From Polyangiaceae bacterium (GTDB taxonomy: Bacteria > Myxococcota_A > Polyangia > Polyangiales > Polyangiaceae): a stretch of DNA of 32,754 bases. Location of the stretch: positions 1-32,754 of the forward strand of contig JAICQO010000076.1 in the NCBI GenBank assembly GCA_025937835.1. The letters run 5' to 3'. Below are positions 1 through 32,754 of the stretch, piece after piece. Numbering within the stretch: the stretch's first letter is position 1; the number at the start of each line of letters is the position of its first letter. Position numbers and translations under genes: made by a program. The notes below the pieces were generated by a model. The model searched no databases. It was not told where the DNA came from and saw nothing but the letters and a program-made list of their open reading frames with translations.

Positions 1-142
1 AGCGCTTCGCCAGTCGCACGTCACCGAAGTTTGCTCCCCGAAACTCGTCTAAAGCGTGCATGTCGAGCTTTGATCACGCCACGATCTTCAAGGCAAGAAA
101 ATTGTGTAGGATCCTGAGGCGCGTGCCGCCCCTGAGAACAGG
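1..142. other. No supported gene at left edge
   Basis: I see no convincing gene here. One plus-strand frame is open from the window edge to a TAA at 50-52 and could be the last codons of a gene starting outside, but 16 residues are too few to tell. Positions 118-137 hold a 20-bp sequence that recurs at 18469-18488, listed separately. Confidence 0.4.
118..137. repeat. 20-bp repeat, copy 1 (matches 18469-18488)
   Basis: Positions 118-137 are identical over 20 bp to 18469-18488. Both copies lie just beyond the 3' end of a minus-strand lipoprotein or beta-barrel gene. In copy 2 the repeat forms one arm and the loop of a GC-rich hairpin; here the hairpin partner is imperfect. It may be a dispersed terminator-associated element. 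Confidence 0.5.
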
Positions 143-181
143 GCTAGAACGCCGAGCAGTCAAACTGATCGGCGTTCTAGC
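143..181. terminator. Strong 13-bp hairpin after the metallopeptidase gene
   Basis: Positions 143-155 (GCTAGAACGCCGA) are perfectly complementary to 169-181. Inside, after one mismatch (156/168), 157-160 pairs with 164-167 around a 3-nt loop. The structure begins 3 bp past the minus-strand stop codon at 185-187. No T-run follows on either strand, so it is a terminator or mRNA 3'-end stabiliser by position rather than a canonical intrinsic terminator. Confidence 0.65.
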
Positions 182-184
182 GGC

Positions 185-1318
185 TCAGTCGACGTGGCAA
201 TCGCCCCAGTCCGTTGCTTCAGGGAAGACCCTGCCGATCAGCGCGTAGAGCGCAGGATCGTAGTCCTTCAGCTCCTCCCGCGTGTTCACGCTGTTGTGAA
301 TGCCGTTGGGCGGGTCCGCCGAGTCGTTGGTGTCGTACCAGTCCTGGACGCCCTCGGCCCAGTACTCCTGCTCGTTGCTGGTGCGGTACGTGTCTTCGAG
401 GATGCCGCTTGCCATCGCGCTGTCGAAGGCGGCTTTCAAGTCGTCCTCGAACGTGTCGTCGGCCGTGTATGCGCCGTAGAGGCTGATCGTGTGCGAGAAC
501 TCGTGGACGCAGATGCTCTCGTTTCGGTAGCGGTCGCCGTTCAGGCACGAGATGTTTTCTTCGCCGCAGGACGCGACGATACCGCCCAGGCCGCGCGCGC
601 GTTGGTTGATGTAGTCGATGTCTTCCTGAGGACCGCCCACGTAGCCGTACTCCGGGATCTCGGCGGTTCCCTCGCTCTTGCCGATGATGGCGAAGCGCGC
701 CTTCCTGCGGATCAGCTCCTGTCGCACGTCGTCGCGCTTGCCGAGCAGGTTGTTCAAGAGCTCGCACGCGAGGAGCAGCGACTCGTCGGCGGGCGCTGCG
801 GAGGAGAGGACCGACAGGCCGTTGGCGTCGACGTGTTTCTTGTAGAAAGGATCCAGGTCGAGCCGCTTGCGCACGGCTTCGGGCACCTCGGTGACCGGAC
901 CGCATCGAGAGCTGCTCGCGCCGCCACTGCCGCCGGCCGCGGCGCTGCCGCTCGCTCCGGTCGCCGCCGCACCGCCCCGACCGCCCATGCCCCCCGAGCC
1001 CGCGTTGCTGGCCTTGCCGCCGCTCGCAGGCGCGCCGCCGGCTCCTCCCTGGCTCTTGCCGCCGCTCGTGACGCCACCGGTGCCAGCGCCGCCGCTCGCC
1101 GGTGCGCCGTCGGTCACGCTGCCGCCGGTGGTTCCACCCCGCGTCGCCGAGCCGCCGGTTTCCGAGGCCCGGACGCCTCCCGTGCTGCCGCCGGAAGCGG
1201 CCCTGCCGCCCGACATGCCGCCCGCAGCGGGCGGATCGCCAGGGTTCGAGCCCGTGTTTTCGCCGCAGGCTGCCACGAGCAGCGCAGCGAGCAGTGGAAG
1301 CGAACGAACGCGGAGCAT
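185..1318 (-). CDS. Lipoprotein, HExxH zinc-metallopeptidase-like
   Basis: A 377-residue predicted lipoprotein. I chose ATG at 1318 because it places a signal peptide (MLRVRSLPLLAALLVAAC) with a lipobox cysteine directly at the N-terminus; an in-frame extension to 1465 lacks one. A long Gly/Ser/Ala-rich linker of GG-x-x-GG type follows and probably tethers the domain away from the membrane. The C-terminal domain carries HEFSH, a classic HExxH zinc site, and about 45 residues later EYWAEGVQDWY, whose glutamate is the likely third ligand, so it is gluzincin-like. The pattern recalls the anthrax lethal-factor-type metallopeptidase fold and secreted proteins annotated as conidiation-specific protein 13 in fungi; that comparison is from memory. 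Substrate unknown. Monocistronic, divergent from the SRPBCC gene. Confidence 0.75.
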   Translation of the reverse strand: MLRVRSLPLLAALLVAACGENTGSNPGDPPAAGGMSGGRAASGGSTGGVRASETGGSATRGGTTGGSVTDGAPASGGAGTGGVTSGGKSQGGAGGAPASGGKASNAGSGGMGGRGGAAATGASGSAAAGGSGGASSSRCGPVTEVPEAVRKRLDLDPFYKKHVDANGLSVLSSAAPADESLLLACELLNNLLGKRDDVRQELIRRKARFAIIGKSEGTAEIPEYGYVGGPQEDIDYINQRARGLGGIVASCGEENISCLNGDRYRNESICVHEFSHTISLYGAYTADDTFEDDLKAAFDSAMASGILEDTYRTSNEQEYWAEGVQDWYDTNDSADPPNGIHNSVNTREELKDYDPALYALIGRVFPEATDWGDCHVD

Positions 1319-1692
1319 GCACCACTCTAGACGCGCCGCGGCCGGAGGTGCAGGCAGCAAAAAACGACCGCTCGGGCGAACCCGTGTCCGAGAAGTGTTG
1401 ACAGCGGCGGTCTTCTGTTCTGCGTAGCCGCCGCGAGGCACGCGCGCGAAGCCGGTTCTCATCACTCTCTGGGATGACTTTCTCGAGCGCGTCTCTGGTT
1501 TCGCGTCCCGAGAGAAACGCCCGCTCCACCGTGAGCAGTGATGAAACGCCGCCTAGTCATTTCCTGAGCGAGCGCGGTGCGCTCGTTGACACGTTGTGTT
1601 CGAAGCGATAGCGATAAGGCTCATCGACGTGGCGCAGCAAGGCCGCGTGTCGCTCTCGCAGACATTGCATTCATCATCATCGGGAGGTCACC
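1319..1692. other. Divergent intergenic region, 374 bp
   Basis: This region separates the metallopeptidase gene (leftward) from the SRPBCC gene (rightward) and must hold both promoters. Visible elements are the dyad plus perfect TTGACA hexamer at 1569-1591, listed separately, and a second TTGACA at 1398-1403 on the plus strand without a clear -10 partner. No conserved small ORF was recognised. Confidence 0.5.
1569..1591 (+). promoter_or_regulatory. Candidate -35 box with abutting dyad
   Basis: A perfect TTGACA lies at 1586-1591, and 1569-1575 (CGAGCGC) is the exact inverted repeat of 1579-1585, with a 3-nt loop, ending directly against the hexamer. The -10 region is poor: TAGCGA at 1609-1614 is at the right spacing but matches TATAAT weakly. 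It could be an operator-controlled promoter for the gene at 1693, roughly 75 bp downstream. The assignment is tentative. Confidence 0.3.
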
Positions 1693-2379
1693 GTGCGAAC
1701 AGCATCAGGCGAGGATCCGCGAACCGGTCTGACTACGCTAGGAATTCCAACCTCGAAAATCCCCGGGTTGCTCACCTGCGAGACGCGCGACCTGCAGTCG
1801 CCGGAGTTCATGCGCGAGTGGGCCTCGATGAGCAAGGACCTGTACCCGCGCGCGGAGGTCTTCGGCGAGTACTGCACCTGCCACATCCACGTCGATTGCC
1901 CGATCGACATGGCCTACGAGTACATCTCCAACGTGCACAGCCTGGAGGAGTACACGGCGAGCACACGCTCTTTCGAGCACCTGGGCGGCGGGGTCTACAA
2001 GGGGGAGGACCGGCTGGCGCGCAACACGCCGCTGTACATGCAGGTCAAGTGTTTCCCCGACAGCCGCTGCGTGGATTACCTGTGCGCCTGGGACCAGGGG
2101 AAAGAGCTCTGGATGCGCTACCACTTCCGCCTGCTCGACGCGTCCGAGGTGTTCGCGAAGCCGGGCTGCGTCCTGATCTGGACGAACTGCAAGCACCCCT
2201 ACTACGACCGCGCGTCACCCGCGCCCGACTACGTGGACGTGCACCGAAAGCGCACCGACCGCCCCTGGGTCGGCGATCTGTGGCCTCATTTTTACGAGGG
2301 GCACCTGATCGAGGCGCGGAACCTCAAGGCCATCCTCGAGTACCGCTTCAACCACGGTCCGAAGCACGACCACCGCTGA
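1693..2379 (+). CDS. SRPBCC (START/polyketide-cyclase-like) protein
   Basis: A 228-residue soluble protein starting at GTG 1693, supported by a strong Shine-Dalgarno GGGAGG at 1682-1687 with 5-nt spacing. Around residues 75-95 it has the pattern typical of SRPBCC-fold proteins (HVDCPIDMAYEYISNVHSLEEY), where a 'P-x-x-x-x-F/Y-x-x-(I/V)-S/T-D/N' segment opens a hydrophobic ligand-binding cup. No signal peptide or membrane segment is seen. SRPBCC proteins bind lipids, polyketides or hormones, or act as cyclases and hydrolases, so the substrate cannot be read from sequence. The ThDP enzyme gene follows on the same strand 145 bp downstream, and a KAS III gene lies nearby, so a role in small-molecule synthesis is an inference. 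Cysteine content is unusually high for the family. Confidence 0.7.
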   Translation: MRTASGEDPRTGLTTLGIPTSKIPGLLTCETRDLQSPEFMREWASMSKDLYPRAEVFGEYCTCHIHVDCPIDMAYEYISNVHSLEEYTASTRSFEHLGGGVYKGEDRLARNTPLYMQVKCFPDSRCVDYLCAWDQGKELWMRYHFRLLDASEVFAKPGCVLIWTNCKHPYYDRASPAPDYVDVHRKRTDRPWVGDLWPHFYEGHLIEARNLKAILEYRFNHGPKHDHR

Positions 2380-2386
2380 CCTCCGA

Positions 2387-2420
2387 CGTGAGCCGGTGAC
2401 TCCGTGCAGCTAGCCGACGC
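2387..2420. repeat. 34-bp direct repeat, copy 1
   Basis: Positions 2387-2420 are identical to 2508-2541, an offset of 121 bp with 87 bp between the copies. Copy 1 sits 7 bp after the SRPBCC stop codon. It contains a duplicate of the first codons of the ThDP gene (GTG at 2404), now followed by unrelated A-rich sequence. Confidence 0.9.
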
Positions 2421-2520
2421 GAGGGTACGTGAGCACCGGAGCGCAGCGAAAACGAAGCCAAAACCCAAAAATCGCCGGGTGTGGTGGAAGCTAAAGATCC
2501 CGGGATGCGTGAGCCGGTGA
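2404..2520 (+). other. 38-codon leader ORF made by the repeat
   Basis: Starting at GTG 2404 in repeat copy 1, a frame runs MQLADA, as in the real ThDP protein, then continues with a basic, Lys/Arg-rich unrelated sequence, and ends at TGA 2518-2520. That is 4 nt before the ThDP start at 2525, in a different frame. It has the same upstream context as the real start, so ribosomes could initiate here and reinitiate downstream. Whether it is translated is unknown; it may simply be a relic of the duplication. Confidence 0.4.
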
Positions 2521-2541
2521 CTCCGTGCAGCTAGCCGACGC
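2508..2541. repeat. 34-bp direct repeat, copy 2 (spans ThDP gene start)
   Basis: This second identical copy covers the ribosome-binding region (GGTGA at 2515-2519), the GTG start at 2525 and the first six codons of the ThDP enzyme gene. Confidence 0.9.
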
Positions 2542-4321
2542 ACTCGTCGAGGTCCTGAAAGGGCTCGGCGTTCGCTACGTCTTCGGTGTGAGCGGCGCGA
2601 ACATCGAGCACTTCCACGACGCGATCCATCGCCTCGGAGGTGACAGCCTGCGCTCGGTCCTGGCCAAGGGCGAGGACGGCGCGGCGTTCATGGCCGATTG
2701 CCATGCTCGCGTGCACGCCTCACTCGCCGTCTGCGCGAGCACCTCCGGCGGCGGGATGATGAACCTCGTCGCCGGGCTCGCCGAGTCTTACCAGTCCTCG
2801 ACGCCGGTCCTGGCGATCGTCGGCCAGCCGCCGCGCAGCCTGCATGGCCGCGGCGCGTTTCAGGACTCGTCCGGCGTCGGCCGCACCGTGAGCGCGGTGC
2901 AGCTGCTCGGCTCGCTCACCAAGTTCGTCGCCGAGCTCGACGGCTCCGAGGATTTCTGGGCGATCCTCGAGCGGGCAATCCTCGAGGCCACGAGCGGCCG
3001 CCAAGGTCCGTCTGCGCTGCTGATCCCGCGCGATCTCTACGTGGCCGACGTCGGCCCGCCGCCGAGCGGCTTCTTCGAGCGCTTGAAGCCGAAGCCGCTG
3101 CCGCGGCCCTCGGATACGACGCCGTATGAGCGCCTGCTGCGCATGCTGCGTGCGGCGCGCCGCCCGATGCTGCTCGTCGGTCAGGGCGTGCGGCGCTCTG
3201 CCAACGCCGATGCCGTGCGCACCTTCGCCGACCACACCCGTATTCCGGTGGCGACCACGATGTCCGCGCGCGGCGGCTATCCCAACGACGCCCCGAACTA
3301 TCTCGGAGTGCTCGGCGCGGCCGGGCATCCCTCGGTTCAGGAGTACGTGAGCAACGTCGCCGACCTGATCCTGGTCGTGGGCGCGAGCTTGAATGCCATG
3401 ACCTCGGCGCCCCTCGCCAAGTCGCAGAACGGCCTCTCGGGCAAAGAGATCGTCGCGATCGGGCAAGATCTCGCGGGGGTTTCGCGCGCTCTGGATCCGA
3501 GAGCCGAGATCGCGCTCGGCATCGAAGGCGATGCGGGGGGCACCTTCGAGCTCTTGAACGAGCTCTGGGCGCGCGCGCCGTTCGTGGTCGCGAACGCCGA
3601 CTACGAGCACCTGGCGTTTTCGCCGTCGCTCGCACCGGACGTGAGCCCGCGGCGCCACGCCGAGTCGGAGCTCCTGCAGAGCGAGGCGCTACGCGTGCTC
3701 GAGCGGCACCTGCCGGAGGCCGGACACATCTTGTACGACGCCGGCAACTGCGCGGCGGCGGCGCTCCATTACGTCAAGGTGCCGCGAAACGTGACGGCCA
3801 CCATCGCGCTCGGGATGGGCGGGATGGGCTACGCGATCGGCGGTGCCGTGGGTGCCCAGCTCGGCTCACCTCCCGGGACGCGCTCGATCGTGTTCACCGG
3901 CGACGGCGCCTTCTTGATGAACGGCTTCGAGATCCACACCGCCGTGGAGCTCGGTTTGCCGATACTGTTCGTGGTCTTCAACAACAGCATGCACGGCATG
4001 TGCGTGACGCGGCAGCAGCTGTATTTCGAGGCCCGTATCGAGTCCTCGACCTACGGTTACGTGGACGTTGCAGCGGTGGCGCGCGGCCTCGGGCCCGAGG
4101 AGCGTCTGTGGGTAGCCAAAGCAACCACCGCCGACGACTTGGATGCACTCCTAAAGGTCTACGCGCGGCGGGGCTTCGGGCCTGGTGTGATCGAGGTCGT
4201 GACGGCGCGCGAAGAGATCCCGCCGTTCAGCCCGTTCCTGTCGGCGAACGCTCGAACACAGCGGCGTCCGAGCAGGCCGCCTCGGCGTCCGGCACCTGAC
4301 TCGCAACGCCTACGTAAGTAG
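2525..4321 (+). CDS. Thiamine-diphosphate-dependent enzyme, acetolactate synthase-like
   Basis: A 598-residue ThDP enzyme of the acetolactate synthase/pyruvate oxidase/benzoylformate decarboxylase superfamily. Domains run in the usual order: an N-terminal PYR domain with the cofactor-activating glutamate E50 (context KGEDGAAFMAD), a central domain at about 200-345, and a C-terminal PP domain with the ThDP/Mg motif GDG at 459-461 and NN at 486-487. Length fits the family. Such enzymes decarboxylate 2-oxo acids and often ligate the product to a second carbonyl, giving acyloins or acetohydroxy acids. No small ALS regulatory subunit or other branched-chain amino acid gene is nearby, so a dedicated metabolic role is more likely than isoleucine/valine synthesis; that is inference. 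GTG 2525 is chosen because the PYR domain begins at once. The start lies inside a 34-bp direct repeat. The last 20 or so residues are basic and Pro-rich and look non-catalytic. Confidence 0.85.
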   Translation: MQLADALVEVLKGLGVRYVFGVSGANIEHFHDAIHRLGGDSLRSVLAKGEDGAAFMADCHARVHASLAVCASTSGGGMMNLVAGLAESYQSSTPVLAIVGQPPRSLHGRGAFQDSSGVGRTVSAVQLLGSLTKFVAELDGSEDFWAILERAILEATSGRQGPSALLIPRDLYVADVGPPPSGFFERLKPKPLPRPSDTTPYERLLRMLRAARRPMLLVGQGVRRSANADAVRTFADHTRIPVATTMSARGGYPNDAPNYLGVLGAAGHPSVQEYVSNVADLILVVGASLNAMTSAPLAKSQNGLSGKEIVAIGQDLAGVSRALDPRAEIALGIEGDAGGTFELLNELWARAPFVVANADYEHLAFSPSLAPDVSPRRHAESELLQSEALRVLERHLPEAGHILYDAGNCAAAALHYVKVPRNVTATIALGMGGMGYAIGGAVGAQLGSPPGTRSIVFTGDGAFLMNGFEIHTAVELGLPILFVVFNNSMHGMCVTRQQLYFEARIESSTYGYVDVAAVARGLGPEERLWVAKATTADDLDALLKVYARRGFGPGVIEVVTAREEIPPFSPFLSANARTQRRPSRPPRRPAPDSQRLRK

Positions 4322-4334
4322 CGAGTGGCGTTGC
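4303..4334 (+). terminator. Hairpin at the ThDP gene stop
   Basis: GCAACGCC at 4303-4310 pairs perfectly with GGCGTTGC at 4327-4334, and the loop includes the stop codon at 4319-4321. No T-run follows, so it is only terminator-like. Confidence 0.4.
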
Positions 4335-4395
4335 CCGCTACTGGCGGAGTGTGATAGCTCGGTAATCGCATCATCATCTTGGATTGGAGGACACG

Positions 4396-4884
4396 ATGTT
4401 TCGCATGCGCTCCTTGATCTTCGTTCTTTGTACGAGCTTGGCCGCCATCGCTTGCGGCGATGACGACGGGGACGACAACGGCAACAACGCTGGCACCGGC
4501 GGCGAGAGCGGCGAGGGCACGGGTGGCAAGTCGGGTGACTCCGAGCTCACGACCATCACGGGCACCATCAACTACGAGGGTGACGCTGCGGGCCCGCTCC
4601 TGGTCAGCATTCACAGCAGCTTCCCCCCATCCGACATGAACGTGGTGGGCGCGGGGCAGGTCGCGGATCCCGAATTTCCGCAGGAATACACGATCACGGA
4701 CGTGGCCCCGGGTAGCTACTTCGTCGTGGCGTACATCTCGGTCGGCAAGTTCCACGTCGGTGCGGGCGCCGGCGATCCACAGGGTGCCTACGTCGTCGAC
4801 GGCATGCCCGCACAGGTCGAAGTCACGGACGAGCCCCTCACCGGCATCGACTTCGACCTGATGGACGGCCCGCCGCCGCCCTGA
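4396..4884 (+). CDS. Small lipoprotein with beta-rich domain
   Basis: A 162-residue predicted lipoprotein. ATG 4396 is preferred over an in-frame TTG at 4384 because GGAGG at 4386-4390 is well placed for it. The signal peptide ends in a lipobox (LAAIAC), followed by an Asp-rich then Gly-rich linker. The remaining ~110 residues read as a single beta-sandwich, with segments such as TITGTINYEGDAAGPLLVSI and GSYFVVAYISVG. This resembles carboxypeptidase-regulatory-like or transthyretin-like folds in outer-surface proteins. No catalytic motif is visible and function is unknown. It lies 74 bp after the ThDP gene, with a hairpin between, so it may be transcribed separately. It converges on the KAS III gene. 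Confidence 0.75.
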   Translation: MFRMRSLIFVLCTSLAAIACGDDDGDDNGNNAGTGGESGEGTGGKSGDSELTTITGTINYEGDAAGPLLVSIHSSFPPSDMNVVGAGQVADPEFPQEYTITDVAPGSYFVVAYISVGKFHVGAGAGDPQGAYVVDGMPAQVEVTDEPLTGIDFDLMDGPPPP

Positions 4885-4896
4885 TTGGTCGAGCGT

Positions 4897-4929
4897 GCGG
4901 CTCGTTGTTCGTCGCGGGCAACGAGCCGC
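4897..4929. terminator. Bidirectional hairpin between convergent genes
   Basis: GCGGCTCGTTG at 4897-4907 pairs perfectly over 11 bp with 4919-4929 around an 11-nt loop, and a G-C plus a G-U pair can extend it. It lies between the stop codons of the small lipoprotein (4882-4884) and the KAS III gene (4936-4938), the expected place for a shared terminator. Confidence 0.7.
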
Positions 4930-4935
4930 GCTCGC

Positions 4936-5931
4936 TCACCATTTCAGCGTCATCGCCGCGACCAGATCCCCGCCCCAAGAGAAGGTGCCGAGCGCCAGCA
5001 CGTCGCCGCGTTTGATTTTGCGCTGCTCGAGAGCGTCCGCGAGCGTCACCGGGATGGAGCTCTGGAACATGTTGCCGTACTTGTGAAGCGTGTCGTGGCT
5101 GCGCTCGGCGGGCACGCCGATCCGCCGCCGCCACTTGCGCAAGAACACCCGGTTCGGCTGGTGCGTGATCAGGCAGTCGACCTGCGCCGGCTCGAGCCGG
5201 GCTTCTTCGAGGGCGGCCTTCACCGCGTTCGGCACCAGCGACAGCGCGTTGGTCTGGAGCGTGGTCAAGACCCCGGGCGCGAACTCGAACGCCAGGGGCG
5301 GCGCTTCTGTCTCCCAAAAACCGTAGTTTTTGGCGCCTTCGCGCTTCTCGGGGCTGCAGGAGAACAGGCCGTAGTGTCCGCCGAACGAGCGCTCCACGCT
5401 CGACAGGATCGAGGCCTTGCCGTCGACGATCAGCGTCGCAGAGGCGCCGTCGCCGAGCGGGTAGCTCTGGGGCTTCTTTTGAAAGTCCTCGAGCCGTGAA
5501 ATCAGGTTCACCACCGTGAGCAGCACCACGCGCTTGTAGACGCCCGAGCCGACGAAGCTCCGAGCCATGTGCAGGCCGGTAACGAAGCCGGTGCAGCCGT
5601 TGTCGAGGTTGATGCTCGCCGCCCGCGTGGCCCCGACGCGGTGACCAACGGCGCTTGCGATGCCCATGCACAGGTGATCGGTGAAGGCGCAAGAGCACAG
5701 GATCAGATCGATGTCGCTCGCCACAACGCCCGTCTCGTCGAGCAGCTTCTTCAGCGCGGCGGCTCCGAGGTCTACGGAGGTGTAGTCCGGCGAGGCGAAG
5801 CGCCGCTCCTCGACGCCGAGGAAGAAAGCATCGCTGCCCTGTTCCCCGTCCGTTGCCTGCGAAAGCCGTGCGTTCTTGATCACCCGCTCGGGCATGTAGT
5901 TCACGACGTGCACGACTTCGGCAGCGGGCAT
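4936..5931 (-). CDS. 3-oxoacyl-ACP synthase III-like enzyme (KAS III/FabH family)
   Basis: A 331-residue thiolase-fold condensing enzyme. The catalytic triad of KAS III is intact: Cys113 in NGCTGF, His257 in ITHQPN, and Asn287 in GNMFQSSIP, at the spacing known for FabH. The C-terminal GTFSWGGDLVAAMTL matches the usual closing glycine-rich strand. Start ATG 5931 has GGAG at a good distance. It is the last gene of a four-gene minus-strand operon, 7 bp after the CxxCH lipoprotein. No acyl carrier protein or other fab gene is in the window, so housekeeping fatty-acid initiation is not indicated by context. Family members also perform acyl transfer or C-C bond formation in secondary metabolism (CerJ- or DarB-like enzymes). 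The nearby ThDP and SRPBCC genes, on the opposite strand, favour that reading without proving it. Cysteine count is high. Confidence 0.88.
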   Translation of the reverse strand: MPAAEVVHVVNYMPERVIKNARLSQATDGEQGSDAFFLGVEERRFASPDYTSVDLGAAALKKLLDETGVVASDIDLILCSCAFTDHLCMGIASAVGHRVGATRAASINLDNGCTGFVTGLHMARSFVGSGVYKRVVLLTVVNLISRLEDFQKKPQSYPLGDGASATLIVDGKASILSSVERSFGGHYGLFSCSPEKREGAKNYGFWETEAPPLAFEFAPGVLTTLQTNALSLVPNAVKAALEEARLEPAQVDCLITHQPNRVFLRKWRRRIGVPAERSHDTLHKYGNMFQSSIPVTLADALEQRKIKRGDVLALGTFSWGGDLVAAMTLKW

Positions 5932-5938
5932 GTATCTC

Positions 5939-7156
5939 CTACTCGCAGAGGGCCGAGCGCAGCGATTGTTCGCGGCGGAACAGCTCGTCCGTGGTCGGGC
6001 TTTGGGGATCCCACAAGAACGGCGACAGTCGCTCGCGCCCCCGTCGCTGCGGGGAGATGTGGAACGCGGAGTCTACGGGCACCTGCTCGGTCATGTGGCA
6101 GCCGTTGCAGGTCTGGTTCGCGAACGCCTTGCGCAGCGGCTCGTCGACGTCGGCGCGCCACACCAAAAGGCCCGGGGCGGCGCCGCCGCACAGCCGCTCG
6201 GGGACGACGCCGATCTCGGCCATCACCTTGTCGCGGTTCGCGAGCAGGTAGTCGCGGAGCTGAGCGCTTCCGTTCATCGAGGCGTCCGGCGTGTTGGTCG
6301 TGACGCTGGGCTGGGGAACGCCGTTTTGGTCCGGCACGAACTCGCGGAACTCCCAGCGCCACTCCAGGTCGCGCTCGTTGGTGCGGATCTGGCGCAGCGA
6401 CTCGGCGCTGATCAGCGAGTCGGTGATTTCCTGAAGGCGAGCCTTGAAGTCGTCTTCGGAAAGGCCGCCTTCGCCCAGGCGGTGCCAGCGCTCCGCCCAG
6501 TCGCGCGTCGTCTCGCCGTTCTCCGTCGGGTTCGCGAACTCGAAGATCACCGTCATTCGCAGCGGCGTCGCATCCGGATCGTCGCCGGCGCCGTTGGTGA
6601 GACCGAAGGCGAGCCGCCCCTCTCCCGCCGGGGCGTGCGCCGTGCGCTGGTAGCGAAGGTCCAGCCGATTCGCGATGGCCATCAGGCGGAACGGCGCCTG
6701 CGACAGGTCCAGCACCTCCGCGTCGCAGCTCCTGCAGTCGGGATCGCAGCCGTTTTCCGGGCTCCTCTTGAGCCACGGACAGATCAACACGCTCCGCACC
6801 TCCGGCCGCGGGATCACGGAGTAGGAGTTGATCTTGTTGACCCGATCCCAGCTCTGAAACAGGTTGAGGACGTAGTCGGTGGGCTGCATCCCGGGCGGGG
6901 TAACCGTCTCCACGATGTGGCGGAAGCTCCAGGCGCCGCTGTCTGCATTCTTGCCGCGGGCGTCGTCCGTCACGAGCTCGTCGACCACCATCAGCTCCCG
7001 GAAGCGGTCGACCGGCAGATCGGCGCACGCTTCCGGGACCTCCACCGAGGTCAGGCTGGGGGCTGTCGTTTCGGAGTCCTCAGAACCGCAGGCGAGGCAC
7101 AGCGCGGCCGCGAGTACCGAGCGCCGGGGGTTCCTGAGGTTGCCTAGTCCAGACAC
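5939..7156 (-). CDS. Lipoprotein with C-terminal CxxCH motif
   Basis: A 405-residue predicted lipoprotein: the signal peptide ends near residue 23 (ALCLAC), with a somewhat unusual lipobox. Near the C-terminus (350-354) is CNGCH, the covalent haem c attachment motif, within ANQTCNGCHMTEQVPVDSAFH. Only one such motif is seen, and the small downstream domain would have to supply the distal ligand. Cys pairs around residues 135-147 (CDPDCRSC) suggest disulfides or metal binding. Similar lipoproteins of unknown function are common in myxobacteria, from memory. GTG 7156 overlaps the preceding gene by 13 bp and has no good Shine-Dalgarno of its own, suggesting translational coupling. It could be an outer-membrane electron-transfer protein or a protein in which CxxCH has another role. 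Confidence 0.7.
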   Translation of the reverse strand: MSGLGNLRNPRRSVLAAALCLACGSEDSETTAPSLTSVEVPEACADLPVDRFRELMVVDELVTDDARGKNADSGAWSFRHIVETVTPPGMQPTDYVLNLFQSWDRVNKINSYSVIPRPEVRSVLICPWLKRSPENGCDPDCRSCDAEVLDLSQAPFRLMAIANRLDLRYQRTAHAPAGEGRLAFGLTNGAGDDPDATPLRMTVIFEFANPTENGETTRDWAERWHRLGEGGLSEDDFKARLQEITDSLISAESLRQIRTNERDLEWRWEFREFVPDQNGVPQPSVTTNTPDASMNGSAQLRDYLLANRDKVMAEIGVVPERLCGGAAPGLLVWRADVDEPLRKAFANQTCNGCHMTEQVPVDSAFHISPQRRGRERLSPFLWDPQSPTTDELFRREQSLRSALCE

Positions 7157-8865
7157 TTGTTGTTATCGAGACCGGTCAGCTCTTTGGTGGTGGGGTCGTA
7201 GAAGAGGCCGCTCTGCATGAACGGATCCTCGACGTTCTTGGCGATGTCCTCGGCGGTGCGCAGGCACATCACGAGGCCCTTGGTCGAGAGGTTGCCGCTT
7301 CCGTCGAAGCGCGAGTCCGTGAACGCGCCCTTGACGATCGCGCTCTCACCCCGGAGCAAACGGCTCGTCACCGGCAAAATTGAGTTGGCCGGCCCGCGCG
7401 GGTCGTTGAAATACATCCCGCTCGTGAGCTTGGTCAGCATGGCATTGCCGATGTTCGAGCCCGTTTCCGGCAGGGGTGTGCCATCTGGCCCAGCCACCCA
7501 GTTGGCGTGGATTCCGTACATGGTGAAGTAGTACTGGTCGTAGCTGGGGGCGCCGACGTAGCCCGCGAACAGGAGGCCCTTCGGCCCGTCGGGGTACGTG
7601 CTCTCGAGGCGGTTCACGAGGCGCTGGTAGTCGAGGTCCGCATAGTCCTGACCGCCGAGCACGTTCCAGACGCGGCGCTTGCGGCTCAGATCGGAGCCGA
7701 CCCAGGTTTGGAGGGCCGGAAAGATCGCCGACGGGGGGTTGATGTAGTGGGCGATGTCCGGGTAGGCGTCCTCGATCGCGAGGATCAGCGGGATCGCCTG
7801 CTCGGCCGAGAAGGTGAGCACCACCACGTGGGGCTCGTATTCGGCGACCTTCAGCGCCGTATCGATCACGTTGGCCGAGACCCGTGGATCGGCGAGCGGC
7901 CCGAAATCGAACTCCTCGTAGTTGCCCTTGATGTTGTTTTCGGCTGCGCTGAGCCCGTTGTACTCCATCGTCCCGAACAGCTCGGAGATGAAGCCTTCTT
8001 GCGCGGTGTCGCCGCTGCGCACCACGGCGACGCGGATCGGCTCGTCGTCTTCGAGCTCGAGGTCCTTGCGGATCGTGGGCTCGAGCACCTTGGTGAGCAG
8101 CTGGTTCGAGGTCGGCACCAGCACGTTGGCGCTGTAATTGTTGTTGAACAGGATGCCGACGCGCGCGGGGTTGTCCTGGAAGTTGTCGCCGATCTCGTAG
8201 CCGCCCGTGAACAGCATCACGTCGTTTTCGATCGCGATCGGCAGCGCGATCGACATGAAGTTGAGCGGGAAGGGGCCGAAGATCACCGGCGTCTTCACGA
8301 CGTTGATCAGGTGGTCCATCGAGGTGCGGAGGGCCTGGGTCTGGAACGGTTCGTGCTCGCACGAGACCATCACCACGTGGCGCTTTTGGCCGTTCGGCCC
8401 CGGAATGCCGCCCTCGATCGTCTCGAAGTCGTCCTGCGCGAGCTCGAGCGCGTTGGCGTGCGAGAGCAGCGGCTCCTGGGCGTTGGGGATGCCCTCGAGG
8501 CCGAGCAAGAGCACGCTCTCGCTGCGCAGGTACTCGTCGAGCTTGTTGCTGCGCGGCAAGAGCGTCGGGCACTCGTCGGTGGTGAGCTCGACGCAGCGGT
8601 TCACGGCCTTGTCGCAGACGAACTCGGCGCGGCCGGCGCGGTCGATGCACTCCGCGTTGGTCATGCAGAAGTCGAGGTTGCGAACGCACGTCTTGTCGGC
8701 GCTGCAGACCGTGTCGGAGAGCCCTCGGTCGAGGCAATCCTGCGTTTTACTGCACTGCTCGCGCTCGTAGTCGACGATCGCCGTGCACCCAGGCAGCAGC
8801 GCGCCGAACCACAGCGCGCACACCGCGCTGCCCAGCACCTGCCTCGTCTTCCTGCTCGTCAGCAT
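7144..8865 (-). CDS. PBP1-like (branched-chain amino acid-type) receptor lipoprotein
   Basis: A 573-residue predicted lipoprotein. ATG 8865 is preferred because GAGAGG lies just upstream and the encoded signal peptide ends in a lipobox (GALLPGC, Cys27). A Cys-rich segment (about residues 27-95, about nine cysteines) follows. The rest has the pattern of a type 1 periplasmic binding fold: strands such as VKTPVIFGPF, RVAVVRSGDTAQEGF and EPHVVVLTFSAEQ match the ABC amino acid receptor (LivJ-like) family. No permease or ATPase gene for such a receptor is nearby, so it more likely senses or captures a ligand at the surface than serves classical transport. It is the second gene of the operon, 38 bp after the TPR-PEGA gene. 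Confidence 0.75.
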   Translation of the reverse strand: MLTSRKTRQVLGSAVCALWFGALLPGCTAIVDYEREQCSKTQDCLDRGLSDTVCSADKTCVRNLDFCMTNAECIDRAGRAEFVCDKAVNRCVELTTDECPTLLPRSNKLDEYLRSESVLLLGLEGIPNAQEPLLSHANALELAQDDFETIEGGIPGPNGQKRHVVMVSCEHEPFQTQALRTSMDHLINVVKTPVIFGPFPLNFMSIALPIAIENDVMLFTGGYEIGDNFQDNPARVGILFNNNYSANVLVPTSNQLLTKVLEPTIRKDLELEDDEPIRVAVVRSGDTAQEGFISELFGTMEYNGLSAAENNIKGNYEEFDFGPLADPRVSANVIDTALKVAEYEPHVVVLTFSAEQAIPLILAIEDAYPDIAHYINPPSAIFPALQTWVGSDLSRKRRVWNVLGGQDYADLDYQRLVNRLESTYPDGPKGLLFAGYVGAPSYDQYYFTMYGIHANWVAGPDGTPLPETGSNIGNAMLTKLTSGMYFNDPRGPANSILPVTSRLLRGESAIVKGAFTDSRFDGSGNLSTKGLVMCLRTAEDIAKNVEDPFMQSGLFYDPTTKELTGLDNNKCLD

Positions 8866-8903
8866 GTAGTCCTCTCGAGTGAGTCGGTCGAGCCAGGTCG
8901 GGC

Positions 8904-9956
8904 TCAAAAGGTTCCGTGAAGGGCGACGTCGCGTGGAGTCACGGCGAGGCCGAGCTGCGGCTTCGGCGCCGTCGCGGCGCGCTCGGCCGGATCTTGGTTG
9001 AAGAAGGTCAGGTACACGGAAATGCCGCCCGCGATCAGCGCGCCCGCTGCGAGGGCGTCCGTGGCGATGGCCCAGGTCTTGACCTTGTCCGCGTCGTCGT
9101 CGAACGCGCCCTTGGGCGCACCGATCTCGCTGTCCTTGCGATCGTTCAGGTCTTTCTCGGCGTTGAGCGCCACGATGCCGCTGGCGACGGCGCCGGCCGT
9201 GAGCAAACCGGTCGCGGTCCAGGCGATCACCGGCGCGATGCTGCTGCGCTGTACCACGACCTTCGACTGCGCCACCTTGGTCGGGCTGATCTCGAGCCGG
9301 CGCGCTTCGGTCGCGGTGACCTTGACCACGACCGTGACCGGCAGGTAGCCCGGCTTCGACGCGGTCACGCGCCGGTCGCCCGGATTGACGACCAGGCCCT
9401 GGACCGGCGCCGTCCCGACCGGGTGATCGTCCACGCTGATCAGCGCGCCCGGGACCTTGCTCACGATCTGCAACGTCGCCACCTTCTGCTGCAGCGTCCG
9501 AATGAACTCGTTCACCTGCGCCCGGCGGTCGTCGCTGATGTTCGCGCCGCCCTCGGCGAGGTACTTTCGGAGGTCGCGCAGAGCGCGGGCGTAGTTCTTG
9601 AGCGCGACGTGGATCCGGCCGGTGTTGTAGAGGATCTGGTACGACGGCGCGATCTCGTAAGCGCGCTGGAACTCGACGAGCGCGGCCTCGTACGACTCGT
9701 CGTTGAAGAACTCGATGCCGCGCCGAAAGTGCACGCGCGCCGCCTCGATCTCGGAGGAAGCCTTGGCCTGCTCTCCGCTGCTCGCGTCGCCGGGTGCTGC
9801 CGCGGGTTCCGGCTCGACCGCGGGTGGAGCTGCGGGCTCCGCGGCGGGTGCGCTCTGCGCGAAGAGGTGGCTCGAGGCGAGGAGCGCCGCCGCTCCCAGC
9901 AGCGCCGCGCGTCGGAATCGCCCGAGGGGCCTTTGGTAATGGCTCATGTTCCGCAT
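8904..9956 (-). CDS. TPR and PEGA domain protein, exported/membrane
   Basis: About 350 residues. The start is uncertain: ATG 9956, ATG 9947 or an upstream GTG 10004; I give 9956, which leaves a signal peptide (RRAALLGAAALLASSHLFAQ). A Pro/Ala-rich stretch leads to tetratricopeptide-like repeats (ARVHFRRGIEFFNDESYEAALVEF and on to about 150). A PEGA domain follows, recognisable by ISVDDHPVGTAPV and GDRRVTASKPGYLPV. Two hydrophobic segments sit near the C-terminus (around WTATGLLTAGAVASGIVAL and ALAAGALIAGGISVYLTFF). TPR-PEGA proteins are frequent in myxobacterial envelopes, probably as binding scaffolds. It is the first gene of a four-gene operon with two lipoproteins and the KAS III gene, so it may organise an envelope complex; that is inference. 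Confidence 0.78.
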   Translation of the reverse strand: MRNMSHYQRPLGRFRRAALLGAAALLASSHLFAQSAPAAEPAAPPAVEPEPAAAPGDASSGEQAKASSEIEAARVHFRRGIEFFNDESYEAALVEFQRAYEIAPSYQILYNTGRIHVALKNYARALRDLRKYLAEGGANISDDRRAQVNEFIRTLQQKVATLQIVSKVPGALISVDDHPVGTAPVQGLVVNPGDRRVTASKPGYLPVTVVVKVTATEARRLEISPTKVAQSKVVVQRSSIAPVIAWTATGLLTAGAVASGIVALNAEKDLNDRKDSEIGAPKGAFDDDADKVKTWAIATDALAAGALIAGGISVYLTFFNQDPAERAATAPKPQLGLAVTPRDVALHGTF

Positions 9957-10045
9957 GGTTTCATCGAGGCAAAGGGCGGGATTGGCTCCCGCGTTCGAGT
10001 GCACCGCTGGCTCGCATCCCAGCGCGACCCTTGGCAGCCCGAACG

Positions 10046-10075
10046 AGTATAGGGACCTTCGTGCTAGCCGAGCAA
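10046..10075 (-). promoter_or_regulatory. Candidate sigma-70-type promoter of the TPR-PEGA operon
   Basis: On the minus strand TATACT (10051-10046) matches the -10 consensus at 5 of 6 positions. TTGCTC (10075-10070), 18 bp upstream, is a weak -35. Predicted transcription would start near 10039, about 35 nt before GTG 10004 and 83 nt before ATG 9956. Confidence 0.35.
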
Positions 10076-10190
10076 CGAGACCAAGCTGATTACTATGCGT
10101 GGTTCGCGCACGACGCCGAAACGCGTCACGCGGAGCGCGCGTGGCTGGATGTGCGACAGACGTCGGAGCGAGCAGCGCCGAGCGCGGAGC

Positions 10191-11654
<1,464 letters not shown>

Positions 11655-11770
11655 CGCTTCGTGCACGTCCGGCCGTCTCTTACTACGACCAGTGGCCCAG
11701 CCTAGGTCAATCCCGCTGCCCGCGCAATGCCGCGGCCTTCGGTCTCCGCGCTCTGTCACACCATCTCGTC

Positions 11771-11800
11771 AGGTGTGCGCCGGGTGTGCGCCAGGTGCGC
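11771..11800. repeat. 11-bp tandem repeat in divergent promoter region
   Basis: Two copies of (A/G)GGTGTGCGCC at 11771-11781 and 11782-11792 are followed by a shortened third (AGGTGCGC). They lie between the divergent kinase and GIY-YIG genes. Helically phased 11-bp repeats can be operator sites; no other support. Confidence 0.4.
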
Positions 11801-11885
11801 GGGAGCCTCGGAGCGCTCGCTCTAGAATTGCCGCGCACCTTCTCCGCGGATACGTAGCACTCCTCCGAGATCGGGTGATGTTCCC

Positions 11886-12239
11886 TTGAGCTCGACGCGC
11901 CTGCTCGATTTCTGGTTCGTGTACGTCGTGCGCTGCGGGGACGGCAGCCTCTACACCGGCATCGCCCGCGACGTCGCAGCGAGGGTCGCGGCGCACGCGG
12001 CCGGGCGAGGGGCGCGCTACACGCGCAGCCGGGGCCCGTTCGAGCTGTGCGCGACCCGGCGCTGCGCGTCCAAGACCAACGCGCTCCGGTTGGAGCTCGC
12101 GATCAAGCGCCTGTCCAGGGCCCAGAAGGAGGCGCTGCTGGGGGACGGCCAGTTGGCGAAGTTCGCGCGCGGGGCCCTGCGTGCGGCCTCGAAAAAGGCC
12201 AATCGGCCCCTCGAAACGCCTCGAAGCACGGGGCGCTAG
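11886..12239 (+). CDS. GIY-YIG superfamily protein (UPF0213/YhbQ-like)
   Basis: A 117-residue protein almost wholly made of a GIY-YIG domain. FVYVVRCGDGSLYTGIARDV (residues 11-30) carries the paired Y-V-V and Y-T-G signatures; R33 and the later LRLELAIKRLSRAQK segment supply the conserved Arg and Glu positions. The family has nuclease folds linked to DNA repair, and small stand-alone members are widespread and often uncharacterised. The only fitting start is TTG 11886, with GGGTGA about 7 nt upstream, since other ATGs nearby are out of frame. The C-terminus (from about 95) is a basic tail beyond the usual domain. The MBOAT gene follows 81 bp later on the same strand but is functionally unrelated as far as can be seen. 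Confidence 0.85.
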   Translation: MSSTRLLDFWFVYVVRCGDGSLYTGIARDVAARVAAHAAGRGARYTRSRGPFELCATRRCASKTNALRLELAIKRLSRAQKEALLGDGQLAKFARGALRAASKKANRPLETPRSTGR

Positions 12240-12320
12240 CGGGCGCTTTGCGTTCGGGGTATCGCGGCTCTCGCCGCCGAGGTCGTGTGGGCGGCGCCGC
12301 GCCTCTGCGGCTGGCCCAGG

Positions 12321-14024
12321 ATGCTGTTCGCGAGCTTCGATTTCCTGCTGTTCTTCGCCGTGGTGTTCGCGGGCTACTGGGCCCTCCGCGGACAGTTCGT
12401 GCTCCGCGCGCTGTGGGTGACCGCGGCCAGCTACTTCTTCTACATGGGCGGGTCGAAGCCCGTGGACGGACCGCTGCCCACGCCCTGGTACTTCGCCGGG
12501 CTGCTGCTGTTCACCACCCTCACCAGTTATCTGGCGGGCCTCGGCATCGCGGCGGCGCGCGAGCGCGCTCGCAGCCGCGGAGAGCCGCTCGGGCCGGAGC
12601 AGCGCTACGGCCAGGGCTGGCTCTTCCTCGCGGTTTGCGTGAGCCTCGGGCTGCTCGGCTACTTCAAGTACGTCGGGTTCCTGTCCGCGGCCGTCAACCA
12701 GGGGGCCGCGCTCGCGGGCAGCGGTCCGTGGCTGCCGGCGAGCGCGCCGCTCTTGCCGGTCGGGATCAGCTTCTACACGTTTCAGGCCGTCGGCTACGTG
12801 ATCGACGTGTACCGCGGCCGCTCGCCCGCCGAGCGGAACCCGCTGCGCTTTTGCCTGTTCCTTTCGTTCTTTCCCCACCTCGTGGCGGGGCCGATCGTAC
12901 GCGCCTCGGATTTCTTGCCGCAGCTCGATCGACCGCTGCGCCTCGATCGCGACGAGCTCGATCAGTCGCTGTTCCGGATCGCGCGCGGCCTGGTGAAGAA
13001 GGTGGTGTTCGGCGATTTCATCGCGGCCTCCTTCGTGGACCGCGTGTTCGCATCCCCCGCCGAGTACGGCTCGCTCGAGAACCTGCTCGCGCTCTACGGC
13101 TTCACTCTCCAGATCTACTGCGATTTCTCCGGCTACTCCGATATCGCGATCGGCGTGGCGCGGCTGCTCGGGATCCGCTTTCCAGAGAACTTCGACCGGC
13201 CCTACCAGGCGGTAGACGTCGCGGACTTCTGGCGGCGCTGGCACATGACGCTCTCGTCCTGGCTTCGCGATTACGTCTACTACCCGCTCGGCGGGAGCCG
13301 GCTGGGTCCCGGACGGACGTACCTGAACCTGTGGCTCACGCTGTTTTTGGTGGGGATCTGGCACGGCGCCGGCTGGACGTTCGTGATCTACGCGGTGCTC
13401 CAGGCTTCGGCGATGGTGTTCAACCGGTACACGCGCCACGACGGAGTCGGCTTCTTCGGCCGCATCGGGCGCGGCCTGGTGAGCGCTGGGCTCGTGTTCG
13501 GGCTGTCGGCAGCGTTCGGCAAATTGCTGGTCGACCTGTCGAGCCCCTGGACCCTCGGCGGCGTCGGAGCCGCGATCGCGTTCGTGCTGGCGATCCTCCC
13601 GCGCAGCGACGCCGTCGGCTGGTTGCGCCCGCTGCACATCCTGATCACCTTGCACTTCTCCGTGCTGTCGCGGGTATTCTTCCGGGCAGACACGCTCGAC
13701 GCCGCGCGCGAGATCCTGAAGAAGCTCGTGACCTGGGACGGCTTCGGGGTGCGCACCGGGCTGTTCGGCAACGAGGCGCTGTCCGAGCTGTTGCGCGGGT
13801 CTCGGCTGTCGTGGGCGAGCCCCGTCGCGGACTGGTGTGTGCTCGGCCTTTTGGTGCTGGGCTTTGCGCTCCACTACCTACCGGCTGCGCCGTTCGAGCG
13901 GGCAGCGCAGCGCTTGACTCGCGAGTCCCCCGCCGTGCTGGTGGGCGTGGGCTTCGCTTTGCTGTTCGGGGCGCTCGGGCTGTTGCTCGCCGGGCCGCGA
14001 GCGAACATCTACTTTGCGTTCTGA
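12321..14024 (+). CDS. MBOAT family O-acyltransferase (AlgI/PatA-like)
   Basis: A 567-residue multi-pass membrane protein. ATG 12321 gives the family's usual N-terminus (MLFASFDFLLFF); an in-frame GTG at 12285 would add 12 atypical residues. It has about ten hydrophobic segments, the AlgI signature DFWRRWHMTLSSWLRDYVYYPLGG with His308, and the catalytic His348 in GIWHGAGWTF. AlgI and PatA move acetyl groups across the inner membrane to an extracytoplasmic polysaccharide acceptor, then pass them to an SGNH partner. Two SGNH proteins follow, the first starting 16 bp after this stop, which matches that scheme. The polymer acceptor (exopolysaccharide, peptidoglycan or O-antigen) cannot be told, as no glycosyltransferase is in the window. 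Confidence 0.92.
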   Translation: MLFASFDFLLFFAVVFAGYWALRGQFVLRALWVTAASYFFYMGGSKPVDGPLPTPWYFAGLLLFTTLTSYLAGLGIAAARERARSRGEPLGPEQRYGQGWLFLAVCVSLGLLGYFKYVGFLSAAVNQGAALAGSGPWLPASAPLLPVGISFYTFQAVGYVIDVYRGRSPAERNPLRFCLFLSFFPHLVAGPIVRASDFLPQLDRPLRLDRDELDQSLFRIARGLVKKVVFGDFIAASFVDRVFASPAEYGSLENLLALYGFTLQIYCDFSGYSDIAIGVARLLGIRFPENFDRPYQAVDVADFWRRWHMTLSSWLRDYVYYPLGGSRLGPGRTYLNLWLTLFLVGIWHGAGWTFVIYAVLQASAMVFNRYTRHDGVGFFGRIGRGLVSAGLVFGLSAAFGKLLVDLSSPWTLGGVGAAIAFVLAILPRSDAVGWLRPLHILITLHFSVLSRVFFRADTLDAAREILKKLVTWDGFGVRTGLFGNEALSELLRGSRLSWASPVADWCVLGLLVLGFALHYLPAAPFERAAQRLTRESPAVLVGVGFALLFGALGLLLAGPRANIYFAF

Positions 14025-14040
14025 GTCGAGGCTCGTGAGG

Positions 14041-15741
14041 ATGACCGACTCGTTTGCCCAGACCTCTGCTCCGGTGACGGAGCTCGCGGCCGCCTCGCAG
14101 TCGGCGCCGCCGCAAGCTGGCAGCGGCGCGCTGCGGCGAGCGTTCGGGATCGCTTGCGGCGTACTGCTTTCGATCGGCGCGACGTACGTCGTCCCGGGGC
14201 TCGGCGCGCTCCGGCCGTGGGCACCCGGGTCGGGCTACGTGCCGTTCTGGAACGTGATCGGCCGCGAGCTCTTGGGCGAGGGGGAAGCGCTGGCGGCCGA
14301 AGCCCAGAAGCTGAAGGAGCTCCAGCAGAAGACCGAGCTACCCGCGGCGGCCAGCGCGAAGGTGCGTGAGCGCTCGGCGCGGCCCGCACGCCCGATGTTT
14401 CCGGCGTACACGCCCGAGGCGCGGATCGAGCGGCCCGAGCAAACCATCGAGTTTTCGGAGGCGCTCGAGGGCTACTTCACCAAGCTCACGCAGGTCGATC
14501 TCGGCATCGACGGGGCAATCGCCCGCACCGGGCATTGGGGCGACTCGGTGCTCGGTATGGACGGCATCACCTCCGGCATCCGCCGCCGGCTGCAGGCGCG
14601 CTTCGGGGACGCAGGCCACGGCTTCCACCTGATCGACCGCTATCACCCGTCGTACCGGCAGCAGGGCATCGAGTTTTCGGCCGGCGGCGGTTGGGAGGGC
14701 TGCCTGGTCATTTACGAGTGCCGCGCCAAGCAGGACCGCCGCTACGGCTACGGCGGCTACGTCGTGAGCTCCGATCCGTGGAGCGTGGCCTCGGCCGTGT
14801 ACACCACGCCGAAGAGCGGCTTCGGCAGCACGGTCTCCACCTTCGAGGTCTGGTTCCAGCGTCAACCCCGCGGCGGCAAGCTCGAGCTTTCGATCGATCG
14901 CCAGGAGAAGGTGGTGATCGAGACGCGCTCCGAGGTGATCGAGGACGGCTCGCGCATGGTGTACGTGCAGCCGGGGCCGCACACCTTCACGCTGACGGCG
15001 CCCGCGGGCGGCGGTCCGGTGCGCGCTTACGGTGTGGTGCTGGAGAACGACGGCCCGGGCGTGGTCTGGGACGGCATGGCGCTGATCGGCGGCTCGACGC
15101 GCGGGCTGCGCACCCAGGACGACGAACACATCGAAGATCAGGTGCGGCGGCGCGGCCTCGATCTGATCGCCTTCCAGTTCGGTGGCAACGACCTCGCTCG
15201 CAAGTACGTGGACCTCAAGCACTCGATGCAGCCGTATTACGACGAGTACGGCGAGGTGATCCGCAAGTTCCGCGCGGGCCGTCCGGAGGCGTCGTGTCTG
15301 ATCCTGAGCGTGATCGACCACGGCGAGCGCAAGACCGACGACCGCATCGTCACGAAGTCCTTCGTCAAGCCGCTGGTCGCCGCGCAGCGCGAGGTCGCAC
15401 GCCAGAACGGCTGCGCGTTCTTCGACACCTTCCAGGCGATGGGTGGCGAGGGCACCGCGGCGCGCTGGTACCGCTCCAACCCGCGGATGATGGCGCCCGA
15501 TCTCGGCCACCCGACTGGCACCGGTCACGAGGTACTCGCAGGCCTGATCGCGCACGCGCTGCTCTACGACTACGACCAATTCCGTTCGCGCATGGCCGGC
15601 AAACCGCTGCCGCTACCCGCCGAGAAAGCCCCGGAAAAGCCGCCGATCGACCTCGACGCGCTGCCCGACGTGCCGCCGGCCGCGGTGACCGCTCAGGGGG
15701 CCGCAGGTGAACCCGCGACCCGCGCGGGCTCAGAGCCCTGA
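14041..15741 (+). CDS. Membrane-anchored SGNH hydrolase/acetyltransferase-like protein
   Basis: A 566-residue protein with one N-terminal transmembrane segment (about IACGVLLSIGATYVVPGL), a spacer predicted as coiled coil, then an SGNH domain. Block I is HWGDSVLG with Ser169, block III QFGGNDLA with Asn383, and block V DLGH with Asp487 and His490, so the catalytic set is complete. Between blocks I and III lies an insertion of some 150 residues of beta character (KLELSIDRQEKVVIETRSEV and neighbours) resembling a carbohydrate-binding sandwich. It starts 16 bp after the MBOAT gene and is probably co-transcribed. By analogy with PatB and AlgJ/AlgX it would take acetyl from the MBOAT protein and O-acetylate a sugar, or remove acetyl. 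GTG 14035 is an alternative start. The 3' end overlaps the convergent paralogue by 49 bp. Confidence 0.83.
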   Translation: MTDSFAQTSAPVTELAAASQSAPPQAGSGALRRAFGIACGVLLSIGATYVVPGLGALRPWAPGSGYVPFWNVIGRELLGEGEALAAEAQKLKELQQKTELPAAASAKVRERSARPARPMFPAYTPEARIERPEQTIEFSEALEGYFTKLTQVDLGIDGAIARTGHWGDSVLGMDGITSGIRRRLQARFGDAGHGFHLIDRYHPSYRQQGIEFSAGGGWEGCLVIYECRAKQDRRYGYGGYVVSSDPWSVASAVYTTPKSGFGSTVSTFEVWFQRQPRGGKLELSIDRQEKVVIETRSEVIEDGSRMVYVQPGPHTFTLTAPAGGGPVRAYGVVLENDGPGVVWDGMALIGGSTRGLRTQDDEHIEDQVRRRGLDLIAFQFGGNDLARKYVDLKHSMQPYYDEYGEVIRKFRAGRPEASCLILSVIDHGERKTDDRIVTKSFVKPLVAAQREVARQNGCAFFDTFQAMGGEGTAARWYRSNPRMMAPDLGHPTGTGHEVLAGLIAHALLYDYDQFRSRMAGKPLPLPAEKAPEKPPIDLDALPDVPPAAVTAQGAAGEPATRAGSEP

Positions 15742-17186
15742 AGCGTCGCTGCGTCGTAGGCGCGCATCAGCGCGTCTCCCATCGCGGTGCCTGCGTAGAC
15801 ATAGCCGCGGCGCGTGAGGTGGATCTGATCAGGGCTGGCGAGCGGCGGCCGCGCGTAAACCCAGCGCCGGATCGAGCCCTGCCCGCCCATGAAGGCGTAG
15901 CCGTCCCAGAAGCCGCACGAAAAGTCGCGCGACACGCGGCGTTGCACTTCACTCACCTTCAAGAGCCGCGGCCGCACCTTGCTCGCGAGATCGAACGGGG
16001 CGAGCAGCACGCAGCTCGTGTCGGGCAGGGCGCGCCGCATCCGCGCGAGCACGGCCCGGAGCTTTGCCTCGTAGCTCGCGACCGACAGTCTGGCGTCGGC
16101 AGCCTCGTTGGTGCCATAGGCGAAGGTGATCAGATCCGGCGCGCGCCGCCGCACGGCCTCGGTCCAGATCGGCTCGTCCCAGCGTAGCTGGTCGATCATG
16201 CGCGAACCGCTGATCCCGAGCGTGTCGATCACCACGCCGGGCGAATCGCTCTCGCCGATCACGCCGAACAGGCGCACCGGGCCGTTGCCGGACAACCGCA
16301 CGCCGATCCGGTGCAACCCGGGCGTGGTTTGGAACGAATACACTCCGAGCCGCTCGCCGTTGGCGCGGGTCTCCACCCGCGCGAGCGGCTTGCCGTCGAT
16401 CTGCAGGTTGAAATCGCCGCCGCCGGGCTGGACCAGATACTGGATCTCGAAGCGCCGATTCGGCGAGTCCTTGGCCGTGACGACCTCGGCGTAGCCGTCC
16501 GCGTACTTTCCGCTCAGCGCTGCGCCGAACAAGCCGAGCGGCTCGTGCTCGGCATCGGAACGACTGCGAGCGTGCACGACCTGGAACCCCTGATGATCGG
16601 TGAAGCTGTCGAGCGTGCGGTACCAGCGGTTCACGCGGCCGAGCATCACGAACCCCTGGCCACCGTCGCCGAATCGACTCTGGAGATAGACGCGCAGGTA
16701 GCCCGTATACAGATCGGATTGGGTGTGCGAGGCGCCGTAGGACAAGATCCGCAGCTTGCCGTCCGTGTCTCTTCCCTCGCGCAGGCGGGCGAGCGCCGCG
16801 TGGAACCCGGACAGCGCAGCCTCGTTTTCGATCGCCACGAAGTGACCGAGCGCGAGCGAATCGACCGCGGGTTCACCGCGCAGGACCCGCGTTTGAGCGC
16901 GGCGGCGAAGCAGCTCGAGCTCCCCGTCGAGCGCCGGGCGCGGCGCGACTTCGAGCGCTCGACTGGGGGCCTTCACCTCGCTCGCGGGCGCTACGGGCAG
17001 CGGCGCTGCCGGCCGTAGCGGCCCCGTCGCGGCTGCTGCGCTGATCGGGGCGGGGCCCCGGGCCTGGCCCGCGTCGGGGGGAGCCGAGCCCAACCACGCG
17101 GCGCAGCCCGTCGCCAGCAGCAGCGTGAGCGCTCGAACGCCGGAAGCGGCATGCGCCTGCGGAAGTGAGCGCAACGGTTTGACCAA
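15693..17186 (-). CDS. Second SGNH hydrolase-like protein, lipoprotein
   Basis: A 497-residue paralogue of the protein at 14041. Its signal sequence ends at LLATGC, a likely lipobox (Cys28), followed by a Pro/Ala-rich linker. The SGNH set is present with one change: block I reads YGASHTQSD (Ser153) where GDS is usual, so the Asp before the Ser is Ala. Asn360 is in YGTNE, and Asp453 and His456 in DQIH. The same beta-sandwich insertion separates block I from block III (about 240-325). The start is weakly supported: TTG 17186 is the first possible codon after an in-frame stop, and TTG 17174 is possible. It is convergent with the other SGNH gene and its coding end overlaps by 49 bp, so expression is separate although the function is probably shared. 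Confidence 0.8.
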   Translation of the reverse strand: MVKPLRSLPQAHAASGVRALTLLLATGCAAWLGSAPPDAGQARGPAPISAAAATGPLRPAAPLPVAPASEVKAPSRALEVAPRPALDGELELLRRRAQTRVLRGEPAVDSLALGHFVAIENEAALSGFHAALARLREGRDTDGKLRILSYGASHTQSDLYTGYLRVYLQSRFGDGGQGFVMLGRVNRWYRTLDSFTDHQGFQVVHARSRSDAEHEPLGLFGAALSGKYADGYAEVVTAKDSPNRRFEIQYLVQPGGGDFNLQIDGKPLARVETRANGERLGVYSFQTTPGLHRIGVRLSGNGPVRLFGVIGESDSPGVVIDTLGISGSRMIDQLRWDEPIWTEAVRRRAPDLITFAYGTNEAADARLSVASYEAKLRAVLARMRRALPDTSCVLLAPFDLASKVRPRLLKVSEVQRRVSRDFSCGFWDGYAFMGGQGSIRRWVYARPPLASPDQIHLTRRGYVYAGTAMGDALMRAYDAATLQGSEPARVAGSPAAP

Positions 17187-17479
17187 GCTGCATCAAGGTA
17201 CCGTCAAGCCGTGGGGACAGCAAATCCGCGGACCCGGGGCGCAGGTGATGCGAGGTGCGAGACACGAGCGCCTCCGGGGCAGCGCTGTCGCAGCGCTCGG
17301 AGCTCGTTGCGAGGCGGGCTCGGGTTCGCGTGGTCACCGGGAAAGCCTGCTGGCTGTGTCGTCCCATCGCTTCGGGTGTGCCAACGGCTGACACAGCGGA
17401 GTTCACGCAACCCCGAGAATTGCCGGTACTCCGCCCTGGCACGCGACATGCACACCTCGCCCCCGAAGGGTTGAAGGGT
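17187..17479. other. Divergent intergenic region, about 290 bp
   Basis: The region lies between the leftward SGNH lipoprotein gene and the rightward ferritin-like gene and should hold both promoters. The ferritin-like frame is open back to 17255, but the extra residues look non-coding. No convincing promoter hexamers, dyads or RNA genes were seen. Confidence 0.4.
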
Positions 17480-18364
17480 GTGCTCTTGAGCCAAAAGAAT
17501 TTTGAACCGAAGGACGTGGCGGAATCGTTGCTCGGCGCAGCAGGGCGGCCTTTCTTGGTCAACGGAGTCGCGCGGCGCGCCGAGGTCGGCAATCACCGCG
17601 ACTGGATCCTGCCGCGCACTCCCCGGCCCGAGACGGCAGGCCTCGGCGCCGAGGCGCGGCTGATCTTGGGCGAGGCGTGGACGCGAACGGGGCAGCTCGA
17701 GCACGCCTCGGTCGCCGCCTTCGCCCGCTTCACGCTCGAGCTCCTGGCGTTCGGCGCTCCTGCGGAGCTGGTAGCTCGCGCCTCGGCGGCGATGGCCGAC
17801 GAAACGGCGCACGCTCTCTCCGCGTTCAGCCTGGCGAGCGTGTACGCGGGCCGAGCGATCGGTCCCGAGCCGTTGCCGGTGGCTGATGCCGTGGGCGCCT
17901 GCGATCTGGACGAGGCGATCCACACCACGTTCGTCGAGGGCTGCATCGGCGAGACCGTCGCCGCGCTGGAAGCTTCGATGGCCCGCGATCACACCAGCGA
18001 TCGAGCGGTGCGCGCGGTCTTGGCGCGGATCGCCGAAGACGAGGCCAGCCACGCCGAGCTTTCGTTCCGTTTCTTGCAGTGGGCGCTGCCGCGCACCGCG
18101 ACGCGGCCGCTCGAACGCCTGACTGCGGTGCTCGACGCGGCCATCGAGCGCGCCGCCCGCGAAGCCGACGCCGCTCCGGCACAACCGACGATCGCCGAGC
18201 AGCTGCTAGCGCACGGCGTCTTGCCCGAACCGCGCCGCTCTGCGCTGCGCCACTCCGCCCTGCGCGACGTCGTGGCGCCCTGCCTGCACTCACTGCGCGA
18301 CGGACACTGGCAGAACCGCGACTTGTTCGGCAGGCTCGATAGCCGCGCGGAGCGCGTGGCCTAG
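17480..18364 (+). CDS. Ferritin-like diiron domain protein
   Basis: A protein of about 294 residues from GTG 17480; TTG 17486, better placed after GAAGGG at 17473-17478, is an alternative. The ferritin-like four-helix bundle runs from about 63 to 205 with candidate diiron ligands: Glu74 in LEHASVAAF, Glu108 and His111 in DETAH, Glu153/Glu158 in EGCIGET, and Glu188 and His191 in EDEASH. Two ExxH motifs plus paired Glu match the diiron carboxylate pattern of ferritin-like and rubrerythrin-like proteins. The family is common and uncharacterised in myxobacteria. Iron storage, peroxide detoxification or an oxygenase reaction are possible. There is no signal peptide. It stands alone, convergent with the beta-barrel gene, with a strong hairpin between them. 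Confidence 0.75.
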   Translation: MLLSQKNFEPKDVAESLLGAAGRPFLVNGVARRAEVGNHRDWILPRTPRPETAGLGAEARLILGEAWTRTGQLEHASVAAFARFTLELLAFGAPAELVARASAAMADETAHALSAFSLASVYAGRAIGPEPLPVADAVGACDLDEAIHTTFVEGCIGETVAALEASMARDHTSDRAVRAVLARIAEDEASHAELSFRFLQWALPRTATRPLERLTAVLDAAIERAAREADAAPAQPTIAEQLLAHGVLPEPRRSALRHSALRDVVAPCLHSLRDGHWQNRDLFGRLDSRAERVA

Positions 18365-18462
18365 AGCGACAAACGGTTAGGAATCTGCCGAGATTGGCGG
18401 AAAACGCGGACGAAAAGCCTGAGCGCGTGGGGAGGGGCCCCGACGAATTCACTTCGGCGGGG

Positions 18463-18484
18463 AGGGGCGGCGCGTGCCGCCCCT
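18463..18484. terminator. GC-rich bidirectional terminator hairpin
   Basis: AGGGGCGGC at 18463-18471 pairs perfectly with 18476-18484 around a GCGT tetraloop, between the ferritin-like stop (18362-18364) and the convergent beta-barrel stop (18489-18491). No T-run follows. The right arm belongs to the 20-bp repeat shared with 118-137. Confidence 0.6.
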
Positions 18485-18488
18485 GAGA
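18469..18488. repeat. 20-bp repeat, copy 2
   Basis: Identical over 20 bp to 118-137, and also placed directly downstream of a minus-strand envelope-protein gene. Confidence 0.5.
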
Positions 18489-19502
18489 CTAGAGCAACCA
18501 ACCGAGCTGCACGCCGAAGCTCGGGAGTGGCTGGCGCGCGACGGTCTCGAGCGTGTCCCGCACCTTCCTGTCGAGCGGCGCCACGTAGCGCTCGATCGCG
18601 ACCTCGGGCAGGCCCTCGACGGTGGTCTCGAACTCGATGTCACTCGGGGCGATCGGGATCTGCGCTCCGAGGAACAGGCCCACGCTGAAGCCGCTCTTCG
18701 CGGTGTGGAAGTAACCGATCTGCGGGGTCAGGATCATCGTGCGCACCCGCCCGTCGGCTTGGTACTCGATGACGTCCGGGATCCCGAGCTCGGGATATTC
18801 GTCGGCGAGGGTCGAGGAGTTGACGCTGTCCTTGATCGTGCCCTTCACGGTCTCGTAGCCGACGCCAGCGCCAAAGTAGAAACCGCCGCCGAACGGATAG
18901 ATCCGCCCGTAGATGTCGTATTCCTGATAGCTGAGCTTGGCCTCGCCGTAGATGCTCAGCCGGATCGCCGGGATCACCCCGATGTTGAGCCCCGCACCGA
19001 AGTACTTGGTGAGCTTCATCGTCCCGCCGAACTGGATCAGGTTCGGCATCCCGACGCCGATCACGGGTCCAATGCGGAACGGCCCGAGCAGGCCGTCCGA
19101 GTCGTCCTTCTTACCCCCGCCGTACTCCGCTTGCGGAACACTCCAGTCCGTCGCGGGCGCCGGCTGCGGTTGGGGTTCGTAAGCCGGGGGAGCGACGCCT
19201 GCGGAGGGCGGAGGCTGTGACTGAGGCGGTGGCGGTGGCGGTGGCGGTGGCGGTGGCGGTGGCGGTGGCGGTGCTGCCTGGCTCGGGGATGAGCCGGTCG
19301 CAGGCTCGCTCGGGAAAGCGCCCGTCGGCGGCGGCCCGGGTGGAACAGACGGTTCGGCGGGGGTAACGCTCGGCGCTGGTTCGTACGGCGGCGGCGCTGG
19401 TGGAGGCTCCGTCGGTGGATCGCTTTGCGCCGACACGTTGGCCGAAGCCAGCGCGGTCACGAACGACACCGGCAGGAACGCTCGTGCGAAACTCGATCGC
19501 AT
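18489..19502 (-). CDS. Outer-membrane beta-barrel-like protein with poly-Pro tract
   Basis: A 337-residue exported protein. ATG 19502 with GAGG a few nt upstream is preferred to TTG 19535. A signal peptide (MRSSFARAFLPVSFVTALASANVSA) is followed by a long Pro-rich spacer of about 100 residues including at least 16 consecutive prolines encoded by a hexanucleotide repeat. The C-terminal part alternates hydrophobic and polar residues with many aromatics and glycines (FGAGLNIGVIPAIRLSIYGEAKL, FYFGAGVGYETV), which fits an eight-strand-like beta-barrel. The final residues SFGVQLGWLL are less canonical than a terminal Phe. The Pro spacer probably crosses the periplasm or reaches peptidoglycan; that is inference. 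Monocistronic, with the thioredoxin operon upstream on the same strand. Confidence 0.75.
   Translation of the reverse strand: MRSSFARAFLPVSFVTALASANVSAQSDPPTEPPPAPPPYEPAPSVTPAEPSVPPGPPPTGAFPSEPATGSSPSQAAPPPPPPPPPPPPPPPPQSQPPPSAGVAPPAYEPQPQPAPATDWSVPQAEYGGGKKDDSDGLLGPFRIGPVIGVGMPNLIQFGGTMKLTKYFGAGLNIGVIPAIRLSIYGEAKLSYQEYDIYGRIYPFGGGFYFGAGVGYETVKGTIKDSVNSSTLADEYPELGIPDVIEYQADGRVRTMILTPQIGYFHTAKSGFSVGLFLGAQIPIAPSDIEFETTVEGLPEVAIERYVAPLDRKVRDTLETVARQPLPSFGVQLGWLL
19225..19272. repeat. Hexanucleotide microsatellite, 8 perfect units
   Basis: GGCGGT is repeated eight times without a mismatch (48 bp). Read on the minus strand it encodes 16 prolines as CCG/CCA within the beta-barrel gene. Copy-number changes keep the frame, so they would alter only spacer length. 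Confidence 0.95.
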
Positions 19503-19560
19503 CAGACCTCGCTGGGACACATCCCGCTTCTTCAAGAACCCGAGACGATAGCATCCCGCG

Positions 19561-19588
19561 CCTCGGGGAGGTGGCCGAGGTTTTTTTT
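19561..19588 (+). terminator. Intrinsic terminator in plus orientation, no plus-strand gene upstream
   Basis: CCTCGG (19561-19566) pairs with CCGAGG (19575-19580) around an 8-nt loop and is followed directly by eight T residues (19581-19588), the only such T-run I noticed in this GC-rich window. It reads on the plus strand, but both flanking genes are on the minus strand. It could end antisense transcription or an unrecognised small RNA. Confidence 0.6.
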
Positions 19589-19602
19589 GGCAGATCCTGA
19601 GC

Positions 19603-20031
19603 CTAGTTTCTGGCCTGCTCCAGAAAGCGGCGGAGCTCCTGGTGTCCGACGGCGCCTGCTTGCTGTCGCACCTGCTTGCCGCCGTCGAAGACGATGAAAT
19701 TCGGGATGCCTCGCACTCCGAAGCGCGCGGCGAGCTCGGGGTGCCGCTCGGTGTCGACCTTGAGCACGACGGCCTTGCCCGCCATGTCCTCTGCGACGCG
19801 CTTCACCTCCGGAGCCACGGCGCGACAGGGCCCGCACCACTCGGCCCAAAAATCGACGAGCACGGGCACCTTGGCGGTTCGCGTGATCTCCTCGAAGTCT
19901 TGCGGGTCGGCGTCGAGTGGGACGTCGAGGGGCGCGAGGGCGGCCTTGCAGGAGCCGCAGCGGCCGGTGTCGGCCAAGTGCCGGCCTGGGATTCGGTTTG
20001 AAGTGCCACAGGCCGGGCAGGCGCGAATCAT
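19603..20031 (-). CDS. trxC: Thioredoxin 2 (zinc-finger thioredoxin)
   Basis: A 142-residue thioredoxin with the N-terminal zinc-binding motif that defines Trx2: Cys5/Cys8 and Cys25/Cys28 (CPAC, CGSC). The active site is WCGPC at residues 65-69, with the cis-Pro segment GIPNF further on. ATG 20031 is chosen because Trx2 proteins begin immediately before the first CxxC; GTG 20049 is possible. It reduces cytoplasmic disulfides, especially under oxidative stress. It is the last gene of an operon with a second thioredoxin-like protein (51 bp upstream) and a lytic transglycosylase. Confidence 0.93.
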   Translation of the reverse strand: MIRACPACGTSNRIPGRHLADTGRCGSCKAALAPLDVPLDADPQDFEEITRTAKVPVLVDFWAEWCGPCRAVAPEVKRVAEDMAGKAVVLKVDTERHPELAARFGVRGIPNFIVFDGGKQVRQQAGAVGHQELRRFLEQARN

Positions 20032-20082
20032 GCGCGCCAAGCTGAGCACGCCTGCTGCCTCGTCAAGGGGAGGGCGGCCTCG

Positions 20083-20433
20083 CTAGGCCGTCAGGCGCTC
20101 GAAGGCTTCCTGCAGCGCGTCTTCGTCGCGGGGGCGGACCACGCGGGCGACTTCGCGACCGTCGCGAAGAAATACCAGCGTTGGCCAGAGCTTGACGCCG
20201 AAGGAGCGACCGAGCGGCTTGCCTTTGCCGTCCTCTACCCAGACGCGTCGCACAGCGGCGTGCTCGGCGAAGGCGCGATCGATCAGGGGCTTTGCCGCCG
20301 CGCAGATACCGCACCAGCCCGTGCCGAATTCGAGCACGAGCGGGCCCTGCGTCACGTCCACTTCGGCTCGGTCGAGCTCCGCGTCCTCGGTGGTCATCGC
20401 CAATTCGTACTCCTCGTGCCCCCTCCCTGCCAT
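20083..20433 (-). CDS. Thioredoxin-like protein with CGIC active site
   Basis: A 116-residue thioredoxin-fold protein. The redox motif is Cys41-Gly-Ile-Cys44 in GTGWCGICAAAKP, with the cis-Pro loop LWPTLVF later, so both functional hallmarks are kept although the dipeptide differs from the usual Gly-Pro. ATG 20433 has AAAAGG just upstream; ATG 20397 is an alternative. No signal peptide is present, so it is cytoplasmic. It starts 17 bp after the lytic transglycosylase stop and precedes trxC in the same operon. It may serve a specific partner rather than general reduction; the partner is not known. Confidence 0.88.
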   Translation of the reverse strand: MAGRGHEEYELAMTTEDAELDRAEVDVTQGPLVLEFGTGWCGICAAAKPLIDRAFAEHAAVRRVWVEDGKGKPLGRSFGVKLWPTLVFLRDGREVARVVRPRDEDALQEAFERLTA

Positions 20434-20450
20434 GCGCCTTTTCGCGGCTT

Positions 20451-20990
20451 TTAGCGCCGTTTTGCGAAGCGTTTTTCTAGCTCGCGCCGGCGGGCGAGGA
20501 TCCGCAGCGTCAGCTTCGGCACGGGCTTCAGCGCGACCCAGCGAGCGCGGCGCTTGCGATGACCGCAGATGGCTCGTCGCTGCATGTCGAGCCCCTGGTA
20601 ACCGGGCAGCCAGTGGATCGCGAGCCGGGAGCCGACCTTGCGACCGCAATAGTCCCGCCAGGTCGAGAGCGTCTTTGCCGTCTCGCTCAGGTTGTACTTC
20701 CACTCGAGCAGGCTCGACTTGAGCGCAACGCACTCGGCTCCTTCCGGCTGCTCCCGGCAAACCCGGTAGTTGCTGGGCATGATCTGCCCGAGCCCGAGCG
20801 CACCGGTACGCGGGTTGACCGCCTCCGGTTTCCACCCGCTCTCGTGGCGCACCACGGCCACGATCGTGAAGGGATCCAGCTCGTGCTCGATGGCGAGCGC
20901 GCGCACGTGAGCGCTGGCTTCCTGCGCGTGCTCGAACTTCGGCGCCACGAACTCGAGCGCAGCGAGGACGGCCGCGAGCGGGCGAATCAC
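20451..20990 (-). CDS. Lytic transglycosylase-like (SLT domain) protein
   Basis: A 179-residue protein with an SLT lysozyme-like domain. The catalytic glutamate is Glu50 in VVRHESGWKPEAVNP, followed by GALGLGQIMPSNY, the signature of soluble lytic transglycosylases that cleave peptidoglycan glycan strands. The N-terminus (MIRPLAAVLAALEFVAP) is hydrophobic but short for a signal peptide, so export is uncertain. Four cysteines (CREQPEGAEC, DYCGR, AICGH) are more than usual, which may explain pairing with thioredoxin genes; that is speculative. The C-terminus is very basic. GTG 20990 is the likely start, 51 bp after the GH3 gene. Confidence 0.82.
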   Translation of the reverse strand: MIRPLAAVLAALEFVAPKFEHAQEASAHVRALAIEHELDPFTIVAVVRHESGWKPEAVNPRTGALGLGQIMPSNYRVCREQPEGAECVALKSSLLEWKYNLSETAKTLSTWRDYCGRKVGSRLAIHWLPGYQGLDMQRRAICGHRKRRARWVALKPVPKLTLRILARRRELEKRFAKRR

Positions 20991-21041
20991 CGCCCAACGC
21001 TAACACCGGCGCCAGAGCTGGCACGCTCCTGCGCTGGGACT

Positions 21042-23519
21042 TCAGTTCTTCACTGAGAAAGTAGCCTGGAGAGTGAGCTCGGCGCTGTTCGGGCCGACGA
21101 GCACGGAGTATTCCCCGGGATCGATCAGGTATTCGCCGTTCTCGTCCCCCTCCCAGTGCCTCAGGTCCTGAATGCGCAAGGGGATGGTCACGCGCCGGGT
21201 CTCGTTTGCGTCGAGCTCCACTCGGGCGAAGCCCTTGAGCTCTTTCTGCGCCCGTTCGCCCGTGACCTGCGCGGCCTTCGGCGGTCCTTGCACGAACAGC
21301 ATCACGACCTCGGATCCTGCCACGTCGCCCGTGTTCTCGAGCTCGACGCTGACGTCGAGCACGGAATCCGGATCCACCTCCGCACAGGGCAGCTCGAGGC
21401 TCGAGTACTCGAACGTGGTGTAGCTGAGGCCGTGTCCGAAGGGGAAGACCGGCTCGATGGGGAAGACGCCCGCTGCTTCGAGCGCGTCGTACAGCCGGTA
21501 GCCGAAAAAATAGTCCATGAAGGCCATCGTCGAGCCGCCCTGGAACGGCGGTAGGTCCGCCTGTTCGACCCAGGTGAACGGCAATTTGCCGCTGAAGGTT
21601 TCGTCACCGAACAAGAGCTTGCCGAAGGCCACGCCAGCGCGTTGACCCGCGTATCCAGCCCAGATCGTCGCCTGCTTCTGGTTCGAGTGAGAGAGCCAGG
21701 GCAGGTTCACCATCGACCCCGATTCGACGAAGATCGCCGTCGGTTGGTCGAGGTCCAGGATCGAGCGGACGAGCTCGGCCTGCCCATCGGGAAGCTCGAG
21801 CGTCATTCGGTCGCCGCGCGAGGAGATGGTCCACTCTTCGCCCTCGTCCCCTGCGTGCAACCCCACGACGACCACGATCAAGTCGGCACCTGCGGCCGCC
21901 TCGATGGAGTTGCCCACCACCACGTCGTCGACGCCGTGGCTGGCCGCGACCGCGCGGATCCCGTCGAACGGGCCGACCGACGACGCCGGATCGTTGTTCA
22001 CGCGGCCCTGGCCGCGGTCGCCGAGGTTCACGTCCGACGCGAAGCGGAGGGTGGTGCCGGTCACGGGCGGTTGAGCTCCGGCGACTACCTTGAGCGCGCG
22101 CTCCGGGCCAATCACCGCGATCCGGCGCGGCTTTACGACTGGCAGGACTCTCGCGTCGCCGAGGCCATTGGTCAGCAGCACCGCGGACTTGATTTCGGCT
22201 TCCTCGGCCAGGTCGATGTGGGCCTCGTTGTGGGTCAAGGCAAGCGTGCTCGGATCCAGCGCCGTCGTCGGTTCCCCGAGCCCGTACGGCCCATCGGTGT
22301 ACTGGCTGCCGAAGCGAAATTTTTGCTCCAGCACGCGGCCCGCCGCGCGATCGATGTCCGATTGGGCGATCCGGCCCTGGGCGAGCGATGCCTCCAATTG
22401 GTCGAAGTGCAGCGCCCACGGCAGCTCGACGTCGAGTCCTGCGTTCAGAGCCTCGACGGCCAGGCTCGACGCCTGCGCGGTGTCGAGAAGGCTCTGATCG
22501 CCCGGCATGGCCCAGAGATCGCTGATCACGACGCCCCGAAATCCGAAGTCCGTGCGCAACACCTCCGTGAGCAGGTGCTCGTTCTGGGTCGACTTCTGGC
22601 CGTTCACCAGATTGTACGCAGCGACCACGCAGCCAACCCCACCTTCGCGGACGGCCATCTCGAATTGCCGGCCGTACACCTCGCGTAAGGCCTGTTCTTG
22701 AACCACGGCGTTCAGGCCGGACCGGCTGTTCTCGACGTTGCTGGCGGCGAAGCTGACGGCGCAGGACAAGACGTGTTGCTGCGCGCCGGCGATGAAGGCC
22801 GAGGCCATGCGACCCACATGGAACGTGTCTTCACCGTAGCTGGCCTGGGACTGGCCCCAGTAAGGGTGGTTGAGGACGTTGAGGGTCGGCGCGCGCAGCA
22901 CGGTGTTCAGCGAGGCCATGGTCTCGTCGCCGTGAGCCTGGCCAATGCGAAATTCGAGGTCCACGTCCCACGACGCACCGCGCACCGACTGCGAGGGGAA
23001 GGCAGTCGAGTACTCCTCGCCGTTCGATGCGCGATTGTCCTGCTCCTCGACCAGATTGACGCCACGGCCGCCGTCGCGAAACCGCGACCCGCGGAGGGTC
23101 TTGCCGTCCCCCGAGTCGGCATCTCGGCTGCGACCGATGTCGCGGTACACCGCGCCAGTGCGGTTCGGTGGGTTCGGGAGCCCGGTGAGTTGCAAGAGCT
23201 TGCTCTCGAGCGGCATGCTCTTCAACGTCGATTGGACCTCGGTCAGCACCGCCTCTTCGGACTCGTAACCGGGCCGCGTCGGATCAGCAGGCACGGTGCT
23301 CCGACACGACTCCTGGTCGCTCTTGCTCCCGGAGCCCGCCCCGCCCAGGGAGCTCACGGAGCCGCCTGAACCGGCCGAGCTATCCGATCCTCCCGAGTCA
23401 TCGGAGCCGCCGCGCTCGGGATTCGGTTCCGCACCGTGTGGCTCGTGGGAGGACGTCTTCCCACAGCCCACCGCCGAAAACACGAATGCGACTGCCCAAT
23501 AACGCCCGAGCCGCACCAT
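21042..23519 (-). CDS. Glycoside hydrolase family 3 lipoprotein, altered substrate site
   Basis: An 825-residue predicted lipoprotein with lipobox FSAVGC (Cys19) and a Ser/Gly linker to about 67. It has the GH3 order: N-terminal TIM-barrel-like domain, alpha/beta sandwich, and a C-terminal fibronectin III-like domain (from about 690, ending FSVKN). The nucleophile Asp334 is in VVISDLWAM, and GDEGEEW gives a likely acid/base Glu. However, the usual substrate-binding VKHFA is AVSFA here (Lys to Val255, His to Ser256), and the RDPRWGR stretch reads NHPYWGQ. GH3 enzymes remove beta-linked glucose, xylose or N-acetylglucosamine; these changes suggest another substrate or weak activity. Placed 52 bp after the Sel1 gene and 51 bp before the transglycosylase, possibly one envelope-related operon. 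Confidence 0.88.
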   Translation of the reverse strand: MVRLGRYWAVAFVFSAVGCGKTSSHEPHGAEPNPERGGSDDSGGSDSSAGSGGSVSSLGGAGSGSKSDQESCRSTVPADPTRPGYESEEAVLTEVQSTLKSMPLESKLLQLTGLPNPPNRTGAVYRDIGRSRDADSGDGKTLRGSRFRDGGRGVNLVEEQDNRASNGEEYSTAFPSQSVRGASWDVDLEFRIGQAHGDETMASLNTVLRAPTLNVLNHPYWGQSQASYGEDTFHVGRMASAFIAGAQQHVLSCAVSFAASNVENSRSGLNAVVQEQALREVYGRQFEMAVREGGVGCVVAAYNLVNGQKSTQNEHLLTEVLRTDFGFRGVVISDLWAMPGDQSLLDTAQASSLAVEALNAGLDVELPWALHFDQLEASLAQGRIAQSDIDRAAGRVLEQKFRFGSQYTDGPYGLGEPTTALDPSTLALTHNEAHIDLAEEAEIKSAVLLTNGLGDARVLPVVKPRRIAVIGPERALKVVAGAQPPVTGTTLRFASDVNLGDRGQGRVNNDPASSVGPFDGIRAVAASHGVDDVVVGNSIEAAAGADLIVVVVGLHAGDEGEEWTISSRGDRMTLELPDGQAELVRSILDLDQPTAIFVESGSMVNLPWLSHSNQKQATIWAGYAGQRAGVAFGKLLFGDETFSGKLPFTWVEQADLPPFQGGSTMAFMDYFFGYRLYDALEAAGVFPIEPVFPFGHGLSYTTFEYSSLELPCAEVDPDSVLDVSVELENTGDVAGSEVVMLFVQGPPKAAQVTGERAQKELKGFARVELDANETRRVTIPLRIQDLRHWEGDENGEYLIDPGEYSVLVGPNSAELTLQATFSVKN

Positions 23520-23571
23520 TTCCCGATTCTATGTCTCGGCGGCACGAGAGGGATCGGGAAATCGACACTCG

Positions 23572-24210
23572 CTACTTCGTTGCGCGCTTCTCGAGGTTTT
23601 CACAGCCGACTTCGGTCCCTGCCGAGCACGCCTGCTCGAACAGCGTTCGAGCCTTTTCCTGGTCCGGCGCGACGCCGCGGCCGAAGTGATAGAGCGCCCC
23701 CAGGTTCGAGCAGCCGAGTCCGGAGCCGGCGTCGCAGGCGCGCTCGTACGCCTCACGAGCCGCGGCGAGGTCTCGAGGGAGGCCCGCGCCCTGTTCGTGC
23801 ATCACGCCGAGGTTGTTGCAGCCGTCGGCGTTGCCCGAGCCGCACGCATTGCTGAAGAAGGCGAGGGCCGTGAACGGATCTTGCGGCACCTCGCGCCCGG
23901 ATCGATAGAGCACACCGAGCGCGTTGCAGGCTTCGGAATCTCCGCGGCCGCACGCCGCCTGGTATTGGCCGGCAGCGCCGGTCTCGGTCGTGGCAACCAG
24001 CGCTTGCGTGCTGGTGTGCACGGGCGGCGTCGGCGCGCGCGTCGCTAGCAGGAGCGCGACGGCGGCGGCGGTCGCGCCGAGCGCGATGCCCGTCGTCAAT
24101 CGACGCCCCTGCGCGCCACTTTCACTGACGCCGGACACTGGGGGACGTGGACGTGGACGTGGGAGAGGCGCTCGATTGCGCAGCCCCGGAAGTCGGATGG
24201 TCTCGAACAT
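23572..24210 (-). CDS. Sel1-like repeat protein with paired cysteines, membrane-anchored
   Basis: A 212-residue protein. ATG 24210 is chosen because GAGG sits 7 nt upstream. A basic, Pro/Arg-rich N-terminus precedes one transmembrane helix at about 38-57; the rest should lie in the periplasm. From residue 87 there are four Sel1-like units at exact 36-residue spacing, each with a C-x7-C pair (87/95, 123/131, 159/167, 195/203). This is the arrangement of Helicobacter cysteine-rich (Hcp) Sel1 proteins, where each pair is a disulfide. Such solenoids bind partners, including peptidoglycan-active proteins. The next genes downstream encode a GH3 enzyme and a lytic transglycosylase, which fits but does not prove a scaffold role. 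Confidence 0.85.
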   Translation of the reverse strand: MFETIRLPGLRNRAPLPRPRPRPPVSGVSESGAQGRRLTTGIALGATAAAVALLLATRAPTPPVHTSTQALVATTETGAAGQYQAACGRGDSEACNALGVLYRSGREVPQDPFTALAFFSNACGSGNADGCNNLGVMHEQGAGLPRDLAAAREAYERACDAGSGLGCSNLGALYHFGRGVAPDQEKARTLFEQACSAGTEVGCENLEKRATK

Positions 24211-24359
24211 GATGGCCCTCGAATAAGCACAGCGCGTGCCGCGGCGGAGCCTCGGGTAAAACCGCCGAATTCGCGGTGATGCAGCGCAGGGCGCGTGCTC
24301 CCGGTCGCGTTCGTGGGAAGACTCGATCCCGGATCCGGGACCAGTCACGGTGAACGACC

Positions 24360-25574
24360 TCAGGCTCGGATCGGCAAGCGGATGCGCGCTGCGGCGCCTG
24401 GTTGATCCACGCGCGACTGCAGCGTGATCTCGCCACCGTGGGCTTCCGCGATCTGGCGTGCCAGAACGAGACCGATTCCGGTGCCGCCCGGCTTGGTCGT
24501 GAAGAACGGAACGAAAAGGTTGTTGGTGTCGCGCACGCCCGGTCCGTCGTCCTCCACGGTCACGAGCAAGTTGGTTCCGGCCACGCTCCAGGCGATGCGA
24601 ACGCCCCCGCCCTCGGGCAGGCTCGCGTCGGCCGCGTTCTTCACCAGATTGATCAGCAGCTGATCGAGCTGATCGGCATCACCCAGCAACGTCACCGCGG
24701 GGCCGGGCGAGATGGCGACGCTGAGCCGCTGCTCGAGCGCCGCCACCCGCCGGATCCAGGGCTCGACCTCGACTGGCCCGAGCACGGGCGGGGGGAGGCG
24801 GGCGAGCTTCGAATAGGCCGAAAGGAAGCGGCCGAGGCTCTCGGCGCGGCGCTCGATGATGGCCAGTCCGTCCTTGAGATCCACGTCGACGTCGTCGGGG
24901 CGAGGCGTGCGATCGAGCAGGGTTCTGAGGTTTTCCGAGAGCGAGCGGATCGGCGCGAGCGAGTTGTTGATCTCGTGCCCCATCACGACGATCAGCCGCT
25001 TCCAGGCCTCTCGCTCCTGTTCGCGCAGCGCGTGGCTGACGTCCGGCAGCACGATCAGCGAGTGCGGCTCGCCCGCCATTCTGAAGGACCCGCGCCGGAG
25101 CTCCCAGGGCCCGCTGCCGAGCGTCGGCAGGTCCTTGACGATCCGGCGCGCGTTGCCGGAGAGCAGCTCGGCGACACCGAGCTCGCTCGCCGTGCGGTCG
25201 AGCAGCTCTTGCTGGCGCAGGTTCAGCACACGCTCGGCGGCTTCGTTCGCGAGCTTCAATTTCCCGCCTTCGTCGAAGGCGAGCACGACGACTTCGAGCT
25301 CGGACAGCACCTTGCGCAGCAGCGTCCAGGCCTCGAGCTCGCCCAGGCGGTGCTTGCGCAGCGTGTCGCCGAGCTCGTTCAGCTCCGAGAGCACGCCGCC
25401 GAACACGCGATCGCCCGGGCGCGGCGTAGCGCGCACCGAAAAATCTCCCAGGCGGTAGGCCGCGAGCACGCTGGAAATGCTGCGCATGCGCCGGATCAAC
25501 GCGCGCTCGGCGCGCACGGCGAAGACGGCCGCGGCCGCGGCAAAGACGCCGAGCAGGATCAGCGTCGTGTTCAT
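24360..25574 (-). CDS. Sensor histidine kinase (NtrY-like)
   Basis: A 404-residue membrane histidine kinase. One N-terminal transmembrane helix (residues 4-21) leads into a HAMP-like segment, a PAS-like region (about 85-185), then the catalytic core: His200 in MGHEINNSLAPI, N-box NLVKNAADAS (Asn313), G1 DDGPG 342-346 and GTGIG 364-368. The HEINN box is typical of the NtrY/NtrB group that works with sigma-54 activators. ATG 25574 lies 2 nt after the stop of the response regulator gene, whose end supplies a GGAG Shine-Dalgarno. It is the last gene of a four-gene operon and almost certainly phosphorylates the adjacent regulator. The single helix and lack of a periplasmic domain suggest membrane or cytoplasmic sensing. 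Confidence 0.92.
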   Translation of the reverse strand: MNTTLILLGVFAAAAAVFAVRAERALIRRMRSISSVLAAYRLGDFSVRATPRPGDRVFGGVLSELNELGDTLRKHRLGELEAWTLLRKVLSELEVVVLAFDEGGKLKLANEAAERVLNLRQQELLDRTASELGVAELLSGNARRIVKDLPTLGSGPWELRRGSFRMAGEPHSLIVLPDVSHALREQEREAWKRLIVVMGHEINNSLAPIRSLSENLRTLLDRTPRPDDVDVDLKDGLAIIERRAESLGRFLSAYSKLARLPPPVLGPVEVEPWIRRVAALEQRLSVAISPGPAVTLLGDADQLDQLLINLVKNAADASLPEGGGVRIAWSVAGTNLLVTVEDDGPGVRDTNNLFVPFFTTKPGGTGIGLVLARQIAEAHGGEITLQSRVDQPGAAARIRLPIRA

Positions 25575-25576
25575 GC

Positions 25577-26952
<1,376 letters not shown>

Positions 26953-26956
<4 letters not shown>

Positions 26957-29367
26957 GGTCGCCTCAAGGTGGCCGCGGGTGAAATGCGCACCGCGTTCCA
27001 CGCGGGGAAAAAGCAGGCGAGCGCCGCAGACACCAGCAAGACGAGCGGCGCCGTCGCGAACCAGAACGTGTCGAAGGCCAGTGCGTCCGGCACGAAGCGC
27101 GACAGCGCCTGTCCGGCGGCGAGCGCCAAGACCCAGCCGATCGCCACGCCGATCGCGACTGTCGATAGACCGGACCTGACGATCAACCAGCAGACGGAGA
27201 GAGGGGGAGAGCCGAGCGCCATGCGAATACCGATTTCGCGCGTGCGCTGCTGCGTCAAGTGCGAAGCGAGGCCGTAGGTGCCGAGCGTGGCCAGGAACAG
27301 CGCAGTGATCGAGAATACGGCCAGCAAGTACGTCGCGAGCGAGCGGCCGATCGCATACCAGGTGACTCCCGCCTCGAGCGGCCAGGCCTCGACCACGGGC
27401 ACCTCGGGATCCACCGACGAGACCAGCTTCTGAAACTCGAATCGCACTCGCTCCGGCTCGCTGGTCTTTACCAGCACTCGCATGCTCTGAAATGGGCTCT
27501 GCGCGTACGGCAGGTAACCTTCGATGCGCGTGCTCCTGCCGAGCCCGGGGCGGTGGATGTCCCCGACCACGCCCACGACTTCCCGCGTGACCTTCTCGTT
27601 GTCGAGGCGAACGCGGCTGCCGAGCGCGTGGCCTCCGAAGTAGCGGTCTTCGGCGCTCTTGCTGACGATCAGCACCGGCGGCCCCCCTGCGTCCGCGACG
27701 CTGAAATCACGCCCTGACAAGAGCGGAATGGCGAGCGTGCCGAAGTATCCGGGCGAGATGCGGTCGTGCTGCTCGAACATCGGCTTCGGCTCCGAGCCCT
27801 GTCCCTCGATCTCGAAGTAGATCGACTCGAAATCGTGGGGCGGCGCGCTGTTGTTGATGGCAGCGGCCTCGACGTACGGAAGCGCCAAAAATTTCTCGAT
27901 GACCCGGTCGTAGAACGTCGAGACCCGCACGGGATCGAGGTACTCGTTCTTGGATGCCAACACCGCGCCGACGACGACGTTCTTCGGTTCGAAGCCGAGA
28001 GGAGCCTCGAGCTGACGCACGAGAGTTTCGATCGACAGCCCGGTACACAGCACCAGGGCTTGCGCGATCGCGATCTGCGCCATGGCGAGCGCGCTCCGCA
28101 TGCGTCGCTGCGAAGCGCCGGGGGAGGCGGCTGCAGCGCTCTCCTTCAGCATCGGTGCGAGCTCGAGCCGCGTCGCCGACAGGGCCGGTGGCGCCCCGAA
28201 CGACAGCCCCGCGAGCAAGCTCACGAGCAGCGAGCCCGCCAGCGTGGAGAGCTCGAGCTTCACCGGGATCCCGAGCAGAGCGAGATCCGTGGCGGTGAAC
28301 TGGTAGAAGAGCCCGAGCAAGTTGTGCGCGACCAGCGCGGCGAGCGGCACCGAAAGCGCGTACAACAAGACGGCTTCGGTCAAGAGCTGGCGCACCAGCG
28401 TCAGGCGCGAGGCCCCGAGCGCCGAACGCAGCGAGAGCTCGCCTCGCCGCGCGTGGTTGTGCGACATCAGAAGGCTCGCGAGGTTCGAGCACACCAGCAA
28501 GAACACCAGCCCGACGGCGGCGAACAGCCCCCAGATGAGCTCGCGCGAGGTCCGAACCGCCTCGGTGTGCAGGTTCTCCAGCCGCACGCCGATCCGGTGC
28601 GTGGGGTGCTCGGCGGTGATGCCGGCCGCGCTCGCGGCGAGCTCGGCCTGCGCGCGGGCCTCGGTGATGCCGGGCTTGCGGCGCACGATCACGTTGAACT
28701 CGTGGCGGTCGCGCGCCTCGCGGATCTCCGCCGCGTACTCGAGTGGCCCCACCGACAGCGGCACCCACAGGCTGGAGCGTATCTGCCCCGGAAAACCGAA
28801 CGCGAAATCCTCCGGCGTGACGCCGACGACGGTGTACGGCGTGCCGTCGAGCTGGATCGTTCCACCGACGAGGTTCGGATCGGCGCCGAACGCATCACGC
28901 CACAGTGACTCGCTGAGCACCACCACGCGCGGACCACCCGGCGTGTCGTCTTCTTTCGTGAGCAGCCGGCCGTGCAGGGCGCGCGTCACGCCGAGGGTTC
29001 CGAAGAAGTCGCCCACGACGTGATCGCCGGACACACCGACCGCGGGTCTGTCGGGCAAGGAGAGGGCGAACAGCCAGGAGCGCACGCCCGCCAGGTGACT
29101 CAGGGTGCGGGTACGCGCGCGGTAATCGTAGAAATCCGGGAGGGAGGCCTTGAAGCGCTGCTCTTCGGCGCGCAGGGTCCAGAGCACGCTGAGCTGCTCC
29201 GAGGCGGGGAGCGGCAGCGGGCTCAGCAGCAACGAGCGCGCCAGCCCGAACATGGCCGTGGTCGCGCCGAGTGAGACCGCCAGCATCGCGATCGAAAGCG
29301 CGAAGAACTTCCAGCGGCGCCCCATCGAGCGCAGCGCGAAGCGCAGATCGGCCCAGAGCTGCGCCAT
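26953..29367 (-). CDS. ABC transporter permease, MacB/FtsX type (ADOP-like)
   Basis: An 804-residue membrane protein with two FtsX-like halves. One transmembrane helix near the N-terminus (ALSIAMLAVSLGATTAMFGL) is followed by a large periplasmic domain of MacB_PCD type (about 60-270), then three helices. A second single-helix/periplasmic/three-helix half follows from about 425 and ends in RISPAATLRRP. Length and duplication match the 'ADOP' permeases. ATG 29367 lies 2 nt after the ATPase stop, so coupling is tight, and the 3' end overlaps the regulator start (ATGA). No MacA-like adaptor gene is present. Such permeases act as mechanotransmission exporters of peptides, lipids or antibiotics; the cargo is unknown. 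The frame stays open far upstream, but that part is out of frame with the ATPase and is not a fusion. Confidence 0.92.
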
Positions 29368-29369
29368 CG

Positions 29370-30083
29370 TCAGACGGCCGAGTGCGCCTGGTCGTCGACC
29401 ACGCGCCCGTCGAACAGGTGGATCGCCCGCCGCGCCCGCCGCGCATAGTCGTGGTTGTGCGTGACGATGCAGATCGTCGTCCCGGCCGCGTGCAGCTCGT
29501 CGAGCAGATCCATCACCCCGTCGCCGCTCTTGGAGTCGAGGCTGCCCGTCGGTTCGTCCGCCAGCAGTACGGCGGGCGCCCCCGCAACAGCGCGCGCCAC
29601 GGCGACGCGCTGTTGCTGGCCGCCCGACAGCTGACTCGGCAGGTGACTGACCGTGTGCGCCATCTGTACCCGTTCGAGCGCCGAAAGCACGCGCTCGCGG
29701 CGTTCGCCGCTCGAGAGCCCCCGGTACAGGAGCGGCAGCTCTGCGTTCTCGTACACGGTCAGATCGCCGATCAGGTTGAAGTTCTGGAAGATGAAGCCGA
29801 TCTCGCGGTTCCTGATCCGTGCTCGTTCGCGCGCGCTGAGATGCTGAACCGGGCGCCCCTGGAACCAGTGCTCCCCAGAAGTCGGAGGCTCGAGCAGCCC
29901 GAGGATCGACAACAGCGTGGTCTTGCCGGAGCCCGACGGGCCCTCGATCGCCACGTACTCGCCGCGTGCGATCTCGAGGTGCACGTCCGACAAGGCGTGG
30001 GTCTCGAGATCGTCGCTCCAGAACACCTTGCGGATCCCCGAGAGCCTCAACAGCTCCGCCTCGGGCTCGCTCTCGCCGTCCAT
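29370..30083 (-). CDS. ABC transporter ATPase (MacB/LolD type)
   Basis: A 237-residue ATP-binding subunit. Walker A is GPSGSGKT (48-55), the Q-loop Gln100, the signature LSGGQ (152-156), Walker B AVLLADE (171-177) and the switch His209 in [20 protein letters not shown] is typical of the MacB/LolD subfamily. ATG 30083 is taken as start. If the sigma-54 site at 30100-30116 is used, transcription would begin about 6 nt before this ATG, so TTG 30050, with GAGG and GGAG upstream of it, deserves consideration. First gene of the operon with permease, NtrC-like regulator and histidine kinase. Confidence 0.92.
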
Positions 30084-30099
30084 GCTCCGCACTGTACTG

Positions 30100-30116
30100 A
30101 GCCAGATCCGTGCCGG
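30100..30116 (-). promoter_or_regulatory. Candidate sigma-54 (-24/-12) promoter
   Basis: Read on the minus strand the site is CCGGCACGGATCTGGCT. Against YTGGCACGRNNNTTGCW it matches 15 of 17 positions, with the invariant GG and GC at the correct 10-bp gap. The predicted start is about 30089. It sits directly before an operon that encodes its own sigma-54 activator. Confidence 0.55.
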
Positions 30117-30190
30117 GCGGACAACGGCCGTCAGTGTCCGCAATTGAACGGAAAAAGCGTCGGTTGATCGCGGGGGCCCGCGCCGGAACT

Positions 30191-30216
30191 GGGACCGCCC
30201 GTCCCAAATTTGGGAC
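30191..30216. promoter_or_regulatory. Palindrome: terminator or activator-binding site
   Basis: GTCCCAAATTTGGGAC at 30201-30216 is a perfect 16-bp palindrome, and a third half-site GGGAC lies at 30191-30195. It touches the stop codon of the upstream minus-strand lipoprotein gene (30217-30219), so it may be that gene's terminator. It also lies about 112-127 bp upstream of the predicted sigma-54 start, where an NtrC-type enhancer would be expected. Both roles are possible. Confidence 0.5.
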
Positions 30217-31506
30217 TCAGTCCGGCAGGCCGGGGACGGCCAGGGTCACGTACTTCAGCACCGAGCGCGAGGTCGCGTAGAGCGTCTTCCGGTCTGCGCC
30301 GCCGAAGGTCACGTTGGAGGCCTCGCCGGTCGGGATCGAGCCGAGCGGCATGCCCGAAGGCGAGATCACCTCGACACCCGTTTGCGTCGAAGCGTACAGG
30401 TTCCCGGCGCAGTCCACGGCCATGCCGTCGAGCGTGTTGCCGGTGGTGGTCGCGAACAGCTTGGCGGACGCGGCGTCGATCGCGCCGTCGTCGGCCAGCG
30501 AGAACGCCGTGATCTCGCGGCTGTTCACGTTGCCGACGTACAGCGTCTTCTCGTCGGGCGAGAGCGCGATGCCGTTCGGGCTCTGTCCGACCATCAACGC
30601 CGGGCTGACAGCGCCCGCGGGGGACACGTAGTACACGCCGACCTGCATCTGCGGATCGCTGAAGTAAATCGCGCCGTTGCTGCGCATCACGAGATCGTTC
30701 GGCTTGGCGTTGCCGGTCGACACCACCAGCGTCGGCGTCGGCGAGCCCGAGGACGGATCGATCCGCGTGATCCGCCGTTGCACCTGATCGGCGATCAGCA
30801 GTTGATCGTTCGAGTCCACGGCGAGGCCGTTGGCGCCGACGTTTTCGAGGACCAGCTCGGGCGTGGTCGACGGCGGCTTCACCTTCCAGATCCGCTCCGG
30901 CGAGACGTTGTCCGAGAAGAACAGCGTCTGCTGGCTCGCGACCCACATCGGCCCTTCGATGAAGGCGAAATACGTGACCTTGCCCATGGTGGGCGCGCTG
31001 ATGGTCTGGACCTGTCCCATGCCCTCTAGCGGGTTGCCGTAGGTCTCGCCGGCTTTGCAGACGTAGGCGGCGGACGCGCCGCCCTTCAAGTTGGTGCTGG
31101 GGCTGCCGCCGCTCGGCGCCCCGCCCGGCTCGCCGCCACCCGAGCCACCGCTCGGCACGCCGCCTGCGCCGCCGCCCGCGCTCGTGCCTCCGGTTGCCGT
31201 GCCGCCGCTCGCGCCGCCCGCCGAAGTCCCGCCCGTCGGGCTCGCCGTCCCGCCGGTTCCTGCCCCGCCCGTGGTCGCTGCGCCGCCAGTCGGCGTGACG
31301 ACCATGCCGCCGCTGCCGCCCTTCGGAGCAGGAGCGCCGCCGGTCGACGTCGGCGTGCCGCCGCTGCCCGGAGCCGCGCCGCCCGTTCCCGTCGAGGTCG
31401 TTCCGCCGGTGCCCCCGGATTCATCCGAAGAAGAGCAGCCAGAGCCCGAGGAAAGAACGGCAGGTGCGAGGACGAGGGCGGTCGAGAACAGAGAGCGGAA
31501 CATCAT
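30217..31506 (-). CDS. SMP-30/NHL beta-propeller lipoprotein
   Basis: A 429-residue predicted lipoprotein with a lipobox cysteine at 24 (SSGSGC) and a linker to about 145 made almost wholly of GG-x-x-TGG-like repeats. The C-terminal domain has the repeated blade pattern of SMP-30/gluconolactonase/strictosidine synthase-like propellers: FIEGPMWV, ANGLAVDSNDQLLIAD, PNDLVMRSNGAIYFSDP, PNGIALSPDEKTLYVGN, LDGMAVDCAGNLYAS. The Glu, Asn and Asp positions that hold the metal in SMP-30 (EGP, PNDL, NGIALSPD) are present, so lactonase activity is plausible but untested. The start is ATG 31506 or 31503; neither has a strong Shine-Dalgarno. Upstream of the ABC operon on the same strand, separated by the palindrome. 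Confidence 0.85.
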   Translation of the reverse strand: MMFRSLFSTALVLAPAVLSSGSGCSSSDESGGTGGTTSTGTGGAAPGSGGTPTSTGGAPAPKGGSGGMVVTPTGGAATTGGAGTGGTASPTGGTSAGGASGGTATGGTSAGGGAGGVPSGGSGGGEPGGAPSGGSPSTNLKGGASAAYVCKAGETYGNPLEGMGQVQTISAPTMGKVTYFAFIEGPMWVASQQTLFFSDNVSPERIWKVKPPSTTPELVLENVGANGLAVDSNDQLLIADQVQRRITRIDPSSGSPTPTLVVSTGNAKPNDLVMRSNGAIYFSDPQMQVGVYYVSPAGAVSPALMVGQSPNGIALSPDEKTLYVGNVNSREITAFSLADDGAIDAASAKLFATTTGNTLDGMAVDCAGNLYASTQTGVEVISPSGMPLGSIPTGEASNVTFGGADRKTLYATSRSVLKYVTLAVPGLPD

Positions 31507-31625
31507 TGGCTTTACCGGTGGCGCAGCCTAACACGAGCCTCCCCGAACGCCGGTCGAGGTCGGCGCTCTGCCCTCGGTAAGATCCTTAACTCGGGCCGCG
31601 CGCGATCTGTCGGAAGTGCGAATGC

Positions 31626-32156
31626 TCAAAACGCGAACACGCAGCCGGCTCCCGTCTCGAGGTACGGGATCCAGGTCGATTCCCGATCGAAGAAGCTGAG
31701 CCGGCTGTAGTGAGCAGCGAAGTCGGCGAACAGCGAAATCGAGGGCAGGCGCCACAACAGGCCGGCTCCGAGCCGCGTGTCGTGAGAGACCGCGCTGCCC
31801 TCGCGATCTTCGACGAACGATTGCTGGAGCAGCAACCCGTAGTCCAGAAACGGGTAAACGCCGTGGTTCTGGCTCCAGCGCGGGCTGAAGAAGTGCTTCA
31901 AGACGGTGCCGTAGCCGATTTGCTGAGTCGATGCGTCACCCGGGTAGAGCCGGTAGGCGAGCGTGAGGCCGATGTTGAACCGCGGCGTGACGTGGAACTC
32001 GTAGGAGCTGCGCACGCCGAAGCCGTGCCCTGAGCTCGGCTCGAACGCGTCGCTGGCGAGGAAGTCGTAGGTCGGCGCGAGCCACACGCTGCGCGTCGGA
32101 CTGGCTGCGACGATCGCAACCTCTGCTGTCACTCCTGGGGGTGCTTCTGCGAGCAA
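31626..32156 (-). CDS. Beta-barrel-like outer membrane protein, N-terminus doubtful
   Basis: At least 176 residues, with alternating hydrophobic/aromatic strands (FNIGLTLAYRLYPG, LFADFAAHYSRLSFFD) and a C-terminal phenylalanine (CVFAF), which suits an outer-membrane beta-barrel. The in-frame start TTG 32156 gives no signal peptide. In another frame, ATG 32212 encodes MTARTVLVIACARAMLPAP, which looks like a signal peptide but stops at 32129. Adding a single base near 32157 would join the two into one exported protein. So this is either a gene broken by a 1-bp deletion, a sequencing error, or a protein with an unusual start. No family is recognised. It stands alone, divergent from the universal stress protein gene. 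Confidence 0.5.
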   Translation of the reverse strand: MLAEAPPGVTAEVAIVAASPTRSVWLAPTYDFLASDAFEPSSGHGFGVRSSYEFHVTPRFNIGLTLAYRLYPGDASTQQIGYGTVLKHFFSPRWSQNHGVYPFLDYGLLLQQSFVEDREGSAVSHDTRLGAGLLWRLPSISLFADFAAHYSRLSFFDRESTWIPYLETGAGCVFAF

Positions 32157-32339
32157 GGCGCGGGCAGCATGGCACGCGCGCAGGCAATGACCAGCACAGT
32201 GCGGGCTGTCATTGATCGTCCGAGGCGAGCATCCACCACACCTGCTCGATCATGTGCCCGCTGTGCGTGCAGGGCGAAAGCACCTATGGCTGCGGCGCCG
32301 TGCGGGGGAGCTCGTGCTCGTCCAGCGCGCGTTCGAACG

Positions 32340-32382
32340 CTGGTTATCCTAGCCGGCGGCATGCGAATTGCTGCATAACCAG
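32340..32382. promoter_or_regulatory. 8-bp inverted repeat upstream of the USP gene
   Basis: CTGGTTAT at 32340-32347 is the exact inverted repeat of ATAACCAG at 32375-32382, 27 bp apart and ending 3 bp before the ATG at 32386. It may be an operator or a leader hairpin. A weak -10-like TATCCT lies at 32345-32350. Confidence 0.35.
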
Positions 32383-32385
32383 GCA

Positions 32386-32754
32386 ATGGCTCCCGCACCC
32401 AAGGTCCTGGTCGCGCTCGATTTCGGTGACGCCTCGCTCGAGGCCCTACGTCAGGCGCGCGAATTAGCGCATGGCACGGGAGCCGCGCTGGCTGCGTGCC
32501 ACGTCCTGCCGGCCGAATACGACCTGTCGCTGCTGTTCCCGGGCCGGGTTGCCGATGCCAGCGCGGATTCCATCGCTGAAGACGAACGAGCACGCAAGAG
32601 CCTCGAGGCGCACGCCCGCGACAAGCTCGGGCTCGAGCTGTCCGAGATCTTCATCGAGCGGGGCTCCGCGTACGCGCAAATCGTGCGGCGCGCCGAGACC
32701 TGGGGCGCAACTTTCATCGTCGCGGGCAGCCACAACCGCACCGGGCTGTCGCGG
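32386..32754 (+). CDS. Universal stress protein (UspA family), partial at window end
   Basis: The first 123 codons of a gene that continues beyond the window. The N-terminus KVLVALDFGDASLEALRQARELAHGTGAALAACHVLP is the first strand-helix-strand of the UspA fold, with the Asp expected at the nucleotide pocket. Later VAGSHNRTGLSR matches the start of the ATP-binding G-S/T-x-x-x-G pattern, so an ATP-binding Usp is likely. ATG 32386 is close after AGG. These small cytoplasmic proteins accumulate under starvation or stress. Its upstream inverted repeat is listed separately. Whether the gene encodes one or two Usp domains cannot be seen. Confidence 0.85.
   Translation, partial: MAPAPKVLVALDFGDASLEALRQARELAHGTGAALAACHVLPAEYDLSLLFPGRVADASADSIAEDERARKSLEAHARDKLGLELSEIFIERGSAYAQIVRRAETWGATFIVAGSHNRTGLSR

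Follow-up and report, generated by a model that had tools for sequence, protein, structure and literature searches.

An MBOAT Acyltransferase Gene Followed by Two Ape1-Fold SGNH Genes in a Polyangiaceae Bacterium: A Candidate Module for O-Acylation of an Envelope Glycan

Results and Discussion

Gene Layout and the MBOAT Acyltransferase

The locus studied here, located on contig JAICQO010000076.1 of the Polyangiaceae bacterium assembly GCA_025937835.1 (positions 1 to 32,754; this whole analyzed stretch of 32,754 nucleotides is referred to as the window), encodes an MBOAT acyltransferase together with two SGNH proteins, and raises the question of which of these proteins would transfer acyl groups, which would remove them, and on which glycan they would act. 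The reading favored here, to which we assign about an even chance, is that these genes together constitute a module for O-acylation of an envelope glycan, with O-acetylation (SGNH1) and de-O-acetylation (SGNH2) of peptidoglycan as the most likely function. No paper on this Myxococcota system was found among the open-licence papers searched.

The MBOAT gene (P0001, PatA/DltB type) occupies positions 12321–14024 on the plus strand and is followed on the same strand by the gene for SGNH1 (P0002, 14041–15741; alternative start TTG at 14014), a membrane-anchored SGNH protein of the Ape1 fold and candidate acyltransferase. The gene for SGNH2 (P0003, 15693–17186, minus strand), an Ape1-like SGNH protein and candidate esterase, is convergent to it, its 3' end overlapping SGNH1 by 49 bp. 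A previous sequence-only reading had described an MBOAT with two paralogous SGNH proteins; all three open reading frames lie where it placed them, and Pfam agrees, with matches to PF03062 for the MBOAT (E 6.1e-30) and to Lipase_GDSL_2 for the SGNH proteins (E 9.7e-13 and 1.8e-11). SGNH1 and SGNH2 share 31% identity over 398 columns (E 4e-41), and their profile–profile comparison reached a probability of 100 over 383 columns, the insertion described below being covered.

The MBOAT scored 166 bits against the NCBIfam DltB model, under the cut-off of 375. As in PatA-type enzymes, it combines the MBOAT domain with a conserved histidine in an F-W-R/N-R-W-H motif: FWRRWH contains H309, and this residue and a second histidine, H349 (P0001 numbering, start Met being residue 2), were invariant in 20 aligned MBOAT sequences. 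PatA also features a FXYXXF motif and is acetylated on its tyrosine (PMC12148441). The C-terminal hexapeptide NIYFAF of the window MBOAT (14004–14021, plus strand) provides such a shuttle-like tyrosine, the candidate acyl-carrying Tyr565, and a tyrosine was found here in 67/67 related MBOATs. The full consensus is not reproduced, the first residue being Asn in the window and Phe, Tyr, or Asn in relatives. The proposed MBOAT–SGNH logic of acyl transfer is supported.

The draft genome of the organism encodes two further MBOATs (C82 and C184) and a second pair of SGNH proteins without an adjoining MBOAT gene, so that pairing of MBOAT and SGNH proteins by neighborhood is not exclusive. Two ALGX matches were located near the C82 MBOAT.

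The Shared Insertion Corresponds to the Ape1 Architecture

Both SGNH proteins contain a beta-type insertion after block I (SGNH1, approximately residues 198–338, 14632–15054, plus strand; SGNH2, approximately residues 181–315, 16242–16646, minus strand), which was found to be neither disordered nor unrelated between the two. AlphaFold models contain confident strands at residues 192–335 of SGNH1 and 194–312 of SGNH2, and comparison of the insertions alone gave z = 14, a score reached by 0/1000 shuffles. The segments previously quoted as matching are present in both proteins (RFGDAGHGF/RFGDGGQGF and GPVRAYGV/GPVRLFGV), although the former directly precedes the insertion and belongs to the margin of the SGNH core.

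Models and structure matches also bear out the carbohydrate-binding-like character ascribed to the insertion. The SGNH1 model matched 4k3u (Ape1) with Z 41.9 and rmsd 2.3 (348/350 aligned) and the SGNH2 model with Z 38.7 and rmsd 2.5 (338 aligned), the next non-Ape1 entries reaching Z 18.0 and 15.8, respectively. The nearest solved structures of both proteins are esterases. A review describes Ape1 as an O-acetylesterase acting on peptidoglycan and containing an internal module of CBM35-like type (PMC6174289), and its insertion was described as early as 2005 (Weadge 2005, PMC1199599). The idea of a distinct system, based on the built-in domain, was not supported, this being the known Ape1 architecture (4k3u; PMC1199599; PMC6174289), and a new insertion domain was rejected: on structure matches and literature, the insertion is the CBM35-like module of Ape1. 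Its link to the N. meningitidis Ape1 (NmApe1) insertion rests on structure, since by sequence the match was no better than shuffles (z 0.9 and 1.1, reached by 174 and 147 of 1000 shuffles).

By profile comparison, SGNH2 (E 3e-47) was nearer to Ape1 than SGNH1 (E 7e-25). The beta-rich segment of about 100 amino acids directly after motif I, CBM35-like in NmApe1, is present in both. Motif I of Ape1, GDS(H/F), differs, since SGNH1 has V, S, T, or A after GDS and SGNH2 has GASH. Motif VII, Dx(V/T)H, reads DLGH in the window SGNH1 and DQIH in the window SGNH2, relatives of the latter having DHIH (20/40) or DHVH (9/40). Because of this deviation in motif VII, the designation Ape1-like is used rather than Ape1.

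Catalytic Blocks and Membrane Attachment

SGNH1 begins with a membrane helix (residues 28–50, 14122–14190, plus strand, as for all SGNH1 features), deduced from the AlphaFold model and from hydropathy in relatives, followed by a conserved juxtamembrane RPW...P segment (residues 58–68, 14212–14244), in which R58, P59, W60, and P68 are nearly invariant among 62 sequences. An RPW-like pattern was found in 69/74 SGNH1 compared to 0/35 SGNH2 sequences. In the same 62 sequences, block I GDS with the nucleophile Ser169 (14539–14547), block III GGN (G381, G382, and N383; 15181–15189), and the D and H of block V (D487-LG-H490, 15499–15510) are invariant, and block II Gly350 (15088–15090) is Gly in at least 90%. 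The catalytic His is preceded by Arg, Ala, Ser, or Gly, whereas PatB has a hydrophobic residue at this place.

In SGNH2 (minus strand), a signal peptide with a lipobox-like ATGC was read by eye (residues 1–28, ATGC at 25–28; 17103–17186). Block I is GAS with Ser153 (16728–16736), Ala replacing the Asp of GDS; among 40 sequences, G and S are invariant and A occurs in at least 90%. Block II Gly327 (16206–16208), G358 and N360 of block III GTN (16107–16115), and the D and H of block V (D453-QI-H456, 15819–15830) are likewise invariant, and the class mostly retains GxSH, YGTNE, and D-x-I/V-H. The suggestion that one protein is anchored and the other a lipoprotein, so that they would work on opposite sides of the periplasm, agrees with the window, with the SGNH1 helix and the ATGC of SGNH2, but not with the family: a strict lipobox pattern, which misses some near fits, occurred in 10/35 assessed SGNH2 relatives (8 more being unassessable), and many relatives have signal-anchor-like N termini; therefore, lipoprotein status is not an SGNH2 family trait.

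Profile Searches for PatB, DltD, AlgX, and DHHW Proteins

With E values up to 1 considered, neither SGNH1 nor SGNH2 matched PF04311 (DUF459/PatB), and no DUF459 match was obtained in the draft genome of the organism. Matches over the cut-off were present in 24/59 relatives, some of them being SGNH2-type ORFs; in the loci of DUF459 ORFs from three relatives, no MBOAT was recognized by eye. PatB is distinguished by Ser or Asn in place of the block II Gly, by a pair of wing-like beta hairpins on the face of the active site, and by the lack of a carbohydrate-binding module (PMC12148441 for the module). Gly is retained in both SGNH classes, and both proteins contain a CBM-like module. The block II feature is disputed, since an older review describes the Gly as an invariant residue of PatB (PMC6174289). 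Membership of SGNH1 in PatB was rejected on the missing DUF459 match and the retained block II Gly.

DltD (PF04914) was found in 0/12 genomes (control genomes: 2/14 positive) and not in the organism's draft genome. For ALGX, no match to either SGNH protein was reported with E values up to 1; in the genome searches, it was positive in 2/12 genomes, all 14 control genomes being silent, and DHHW was silent in 12/12 genomes and in all 14 controls. With no ALGX match, no DltD, and no window gene matching the adenylation or carrier family of relatives, membership in the alginate or Dlt systems was rejected. In one subclade (11/79 loci, Enhygromyxa-type), an amino-acid adenylation enzyme is encoded near SGNH1, in six of these loci together with a carrier protein, families without a match in the window. 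This subclade follows the Dlt logic without DltD, and such genes near MBOAT and SGNH1 are as expected of an acyl-transfer unit.

Distribution and Linkage in Related Genomes

Linkage was analyzed in the 80 top-ranking relatives out of 390, the MBOAT being scored where more than 1.7 kb upstream was available. It was located immediately upstream, in the same orientation, in 62/66 usable SGNH1 loci, and SGNH2 lay within 6.5 kb of SGNH1 in 38/69 loci with room. Among 95 genomes sampled in the phylum, all 46 SGNH-positive genomes also encode an MBOAT, which, with the linkage, supports the expected co-occurrence; an MBOAT was also found in 30/49 SGNH-negative genomes. It lies within 3 kb of the best SGNH match in at least 39/46 genomes, at least 32 of them featuring it upstream on the same strand. 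Fisher tests, which ignore kinship, gave p 5e-7 (95 genomes) and 0.0018 (59 relatives). In these 59 relatives, in part represented by short contigs, at least 20 possess an MBOAT with two SGNH genes and at least 32 an MBOAT with at least one. A strong SGNH2-type match (≥549 bits) was obtained in 7/7 genomes searched, far from the MBOAT in Nannocystis genomes. Culturable strains with relatives include Nannocystis exedens and Sandaracinus-type strains.

In the midpoint-rooted tree, SGNH1-type sequences form one clade (38/75 entries, support 100/99); SGNH2 does not form a well-supported clade (85/67, 83/50), and the C. jejuni Ape1 branch is very long. No neighboring gene family was present in more than 13/79 loci, many of which have short flanks. 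Sulfotransferase genes were observed near some relatives.

Comparison with Known Systems

Ape1 (N. meningitidis 4k3u; C. jejuni 8gkd and 8gld; Ape1a/1b, Weadge 2005) resembles both SGNH proteins in the whole fold, the CBM35-like insertion after block I, the catalytic Ser, Asn, Asp, and His, and a gene position near an MBOAT gene. SGNH1 differs in being tied to the MBOAT, in its RPW-type anchor, in lacking the His of GDSH, and in its FGGN and D-x-R/A/S/G-H blocks, whereas SGNH2 differs in having GAS for GDS; the order MBOAT, SGNH1, convergent SGNH2 also sets the window apart. The PatA-PatB-Ape1 cluster of Neisseria and Campylobacter likewise comprises an MBOAT with a C-terminal Tyr motif and two SGNH genes, one being Ape1-like, but here DUF459 matches are missing and the MBOAT-linked SGNH1 has the Ape1 fold. 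The Bacteroides/Porphyromonas ape1b-ape1c-pat cluster (PMC1199599) likewise combines an MBOAT gene with two SGNH genes of family 1, and the alignment legend for Ape2 (PatB) in that paper names no Bacteroides or Porphyromonas sequence. In that cluster, however, pat comes after the ape genes and Ape1c has no insertion, whereas here both proteins carry one and their genes follow the MBOAT.

AlgI-AlgJ-AlgX also features an MBOAT, a membrane-tethered SGNH protein, and a second SGNH protein with a CBM; that of AlgX is C-terminal, and neither SGNH1 nor SGNH2 matched ALGX. The Dlt system (DltA, B, C, and D) is similar in the adenylation enzyme and carrier near MBOAT and SGNH genes of one subclade, but differs in that DltD is missing here, the window lacks such adenylation and carrier genes, and the Tyr motif is located on the MBOAT rather than on a DltX peptide. 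What differs from the known systems is, therefore, the missing DUF459/PatB in the organism's genome, the MBOAT-tied Ape1-fold protein, and the adenylation enzyme and carrier of the subclade.

Proposed Mechanism and Alternative Explanations

The computational results show the order of the genes, the fold, the conservation of catalytic residues, the linkage, and the co-occurrence. In the proposed mechanism, the MBOAT would load Tyr565 of the NIYFAF tail, as in PatA, with an acyl group that is probably acetyl donated by acetyl-CoA. SGNH1, which the helix and the RPW segment would keep at the inner membrane, would accept this group on Ser169 and pass it to the glycan, the CBM35-like module holding the polymer, and the Ape1-like SGNH2 would strip acyl groups off again. 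We infer that SGNH1 acts as an Ape1-fold acyltransferase in the place of PatB and SGNH2 as an esterase, the active-site hallmarks of PatB missing in both; the choice of peptidoglycan as the most likely substrate is carried over from Ape1.

Counted in favor are the Ape1 fold of both proteins, the linkage of SGNH1 to the MBOAT, the shuttle Tyr, the SGNH1-only RPW pattern, the SGNH1 clade, the missing DUF459 in the organism's genome and DltD in 0/12 genomes, the closer similarity of SGNH2 to Ape1, its match in 7/7 genomes, and the fact that no polysaccharide synthase was recognized among the 24 window ORFs scanned. Counted against it are the retained block II Gly, the lack of a hydrophobic residue before the His, the esterases as nearest structures, the shuffle-level match to the NmApe1 insertion, the non-exclusive pairing, and the DUF459 matches in 24/59 relatives.

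Several of these points would suit two esterases, i.e., a duplicated Ape1-like protein, with an unlinked or unknown transferase as MBOAT partner: the top structural match of both proteins is an esterase, the block II Gly is retained, and two ALGX matches lie near the C82 MBOAT. We regard this as improbable, given the 62/66 linkage of SGNH1 to the MBOAT, an anchor pattern limited to SGNH1, the organism's genome without DUF459, DltD in 0/12 genomes, and ALGX in only 2/12 (with 14 silent controls). An acyl relay as proposed for alginate, from the MBOAT via an anchored, AlgJ-like SGNH1 to an AlgX-like SGNH2 acylating the polymer, appears quite unlikely as well. Its layout is that of AlgI-AlgJ-AlgX, AlgJ being membrane-tethered and AlgX carrying a CBM (PMC4148444), and SGNH1 and SGNH2 co-occur even when unlinked (7/7 genomes), but the CBM-like module is present in both proteins, SGNH2 lies within 6.5 kb in only 38/69 loci with room, and it mostly retains Ape1-type blocks.

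The substrate could also be an outer polysaccharide or lipid-linked glycan instead of peptidoglycan, which is compatible with either division of labor and which we consider rather unlikely. The polymers on which MBOAT–SGNH pairs act also include alginate, cellulose, and secondary wall polymers (PMC12148441), uronic acids are the presumed ligands of CBM35 modules (PMC6174289), and sulfotransferase genes lie near some relatives; on the other hand, the lack of a recognized polysaccharide synthase among the 24 window ORFs scanned, the lack of a neighboring family in more than 13/79 loci, and Ape1 as nearest solved relative speak against such a substrate.

Conclusions

Beyond the favored reading of SGNH1 as transferase and SGNH2 as esterase, it is possible, albeit doubtful, that MBOAT-SGNH1 serves Myxococcota as a portable unit for acyl transfer across the membrane. 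In such a unit, an esterase-fold SGNH1 with a sugar-binding module would replace PatB or DltD, and the acyl source would depend on the lineage, being acetyl-CoA (window type) or a carrier-bound amino acid supplied by the adenylation enzyme and carrier protein encoded nearby (Enhygromyxa-type). In the latter case, the cell wall or a different envelope glycan would be aminoacylated in a Gram-negative bacterium.

If SGNH1 is a transferase, an Ape1-shaped enzyme, described only as an esterase in the literature found, does the job of PatB with its own glycan-binding module. The PatB structure paper ties transfer versus hydrolysis to block II together with a wall of hydrophobic residues that is missing from SGNH1, and this protein would, as a transferase, provide a direct test of what makes SGNH enzymes transfer rather than hydrolyze. 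The adenylation–carrier variant, if true, would mean that one MBOAT–SGNH unit can be supplied with more than one kind of acyl group, which would connect the Pat pathway with the Dlt pathway.

Gene Arrangement and Relationship of the Two SGNH Proteins

The MBOAT gene (12321-14024, + strand; Pfam MBOAT, E 6.1e-30) is followed after 16 bp by the gene of the membrane-anchored SGNH1 (14041-15741, + strand; Pfam Lipase_GDSL_2, E 9.7e-13), whose alternative TTG start at position 14014 would overlap the MBOAT gene. SGNH2 (15693-17186, − strand; Pfam Lipase_GDSL_2, E 1.8e-11) is convergent to both, its 3' end running 49 bp into SGNH1. For the MBOAT, the closest NCBIfam model was DltB (166 bits, cut-off 375). 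For the ORF adjoining SGNH2 (17255-18364, + strand), the matches were weak and did not reach the cut-offs: AurF with E 0.002, and ferritin-like encapsulin cargo with E 0.04; a figure legend on the OAP cluster also names ferritin genes (PMC1199599), which is possibly a coincidence.

Judged by their sequences, SGNH1 and SGNH2 are paralogues, sharing 31% identity over 398 columns, with a profile-profile comparison covering 383 columns. Their insertions, the beta-sandwich segments following block I, matched well above shuffled sequences when compared alone (z 14). The sequence-only reading, an MBOAT with two paralogous, insertion-carrying SGNH proteins, was confirmed, and the shared segments quoted for both were found in the window. 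Its description of SGNH2 as a lipoprotein is not general among relatives, since a strict lipobox pattern was present in 10 of 35 SGNH2 sequences.

The SGNH1 sequences formed one clade in the tree (38 of 75 rows, support 100/99), featuring the blocks GDS without the next His, FGGN(E/D), and D-x-R/A/S/G-H, compared to GAS(H), mostly YGTNE, and D-x-I/V-H in SGNH2. Of 74 SGNH1 proteins, 69 feature a helix with an RPW-like pattern behind it, compared to 0 of 35 SGNH2 proteins. In block I of SGNH2 (16728-16736 in the window), GAS replaces GDS, Ala being present in at least 90% of 40 sequences.

Similarity to Ape1

PDB sequence searches returned the peptidoglycan O-acetylesterase Ape1 of N. meningitidis (4k3u) for SGNH2 (E 3e-23) and SGNH1 (E 2e-6), and also C. 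jejuni Ape1 for SGNH2; using profiles, PDB searches reached 3e-47 and 7e-25, respectively. Structures were compared using AlphaFold models (mean pLDDT 87.5 for SGNH1 and 85.6 for SGNH2), and Foldseek was also run. 4k3u matched 348 residues of the SGNH1 model (Z 41.9) and 338 of the SGNH2 model (Z 38.7), followed by the C. jejuni Ape1 chains (Z 36 to 37), after which values dropped to 18.0 and 15.8, respectively; PatB (8tlb), the SGNH partner in peptidoglycan O-acetylation, achieved Z 15.3 against SGNH1.

In Ape1a and Ape1b, roughly 100 residues directly after motif I were described as beta-rich (Weadge et al. 2005, PMC1199599), and residues 104-221 of NmApe are described as a CBM35-like domain (PMC6174289). 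By sequence alone, the NmApe1 insertion did not match those of SGNH1 and SGNH2 above shuffles, so the Ape1-type identification of the insertions rests on structure. The architecture, that of Ape1, is an already known one, and the built-in domain, taken in the sequence-only reading as a possible mark of a distinct system, is an ordinary Ape1 feature.

Linkage and Co-Occurrence

When named genomes were scanned with SGNH1, the best 80 of 390 relatives provided 79 loci, their titles being mostly Myxococcota or deltaproteobacterial bins and including Nannocystis, Plesiocystis, Enhygromyxa, Paraliomyxa, Sandaracinus, and one Oligoflexales bin. Within this set, 66 loci include more than 1.7 kb of sequence 5' of SGNH1, and in 62 of them an MBOAT gene was located directly upstream on the same strand; SGNH2 was present within 6.5 kb in 38 of 69 loci with at least 3 kb downstream. 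A strong SGNH2-type match was found in all seven further whole genomes, distant from the MBOAT gene in those of Nannocystis. In a phylum-wide sample of 95 genomes, SGNH1/2-type matches were present in 46, all of them (46/46) also encoding an MBOAT, which likewise occurred in 30 of the other 49. Among the matches listed for 59 closer relatives, SGNH was present in 56 and MBOAT in 57; both MBOAT-negative genomes were also devoid of SGNH, and one genome had the MBOAT only.

Proposed Acyl Transfer

The acetylated residue of C. jejuni PatA is described to be the Tyr within the C-terminal FXYXXF motif, and a peptide with this motif to donate acetyl to PatB (PMC12148441). The window's MBOAT ends in NIYFAF, its Tyr being kept in 67 of 67 related MBOATs (loci from the best 80 of 390 relatives), and neither DUF459 (PatB-type) nor DltD matches were detected in the own draft genome. 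In the simplest reading, the MBOAT would pass an acyl group to SGNH1, which would transfer it onward, while SGNH2 would hydrolyse. Counting against this reading, the block II Ser/Asn of PatB occurs in neither SGNH class, and the hydrophobic residue preceding the catalytic His is absent from SGNH1.

A second MBOAT of this genome, on contig C82, has two ALGX matches nearby, and the region (10672-19240) probably represents a separate polysaccharide acetylation locus. The third (contig C184, L092:8441-10730; tail VPFVYFQF) lies on an 11 kb contig devoid of SGNH1/2 relatives; by eye, its divergent neighbouring ORF resembles a polysaccharide deacetylase. Moreover, contig C170 (L005:5269-8210) encodes a second convergent SGNH1-type/SGNH2-type pair lacking an adjoining MBOAT, an arrangement that recurs in several close relatives. 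Given the ALGX-associated MBOAT, the unpaired MBOAT, and this SGNH pair, other MBOAT-SGNH pairings are therefore possible.

Adenylation-Carrier Variant

An adenylation enzyme was encoded within about 1.6 kb 3' of SGNH1 in 11 of the 79 loci from the best 80 of 390 relatives (L119:7902-15448, L120, L121, L129, L130, and L138; also L116, L131, L132, L134, and L146). The MBOAT tail [RK][ATP]F occurred in 19 loci of this set, including nine of these 11; for the remaining two, the available locus sequence includes no MBOAT. Such an enzyme was found in none of the 43 loci of the two other tail types, one of them that of the window's MBOAT, with at least 2 kb downstream. Two examples passed the NCBIfam amino-acid adenylation domain cut-off of 317.4 (355.9 and 328.5), both remaining below that of DltA. 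All 11 enzymes carry an FDLS motif, the Asp of which presumably binds the substrate amino group. Carrier-protein ORFs were identified in six of the 11 loci, starting immediately after the adenylation gene in L119, and all four tested exceeded the PP-binding cut-off. A sulfotransferase gene was next in two tested loci; some of the 11 loci continue with genes for a sulfotransferase, SGNH2, and another SGNH1.

These loci follow the logic of the Dlt (D-alanylation) system, but feature an Ape1-fold SGNH protein, and no DltD was seen. Dlt-like genes occur in other Gram-negative bacteria. An Ape1-fold partner replacing PatB, if true, would be one point meriting experimental test, the adenylation-carrier variant being the other.
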